From NCBI GenBank assembly GCA_002390025.1, contig DGRU01000228.1, positions 1-23,424 of the forward strand: DNA of 23,424 nt, given 5' to 3'. A model generated the notes under the pieces. That model ran no database searches, was not told the origin of the DNA, and saw only the letters and a program-made list of their open reading frames with translations. The position numbers and the translations under genes are program-made. Shown in pieces: positions 1 through 23,424 of the stretch. Position 1 is the first letter of the stretch. Every line of letters starts with the position of its first letter. The stretch is from Lachnospiraceae bacterium UBA4380. GTDB taxonomy: Bacteria > Bacillota > Clostridia > Lachnospirales > Lachnospiraceae.

Positions 1-16
1 TGGAAATCGCTATTAT

Positions 17-40
17 GTCAACACAAAGTCAACACAAAAT
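17..40. repeat. Tandem GTCAACACAAA repeat beside the tRNA
   Basis: Two adjacent copies of GTCAACACAAA (17-27 and 28-38) lie about 30 bp beyond the 3' end of the serine tRNA. They are followed by a short inverted repeat, ATCAA TTTAAT TTTGAT. Short repeats next to a tRNA 3' end can be integrase arm or core sites, but no integrase is visible in the window, so the role is unknown. Confidence 0.4.
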
Positions 41-68
41 CAATTTAATTTTGATGTCTTAGATAAAA

Positions 69-156
69 CGGAGATGGAGGGATTTGAACCCTCGCGCCGA
101 TTGCTCGACCTACACCCTTAGCAGGGGCGCCTCTTCAGCCTCTTGAGTATTTCTCC
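69..156 (-). tRNA. tRNA-Ser (GCT anticodon)
   Basis: Read on the minus strand, a class II tRNA of about 88 nt begins GGAGAAATACTC at 156. The anticodon arm is CGCCC-CTGCTAA-GGGTG, giving anticodon GCT, which decodes AGC/AGU serine codons. A long variable arm, GTCGAGC..GGC, identifies a serine-type tRNA, and the T arm is GAGGG-TTCAAAT-CCCTC. The discriminator at 69 is G, as expected for bacterial tRNA-Ser, and no CCA is encoded. Oddity: the acceptor stem pairs GGAGA with TCTCC, but the two inner positions (A6-A67, A7-C66) do not pair. Identification as tRNA-Ser is firm; whether it is fully functional is less sure. Confidence 0.9.
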
Positions 157-553
157 AAGTATGTCTGAACTATAATTGTACGATCTAAATGCTTACTATG
201 TTATGTTATTTTATGGCTGCGAGGAGGTTTCTCTCGCAAGCGCATAAACTATTATATTTGCCGTTCCCTGTTTTGTCAACATGATTTTTTCTTTTTTTAA
301 CTTCATTTTCCCCCTGATTTTTTTCAGGCGTTTTTCCGGCATAGTAACTTCCATAAGCTTTGGGGTCTGGAAATAACTTTTCACTTCAGCCTTCATTTTC
401 CCCTCACTTTCTCGTTCTTCTTTCCGCTTTTTTGCTCGTTCCTGCAATGCCGCCCGCGGGGCGTCAATATGCGATACGCATGTGCATGGAATGTTTTCGC
501 GGTGGCGAAAGCGGCCCAGGATCCTGCACTTTGTGCGCCCGCCGGGGCGCCGG

Positions 554-627
554 TCTCTGTAATCCCCTCCTCTGTAATTATCACGAAAACTCTCTGTAAT
601 TTCCGCCTCTGTAATTATTACGAAAAA
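554..627. repeat. 37-bp tandem duplication upstream of lipoprotein gene
   Basis: Two adjacent 37-bp units (554-590 and 591-627) match at 32 of 37 positions by eye. Each unit contains two CTCTGTAAT motifs, starting at 555, 570, 592 and 607, and ends in TTATNACGAAAA. The array ends about 27 bp before the predicted -10 element of the lipoprotein gene, so a regulator-binding role is possible. Confidence 0.7.
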
Positions 628-650
628 AACACACATTTTTCCTATATTAA

Positions 651-659
651 TGATACAAT
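651..659 (+). promoter_or_regulatory. Putative extended -10 promoter of SH3 lipoprotein gene
   Basis: TGATACAAT (TG-n-TACAAT) at 651-659 fits an extended -10 element 56 bp before the start codon. No good -35 hexamer is visible at 16-18 bp spacing, which is tolerated by extended -10 promoters. Confidence 0.45.
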
Positions 660-714
660 GTATTTGTTCCACCCCCAACACTGTCAAGTATCAAATAATT
701 CGGAGGTTTAGTTT

Positions 715-1293
715 ATGAAAAAGAGACTTGTCACATATTTGCTGGTTTCCGCTCTCGCAGCTGCTGTCTTCGCAGGCTGCAGCAAGAAGGACGGCGGCGA
801 CGCCGCTGATGCTGCCGCAACTGACGCTTCTGTAGTTGAGGAAGCTGCAGAAGACGCCGGCGCTGCTGCAACTGCTTCTCTCGAAGATGTTGCTGCCGCT
901 GCAGAAGCTGCTGATGCTGAAGAGGCCGGTGCTGTCGCTGACACTACTGTTGCTGCAGAAGTTGCTGACGAAGAAGTCGCAGCTGTCGAAGATGAATCTG
1001 TTACAGAGTTTGTCGATGAAGAAGTCAAGGAAGACGCTGACAAGGAAGACGCTGACAAGAAAGACGCTGAAGAGGCTGAAGTCCTTGTCGTTGATCCCGG
1101 AACTACCTACACCGTTCGTTTCGGCGGAAATATCTATTCTTCTCCTGAAGAGAACGCTGCCAATGTTATGTACTACGCAAATCCCGGTGACTACCTGACC
1201 ATCGTCGAGCGTCTTGATAACTACTGGTACAAAGTTTCCTACTATCTCGCAGGCGAAGGCATCGAGCACATCGGTTATATCCAGATCCAGTAA
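715..1293 (+). CDS. Acidic lipoprotein with C-terminal SH3-like domain
   Basis: This is a predicted secreted lipoprotein of 192 residues. The signal peptide (1-21) ends in the lipobox VFAGC, with Cys22 as the lipidation site. Residues about 28-120 are a low-complexity Ala/Glu/Asp linker with a DADKEDADKKDA block, probably extended across the cell wall. Residues about 125-192 (TYTVRFGGNIYSSP... to the end) resemble a bacterial SH3 domain, with IYSSPEENA, YYANPGDYLTIV and WYKVSYY strands typical of peptidoglycan- or peptide-binding modules. The start is set by GGAGG at 702-706, 8 bp before ATG. Codons favour GCT, GAA and GAC far more than the neighbours, suggesting high expression. The gene stands alone, with a terminator 170 bp downstream. 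The exact ligand is unknown. Confidence 0.85.
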   Translation: MKKRLVTYLLVSALAAAVFAGCSKKDGGDAADAAATDASVVEEAAEDAGAAATASLEDVAAAAEAADAEEAGAVADTTVAAEVADEEVAAVEDESVTEFVDEEVKEDADKEDADKKDAEEAEVLVVDPGTTYTVRFGGNIYSSPEENAANVMYYANPGDYLTIVERLDNYWYKVSYYLAGEGIEHIGYIQIQ

Positions 1294-1464
1294 TAGAAAC
1301 TGCAGACAGTTTTGCCGCTCTCGGCAAGGGATGGATATACATTTACTGTATATGGAGAACTGAGTCCTTTAGCTTTAGAATAAGAATATAGGAAGCCGGA
1401 GCTTATTTCCGAACTTGTATATTTTATATTCAGAAGCAAATACAAAGTGCTTAAAAGATGTGAA

Positions 1465-1516
1465 AAAAGAAGGCTGACCGCTGCCGCAAATGGCAGATCG
1501 TCAGCCTTCTTTTTGG
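1465..1516. terminator. Bidirectional rho-independent terminator
   Basis: AAAAGAAGGCTGAC (1465-1478) pairs perfectly with GTCAGCCTTCTTTT (1500-1513), and an inner stem CTGCC/GGCAG caps the hairpin. The A-run on one side and T-run on the other allow termination in both directions. It serves the lipoprotein gene (plus) and, more distantly, the YhaN-like operon (minus). Confidence 0.9.
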
Positions 1517-1560
1517 TTTATACGCTTATTGGCCGCAGGAAAATTTCCCAAATGCATATC

Positions 1561-1627
1561 ATGCATATAGACTGAGGATGCATATTGACTGTGCATGCAT
1601 ATTGACCAGGATACATATTGACTGAGG
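1561..1627. repeat. 17-bp tandem repeat, four copies
   Basis: There are four units of 16-17 bp with consensus ATGCATATTGACTGAGG, starting at 1561, 1578, 1595 and 1611. The half unit AATGCATATC precedes them at 1551. They lie beyond the 3' end of the minus-strand operon. The function is unknown. Confidence 0.75.
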
Positions 1628-1698
1628 CCGGCCGACGGATATTGCTTGCTGATGCCCCCTTTAAGAGTGTGCTGACCGGCGATTCCATCAGCGCAGGA

Positions 1699-4002
1699 TC
1701 AGCAGCGCGAACTGCTGCAGGTAAAATAGAGGATCTGATACCTTCTGCCCGTTTCGCGCAGAAACCGCATTGCGCCCTCCATCTTTTCGTCGTCAAGATT
1801 GGTAAAGGGATCGTCCAGGATCAGCGGCGGCCTCTCTCTTGTGTCTGTCGGATACATGGCATCCGCCAGGGCCGTGCGGAGACAGATTCCGGCCAGATCC
1901 TGCCAGCCTGTACTGAGCCTGGCGGCCTCTCTCTGTTTTCCTCTCTCTTCAACCGTCACCCTGGCATCTGCGTCCACGTGGACGACGGCAGCCGAATATC
2001 CGGTGATCATCTCCCAGTAAGTGCTGAAGCTTCTCCGGATCGGATCCGCGTAGCGCGCGATCAGCGATTCTCTCGCCTTCTGCAGGAAAACAGAAGCGGT
2101 CGTTATATGACGGTAGTCGTCCTCATCTCTCCGCCGCTGCTCACACAGTTCTCTGACTTCCTCCGCCATTGCCTCTCTTTCCTCCTGTTCGGAAAGGAGG
2201 TCTTCCATCCTGTTCTGCAGATCTGCAAGCTGTGTCCGGCAGGCAGCAAGTTCTTCCCGGATCTGCTCTCTGCGGTCCCGGAGTTCTCTTGTCCCCGGCT
2301 GTCTGGTCTGCTTGGGCAGGGGCTGTATTTTTTCAGGAGGTATTTCCGGCCGGGCTGATTCTTTTTTGAAGAGACGCAGTTCTTCTTCCGCCTCCCTGAG
2401 CAGGGCCGCTGCATCTTCACAGTCATCAGCCGCATCCCGGATGGCGGCGATCTGTGCAGAGAGGTCCTCTGCGGGGGCAAATCCAAGTTCTCTCAGAAAA
2501 TGCAGGACGGGCCTTCTGGCTTCCGCCCAGGCCGCATGCATCTCTTCAAGCTTCTGTTCCTTCTCTTGCAGCTCCAGATATTCCGCATAGGCGCGGGAAA
2601 GACCCTCATCGGCAGCAGCACCCTCTGCCCCCTCTGACCGGACGGGCTCAGCTTCTCCCCCGGCCGCGCTCCTCTTCCATAAGCCGGCAGCGATCATTCC
2701 GGCCCCCGCCGCAGCCGGCAGGATGGCTGCAGCCACGGCCAGAGCCGCGATCCCTTTTTCAGAAGCTGAAGGGACAAGAGCCAGGGCCATCACCGCGCCT
2801 GCCAGGGCCAGGAGTGCTCCCATCAAAATAAAAACATTGCTTCCGGAAGCTGTCCGGGCTCCCTTTTCCTGAGAGGACCCGGTCACTCGCGGATTTCCGT
2901 CCCTATCTTCCGGATTTCCGCCCCTGTCTCCCGGTTTTCGTCCCGCCTGTGCCGGGTCGGAAAAATACTCCTCCAGAAAGGTCAGTCTTTCCTGCTCTTC
3001 TTCCGTGAGCATCCGGGCCTGCATCCGCTCCTCCAGCCGCTCTATTTTACGGCAGTTCCGCACATGTTCATCCGCCTCGCCGCGCGACGGTATGCGCTGA
3101 GGAAAGCAGGCCGCCTTCTCTTCAAAGTCAGCGCGCCGCCGTTCTTTTGCGGCAGTCAGACGGGCAAGAATCTGCTGCTCTGCCAGAAGATCCCGGTTTG
3201 CCCGCTCCATTCGGAAATACTCCTCCTCTTCCTGCTCCGCGGCGGCAATGGCCTCCGTGAGCTGCTTTTTTTCTGCTTCCAGGGCCTTCTCTTTTTCCTG
3301 CAGCACCTTCTGTTCACGGCTGCACAGGGCTATGCGCTCTCCAAGATCGTCTGACGACCTGAGTTTCTGCTGCAGCTGTCCGATCTGCGCCGACAGGCGG
3401 CAGAGCCTTCCGGTCGCTCGCTTTGGTGTCAGGCGGTTGGCGGCTTCCCTCAGCCTCTTCTGAGCATTCTCATAGTTCTCCATGTCGCCGGCATATTCCG
3501 CCAGGTCCGTGACCAGTGAGTTGATGTCGTCCGTCACATGTGTTACGCAGTCCTGCTGCGCCGTAAAAACGGTCCGCAGAAAGGAATCCCTGTCAAGAGC
3601 AAACATCTCCCTTCCGATATTTGCTGTGTAATCAAAACTGGGAAGGTTTGTGTCAAAATCCCGCAGTTCAAATTCGTCCTGCGCCTCACGCTCTCCGAAG
3701 ATTCGGGACATCTCATAGGTTCTGCCGCCCGCTTCAAAGACGATCTGCCCTCCGAAAATACCGCCCTGCCAGGGTCGGTAGAAGGTGCGGGCATTCTTCT
3801 CAGGCAGCCTGTCCCCCCGGGAAACAGCCTGCCTTTTTCTGCCCTTTGCAGGCAGTCCGTAAAACATGGCAAGAAGAAAGGCTGCGAAAGTGCTCTTTCC
3901 CCAGCCATTCTCCCTGCAGATCACATTGATCCCGTTCGAAAATACATAGTCAAAGTCATGCAGACGCCCGAAGTTTTCCACATGACAGGAAATCAGTTTC
4001 AT
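1699..4002 (-). CDS. YhaN-like SMC/Rad50-type ATPase with transmembrane hairpin
   Basis: This 767-residue protein has split ABC-type ATPase halves joined by coiled coil, as in the YhaN/SbcC-like family. The N terminus (MKLISCHVENFGRLHDF) leads to a P-loop ENGWGKST (31-38, Lys36). It lacks the canonical first Gly of Walker A. Coiled coil spans about 180-350 and 470-640. Two hydrophobic segments (about 390-410 and 417-442) form the membrane hairpin common in YhaN proteins. A signature LSTGWQDLAGICLRTALAD (695-713) and Walker B LILDDPF (727-733) close the ATPase. ATG at 4002 was chosen to match family N termini; a TTG at 4044 overlaps the upstream stop but has no properly spaced ribosome site. 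It is the last gene of the operon, 34 bp after the RyR/Sel1 gene. Its usual partner YhaO is encoded 8.9 kb away (12860-14065), which is unusual. It could act with YhaO in DNA processing or within the TIR operon. Confidence 0.85.
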   Translation of the reverse strand: MKLISCHVENFGRLHDFDYVFSNGINVICRENGWGKSTFAAFLLAMFYGLPAKGRKRQAVSRGDRLPEKNARTFYRPWQGGIFGGQIVFEAGGRTYEMSRIFGEREAQDEFELRDFDTNLPSFDYTANIGREMFALDRDSFLRTVFTAQQDCVTHVTDDINSLVTDLAEYAGDMENYENAQKRLREAANRLTPKRATGRLCRLSAQIGQLQQKLRSSDDLGERIALCSREQKVLQEKEKALEAEKKQLTEAIAAAEQEEEEYFRMERANRDLLAEQQILARLTAAKERRRADFEEKAACFPQRIPSRGEADEHVRNCRKIERLEERMQARMLTEEEQERLTFLEEYFSDPAQAGRKPGDRGGNPEDRDGNPRVTGSSQEKGARTASGSNVFILMGALLALAGAVMALALVPSASEKGIAALAVAAAILPAAAGAGMIAAGLWKRSAAGGEAEPVRSEGAEGAAADEGLSRAYAEYLELQEKEQKLEEMHAAWAEARRPVLHFLRELGFAPAEDLSAQIAAIRDAADDCEDAAALLREAEEELRLFKKESARPEIPPEKIQPLPKQTRQPGTRELRDRREQIREELAACRTQLADLQNRMEDLLSEQEEREAMAEEVRELCEQRRRDEDDYRHITTASVFLQKARESLIARYADPIRRSFSTYWEMITGYSAAVVHVDADARVTVEERGKQREAARLSTGWQDLAGICLRTALADAMYPTDTRERPPLILDDPFTNLDDEKMEGAMRFLRETGRRYQILYFTCSSSRC

Positions 4003-4036
4003 GATCAGTTCCCATACTGTATTAACTGAATTTATT

Positions 4037-7000
4037 TTACTCAATCCCCACCAGGTATTCTGTCATCCTGATATTATCGCGGTCGATCCCGCGGATATCT
4101 GAAGGTTCCTTTCCCGGACTGATCTGCTGCAGCAGGTATCCGTAGATTCGCTGCATGCCTGTCGGGACGGGTTTTAATTCTCCCAGCTGGTCCCATGCAC
4201 AGAGGAAGGGATGGAGTTTGGCCAGATACAGCTGATGCCGTGTACAGCCGCGCTGTATATAGGCCTGCATCTGGGCAGTGCTCGCCGGCATCCAGCCCCG
4301 GGAGAGCATAGACCGGCACCATCTGTCATGCTCCTGCATGGACAGGATCTCAAGACGCCTGTCTGCAGTCTGCTCCCTGAGGCGTTCCCGATCCGCTCCT
4401 TTGCCGCGGTCCGCCCCCTCTTTTCCGGGATTCCCTTCGTCCTCCGCCCGCAGCCATTTTCCGAACTGGTCTGCAAGCTTTTTCTGAGAGACCCCGGCCA
4501 GATAGCTGTGCCAGTCCGGGAAAGTGATTCCCGCAGAAAACAGACGGTAATTTAATGCCAGCGCATTGATTCCGGAACTGTCTCTGTTATACTGGCGCGA
4601 AAAGTAGTCATGCAGTGCAAGGCGGAGATTGTCTCCGCTTTCAGGCCCTTCTGCGCCGCGGATTCCGTAATAAGTCAGATGTGCCGCTCTTGTCCGCTGC
4701 TCAAGACGGCCGTGGATCAGTTCCCGGTAGGAAAACAGCTGTTTATTGGTTCCGAAGCAGTGAATGTCGTAATTGTTGAACCAGTCAAACCCCGCTTCCT
4801 CCGCCCCGACGGACAGGGTGCGGAACTGTTCCGCCCGGTCCTCTCTGCCGCAATAGGCAGCGATGAAGGGAAGTCTGTAAAATGAGGGGTCAGTCTTGAG
4901 GTACCACTCACGCAGGAACATGGACAGGGTCAGGTTTCTGTCTTCATCCGCCGTGTAGACGACGATATAATCTGCCGCCTGCAGGGTCATGGACAGGTCT
5001 TTCTCCTCCGGAGTCCAGTCCTGCCCGGGACGGACGGAAAGCAGTTCCTGCAGACGCCTGGACTCCGGCCGCATTTTGATAAAGACGGGCTTTGCCGCCT
5101 CAACTCCCGCCACAGGATTGTCAAGTCCGGGACAATCTGTCAGGAGCATCTCCTGCAGTTCATCCGCATTCTCGCCGATCACGGTAAGAGAAAAGGGAAT
5201 CTCACTGATCTGGGCAGCCGCAATCGCGTCCTTGCACAGACGGACGATCCCGGGATGATCACCGAAAATGATCGTGTCCATACGGGAGGATGCCCCTTTG
5301 AGGCAGGGGATGAAGAGAGGCAGGCGGTCGAGCAGCCAGGCAGAAGCCATCTGATCCGGGTCGCACAGATACAGAGGAATATAAAAATCTCCCATCTGCG
5401 TGCAGGCGCTGTCCAGGACGGGCCCGCACGATTCCCCGCGTCCGCACACATAGAGACGAAGGCGGTCGGAAAGCAGGTAAAACAGGCCGTCAGCGCGGTC
5501 CTCCCCGCTGCCCGCGGTATCTTTCCCGGATCCGGACCCGTCCGCCGCCAGAGCCCCTGTCCACGCGTGCAGTTTTGCCGCCATCCGAAGGACTTCCAGC
5601 GCATCCCTCATGTTTTTCTGTTCATCGTCCCCCATAGCCATGAGCAGGATCTGAGGGAGTTCCTGCAGTTTTCCGGATGCCGCATACTGCGCCACGGTTT
5701 CCCGCAGCATCTGGGCCATGCTCTTGTCCGAACAGACCTGTACGGTATAGTTCCCCGATGGAAGTGTTTTTGCAAAATAGAGGTTCCGCTCATCGTCGGA
5801 ATTGAGGAGACAGAGTTTCCCTGTCTTTTCAATATCCGCTCCTGCCGGACCTTCCGAAGAGGAAAGCGGTAGATCCCTTTCCTCTTCCGCAAAGAGGCCG
5901 GCCGCGGCGCCGGAGAGGCCGCCGCCGGACTGAATTGTATCTGCCCGATCGGGACGGGAGGATTTTCCCCCGGTCCCGGAGATCCCCCAACGCAGCCTGT
6001 TCAGAAGTGCCGCGGCTTCCCTGTGCCCCCTGCGGGCGGCTGTTTCCAGCCAGAATGCAGGATCCGCCATGGGACCGGTGAACAGATCGCTCTCCGCCAG
6101 GACTGCCGGGACAGGTCCTCCCTGTCCGTTTCCGCTTTCCTCCAGAATCCTTCCCAGCATGTACTGACACTGTGCATCTCCTTCAGACAGGTTTTCGGCA
6201 CAGGCCCCTTCAAGATAGCAGCGGGCGGCTTCATTGAGGTCCTTTTCAACACCGGGCAGAGAGTCCCCCGTGTAACAGGCATTTCCCAGCATGCGCAGGC
6301 AGGCGTGGTCTTTTTCCTCTGCGCCTTTTCGGAGGATTTCCACCGCCTTTTCTCCCTTTCCGGACTGGACAAGGAGCATTGCCAGCGGATGATAGGCGGG
6401 AACATACCCGTACCCGGCACTTTCCTCCATACAGACAGCCGCACTCTCCTCATCCGCGGTGCAGCCATCCCCGTGAAGGACCATTGCGCCGATGTAATAC
6501 TGCAGGCGGGCGTACAGTTCTCTGTCTTCAGGGTCAGCGTCGGCTGCGTCTATACTGCCTTCCAGCATCCGGACTGCTTTGCGGTAGCTCTCAAGGGCCT
6601 CCTTGCGAAGGCCGTCTGTGTACAGGATCTTCCCGGTCCTGGCCAGCTCGTGCGGCTGTGTATAATCTTTTGCCGCGAGGTCCCTGTCCATCAGATGCCA
6701 GCAGGCAAGAATAGATTCATATTTTTCTTCCGAAAAATCATTCATGGATGCCGCGAGCAGCAGGAGGGTCAGAACACGCTGCGGTGCCGCCAGACTCATC
6801 GACTGGAGCTGGAGGGCCCTGTCTCCGTCCCGTACAAACAGGGGATTGTTCTTGCCGAGTTCATCCAGCAGTTCTTTCCATACATCCGGGCTCAGAGCGG
6901 GTTCCCCGCCGGGGCACAGGAATACTCTGCATTTTTCAGCCATTTCCTGAACGAACTGAACGGGATTCTCCTCAAAGAGTTTTTCGACCTGGAGGCGGAT

Positions 7001-7234
7001 CCTGCCGCCGTTTTCCTGCCCGTGCAAAAACCAGGAATAATAGGAGGCGGAGGAGAGTCCGCGCAGATATTCTCCGATCTGGGCGGGAAAAACTTTTTCC
7101 ACCTTCTCTTCGCGGGCAAATGTAAACCGCCCCTCCGAGGACCGCAGTATTTTCTGATCTTCGATCTTCTCAAAGATCATATTGACGGTGAAAGGAGATA
7201 TTCTGCTTCTTGTTGTTTTTTTCATTGCTGCCAT
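4037..7234 (-). CDS. Sel1-repeat, Rossmann-like and RyR-domain multidomain protein
   Basis: This is a large cytoplasmic protein of 1065 residues with no signal or membrane segment. Residues about 1-170 are unrecognised. Residues about 190-415 are helical Sel1/TPR-like repeats (LARTGKILYTDGLRKEALESY, LAMLLVQSGKGEKAVEIL, MLGNACYTGDSL). Residues 415-475 are a Gly/Ser-rich linker. Residues about 480-860 contain Rossmann-like strands, notably MDTIIFGDHPG (652-661) followed by FSLTVIGEN, and ADYIVVYTADED (754-765), as in TrkA-N-type nucleotide-binding folds. Residues 962-1062 are a divergent RyR domain: EHDRWCRSMLSRGW, then AKLHPFLCAWDQL and DRDNIRMTEYL. The start at 7234 has GAGG about 10 bp upstream. 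It lies 21 bp after the TIR gene and is surely co-transcribed. Likely role (inference): a sensor or scaffold that binds a nucleotide-type ligand and talks to the TIR protein. Confidence 0.75.
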   Translation of the reverse strand: MAAMKKTTRSRISPFTVNMIFEKIEDQKILRSSEGRFTFAREEKVEKVFPAQIGEYLRGLSSASYYSWFLHGQENGGRIRLQVEKLFEENPVQFVQEMAEKCRVFLCPGGEPALSPDVWKELLDELGKNNPLFVRDGDRALQLQSMSLAAPQRVLTLLLLAASMNDFSEEKYESILACWHLMDRDLAAKDYTQPHELARTGKILYTDGLRKEALESYRKAVRMLEGSIDAADADPEDRELYARLQYYIGAMVLHGDGCTADEESAAVCMEESAGYGYVPAYHPLAMLLVQSGKGEKAVEILRKGAEEKDHACLRMLGNACYTGDSLPGVEKDLNEAARCYLEGACAENLSEGDAQCQYMLGRILEESGNGQGGPVPAVLAESDLFTGPMADPAFWLETAARRGHREAAALLNRLRWGISGTGGKSSRPDRADTIQSGGGLSGAAAGLFAEEERDLPLSSSEGPAGADIEKTGKLCLLNSDDERNLYFAKTLPSGNYTVQVCSDKSMAQMLRETVAQYAASGKLQELPQILLMAMGDDEQKNMRDALEVLRMAAKLHAWTGALAADGSGSGKDTAGSGEDRADGLFYLLSDRLRLYVCGRGESCGPVLDSACTQMGDFYIPLYLCDPDQMASAWLLDRLPLFIPCLKGASSRMDTIIFGDHPGIVRLCKDAIAAAQISEIPFSLTVIGENADELQEMLLTDCPGLDNPVAGVEAAKPVFIKMRPESRRLQELLSVRPGQDWTPEEKDLSMTLQAADYIVVYTADEDRNLTLSMFLREWYLKTDPSFYRLPFIAAYCGREDRAEQFRTLSVGAEEAGFDWFNNYDIHCFGTNKQLFSYRELIHGRLEQRTRAAHLTYYGIRGAEGPESGDNLRLALHDYFSRQYNRDSSGINALALNYRLFSAGITFPDWHSYLAGVSQKKLADQFGKWLRAEDEGNPGKEGADRGKGADRERLREQTADRRLEILSMQEHDRWCRSMLSRGWMPASTAQMQAYIQRGCTRHQLYLAKLHPFLCAWDQLGELKPVPTGMQRIYGYLLQQISPGKEPSDIRGIDRDNIRMTEYLVGIE

Positions 7235-7255
7235 CTTCGTATCCTCACATTCGGA

Positions 7256-10102
7256 TCACTCAGTGCCGTTTAAGATCCGGTCTCCCTTTTCCCGCAGGTC
7301 CCCGGGTGTGTAAAGGTCACTGATATACACATGCGCGCCATCCCAGTCCTTCTCTTCAAGCATGAGCGTATCCGTCATCGGGTTATATCCCAGGACCTTA
7401 TGAATCCTGCATGACAAAGTGCGGGTATCCGGGTCAATCCTGAAAAGAGTATCATGGAACTGTACGATCATCTCGCCGTCCTTCTCTGTCAGGGAAAGCC
7501 GTCCGGTCTCTTCCCCGGTGTCAGAGATTGTCTCCCCGGCGTCGACCAGGATCCTGCCGTCCTCATCGCACAGCCACAGCCCGTCCTGCGCAGTCTCCAT
7601 CCAGAAAAGTTTGCTGCCCAGCCAGTTGATCCCCCTGACCGCATCGCCCGTGCCCTCTATGCTCTTTGTCTGATTTCCTTCTTTATCCGTGATCGAGATC
7701 GAGTTTTCCCCGCTGATCACTGCCAGGTACTTTCCGTCATCGCTCCGGACACCCTCTTCACTGTCAAAAAAGAGCCCGTCCGGAACTTCCCCGTTCACAA
7801 GTTCTCCGGCATTTTCATGCCCGCTCAGATCCTCTCCGGTCACCGCATCAAATACAGCCGATCTCCCGTTTTCACCCCAAACAACAAACCGGGATTCCTC
7901 CGCCTGGCAGATTTTCTCTCCCTTAAAGATATCGGCCGCTTCGCCGTCGATCCCGATCTCCCTCAATCCGTCGTCAGTGACGCCGCTGCGGAAAGCAAGG
8001 ATACGGTTCCGGATATGATTTTTTTCGTCACTCCGGTATTGGGCAAAGAAAAGTTCCCCGTACTTTTCCAAGCTCACCGGATCGCGCGGTATTTCACCGA
8101 TCCCCCGGCTGATCGGCCCTCCGGGATAGTGAAAGGCCGCGATCGAACCATCCTGAAGTACCGCCATCATGACATCTTCCCCGTCGGGTGTGGTTTCTCC
8201 GTATACACTTCTGATATAGCCGGGAAACTCCGCCGTACATAGTTTTTCTCCGCTGTCCATGTCAAAAATTTCCGCCATAGTACCCGCGGCGAGAACTACA
8301 TACTGCCGGTCCTCACCGGAAAACCACACTCTATGAGTCATCAAGGGTTCAATGTTGCGGGCACAATCAGATTCCTGCGCCCAATCAGGCTTTCCGCCCC
8401 AGCAGTCCGCTTCCACCAGCGTGAGCTTTCCCTCTTTCGAAGATGCGCCGTCCCAGCTCTTCTCATCACCATGGAATCTCTGCTGGTCCGGTCCCTCATA
8501 GACCGCCGCCAGCACCGACCTGTCCCCCATCTTGTAGATTTCCGGGATCTCCTGTCCCCGCACCGGCACTGTCGTCTGTCCGGTCTCCAGATCCAGGATA
8601 CAGATCACTTCCTCTTCTCCGCTTTTCTCACTGCGTACAGTTCCGTGCAGGAAGAGATGTCTCCCGTCATAGGAAAGTCTGGTATCTTTCTGAAAGTCGA
8701 GGATGTTGAAGGACAGGGTCTCCTCCACTGCCTCCTTTTCTTCTTCCGGCTTACTGCGGTCAGATTTTTCGTCATGGGCGTCATCCTGATCAACGGGCAG
8801 TACAACATCTTTGTCCGGTGAAAGTAATTCTTCGAATGTGCCGTCCTGTCTCAGAATAAGCAGATCCGCGCTTGTTTTTCCATAGGCCCAGAAAAGGGCC
8901 CCGTCCGCAGTCCAGTCAACGGGCATAAGTGAAATATAGTCTGTTTCCAGGGTGGTTTTTCCGCCGTTTTTCAGATCGATGCTGACCACCTCATTATCGC
9001 TTGCCCACAGCAGGGTCTGATCTGTAAACAGGATGCTGTCAGGAACAGCGCTTTTTTTCTCCGCCGGCAGTGACTCTGCAGATGCGGTATCGTCCGGGTG
9101 CAGCACCTCTTCCTCTGTCTCCGCGGAATCATAAAACAGGGCCCCGGTGTCCGTGTTCCATATTTTCAGTTCCGTTTTTCCCCTGTTCACCGCCAGGACT
9201 GCCAGGAAGGATCCCGCGTCTGTTTCCTTAAACTTCCATGTGCTGATCTCTCCGTCAACCGGAAACTCGCCTGTCTGCGTCATGGCATTGTCTCCTGCCA
9301 TCCGGTAGGCGCCTGTTGCTTCCTGCAGAGCCAGAATCGCTTCGGGGGCCGAAGGCTGCTTCTCTTCCTCCGCCACTCCCTCCATGGCATAGCGGATGGC
9401 GTCAAACCTATCTCCGCGGGCCAGCGCCTGGGAAGAGAGTTCCGCCAGAAGTCTTGATCCCTCCTCCTGTTCCGCGCGGAGCATTTTCCTGGTCCTGTAT
9501 CCGGCGACACCGTTGACAACCGTAACGCTGGAGAGCAGGAGAACAGCTGCCGCCGAGATCGATGCGATCACAGCAGTATGCTTTTTCTCCCTGCGTCTTG
9601 TGCGGTTTACCAGCTCGTCATAAGTACAGCCGATCAGCGTCGAGATCAGCCTGGGGAGTTCCTCCCGGACAGCCTGACGGGTATCTCCCCTGAAATCACA
9701 GGCGACCGGCTCGCGGGGAGCTCCCGACGATTGTCTGAAGAGTTCCTCGTACACTGTCTCGGGGTCTCCGTCGGACAAAACAGGCAGAATTTTGTCTGAC
9801 TTGTGGTGGAGCAGGAAATAATTGATCTCCTCCGGCACCCAGCGGGACCGGGCCGCGTCCGGTGAGCAGATTACGATCAGATACTCGCTGTCATCGAGTT
9901 CCCTCTGCAGCTCCTCCGTCAGATCCGTGTTCGTACCCAGATCCGTCTTGTCGCGGAAGATCCTGCCCAGATGCCTCTTTCTGCCCGCGGCGCGTATCCC
10001 CCGCGGGATCCGGAACTGTTCCAGATTTTTCTGCACCATTCTCGCCACTTCCGAGTCATGCGGCACATGCCTGTAAGAAATAAAAGCCTTGTTTTTGTAC
10101 AT
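7256..10102 (-). CDS. TIR-domain membrane protein with beta-propeller-like ectodomain
   Basis: This protein has 948 residues. An N-terminal TIR domain (1-~125) shows KAFISYRH (5-12), IFRDKTDLG (48-56), YLIVICSPDAARSRW (74-88) and a helix with Trp88 and Glu91/Glu92, the position of the catalytic Glu of NAD-cleaving TIR domains. A linker with CTYDELVNRTRRREKKH precedes one transmembrane helix (about 177-200). The remaining ~745 residues are beta-rich repeats with D-x-x-TG turns (IWNTDTGALFYDS, ILDLETGQTTV, IFDMDSGEKL, VFDAVTGEDL), resembling WD40/PQQ-type propellers, probably outside the membrane. ATG at 10102 is chosen because AGAGGTGA (10104-10111) lies just upstream; an in-frame GTG at 10177 has no ribosome site. 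It is the first gene of the three-gene operon. NAD hydrolysis is inferred from family knowledge and is not shown by sequence alone. Confidence 0.85.
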   Translation of the reverse strand: MYKNKAFISYRHVPHDSEVARMVQKNLEQFRIPRGIRAAGRKRHLGRIFRDKTDLGTNTDLTEELQRELDDSEYLIVICSPDAARSRWVPEEINYFLLHHKSDKILPVLSDGDPETVYEELFRQSSGAPREPVACDFRGDTRQAVREELPRLISTLIGCTYDELVNRTRRREKKHTAVIASISAAAVLLLSSVTVVNGVAGYRTRKMLRAEQEEGSRLLAELSSQALARGDRFDAIRYAMEGVAEEEKQPSAPEAILALQEATGAYRMAGDNAMTQTGEFPVDGEISTWKFKETDAGSFLAVLAVNRGKTELKIWNTDTGALFYDSAETEEEVLHPDDTASAESLPAEKKSAVPDSILFTDQTLLWASDNEVVSIDLKNGGKTTLETDYISLMPVDWTADGALFWAYGKTSADLLILRQDGTFEELLSPDKDVVLPVDQDDAHDEKSDRSKPEEEKEAVEETLSFNILDFQKDTRLSYDGRHLFLHGTVRSEKSGEEEVICILDLETGQTTVPVRGQEIPEIYKMGDRSVLAAVYEGPDQQRFHGDEKSWDGASSKEGKLTLVEADCWGGKPDWAQESDCARNIEPLMTHRVWFSGEDRQYVVLAAGTMAEIFDMDSGEKLCTAEFPGYIRSVYGETTPDGEDVMMAVLQDGSIAAFHYPGGPISRGIGEIPRDPVSLEKYGELFFAQYRSDEKNHIRNRILAFRSGVTDDGLREIGIDGEAADIFKGEKICQAEESRFVVWGENGRSAVFDAVTGEDLSGHENAGELVNGEVPDGLFFDSEEGVRSDDGKYLAVISGENSISITDKEGNQTKSIEGTGDAVRGINWLGSKLFWMETAQDGLWLCDEDGRILVDAGETISDTGEETGRLSLTEKDGEMIVQFHDTLFRIDPDTRTLSCRIHKVLGYNPMTDTLMLEEKDWDGAHVYISDLYTPGDLREKGDRILNGTE

Positions 10103-10129
10103 ACTCACCTCTAAATGCCGCAGCACCCC

Positions 10130-10161
10130 TGCGCCTTTGCGCCTTTGCGCCCTTGCGCCCT
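10130..10161. repeat. Octamer tandem repeat in TIR operon leader
   Basis: Four adjacent 8-bp units, TGCGCCTT, TGCGCCTT, TGCGCCCT and TGCGCCCT, lie 28-59 bp before the TIR start codon and would be transcribed in its leader. Slippage could alter the leader length. Confidence 0.8.
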
Positions 10162-10384
10162 CGTGCGGCGCAAACACCTGCTGCGTAAGTGTATATAGCG
10201 ATTCCCCTCAAATTAAAAACGGCATTTTTATTATTAAGCATTTCAAACTTAAGATTAACATATTTTTAACCATTCCACCATATGAAAAAGGAATAAACAG
10301 ACTCTTTTCCACAGCCCGATCCGCACCGGGCCCTATTGCTGCATGACTTGTTAATTGGCCGCTCTTTTTGTTAAGGAAAATCAC

Positions 10385-10413
10385 TTTTGTGTTAACAACA
10401 GGACAGTTATACT
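10385..10413 (+). promoter_or_regulatory. Putative promoter of the RyR gene pair
   Basis: TATACT at 10408-10413 is a good -10. The sequence 17 bp upstream (TTTTGT, 10385-10390) is a poor -35. An inverted TTAACAA site (10392-10398) sits in the spacer, suggesting repression or activation through the TTGTTAA sites. This is a prediction by eye only. Confidence 0.35.
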
Positions 10414-10533
10414 TTCATCAGAATAAAACAGCGGGACTGCCCCGCACCCGGCGGATCATTTCCTGCCGCCCCTGTCCCCAGTCCGGCACAGGCCGTTCTG
10501 TAATCCTCATCCAGTAACAGAAGGAGGTTCATT

Positions 10534-10821
10534 ATGTACGATCCTCATCCCTACGAAAGCGACACCATTTATCTCTCCTCCGAACTGACTGTTCTCACAG
10601 AAGACATCTCCGAGAGCATCCACGATCTCTGGGGACGGAAACGTCTGGATGAAGGATGGGTATGGGGCTCGGAGCGCAGTGATCTGCACCGCACAAATCC
10701 CAGACTGGTTCCCTACAGTCAACTGTCCGAAATGGAAAAGGACGACGACAGGAGCCTGGTCCTCCAGACCATCCGCCTGATCCTGAGCAAAGGCTATAAA
10801 ATCGAAAAAAATGCCGTGTAG
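10534..10821 (+). CDS. Stand-alone RyR-domain protein, copy 1
   Basis: This 95-residue protein consists almost wholly of one RyR domain (the repeat of animal ryanodine receptors, Pfam RyR). Diagnostic segments are ISESIHDLWGRKRLDEGW (26-43), followed by WGSERSD, then NPRLVPYSQLSEMEKDDDRS and a final helix to GYKIEK. The order H-x-x-W..GW..NPxLVPYxxL is that of the family. A strong GAAGGAGG (10520-10527) precedes ATG by 6 bp. No signal peptide or membrane segment is present, so it is cytosolic. It is a tandem paralogue of the next gene (about 53 of 95 positions identical, no gaps). Prokaryotic RyR domains have been suggested to sense small ligands in conflict systems; the function here is unproven. 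The neighbouring minus-strand operon also encodes a RyR domain. Confidence 0.88.
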   Translation: MYDPHPYESDTIYLSSELTVLTEDISESIHDLWGRKRLDEGWVWGSERSDLHRTNPRLVPYSQLSEMEKDDDRSLVLQTIRLILSKGYKIEKNAV

Positions 10822-10850
10822 CAGCTGCGGCTCTCTTATGAACCCGACAC

Positions 10851-11004
10851 TGTACCGAAGAGGGATATCAATGTCTGACGCGTGTAACCTTACCCGCCTG
10901 TTCCGGCAGGCAGACGCAGACGGACTTACACTACCTGTGACGGAAAGACTATATCTGACGGTTCTGCATACTGTGCGATGACATTGATATCCCTCTTTGG
11001 TACA
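10851..11004. repeat. 25-bp inverted repeat enclosing 104 bp between RyR genes
   Basis: The left arm 10851-10875 (TGTACCGAAGAGGGATATCA then ATGTC) is repeated in inverted orientation at 10980-11004 with a single mismatch. The 104-bp interior has a GCCTG/CAGGC hairpin and no gene. The layout resembles a small miniature inverted-repeat element or a long-range RNA stem between the two paralogous genes. Confidence 0.85.
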
Positions 11005-11055
11005 AGATCCGAACCCGCCTGTATCTGCAGGTGCGTAAAGATAAAGGAGATTTAC

Positions 11056-11343
11056 ATGTACGATCCTCGTCCCGTAGATACCGGAACGATTTTTCTCACC
11101 CCGGAACTGACAGTCCTGACCGAAACGATCTCTGAAAACATACACGATGTATGGGGACGCCGGCGTATAGACCAAGGCTGGAAATGGGGTCCTGCCCGCG
11201 ATGACAAAAAAAAGACTTCCCCCTGCCTGATTGCCTACCAGGACCTGCCGGAAATCGAAAAAGAATATGACCGCTCCATGGTTCTGGAAACCATCAAGAT
11301 GATCATTGCCCTCGGCTATCGTATCGAAAAAGATTCCGCCTGA
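11056..11343 (+). CDS. Stand-alone RyR-domain protein, copy 2
   Basis: This 95-residue paralogue of the preceding RyR protein opens with the same MYDP and has the same spacing throughout. The core is ISENIHDVWGRRRIDQGW, then KWGPARDD, then SPCLIAYQDLPEIEKEYDRS, and a final helix MVLETIKMIIALGYRIE. By memory of family sequences this copy is even closer to animal ryanodine-receptor repeats, which share the IxQGWxxGPxRDD, PCL and LPExExxY features. ATG at 11056 follows AAAGGAGA (11043-11050); an upstream ATG at 10978 lies in the inverted repeat and lacks a ribosome site. The gene is probably co-transcribed with copy 1, although 234 bp with an inverted repeat separate them. A terminator follows at 11459. 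Confidence 0.88.
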   Translation: MYDPRPVDTGTIFLTPELTVLTETISENIHDVWGRRRIDQGWKWGPARDDKKKTSPCLIAYQDLPEIEKEYDRSMVLETIKMIIALGYRIEKDSA

Positions 11344-11352
11344 GCCGGGGAA

Positions 11353-11418
11353 GACCCTGATATGATCACATAAAGACCCTGATCAGGTTTCATAAGGGCC
11401 CTGATCAGGTCTCCTATT
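11353..11418. repeat. 22-bp tandem repeat with CCTGATCAGG palindromes
   Basis: Three imperfect 22-bp units start at 11353, 11375 and 11397, each beginning G(A/G)CCCTGAT. The second and third contain the perfect palindrome CCTGATCAGG (11378-11387, 11400-11409). They lie just after the RyR copy 2 stop codon. Confidence 0.65.
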
Positions 11419-11458
11419 CCTTATGAGCAGATCCTTATGAAAAAATCGTCATAAAAAC

Positions 11459-11500
11459 CCCCCGAAGGCTGTCTGATGAAATGCCTTCGGGGGATCTTTC
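11459..11500 (+). terminator. Rho-independent terminator after RyR genes
   Basis: CCCCCGAAGGC (11459-11469) pairs perfectly with GCCTTCGGGGG (11483-11493) across a 13-nt loop and is followed by ATCTTTCT. It closes the RyR transcription unit. Confidence 0.85.
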
Positions 11501-11510
11501 TGTACATATG

Positions 11511-11550
11511 TGCGCTTTGTATCATAGTATTGCGCTTTGTATCATTGTAT
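11511..11550. repeat. 20-bp tandem duplication
   Basis: TGCGCTTTGTATCATAGTAT (11511-11530) is repeated at 11531-11550 with one change (A to T). A third partial start, TGCG, follows. It lies upstream of the GH25 gene, possibly near its promoter. Confidence 0.8.
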
Positions 11551-11591
11551 TGCGAAGAAGCTCCTGCACATCTATGATTAATCTGTAACCT

Positions 11592-11687
11592 GTAAACAGG
11601 CTCCGCTTTATCTCATTGGGGGAAGACCCCCGCTTAAGATGAACGCTCCGACACACCGAAGGTGTGTCGGTTGCACCGCGCGTGCGA
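11592..11687 (+). promoter_or_regulatory. Hairpin-rich leader of the GH25 lipoprotein gene
   Basis: Successive stems lie in the probable 5' leader: CCTG-TAAA-CAGG near 11592, GGGGG-AAGA-CCCCC near 11620, a 10-bp stem CCGACACACC-GAA-GGTGTGTCGG (11648-11670), and GCAC-CGCGC-GTGC near 11673. It does not match a riboswitch class I can recall. It could attenuate or stabilise the message. Confidence 0.45.
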
Positions 11688-11710
11688 GCCTTGAATAAAG
11701 GAGGTCCTCT

Positions 11711-12841
11711 GTGAAAACCATTCTCCTGTACATCTGTCTGATCGTGATCTCTGTCGCCGGATGCGGCAGAGCACCGGCACAAAATGATGCGGAAATATCC
11801 GGACACATCTCCGCCGGCAAAGACGCGGCGGCTGATTCTGCAGCCGCCTCTTCAACCGGGCCCGCCGGGCCGGCCGTCGATAAAGCTCCTGCTGCCGAAG
11901 CCGCTGCCGCCGAGGCAGCTTCCGATGCAGCCTCTTCTGTTCAAGCCTCTTCCGCTCAAGCTTCTTCCGTTGAATCCTCCGCAACAGCAAAGCAGGCTGA
12001 GGAGACAGAAACTGCCGCGGAGAAAGCTTCCGCAGAAAGCACGAAAACTGTGTCCCATGATAAAGCCCAGGCTCCCGCTCCCCGGAAGCTCAAATATATC
12101 GACGCCTGGGAGGAGTGGCACACCATGGATGTCGATCCTGCAGTGAGAGAAACCGCCTATGACGCAGACCTCTTCACTTATGACGACGACAATCCTCAGC
12201 AGATCACCTACCTGGGAGATCTGGAATATCTGCAGGGAATAGATGTCTCCGAACACCAGGGAACTATCGACTGGCAGGCAGTAGCTGATGCGGGCTATCG
12301 CTTCGCCTTCATCCGGGTGGGTTACCGGGGCTATGGAGAAGCAGGCACTCTTGTCCGGGACTCCATGGCCGTACAGAACCTGCAGGCAGCCAAAGCTGCG
12401 GGGCTGTACGTGGGCACCTACTTCTTCTCCCAGGCCCTGAACGAGAAAGAAGCCGCCGAGGAAGCCGAACTCGCTCTCAGCGTCATCCGGGAATCCGGCA
12501 TAGAACCGGACCTTCCCCTCATGTATGACCCGGAAACCATCAGGGACGATTGGGGCCGCGCCAACGAGATCAGCCGGGACCAGATCGCACTCAACACAGC
12601 CGCCTTTTGCGGGACGGTCGAGTCTTCCTCCTCCTGCAAAGCGGATATTTATTCAAATCTTCCCTGGGAACACAAGTATTTTGACGCAGACACCATGAAT
12701 GCTCACGACATCTGGTATGCGGATTACGAGCCCCTTCCCCAGACGCCCTATCACTTCACCTGGTGGCAGTACACCAATGAAGGGACCGTCCCGGGAATAG
12801 AGGGTTTTGTAGATCTCAACCTGTGGCTGCGGGAAAAATGA
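11711..12841 (+). CDS. GH25 muramidase lipoprotein
   Basis: This 376-residue surface lipoprotein is a predicted lysozyme cleaving the glycan strands of peptidoglycan. The signal peptide ends in the lipobox VAGC (Cys18). Residues about 25-125 are an Ala/Ser/Glu-rich linker. The GH25 domain runs from about 172 to the end: LQGIDVSEHQGTIDW (174-188, Asp178), FAFIRVGYRGYG, GLYVGTYFFSQ, the catalytic-site LMYDPET (Asp273, Glu275 as the D-x-E pair), DIWYADYE and FTWWQYTNEGTVPGIEGFVDLN. The start is GTG at 11711, preceded by AAAGGAGG (11697-11704). The gene is monocistronic and converges on the YhaO-like gene with an 18-bp gap and no clear terminator. It probably serves cell-wall remodelling. Confidence 0.9.
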   Translation: MKTILLYICLIVISVAGCGRAPAQNDAEISGHISAGKDAAADSAAASSTGPAGPAVDKAPAAEAAAAEAASDAASSVQASSAQASSVESSATAKQAEETETAAEKASAESTKTVSHDKAQAPAPRKLKYIDAWEEWHTMDVDPAVRETAYDADLFTYDDDNPQQITYLGDLEYLQGIDVSEHQGTIDWQAVADAGYRFAFIRVGYRGYGEAGTLVRDSMAVQNLQAAKAAGLYVGTYFFSQALNEKEAAEEAELALSVIRESGIEPDLPLMYDPETIRDDWGRANEISRDQIALNTAAFCGTVESSSSCKADIYSNLPWEHKYFDADTMNAHDIWYADYEPLPQTPYHFTWWQYTNEGTVPGIEGFVDLNLWLREK

Positions 12842-12859
12842 TCCGGCGCAGATTTCCTG

Positions 12860-14065
12860 TCACACAAGTTCCTCTCCGTCCATGGCCCTGAAGCCGCAGC
12901 GGATCACCTCCGTTCTGTCCTGAGAACGGATCGAGGGATCCGCCATGACCAGACGGACGAACTCCCCGCGCAGGGATTCGTCATACAGGTAATCCTCAAC
13001 ATTGAGACAGAGCCTGGTTGCGTCGCGAAGGCGGGCAAAGAAAAATTCCGATTCGAGGACCGTGCGGAGATAGCCCAGGTCCTTCTCGCAGTCCACCTCC
13101 AGCTCTCCGCACAGGGTCACGTCCGCCATATCTCTTGAAGTGCATCCCGCTGCCCGCAGGGCATTCTCAGCCATGTCCTTCATCTGCGCCGTCGACATGC
13201 ATCCCGTCACATCCGCCCGCACAGCGTACAGAGTGCGCTGTGCAAAAGGGACAAAACGATGTGTCATCGTCCTCCTGTCTTCATCGATCTCCAGCATGGC
13301 AAATCCGCGGGGACCGCTCTCGTCGAACCCCCGTCCCTCCAGACATCCCGGATAACAGTAGATTCCCCGGCTGTCCAGCGGCGCCTTTTTGCAGGCGTGG
13401 ATATGCCCGAGGGCAAGATAATCGATGTTTCTGCCCCGCAGCGCGGGAATGCTGATGACACCCGCATAACCGCCGCCCTTCTCCTCTTTTTCGCCTTTTG
13501 CGGAAAAGGTCTGCTCGAAATGCCGCCCGTAAGCGGTTCCGGGCGGCAGTCCCTCCGCAGAGGCCGGACGTCCTCCTGTCTCCTGCCCGTGAAGCATGAC
13601 GATATTAAAGCAGGCGGGATCGGTCCGCAGTGAGGCCGGAGCCCCGGCGCTGTTTTCCCGGGTCAGTTCCATGCCTGTGATGGCGATTCTCCCCTTCTCC
13701 CCCTCGCGATAAGTCTTCCAGCGGTTTCCGAACAGGAAGAGATTGGCCGGCGCTGCGCCGCTGCCGGACTCCTTCGTTCCCAGACAGTCTCCGGTATCAT
13801 GATTTCCCCGCAGATAATAAAAGCGGATATCCGGATGGGCCTTGATCACGGACAGCACCGTGTTTTTTGCCAGTGCGGAGACCGTGTCCCGGTCAAAGAG
13901 ATCGCCCGCGATCAGGACTGCCTCCACCCCCTTCCGGGAAGCATATTCTGCAAGGCGCTCGAAGTTATTCAGGAGTTCATCCCGCCGGCGTTTTGCGCGG
14001 TCCCTGTCCAGATGCGTATGCAGTTTTGAATCCAGATGCAGGTCTGCACAGTGAATCAGCTTCAT
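12860..14065 (-). CDS. YhaO/SbcD-like metallophosphoesterase (DNA nuclease)
   Basis: This 401-residue calcineurin-like phosphoesterase belongs to the Mre11/SbcD/YhaO type. Metal-ligand motifs are in order: CADLHLD (Asp8, His10), IAGDLFDRD (Asp55), LRGNHD (Asn88, His89), MLHGQE and LGHIHACK. The C-terminal ~120 residues match the capping region of YhaO-type proteins. Such enzymes normally pair with a YhaN or SbcC ATPase in DNA end processing. The only such ATPase here is encoded at 1699-4002, in a separate operon. The start ATG follows GGGAAGAG. The gene begins 27 bp after the MATE stop and is probably co-transcribed with it. Confidence 0.88.
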   Translation of the reverse strand: MKLIHCADLHLDSKLHTHLDRDRAKRRRDELLNNFERLAEYASRKGVEAVLIAGDLFDRDTVSALAKNTVLSVIKAHPDIRFYYLRGNHDTGDCLGTKESGSGAAPANLFLFGNRWKTYREGEKGRIAITGMELTRENSAGAPASLRTDPACFNIVMLHGQETGGRPASAEGLPPGTAYGRHFEQTFSAKGEKEEKGGGYAGVISIPALRGRNIDYLALGHIHACKKAPLDSRGIYCYPGCLEGRGFDESGPRGFAMLEIDEDRRTMTHRFVPFAQRTLYAVRADVTGCMSTAQMKDMAENALRAAGCTSRDMADVTLCGELEVDCEKDLGYLRTVLESEFFFARLRDATRLCLNVEDYLYDESLRGEFVRLVMADPSIRSQDRTEVIRCGFRAMDGEELV

Positions 14066-14092
14066 AGTTCTCTTCCCATTGACAAATTTTCT

Positions 14093-15493
14093 TTATGCCC
14101 TCCTGCCGGTCAGTTTCTGATACTCAAGGTCGATCTGCACCACCTGGTCCTCCTTGGGAATCTCTTTGAAAAAACTGACGACAAAGGGGATGCAGACCGC
14201 AGTTGTCAGCATATCCGACCACATCTGGGCGCTCTGAATTCCCAAAAGTCCCGCAAAGCGGGGGAGAATGAGCAGGAGAGGTACATAGAAGAGGCCGCTC
14301 CGCAGCGTGGCCAGAAAAGAGGCTTCCCTGCTTCTGCCGACACTCTGGAACATCATGTTGGCCGTCACGCTGAAGGCCTGGAAAAAGACAGCGACGCACT
14401 GAAAGCGCAGCGCGACAGCCCCGATCTCCACGACCCTTGGATCGTCGCGGAAGATGTGGACGACCGGAGCGGGCGCAATCATCCCCAGAATGCCCAAAGT
14501 CCCCAGTATGACCGCTCCCAGCCGGAATGTGAAGGAAAATGCCTCCCGCACACGGCTGTATTTTTTTGCCCCGTAGTTAAAGGCACAGACCGGCTGAAAG
14601 CCCTGGCCGATCCCGATCATGGCGGAGCCGATAAACATGGAAATGCGGCCCACGATCGACATGGCGGCAATGGCCGCGTCACCGTAGGGCATGGCGCAGT
14701 TGTTGAGCGTCATGGTCGCGATGCTGTTGAGCATCTGGCGGATCAGACTGGGAAAACCCACTCTGAGGATCCTGAAGAGTTCCCTGATATCTCTCGTATA
14801 GTTGCGGATGGAAATCCGCGTGATGGTCCTGCCCGACAGAAACATATAGAGCAGGATCCCGAAGCTGATGTACTGAGAGACGGCAGTCGACAGACCCGCC
14901 CCGTCGATTCCCAGCCCCAGACCGAACATGAGGATCGGATCGCCGATCATATTCAGCACGCCTCCGGCAACCAGCCCCGCCATGGCAAGAATGGCCTTCC
15001 CTTCGTAGCGCATGACATTATTGAGGACACAGCTGCACATCAGCGCAGGCCCCGAGATCAGAATATAAGTCGCATAGTTGCTGGAATAAGGAAGGATGGT
15101 GTCGGTACTTCCCAACAGCCGCATCAGGGGTCCCAGGAAAAAAAGGCAGAAAACCGACAGCACAAGGCTGAATCCCGCGGCAGTAAAGAAGGACGTGGAC
15201 AGCAGGCGGTCTGCCGTCTTCCTGTCCGCCCTTCCCAGATGCACGCTGATCAGGCTCCCCGCCCCGTGCCCCAGCATAAAACCGAAGGCCTGGATAATGG
15301 ACTGCACCCCGAGCACGATTCCGATCGCGGCACTGGCACTGGTCCCCAGTCTGCCGACAAAATAGGCGTCCACCAGGTTGTAGATCATGGTGACCATCAT
15401 ACTGATGACCGTCGGAACTGCCAGGGCCGGAATCAGCTTTCCGACCGGCGTCAGCACCAGCTTTTCATATTGGAGACGTTCTTTTTCTTTCAT
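14093..15493 (-). CDS. MATE-family multidrug/organic cation exporter
   Basis: This integral membrane protein of 466 residues has about twelve hydrophobic segments in two halves, typical of MATE transporters (Na+ or H+ antiport of cationic drugs). N-terminal features are LIPALAVPTVISMMVTMIYNLVDAYFVGRLGTSASAAIG. The second half has GFPSLIRQMLNSIATMTLNN and the family-typical GIGQGFQPVCAFNYGAKKYSRV. ATG at 15493 follows GAAGAAGGA; a GTG five codons upstream has no ribosome site. The substrate cannot be read from sequence. The leader lies in or next to a 28-bp tandem repeat, so the promoter must be within or beyond it. The YhaO-like gene follows after 27 bp. Confidence 0.92.
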   Translation of the reverse strand: MKEKERLQYEKLVLTPVGKLIPALAVPTVISMMVTMIYNLVDAYFVGRLGTSASAAIGIVLGVQSIIQAFGFMLGHGAGSLISVHLGRADRKTADRLLSTSFFTAAGFSLVLSVFCLFFLGPLMRLLGSTDTILPYSSNYATYILISGPALMCSCVLNNVMRYEGKAILAMAGLVAGGVLNMIGDPILMFGLGLGIDGAGLSTAVSQYISFGILLYMFLSGRTITRISIRNYTRDIRELFRILRVGFPSLIRQMLNSIATMTLNNCAMPYGDAAIAAMSIVGRISMFIGSAMIGIGQGFQPVCAFNYGAKKYSRVREAFSFTFRLGAVILGTLGILGMIAPAPVVHIFRDDPRVVEIGAVALRFQCVAVFFQAFSVTANMMFQSVGRSREASFLATLRSGLFYVPLLLILPRFAGLLGIQSAQMWSDMLTTAVCIPFVVSFFKEIPKEDQVVQIDLEYQKLTGRRA

Positions 15494-15509
15494 TTTTTCC
15501 TTCTTCACC

Positions 15510-15700
15510 CCCCGCAGACCCGGAGCGGGCGTTACTGCCCCGCATACCCGGGGCGGGCGTTACAGCCCCGCAGACCCGGGGCGGGCGTTACAGCCTCACA
15601 GACCCGGGGCGGGTGTTACAGCGTCACAGATCCGGAGCGGGCGTTTCAGCCCCGCAGATTCGGAACGGGCCTTTCAGCCCCGCGGACCCGCGGCAGGAGT
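15510..15700. repeat. 28-bp GC-rich tandem repeat, six full copies plus a partial
   Basis: Exact 28-bp units start at 15510, 15538, 15566, 15594, 15622 and 15650, with a degenerate seventh from 15678. A unit opens CCCCGCAGACCCGG and closes GCGGGCGTTACAG, and can form a CCCCG/CGGGG hairpin. There are no spacers, so it is not CRISPR. It fills the gap between the hydrolase stop and the MATE start. Confidence 0.92.
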
Positions 15701-15749
15701 TTGGCGTCCGGGCTGCATCCGCCCCGGCTTCAGCTGCCGCCGCGTCTCT

Positions 15750-16607
15750 TTATCCCTTGAGCCTTTTCAACTCGTAGAGGTCTGTTCTTCGGTGAGCCAG
15801 GAGCGGCAGCTCCCTGCGCACCTTATCCGCATAGTCGAGGTCGAGCTCTACGATCCGGATCCCCTCTTTTTCATCCATCTGCGTGAGGATCGTTCCCCAG
15901 GGATCCACCGCTATGGAATGGCCCCAGGAAATATAGCTGCTGTCCGGATCCCGGGCGGGTGCGGTGCCGATCACATAGCACTGGCTCTCAACAGCGCGCT
16001 GGCGGAACATGAGTTCCCAGTGGGCAGGCCCTGTAGTCATGTTGAAGGCGGCGGGAACCAGGATGACCTTTGCGCCGTCCAGCGCCATGAGGCGGGCAGT
16101 CTCGGGGAAGCGGAAATCATAGCAGATACAGAGACCGATCTTTCCGAATTCCGTATCAAAACACCCGATCCATTCTCCCGGAGAAAGTGTATCCGACTCT
16201 TTAAAGCTCTGTCCTCCCTCGACGTTGATATCAAACAGATGAGCCTTTCTGTGCTTGCCGATCTGTCTGCCGTCGCGGCCGAATACATAGGCCGTATTAT
16301 ACACGCGATCCTTACCGTCACTGCTTTTGCTGTTTCCCGCGCGGACAAGCTCCGGCATGCTGCCGGCAGACAGGTAGATACCGTATTTTTTTGCAAGGGC
16401 AGAGAGCGCCTGCCAGGACGGTCCTCCCTCAGCCTCCGCATAGAGGGGGAAATTTCCCGTCTCGTAGGGGCAGGCAAACATTTCGGGCAGGGTGACGAGG
16501 TCCGCCCCTTCCGTCTTCCCCGACGCAAGGATCTCCTCCAGCTGCCGGATATTTTTTTCCTTTTCCGCAAAGACCTTTGTCTGCAGAATGGCGGTTTTCA
16601 TTTTCAT
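15750..16607 (-). CDS. Carbon-nitrogen hydrolase (omega-amidase/nitrilase family)
   Basis: This 285-residue cytosolic enzyme has the nitrilase Glu-Lys-Cys triad: Glu42 in LVTLPEMF, Lys121 in GKHRKAHLFDI, and Cys162 in GLCICYDFRFPE. Sequence around these sites (PYETGNFPLYAE, VEGGQSFKESDTLSPG, NMTTGPAHWELMFRQRAVESQCYV) is closest, from memory, to Nit2/omega-amidases that hydrolyse alpha-keto-glutaramate or -succinamate, a metabolite-repair role. The length fits that family. ATG at 16607 follows AGGAGGA (16613-16619); an upstream in-frame start at 16661 would overlap the YybS gene. It lies 31 bp after that gene and is probably co-transcribed with it. Substrate assignment is moderate. Confidence 0.9.
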   Translation of the reverse strand: MKMKTAILQTKVFAEKEKNIRQLEEILASGKTEGADLVTLPEMFACPYETGNFPLYAEAEGGPSWQALSALAKKYGIYLSAGSMPELVRAGNSKSSDGKDRVYNTAYVFGRDGRQIGKHRKAHLFDINVEGGQSFKESDTLSPGEWIGCFDTEFGKIGLCICYDFRFPETARLMALDGAKVILVPAAFNMTTGPAHWELMFRQRAVESQCYVIGTAPARDPDSSYISWGHSIAVDPWGTILTQMDEKEGIRIVELDLDYADKVRRELPLLAHRRTDLYELKRLKG

Positions 16608-16638
16608 TGTTCTCCTCCTGAAAATCAGTCTGCCCGAA

Positions 16639-17628
16639 TCACCTGCGGTATTTCTGCTCACGCGCGATACGCTCGCCCAGTTTTCCCACTACCCAGTCAT
16701 GAAATCCGGTGGAGATGTAGACACAGCCCAGAATCATGAAGAGCTGGGGAAAGACAAAAAATCCCATCAGTGCAATAAGAACATTCAAAAGTCTGGAGCC
16801 CGGGCCGTAAGCCCGCAACAGAAGCAGGATGGCTATAAAGCCGAAACACAGGAGGTACATATAGGCGCAAAGGGTTGCGATCTGTCCGATCACGCGTATG
16901 ATCTCCTGCCTGCCTGTCAGCTCCGGCATGGCCATGGTCGAACCGTAGAGCACAAAAACTATGAGTGCAATGATCCCTGTCCAGCGGGGCGGATAATAGG
17001 ATGTGATCGGAGCGGGTTTCTGAATCTGGAAGCGCAGGCGGCGCAGGATTAGAAGGCTGAGCTGGCAGACTATAAAGCCCTGCACCACACCCATGAAAAT
17101 CATGGAGACAATGAAGATCCGCAAAAGTGTATCTGTCTGCAGAAGCAGTTCGATCGACTGCATCTGCTGCGCTGTCATTTTGACACCCGCTTTTTCGATC
17201 GCCTGGCGCATCATGGTCTGCATCATCTGCATGTCCTCCTGCAGATTGATGCCGAACAGCGAGGCAAGAACGATGCTGCTCAGTAGATTTGAGACGGCGC
17301 TCAGTCCCATGACCAGCAGCATGGTCTTGTTGGAATCCCGCTTTGCGTGCAGACAGCTTCCGTAGACTGCGCCGATGAAGGACTGGGTGACAGCGTAAAA
17401 GGCGGAAGTAAAGATTCCGCAGACTATGGAGATCAGCACCGTGCACACGAAGACAGGCAAGCTGTCCTTCCATCCGTATCTCGCCGAAAATGCCACCATC
17501 GGGATCGGGAACAAAAAGATAAAGGTTTCTTCCAGCATTCCGCCCGTCTGGCGGTTGAGCAGGAGCAACACGCCGAAAATGGCGACCAGCAGGGCTCCGA
17601 ATGTCAGTTTCTGTGTATTTTCATTCAT
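16639..17628 (-). CDS. YybS-family (DUF2232) polytopic membrane protein
   Basis: This 329-residue membrane protein has about eight hydrophobic segments: TFGALLVAIFGVLLLLN, FLFPIPMVAFSARYG, LPVFVCTVLISIVCGIF, and others in the C-terminal half (IIALIVFVLYGSTMAM, LNVLIALMGFFVFPQLFMIL). The FPIPM motif and the C-terminal LLNVLIALMGFFVF..QLFMILG pattern are those of DUF2232/YybS proteins of Firmicutes, whose biochemical role is not established. The start has only a weak purine-rich site (AAGAAGAAAG). It is first in a likely unit with the hydrolase downstream. A C/T-rich repeat lies immediately upstream. Confidence 0.82.
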   Translation of the reverse strand: MNENTQKLTFGALLVAIFGVLLLLNRQTGGMLEETFIFLFPIPMVAFSARYGWKDSLPVFVCTVLISIVCGIFTSAFYAVTQSFIGAVYGSCLHAKRDSNKTMLLVMGLSAVSNLLSSIVLASLFGINLQEDMQMMQTMMRQAIEKAGVKMTAQQMQSIELLLQTDTLLRIFIVSMIFMGVVQGFIVCQLSLLILRRLRFQIQKPAPITSYYPPRWTGIIALIVFVLYGSTMAMPELTGRQEIIRVIGQIATLCAYMYLLCFGFIAILLLLRAYGPGSRLLNVLIALMGFFVFPQLFMILGCVYISTGFHDWVVGKLGERIAREQKYRR

Positions 17629-17640
17629 GTCTTTCTTCTT

Positions 17641-17805
17641 TCTCTTCAGGCCATGACTTCTTTCTCTTTTCGACTATGTCTTTTGACTATGACCTCTTTC
17701 TTTTTTCGACTATGTCTTCTGCCTCTTTTGACCGCGTCTTCTATCTCTATCGATCGTATCTTATATCTCTTTTGACCGCGTCTTCTATCTCTTTTGACCG
17801 TGCTG
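17641..17805. repeat. Degenerate C/T-rich repeat upstream of YybS gene
   Basis: CTCTTTTGACCGCGTCTTCT occurs at 17723 and 17766, with a shorter copy (CTCTTTTGACCG) at 17789. Related TTCGACTATGTCTT units occur near 17668 and 17705. The stretch is almost purely C/T-biased on the plus strand. It is likely non-coding leader sequence. The rest of the gap (17806-17925) shows no feature. Confidence 0.65.
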
Positions 17806-17925
17806 CCCGTCGGAGTATCCGCACCTGCTCCGACCTGCTCCGCATGGGCATGAAGCATTTTTCTCTGCTCCGAAAGCAGCGGAGGATCAGCGCAGGTCCG
17901 GGGCGCACAGGACGAACCGGGCTTC

Positions 17926-18471
17926 TCAAAGAGAATCCAGAATCACGCGCCAGGCCTCCTGCAGCCGGTCCATATTCCAGGCAGCATTGGCAGGACTTGT
18001 GGAAGGCAGAATCACCGCCTTCGCGCAATCACCGTAGATCTCCCGCAGAGGCTTCTCATGATATTTCCGATAGAGTTTTCCTGCAGTCTGGCCGTTGACG
18101 TAAACCTGCCGGATCTGCGCCCCGTCCAGGATCTGCCGCAGATCATTGGGCACTGCATTGCGGATACTTGCATCTGAAGAACCGAAAATTTCACAGGAAG
18201 CGATCACATCCCACACAGCGATCCCATGTGCCAGCAGAAATGCCCTTCGCTCCGCAATCGTCTCCGGAAAAGGAGCTCCAAGCAGCAGGCTCAGCAGCTT
18301 CCAGAAGCGGTTCTGCGGATGCCCGTAAAAAAAGGCAGTCTCCCTGGACTTGACAGAGGGGAAACTCCCCAGGATCAATATTCTTGAATCCGCACTGTAC
18401 AGAGGCGGAATCGGGTGCAGGATCCGTTTTCGCGGCTCATTTTTTTCTGTTTTTTTCATCACTGTGGTCAT
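17926..18471 (-). CDS. DNA-deoxyinosine (hypoxanthine) glycosylase, UDG superfamily
   Basis: This 181-residue protein has uracil-DNA-glycosylase-fold motifs. ILILGSFPSVKSRE (31-44) is the motif 1 region. YGHPQNRFWKLL (49-60) follows and is typical of the Mug/HDG branch. LPSTSPANA (155-163) is the C-terminal motif. This combination matches family 6 hypoxanthine-DNA glycosylases, which remove deaminated adenine in base excision repair. The length fits the family. Residues 1-15 are Lys-rich and possibly non-conserved; ATG at 18471 has AGGTGG upstream, and another ATG lies at 18459. The gene is divergent from the alpha-glucosidase gene and appears monocistronic. Confidence 0.88.
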   Translation of the reverse strand: MTTVMKKTEKNEPRKRILHPIPPLYSADSRILILGSFPSVKSRETAFFYGHPQNRFWKLLSLLLGAPFPETIAERRAFLLAHGIAVWDVIASCEIFGSSDASIRNAVPNDLRQILDGAQIRQVYVNGQTAGKLYRKYHEKPLREIYGDCAKAVILPSTSPANAAWNMDRLQEAWRVILDSL

Positions 18472-18568
18472 ACTCCCACCTTTTTAAATATGTATGAATA
18501 ATACGGCAATTTTATTACAAGTTCAACCAAATACAGCCGTCTCCCGCGTCTCCCCCAGTCTCTCCCGG

Positions 18569-18597
18569 ACTCCCCCAGGCTGTTCACGGCAGTTCAC
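18569..18597. repeat. Operator-like 29-bp direct repeat, copy 1
   Basis: This starts ACTCCCCCAGGC and ends GGCAGTTCAC. It matches the copy at 18635-18663 at 28 of 29 positions. The two starts are 66 bp apart. Confidence 0.85.
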
Positions 18598-18634
18598 TTT
18601 TTCGTATCCGAAGTGCTCCGCATTCTTTCCCCAT

Positions 18635-18663
18635 ACTCCCGCAGGCTGTTCACGGCAGTTCAC
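18635..18663. repeat. Operator-like 29-bp direct repeat, copy 2
   Basis: The second copy of the repeat overlaps the predicted -35 element of the alpha-glucosidase promoter (18659-18664), consistent with a regulator-binding site. Confidence 0.85.
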
Positions 18664-18687
18664 CGCCTCTCCTGTTTCTGCTATAAT
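18659..18687 (+). promoter_or_regulatory. Predicted promoter of alpha-glucosidase gene
   Basis: TGC-TATAAT (18679-18687) is a perfect extended -10. TTCACC (18659-18664) lies 17 bp upstream as a weak -35. The strong -10 with a poor, repeat-covered -35 suggests activator or repressor control, plausibly by sugar. Confidence 0.6.
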
Positions 18688-18948
18688 GGCAGTATACGGG
18701 GCCGGAGCTCTCTTTCGCCAGGCGCCCCGGTCACGCCGGATCCCTAAATTGCATGCCCGCCGCATCAGTGCAGCTCATCTACACCCTTCTTTTTCGACCT
18801 GTCACTCGCCAGAGCTGCATCCCGCAAAGAGAAATACGCAAAAGCCTTTTCTCTGATGCGATCACAGGATGTATGCGCCGACTCACGGCAATACAGCCGG
18901 AATGCGGCTCCCATACCCATTCCCATACCCATAATGGAGGTTTCCCAA

Positions 18949-20727
18949 ATGAAAAGACAGTGGTGGCACGATAAAGTCGCGTATCAGATTTATCCCAAAA
19001 GCTTCTATGATTCCAACGGCGACGGGATCGGAGATATCCCGGGCATCATTGAAAAACTCGACTACCTCAAAGATCTCGGCGTGGATATCATATGGCTCTC
19101 CCCGGTCTACCGCTCTCCCCTGGCCGACCAGGGTTACGACATCTCTGATTACTATGAGATTGACCCGCGCTTCGGTACCATGGAGGACATGGACCGCCTT
19201 CTGCGGGAGGCGAAAAAACGGGACCTCTACATCGTCATGGACCTGGTCGTAAACCACTGCTCCGACGAACACGAATGGTTCAAAAAAGCCTGCGCAGACC
19301 CCGAGGGGGAATACGGACAGTACTTCTATCTTCGGAAACTGGAAAAGGCACAGGCTCCTGTCCCCGGTTCAGGCTTAGAGACGGAGTATTCCGTCTGCTC
19401 ACCCGACGGCTATGTCCTGCCCTGCAACTGGCGCTCCTATTTCGGCGGTCCGGTCTGGGAGAAACTTCCCGGGCACGAGGACTGGTTCTATCTGCATGTT
19501 TTTCACAGAAAACAGCCCGATCTCAACTGGGAGAACCCCAAAGTCCGCGAAGAAATCTACACCATGATCAACTGGTGGCTGGACAAGGGTCTTGCCGGCT
19601 TCCGGATCGATGCCATCATCAACATCAAAAAGGCCCTGCCTTTCCGCAGCTATGCACCCGACCGCGCGGACGGGCTCTGCACCATCGGCCGCATGCTGCA
19701 GGAGGCCTCCGGTGTGGGAGAATTCCTGGGTGAAATGCGCGACCGGACCTTTAAGCCCCATCAGGCCTTTACCGTCGGAGAAGTCTTCAATGAAAAAGCG
19801 GAGGAATTGCCCGCCTTCATCGGAGACAACGGCTATTTCTCCTCCATGTTTGACTTCTCGGAGACTGTCTGGGGCAGCTCTCCGGCCGGCTGGCACAAGA
19901 ACAAAGGCATTACGCCCGATGACTACAGACAGTGTCTTTTCGACACACAGAAAAAAGTCGCGGACATCGGTTTTATTTCCAACATCATCGAAAACCACGA
20001 TGAGCCCCGGGGCGTCAGCCGTTACATCCCCCCGCAGGATATGCAGAGCATGGATGAAGAGATGCGGCTCACAGCCAAAAAGGCCCTGGCCGCCGTCTAT
20101 TTCTTTGTAAAAGGCCTGCCCTGGATCTACCAGGGACAGGAGATCGGCATGGAGAATTACCCCCTGCAGAGCATCGACGAGGTCGATGACATCGCCTCCC
20201 TGGACGCCTGGAAAGTCATGCGCCGGCAGGGAGTCTCCGAGCAAGATGCCCTGCGCGCCATCGAGCGCAACGGCCGCGACAACGCCCGCACGCCCTTCCA
20301 ATGGAGCGCCGCCCACGCCGCCGGCTTCACCACCGGCAGGCCCTGGCTGCAGGTCAATCCGAATTTCACAAAGATCAACCTGGAACAGCAGGTCAAGGAT
20401 CCCGCGTCCCTTTTCCGCTTCTACCGGGACCTGATCGCCCTGCGCAAAAACCCGCAGTACAGCGAAACTCTGCTATACGGCTCCTTCGAGCCCTACCTGG
20501 CAGATGAATCCTGCATCCTCTCCTATCTGCGCCGCTCCTCCGGACAGACGATCCTCGTACTCTCCAACTACGGAAAAGAGACGCGCACCCTCCCCCTGCC
20601 CGCAAAGGCCAAAAAGATCCTGCTCGACAACTGCCCGGGCAGAGACCTTCCGGTCACGGACCGCAAGATCACCCTTTCGGGATACCGCACCGTGGTAATG
20701 GAATTGTCAGGGGGACGGTTCTTTTGA
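18949..20727 (+). CDS. GH13 alpha-glucosidase (oligo-1,6-glucosidase type)
   Basis: This 592-residue cytosolic enzyme releases glucose from short alpha-glucosides such as isomalto-oligosaccharides. GH13 signatures are present in order: VAYQIYPKSFYDSNGDGIGD near the N terminus; DLVVNH; GFRIDAIINIKK with nucleophile Asp221; VGEVFNE with acid/base Glu278; and ENHDEPR with Asp351. PFQWSAAHAAGFTTGRPWLQVNPNF follows. The pattern fits subfamily 31 (MalL/DexB/TreC-like); exact specificity is uncertain. ATG at 18949 follows TGGAGG (18935-18940). The C-terminal SGGRFF and the stop codon come from a REP-like repeat, so the ancestral end was probably near MEL. The gene has its own promoter with operator-like repeats. 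No sugar transporter is adjacent. Confidence 0.92.
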   Translation: MKRQWWHDKVAYQIYPKSFYDSNGDGIGDIPGIIEKLDYLKDLGVDIIWLSPVYRSPLADQGYDISDYYEIDPRFGTMEDMDRLLREAKKRDLYIVMDLVVNHCSDEHEWFKKACADPEGEYGQYFYLRKLEKAQAPVPGSGLETEYSVCSPDGYVLPCNWRSYFGGPVWEKLPGHEDWFYLHVFHRKQPDLNWENPKVREEIYTMINWWLDKGLAGFRIDAIINIKKALPFRSYAPDRADGLCTIGRMLQEASGVGEFLGEMRDRTFKPHQAFTVGEVFNEKAEELPAFIGDNGYFSSMFDFSETVWGSSPAGWHKNKGITPDDYRQCLFDTQKKVADIGFISNIIENHDEPRGVSRYIPPQDMQSMDEEMRLTAKKALAAVYFFVKGLPWIYQGQEIGMENYPLQSIDEVDDIASLDAWKVMRRQGVSEQDALRAIERNGRDNARTPFQWSAAHAAGFTTGRPWLQVNPNFTKINLEQQVKDPASLFRFYRDLIALRKNPQYSETLLYGSFEPYLADESCILSYLRRSSGQTILVLSNYGKETRTLPLPAKAKKILLDNCPGRDLPVTDRKITLSGYRTVVMELSGGRFF

Positions 20728-20729
20728 CA
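20705..20729 (+). repeat. REP-like palindrome overlapping the alpha-glucosidase stop
   Basis: This 25-nt element has TGTCA/TGACA ends around a GGGGGACGGTT core. It encodes the last residues and the TGA of the alpha-glucosidase gene. Confidence 0.9.
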
Positions 20730-20736
20730 CTTTCAT

Positions 20737-20761
20737 TGTCAGGGGGACGGTTCTTTTGACA
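20737..20761 (+). repeat. REP-like palindrome, direct copy
   Basis: This is an identical 25-nt element 32 bp downstream in the same orientation, separated by CTTTCAT. Confidence 0.9.
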
Positions 20762-20804
20762 CTTTTTCCCCGGACTCGTGGAACTGCCCTCGGGTTTCAT
20801 CCTG

Positions 20805-20833
20805 TTGACGGAAAAAAATCATGTGGTTATAAT
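20805..20833 (+). promoter_or_regulatory. Promoter of sstT
   Basis: TTGACG (20805-20810), a 17-bp spacer and TATAAT (20828-20833) form a near-consensus sigma-A promoter. The predicted leader of about 143 nt begins with a hairpin, GCCGTCAG (20841-20848) pairing with CTGGCGGC (20859-20866). Confidence 0.85.
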
Positions 20834-20982
20834 AGTCAAAGCCGTCAGTTCGTAAGGCCTGGCGGCTGTCTCTTTTATTGCGGCAATGAATGCTTCACCG
20901 CGCAAATTCTGCGGCGGATCCTGAATGACCGGCATTAAAAGGGGAAAATGAAATTCTATTTTTAAAGGGGGTTTACCACTTC

Positions 20983-22275
20983 ATGAATGCACTCAAATTC
21001 ATAGCGAAAAAGTATTCCGAAACCAGTCTGATCCTTCGGATCGCAATCGGAATTGTCATCGGCGCCATTCTCGCCGTAGCACTGCCCAAGGCGACCTTCA
21101 TCGGCATCTTCGGTGATCTGTTCGTCGGCGCCCTGAAGGCAATTGCTCCGGTCCTGGTCGCCGTGCTCGTCATGAGCTCTCTGTGCCAGGGCTCTTCCAA
21201 GCTTGACAGCCGTTTCGGACTGGTCATCTTCCTGTATATGCTCACCACATTTCTGGCTGCTTTTATCGCTGTCCTCTTCAGCTTTGCTTTCCCCCAGACC
21301 CTCGATCTGGCTGTCGACAGTGTAGAACAGGCAGCTCCCGGCGGCCTCGGAGAAGTCCTTTACAATCTTCTCATGAACATTATTGTCAACCCGATTCAGG
21401 CCACGGTCAGCGCAAACTATATGGGCATCCTCTTCTGGTCCGCAATCATGGGCATGGCTCTCAAGGGCTTCGCCTCTGACACAACCAGACAGTTCCTCAG
21501 CGATATCGCCGAGGCAGTTTCCCAGGGCGTCCGCTGGATCATCAACCTCGCTCCCTTCGGTATCTGCGGTCTGGTCTACTCCACCGTCACCGGCAGCGGC
21601 TTCAAGGCCTTTATGGGTTACGGCAAGCTCCTTGCAGTGCTGGTAGGCTGCATGCTGACTGTCTCCCTGATCATCAACCCGATCATTGTAGGATTCATCC
21701 TCAAGACAAATCCCTATCCGCTGGTCTGGAAATGCCTGCGCCAGAGCGGCTTCACCGCCTTCTTCACCAGAAGCTCCGCCGCAAACATTCCCGTCAACAT
21801 GGAGCTCTGCGAGGAGCTTGGCCTGGATAAAGACGTCTATTCCGTCTCCATCCCGCTGGGCGCAACCATCAACATGGACGGCGCCGCGATCACCATCACT
21901 GTTATGACACTTGCCGCCGCCAATACAGTCGGCGTCGAGGTAAGCTTCGGAACCGCCATTGTCCTGTCCGTTCTCTCCGCCCTTGCAGCCTGCGGCGCAT
22001 CGGGCGTTGCCGGCGGATCTCTGCTTCTGATTCCCATGGCCTGCTCCCTGTTCGGCATTTCTCCTGATGTCGCCATGCAGGTTGTCGGCGTCGGCTTCAT
22101 CATCGGCGTTGTTCAGGACAGTGTCGAGACTGCCCTTAACTCCTCCGGTGACGTTCTCTTCGCAGCCACTGCCGAGTATGCAGAGTGGCGCAAAGAAGGC
22201 CGTCCGCTGCCGGATTTCCTCGGCGGAAGCAAAGCCGGCAAAAATAAGAAGCGCAAAGGCAAATACAGCAGATAA
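20983..22275 (+). CDS. sstT: Sodium:serine/threonine symporter SstT
   Basis: This 430-residue protein of the dicarboxylate/amino acid:cation symporter (glutamate transporter-like) fold takes up serine and threonine with sodium. It has about eight membrane segments plus two re-entrant loops. Key motifs are FFTRSSAANIPVNMELCEELG (the serine-rich hairpin region) and SIPLGATINMDGAAITI (the NMDG substrate/Na+ site), then ACGASGVAGGSLLLIPMACSLFG and VGFIIGVVQDSVETALNSSGDVLF, which are characteristic of SstT. The tail (GSKAGKNKKRKGKYSR) is basic. ATG at 20983 follows AAAGGGGG (20964-20971) at a rather long 11-bp spacing. It is transcribed from its own strong promoter and followed by REP-like repeats. 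Confidence 0.95.
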   Translation: MNALKFIAKKYSETSLILRIAIGIVIGAILAVALPKATFIGIFGDLFVGALKAIAPVLVAVLVMSSLCQGSSKLDSRFGLVIFLYMLTTFLAAFIAVLFSFAFPQTLDLAVDSVEQAAPGGLGEVLYNLLMNIIVNPIQATVSANYMGILFWSAIMGMALKGFASDTTRQFLSDIAEAVSQGVRWIINLAPFGICGLVYSTVTGSGFKAFMGYGKLLAVLVGCMLTVSLIINPIIVGFILKTNPYPLVWKCLRQSGFTAFFTRSSAANIPVNMELCEELGLDKDVYSVSIPLGATINMDGAAITITVMTLAAANTVGVEVSFGTAIVLSVLSALAACGASGVAGGSLLLIPMACSLFGISPDVAMQVVGVGFIIGVVQDSVETALNSSGDVLFAATAEYAEWRKEGRPLPDFLGGSKAGKNKKRKGKYSR

Positions 22276-22293
22276 CTGATTGTCAGGGGTGGT

Positions 22294-22352
22294 TGTCAGG
22301 GGGACGGTTCCTTTGACAACACTGAAGTGTCAGGGGGACGGTTCCTCTGACA
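22294..22352 (+). repeat. Two REP-like palindromes downstream of sstT
   Basis: There are 25-nt elements at 22294-22318 and 22328-22352, both in the GGGGGACGG orientation, separated by nine bases. A partial start, TGTCAGGGGTGG, lies at 22281. Confidence 0.9.
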
Positions 22353-22386
22353 ACACTGAACCCTAAAATTTTACGTCAATGATAAG

Positions 22387-22439
22387 GACAGGGACGGTTC
22401 CCCTGGCACCATTTGGCTGCCGGAGGAACCGTCCCTTTA
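22387..22439. repeat. Diverged inverted REP pair
   Basis: AGGGACGGTTCC (about 22390-22401) pairs with GGAACCGTCCCT (about 22425-22436), followed by TTAATAT. This large hairpin sits just beyond the 3' end of the transposase gene and could also act as a terminator for it or for sstT. Confidence 0.8.
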
Positions 22440-22449
22440 ATATCTGACA

Positions 22450-23190
22450 TCACGCTTTCTGAATCACACCTCGATTAATCCCTGTCAACCGCTCCAACTG
22501 GCGGATGCTCAAACCTGCTTTTTTCAGCGCTCTGAGCGTTCTATCCCGTTCCTCCCTGTCCATTCTCTGAAGATTTGTTCCGCTCTGCCCCTTTAATTGG
22601 CAGTGAATCACCCGGAGCGCCCACTTGTCATCATACCTCACTCCTGTATCGAACTCCATGCACTCATCATCATTCTCTTCCTCTAAATACGCGTCAAAAG
22701 CTTTTTTATCCCCCAACAGAGACTTTATGACACTCATGTCTACAAATGAAGAACTGTCACCAAAACAGCAATAGCTGCTCCATTGATAATCCTTTGCCGG
22801 ACAGACTCCTGCCTTTTGCGGATTATTCAGGATATATCTTGTTACGGTAATCAGGTATGCTTCATCCTCCACCGGTTCACTGCGATAACGATCCTGAAAC
22901 AAATGCCCTACCCTTTCATATTTCTGATTAAAATAATGAGAGTAGCGTATCCCTATTTTTTTCATGAATTCCGAGATTTTCTTTTCTTTGTCATGAAGAA
23001 GTAAATGAGTGTGGTTTTCCATAAGACAGTAAGCACACACAGCCACTCCCGTCTCTCTGCTATACTTCTCAAGCATCCTCAGATAAAACCGATAATCATC
23101 GGGCGTCTCAAACAGTAATTGCTTTCCAATCCCTCTCTGCATCGCATGAAAATAACCGCTTTCAGAAAACTTTCTGGCCTGGCGTGGCAT
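22450..23190 (-). CDS. REP-associated tyrosine transposase (RAYT, Y1/HUH)
   Basis: This 246-residue single-domain transposase is related to IS200/IS605 TnpA. The HUH metal site is MENHTHLLL (His60, His62), and the nucleophile is a Tyr in IRYSHYFNQKY (Tyr83 or Tyr86). GHLFQDRYRSEPVEDEAYLITVTRYILNNPQKAGV is the standard RAYT core. The C terminus (RTLRALKKAGLSIRQLERLTGINRGVIQKA) is a helix-turn-helix typical of Firmicutes RAYTs. RAYTs cut and join REP hairpins in single-stranded DNA. ATG at 23190 follows AGAGGAGA. The gene is complete and flanked on both sides by REP-like palindromes, as is usual for this domesticated, non-IS arrangement. Confidence 0.93.
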   Translation of the reverse strand: MPRQARKFSESGYFHAMQRGIGKQLLFETPDDYRFYLRMLEKYSRETGVAVCAYCLMENHTHLLLHDKEKKISEFMKKIGIRYSHYFNQKYERVGHLFQDRYRSEPVEDEAYLITVTRYILNNPQKAGVCPAKDYQWSSYCCFGDSSSFVDMSVIKSLLGDKKAFDAYLEEENDDECMEFDTGVRYDDKWALRVIHCQLKGQSGTNLQRMDREERDRTLRALKKAGLSIRQLERLTGINRGVIQKA

Positions 23191-23233
23191 GATTTCTCCT
23201 CTCGTCTCATCTTCTGCATTAAAAACTGCAAGT

Positions 23234-23258
23234 TGTCAAAAGAACCGTCCCTTTGACA
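23234..23258 (-). repeat. REP-like palindrome upstream of RAYT gene
   Basis: This 25-nt element in the opposite orientation (TGTCAAAAGAACCG, then TCCCTTTGACA on the plus strand) lies 44 bp before the transposase start. Confidence 0.9.
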
Positions 23259-23364
23259 AGATGTGATGCCCATGTTAGCAAATTCCGAAACATAGAGGAA
23301 TAGGTTGTTCCAACTAAACTACGAAAACAATGATTCTTGTGATTTTCGCACAAATTGTCAAAGT

Positions 23365-23424
23365 TGTCAGGGGGACGGTTCCTCTGACAACTTCGTGCTG
23401 CAAAAAGAACCGTCCCCCTGACAC
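23365..23424. repeat. Inverted REP-like pair at right edge
   Basis: A forward element at 23365-23389 and an inverted one from about 23403 to the window edge can form a long hairpin with a 13-nt spacer. The second copy may be cut by the window end. Between 23259 and 23364 I see nothing but a weak CGAAAA/TTTTCG hairpin. Confidence 0.88.

What the first reader, a model, noticed from the sequence alone, without database searches (positions are those of the whole stretch)
1699..11343. Candidate TIR-RyR-ATPase sensing or conflict system with divergent RyR genes
Seen: a three-gene operon (TIR membrane protein; Sel1/Rossmann/RyR protein; YhaN-like ATPase; gaps 21 and 34 bp) faces two small RyR-only genes across a 431-bp divergent promoter region. 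Known: TIR domains cleave NAD in several prokaryotic immune systems; SMC-like ATPases occur in others; RyR domains in bacteria often accompany Rossmann or ligand-sensing folds. Inference: the locus is one unit in which RyR/Rossmann proteins sense a small ligand or modified protein and the TIR protein is effector or signal transducer. I know of no described system with this set.
Basis: partly seen in the sequence, partly recalled or inferred. Interest (0 to 1): 0.75.

Follow-up and report, generated by a model that had tools for sequence, protein, structure and literature searches.

The report
TIR enzyme paired with ryanodine-type receptors
A rumen bacterium carries an immune-type TIR enzyme next to proteins that share a ligand-binding domain with animal ryanodine receptors, and such pairs recur in other bacteria, which suggests that the TIR makes a small signal that the ryanodine-type domains read or erase.

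Summary
YhaN pairs with a nuclease-type gene (12860-14065): the two are adjacent in 27 of 34 YhaN-positive genus genomes; here an insert splits them. The insert holds TIR, Sel1-RyR and two RyR-only genes, shared by 3 genus genomes. A fourth has Sel1-RyR alone; in a fifth, TIR and Sel1-RyR sit together elsewhere, away from YhaN.

A 2026 preprint shows that phage RyR proteins bind or cleave TIR-made cADPR. The window's RyR-only proteins keep the catalytic H and D, not the phosphate-binding H. Best reading: the TIR makes an ADP-ribose signal, the RCK-RyR protein reads it, RyR-only proteins erase or buffer it. No activity was shown. A key 2025 preprint could not be read.

The parts
7256..10102 (-). 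TIR gene, 948 aa: TIR domain (residues 1-160), hydrophobic helix (about 172-196, by eye), tandem beta-propellers (270-930)
4037..7234 (-). Sel1-RCK-RCK-RyR gene, 1065 aa
   Evidence: Sel1 repeats about 185-420, RCK/TrkA-like fold 472-865, RyR-like about 945-1020
4640..5821 (-). tandem RCK/TrkA-type fold of the Sel1-RCK-RyR protein (residues 472-865)
4175..4402 (-). divergent RyR domain of the Sel1-RCK-RyR protein (residues 945-1020): keeps H, W and HP positions, lacks the aspartate
   Evidence: hhalign with the channel-RyR family; residue table; not detected by Pfam
10534..10821 (+). RyR1, RyR-only gene, 95 aa (H30 W33 N55 D72)
   Evidence: PF02026 89.4 bits; residues
11056..11343 (+). RyR2, RyR-only gene, 95 aa (H30 W33 S55 D72); start moved from 10978
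   Evidence: PF02026 111.4 bits; AGGAG before ATG 11056
10103..10533 (.). divergent promoter region between TIR and RyR1
   Evidence: sequence
10851..11004 (+). inverted repeat, 25-nt arms (10851-10875, 10980-11004), 104-nt loop, between RyR1 and RyR2
   Evidence: 96% complementary; RNA fold -67 kcal/mol, z -6.9; also in G083, G026, G008 with paired changes, by eye
11711..12841 (+). GH25 lysozyme-like gene inside the insert; not part of the TIR-RyR module
   Evidence: PF01183 96.1 bits; also between the pair in G008 and G013, and outside it in G010 and G076
12860..14065 (-). SbcD/YhaO-like metallophosphoesterase gene, usual neighbour of YhaN; not part of the module
   Evidence: PF00149 50.1 bits; next to YhaN in 27 of 34
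1699..4002 (-). YhaN/SbcC-like ATPase gene; not part of the module
   Evidence: AAA_23 above its cut-off, SbcC_Walker_B below it

Best explanation
A TIR-based small-molecule signalling module with ryanodine-type (RyR) readers, inserted between two housekeeping genes. The membrane TIR protein senses something through its C-terminal propellers, and its TIR domain turns NAD+ into an ADP-ribose signal (cADPR-type). The signal binds the RyR domain at the end of the Sel1-RCK-RyR protein and changes its RCK ring. In related loci that ring sits under a K+ pore; here Sel1 repeats stand in the pore's place and pass the change to an unidentified partner. The two RyR-only proteins, which keep the catalytic His and Asp of the phage enzyme RyDEP, hydrolyse or soak up the signal and so limit the response. 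Most likely use: defence against phage. Shown here: gene content, domain make-up, fold homology, linkage. Inferred: the signal, direction of signalling, role of each RyR class, defence.
For: TIR-RyR linkage: 15 of 37 order loci within 5 kb versus 0.27 expected; 9 of 10 rows (6 of 7 genomes) outside the order (counted by hand). Mostly same strand, from overlapping ORFs to gaps of about 160 bp. The linked TIRs carry different second domains (propeller, LRR, beta-helix, NACHT-type, NB-ARC), so RyR goes with the TIR domain, not with one sensor. TVGYG K+ channel-RyR genes in four TIR-linked loci (L167, L193, L238, L245); in L238 channel-RyR, TIR-propeller and TM-RCK-RyR lie in a row. Window protein homologous to both types and RCK-like by fold. 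RyDEP residues H75/W78/H100/D117 (PMC13232231) fall, at a constant offset of 45, on H30/W33/N or S55/D72. RyR-only proteins keep H and D in 20 of 21. TIR Glu92 invariant in 27 of 27.
Against: No activity was measured. In the preprint RyDEP cleaves cADPR but none of the eight tested homologues does (six of eight bind it); both window RyR-only proteins lack the phosphate-binding His100. 22 of 37 order RyR loci have no TIR within 5 kb. Of ten TVGYG-RyR proteins only four have a TIR in the stretch read. The Sel1-RCK-RyR gene occurs without a TIR match in G008 and in 9 of 9 distant loci read, three of them on contigs of 3.4-5.1 kb. No output partner was found in the window, whose surroundings are housekeeping, not a defence island. 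RyR-only genes also sit beside other large proteins. The linkage null ignores defence-island clustering.
Confidence: 0.5

Rival explanations
1. Reverse order: RyR/RCK proteins are sensors of a nucleotide or ADP-ribose derivative made elsewhere, and the TIR protein is the NAD+-destroying effector that they switch on.
For: Same linkage data; some TIRs act by depleting NAD+ (TIR-STING, as stated in PMC13142454, passages).
Against: RyR is the shared part while the TIRs' second domains vary as sensors do; K+ channel-RyR genes look like effectors; a TIR product is a known RyR ligand (PMC13232231).
Confidence: 0.22
2. A housekeeping envelope or K+ homeostasis circuit, not immunity: the propeller senses envelope state and the RCK-RyR proteins adjust K+ flux through ADP-ribose ligands.
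For: RCK/TrkA folds regulate K+ transport (established knowledge; fold match); window neighbours are housekeeping genes; propeller on a probable membrane protein.
Against: Patchy distribution: RyR in 35 of 392 order genomes and 10 of 398 phylum genomes, own included; TIR partners with NACHT-type, NB-ARC and LRR parts; RyR genes in phages with anti-defence activity (PMC13232231).
Confidence: 0.15
3. One reading: the YhaN ATPase (with the phosphoesterase) is part of the system, for instance a DNA-damage sensor or nuclease effector.
For: YhaN is co-directional behind Sel1-RyR in the window clade.
Against: YhaN and the phosphoesterase within 500 bp of each other in 27 genus genomes; TIR-Sel1RyR away from YhaN in G071; in ten TIR-RyR loci compared with the window proteins (L197, L213, L216, L217, L220, L221, L224, L236, L238, L243) no YhaN or phosphoesterase match appears. 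Loci L255-L261 were not compared this way.
Confidence: 0.05

Closest known systems
RyDEP, phage RyR-domain glycosidase/sponge (PF02026; preprint PMC13232231, parts 1, 2 and 5 of 6 read, passages elsewhere)
   Same: RyR domain with the same H-x-x-W motif and the His/Asp dyad at the same spacing
   Different: Host chromosome, next to a TIR gene; His100 replaced by Asn or Ser; two tandem paralogues; the parts and passages I saw describe no bacterial TIR-linked RyR genes
Thoeris (ThsB TIR + ThsA effector)
   Same: TIR that matches ThsB_TIR, expected to make an ADP-ribose signal read by a partner gene
   Different: No SIR2, SLOG or Macro hit among the window genes; partner is RCK-RyR; PADLOC gives only weak ThsB hits
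RCK-gated K+ channels and TrkA gating rings (GsuK, TrkH-TrkA)
   Different: Carry a C-terminal RyR domain; the window's version has Sel1 repeats and no pore
Animal ryanodine receptor R12 domain
   Same: RyR2 gene's best stretch is repeat 1 and RyR1 gene's is repeat 2 of R12 in full-length receptors; adenine-stacking Trp kept (PMC12627627, passages)
   Different: Separate genes; a tree of bacterial RyR-only proteins (no animal rows) groups RyR1 with RyR2, so the repeat-wise likeness is probably convergent
YhaO/YhaN (SbcCD-like)
   Same: Phosphoesterase and YhaN genes flank the insert
   Different: Not part of the module

Membership tests
RyR domain family PF02026 | Pfam gathering score | tested here: met
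   RyR1 89.4, RyR2 111.4 bits against 27.4
RyR domain family PF02026 | same, for the C-terminus of the Sel1-RCK-RyR protein | tested here: inconclusive
   no Pfam hit; hhalign alignment to channel-RyR proteins, of which L238's scores 28.0 bits for PF02026
RyDEP-type cADPR glycosidase | catalytic His75 and Asp117 plus Trp78 | tested here: met
   H30, D72, W33 in both RyR-only proteins at constant offset 45; RyDEP's own sequence was not at hand
RyDEP-type cADPR glycosidase | His100 that contacts the phosphates | tested here: not met
   Asn55 in RyR1, Ser55 in RyR2
RyDEP-type cADPR glycosidase | hydrolysis of 2'/3'cADPR | not testable with these tools
   needs enzyme assay
Thoeris | ThsB-type TIR | tested here: met
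   ThsB_TIR 34.6 bits against 21.2; Glu at the catalytic position (recalled motif) invariant in 27 of 27
Thoeris | ThsA effector (SIR2-SLOG or Macro-TM; recalled, partly in PMC11204291's title and abstract as listed) | tested here: not met
   no SIR2, SLOG or Macro hit in the 15 window genes scanned; no PADLOC ThsA hit on the six window proteins given
Thoeris | TIR-made signal activates the partner and stops phage | not testable with these tools
   bench only
RCK/TrkA gating ring | tandem RCK fold | tested here: met
RCK-gated K+ channel | pore helix and selectivity filter in the same protein | tested here: not met
   no Ion_trans_2 hit in the window protein; its N-terminal part is helical Sel1/TPR repeats in the model
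YhaO/YhaN pair | phosphoesterase and AAA/SbcC-like genes adjacent in relatives | tested here: met
   27 of 34 YhaN-positive genus genomes

The most novel reading that the evidence does not exclude
Bacterial RyR domains are general receptors for TIR-made ADP-ribose signals. In some TIR loci they gate K+ channels (TVGYG pore, RCK ring, RyR domain), a bacterial counterpart of the cADPR-ryanodine receptor idea in animals; the window holds a pore-less Sel1-RCK-RyR version plus two host signal erasers of the kind from which phages took RyDEP.
Probability: 0.42. Interest if true: 0.88.

Novelty: new variant of a known kind. Interest (0 to 1): 0.72.

Why it matters
It would give RyR domains a native bacterial job: partner of TIR enzymes. 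It would explain where phage RyR anti-defence proteins come from, add an RCK-RyR reader (and K+ channel effectors) to TIR signalling, and make the old, disputed cADPR-ryanodine receptor link testable in a small bacterial system.

Tried and rejected
Rejected: the five-gene unit (synteny). Rejected: Sel1-RyR always with TIR; the 9 distant loci (21-36% identity by piece) show no TIR in the stretches read, three of them on contigs of 3.4-5.1 kb; two further G009 matches (C491, C521) cover the Sel1 part only and were not counted. Rejected: RyR1/RyR2 as ancient counterparts of animal R12 repeats 1 and 2; in a tree without animal rows RyR1 and RyR2 form one clade (99/99), the exact nesting being weak (82/71). 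Rejected: the inverted repeat as a dispersed element; an exact 14-base arm search in 62 genus genomes finds it at this locus in G000, G083, G026, G008 and a single arm in G034. Rfam gave only a tRNA. Led nowhere: literature searches gave mostly unrelated papers; RyDEP's own sequence was not found (PDB; the 60 of 126 phage records listed). Fold searches: a family absent from the lists is not excluded.

Weak points of my counts. My RyR profile (ryr.hmm) was built partly from the sequences it then found, so its E-values for the Sel1-RyR family are circular; searches are the independent support. My TIR profile came from this TIR-propeller family and missed other TIRs; the counts use Pfam TIR_2 instead. 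The aspartate column in fused RyR proteins lies in a gappy stretch and is less sure than in RyR-only ones. The genus TIR search used the window's protein. The Poisson null ignores defence-island clustering; distances are start to start. Dropped before that count: own genome (2 RyR rows), G083, G026, and one TIR row below the cut-off (G150:C38:317). Five of the 37 RyR rows are below Pfam's cut-off (G155, G387:C1, G403, G317, G368) and all five are TIR-linked; without them it is 10 of 32. Outside the order one of the ten rows (G856:C7:123599) is below the cut-off; without it 8 of 9; G1028 and G1104 are one genus, G856 and G957 one family. In one search I left out loci L160, L083, L249 and L222 as duplicates or near-duplicates, and rows above E 1e-5. 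One order sample and one phylum sample were drawn (392 and 398 genomes, sharing G000, G086, G102 among the RyR-positive ones).
Full report
What is there. The window is from an unnamed, 75%-complete genome (G000:C40); named relatives found with the Sel1-RyR protein are three uncultured Lachnospiraceae MAG contigs. From 1699 to 11343 lie, on the minus strand, the TIR gene (7256-10102), a Sel1-RyR gene (4037-7234) and a YhaN-like ATPase gene (1699-4002), and on the plus strand two RyR-only genes (10534-10821 and 11056-11343). Pfam confirms TIR, RyR and AAA_23. The second RyR gene most likely starts at 11056, behind an AGGAG, not at 10978.

The ATPase does not belong. Upstream on the same strand, at 12860-14065, is a calcineurin-like phosphoesterase of the SbcD/YhaO kind. 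In the genus, 34 of 62 genomes have a YhaN match; in 27 of the 34 its matched stretch is within 500 bp of the phosphoesterase's, in 5 they share a contig but are apart, in 1 they are on different contigs and in 1 no phosphoesterase was found. The five are G000, G083 and G026 (whole block between them), G008 (GH25 and Sel1-RyR between them) and G013 (GH25, contig edge). So a housekeeping pair was split by an insert.

What is in the insert. G000, G083 and G026 share GH25, both RyR-only genes, TIR and Sel1-RyR; G026 has one more TIR gene (527 aa) between Sel1-RyR and YhaN. G008 has Sel1-RyR but no match to the window's TIR or RyR-only genes, yet has the inverted repeat that lies between the two RyR genes in the others; this fits loss of those genes, though the repeat could also be older than them. 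In G071 a full-length Sel1-RyR homologue (40% identity) overlaps a TIR-propeller gene on contig C124, with no PF02026 match in that genome; YhaN and the phosphoesterase are on C159. The TIR there runs to the contig end, so its far side is unseen. Thus TIR plus Sel1-RyR occurs as a pair of its own. Nine more distant Sel1-RyR relatives (G009 twice, G035, G021, G024, G007, G761, G364, G334) had no TIR in the stretches read, three of them on short contigs.

RyR goes with TIR in general. In 392 genomes of the order, own included, PF02026 is found in 35. Without the own genome there are 37 RyR loci in 34 genomes; 11 have a TIR_2 match within 2 kb and 15 within 5 kb, against 0.11 and 0.27 expected from the number of TIR genes in those genomes (data). 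Leaving out five rows below Pfam's cut-off, all linked, gives 10 of 32 within 5 kb. In 398 genomes of the phylum, own included, RyR is found in 10; 7 of these are outside the order and give 10 RyR rows, of which 9, in 6 genomes, have TIR_2 within 5 kb. The pairs are usually on one strand, from overlapping ORFs to gaps of about 160 bp, with two divergent cases (L167, L244). The linked TIRs carry different second domains: propellers (window, L246), LRR (L217, L221, L260), beta-helix (L256), NACHT-type (L259), NB-ARC-TPR (L216, 2.4 kb from its RyR gene). The constant parts are TIR and RyR. The null takes no account of defence-island clustering.

K+ channels. In L193 the RyR protein directly before the TIR has an Ion_trans_2 domain, and so have one of the two RyR proteins in L167 and the one before the TIR in L238; the L238 pore matches solved K+ channels at E down to 4e-15. 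Ten RyR proteins carry TVGYG near the N-terminus; four of them (L167, L193, L238, L245) have a TIR in the stretch read, six do not. L238 has channel-RyR, TIR-propeller and a second TM-RCK-RyR gene in a row. In L259 the RyR protein has a Pfam TrkA_N domain and its neighbours are a DUF4231 protein and a TIR-NACHT-type protein. That the TVGYG proteins carry RCK domains is inferred from homology; Pfam shows none in the three scanned.

The RyR-only proteins. Preprint PMC13232231 (parts 1, 2 and 5 of 6 read; [quoted passage not shown] Taking 45 from each number gives H30, W33, residue 55 and D72 in both window proteins; residue 55 is Asn (RyR1) or Ser (RyR2), not His. Among 21 RyR-only proteins 20 keep both H and D (the other is a truncated frame) and 6 have His at 55. 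The ten TVGYG proteins have H, W, H and D; the five Sel1-RyR proteins of the window clade and G071 have H, W, H but no D. This splits RyR proteins into likely readers and likely erasers or sponges. The adenine-stacking Trp is also the one seen in human RyR R12 (PMC12627627, passages).

Mechanism. Shown: genes, domains, folds, linkage. Inferred: the TIR makes an ADP-ribose signal on sensing through its propellers; the Sel1-RCK-RyR protein reads it with RyR on a gating ring; pore-bearing relatives answer by K+ flux; in the window the output partner is unknown; RyR1 and RyR2 limit the signal. Probability of this outline about 0.5. The reverse order (RyR senses, TIR kills) about 0.22. A non-immune envelope or K+ circuit about 0.15.

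What is known. No PADLOC model hits the Sel1-RyR or RyR proteins, and the TIR only weakly as ThsB and SAVED-TIR. Searches for print; only PMC13232231 held 'RyR domain', 'TIR domain' and 'bacteria' together, no paper held both 'TIR domain' and 'RCK domain'. Two papers that bear on novelty could not be read: Yirmiya et al. 2025 (seen only in reference lists; not held) and Burroughs et al. 2015 (recalled; not held). A 2022 survey of NAD+-ADPr systems in viruses has no occurrence of RyR or ryanodine in its main text. I therefore file it as a new variant of TIR-based signalling, not as Thoeris.

Noticed in passing
window 10851-11004: Inverted repeat with 25-nt arms and a 104-nt loop between RyR1 and RyR2; arms change together in G083, G026 and G008 while the loop diverges; one copy per genome by exact arm search; in G008 it stays although RyR and TIR matches are absent. 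Function unknown.
   Followed up: partly
L016:13276-14859 (G026): A second TIR protein of 527 aa, TIR at its C-terminus, sits between Sel1-RyR and YhaN in one relative.
   Followed up: no
L256:6362-9821 and L257:6227-9878: Possible three-gene operon outside the order: in L256 guanylate cyclase-TPR-S, RyR-only, TIR-beta-helix (Pfam); L257 has similar sizes in the same order.
   Followed up: no
L213:3454-8312, L215:1-4482, L216:8062-12577, L158:2-3080: RyR-only genes directly beside very large related proteins; Pfam shows a kinase-like part in L216's and Card1/NERD nuclease-like parts in L213's and L216's. A second recurrent partner of RyR.
   Followed up: partly
L217:6315-8269, L218:6191-8261, L219:6210-8242: RyR-only genes overlapping or touching a related 554-603 aa protein; the L217 copy has no Pfam hit.
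   Followed up: no
L079:9910-14145 and L080:1380-6331: Distant RCK-RyR relatives between an ABC_trans_CmpB gene and a LigB-AMMECR1 gene in two genus genomes, no TIR seen nearby.
   Followed up: no
L156:5755-13201 and L157:1777-9207: RyR-only gene facing a 628-642 aa TM-RCK-RyR-type gene, beside a large protein with a kinase-like domain and an SseB-Sel1 gene (both by Pfam in L156); conserved in two genomes at 79-98% identity.
   Followed up: no
window 22450-23190: Y1/IS200-like transposase gene with a weak HTH-like stretch at the C-terminus.
   Followed up: no
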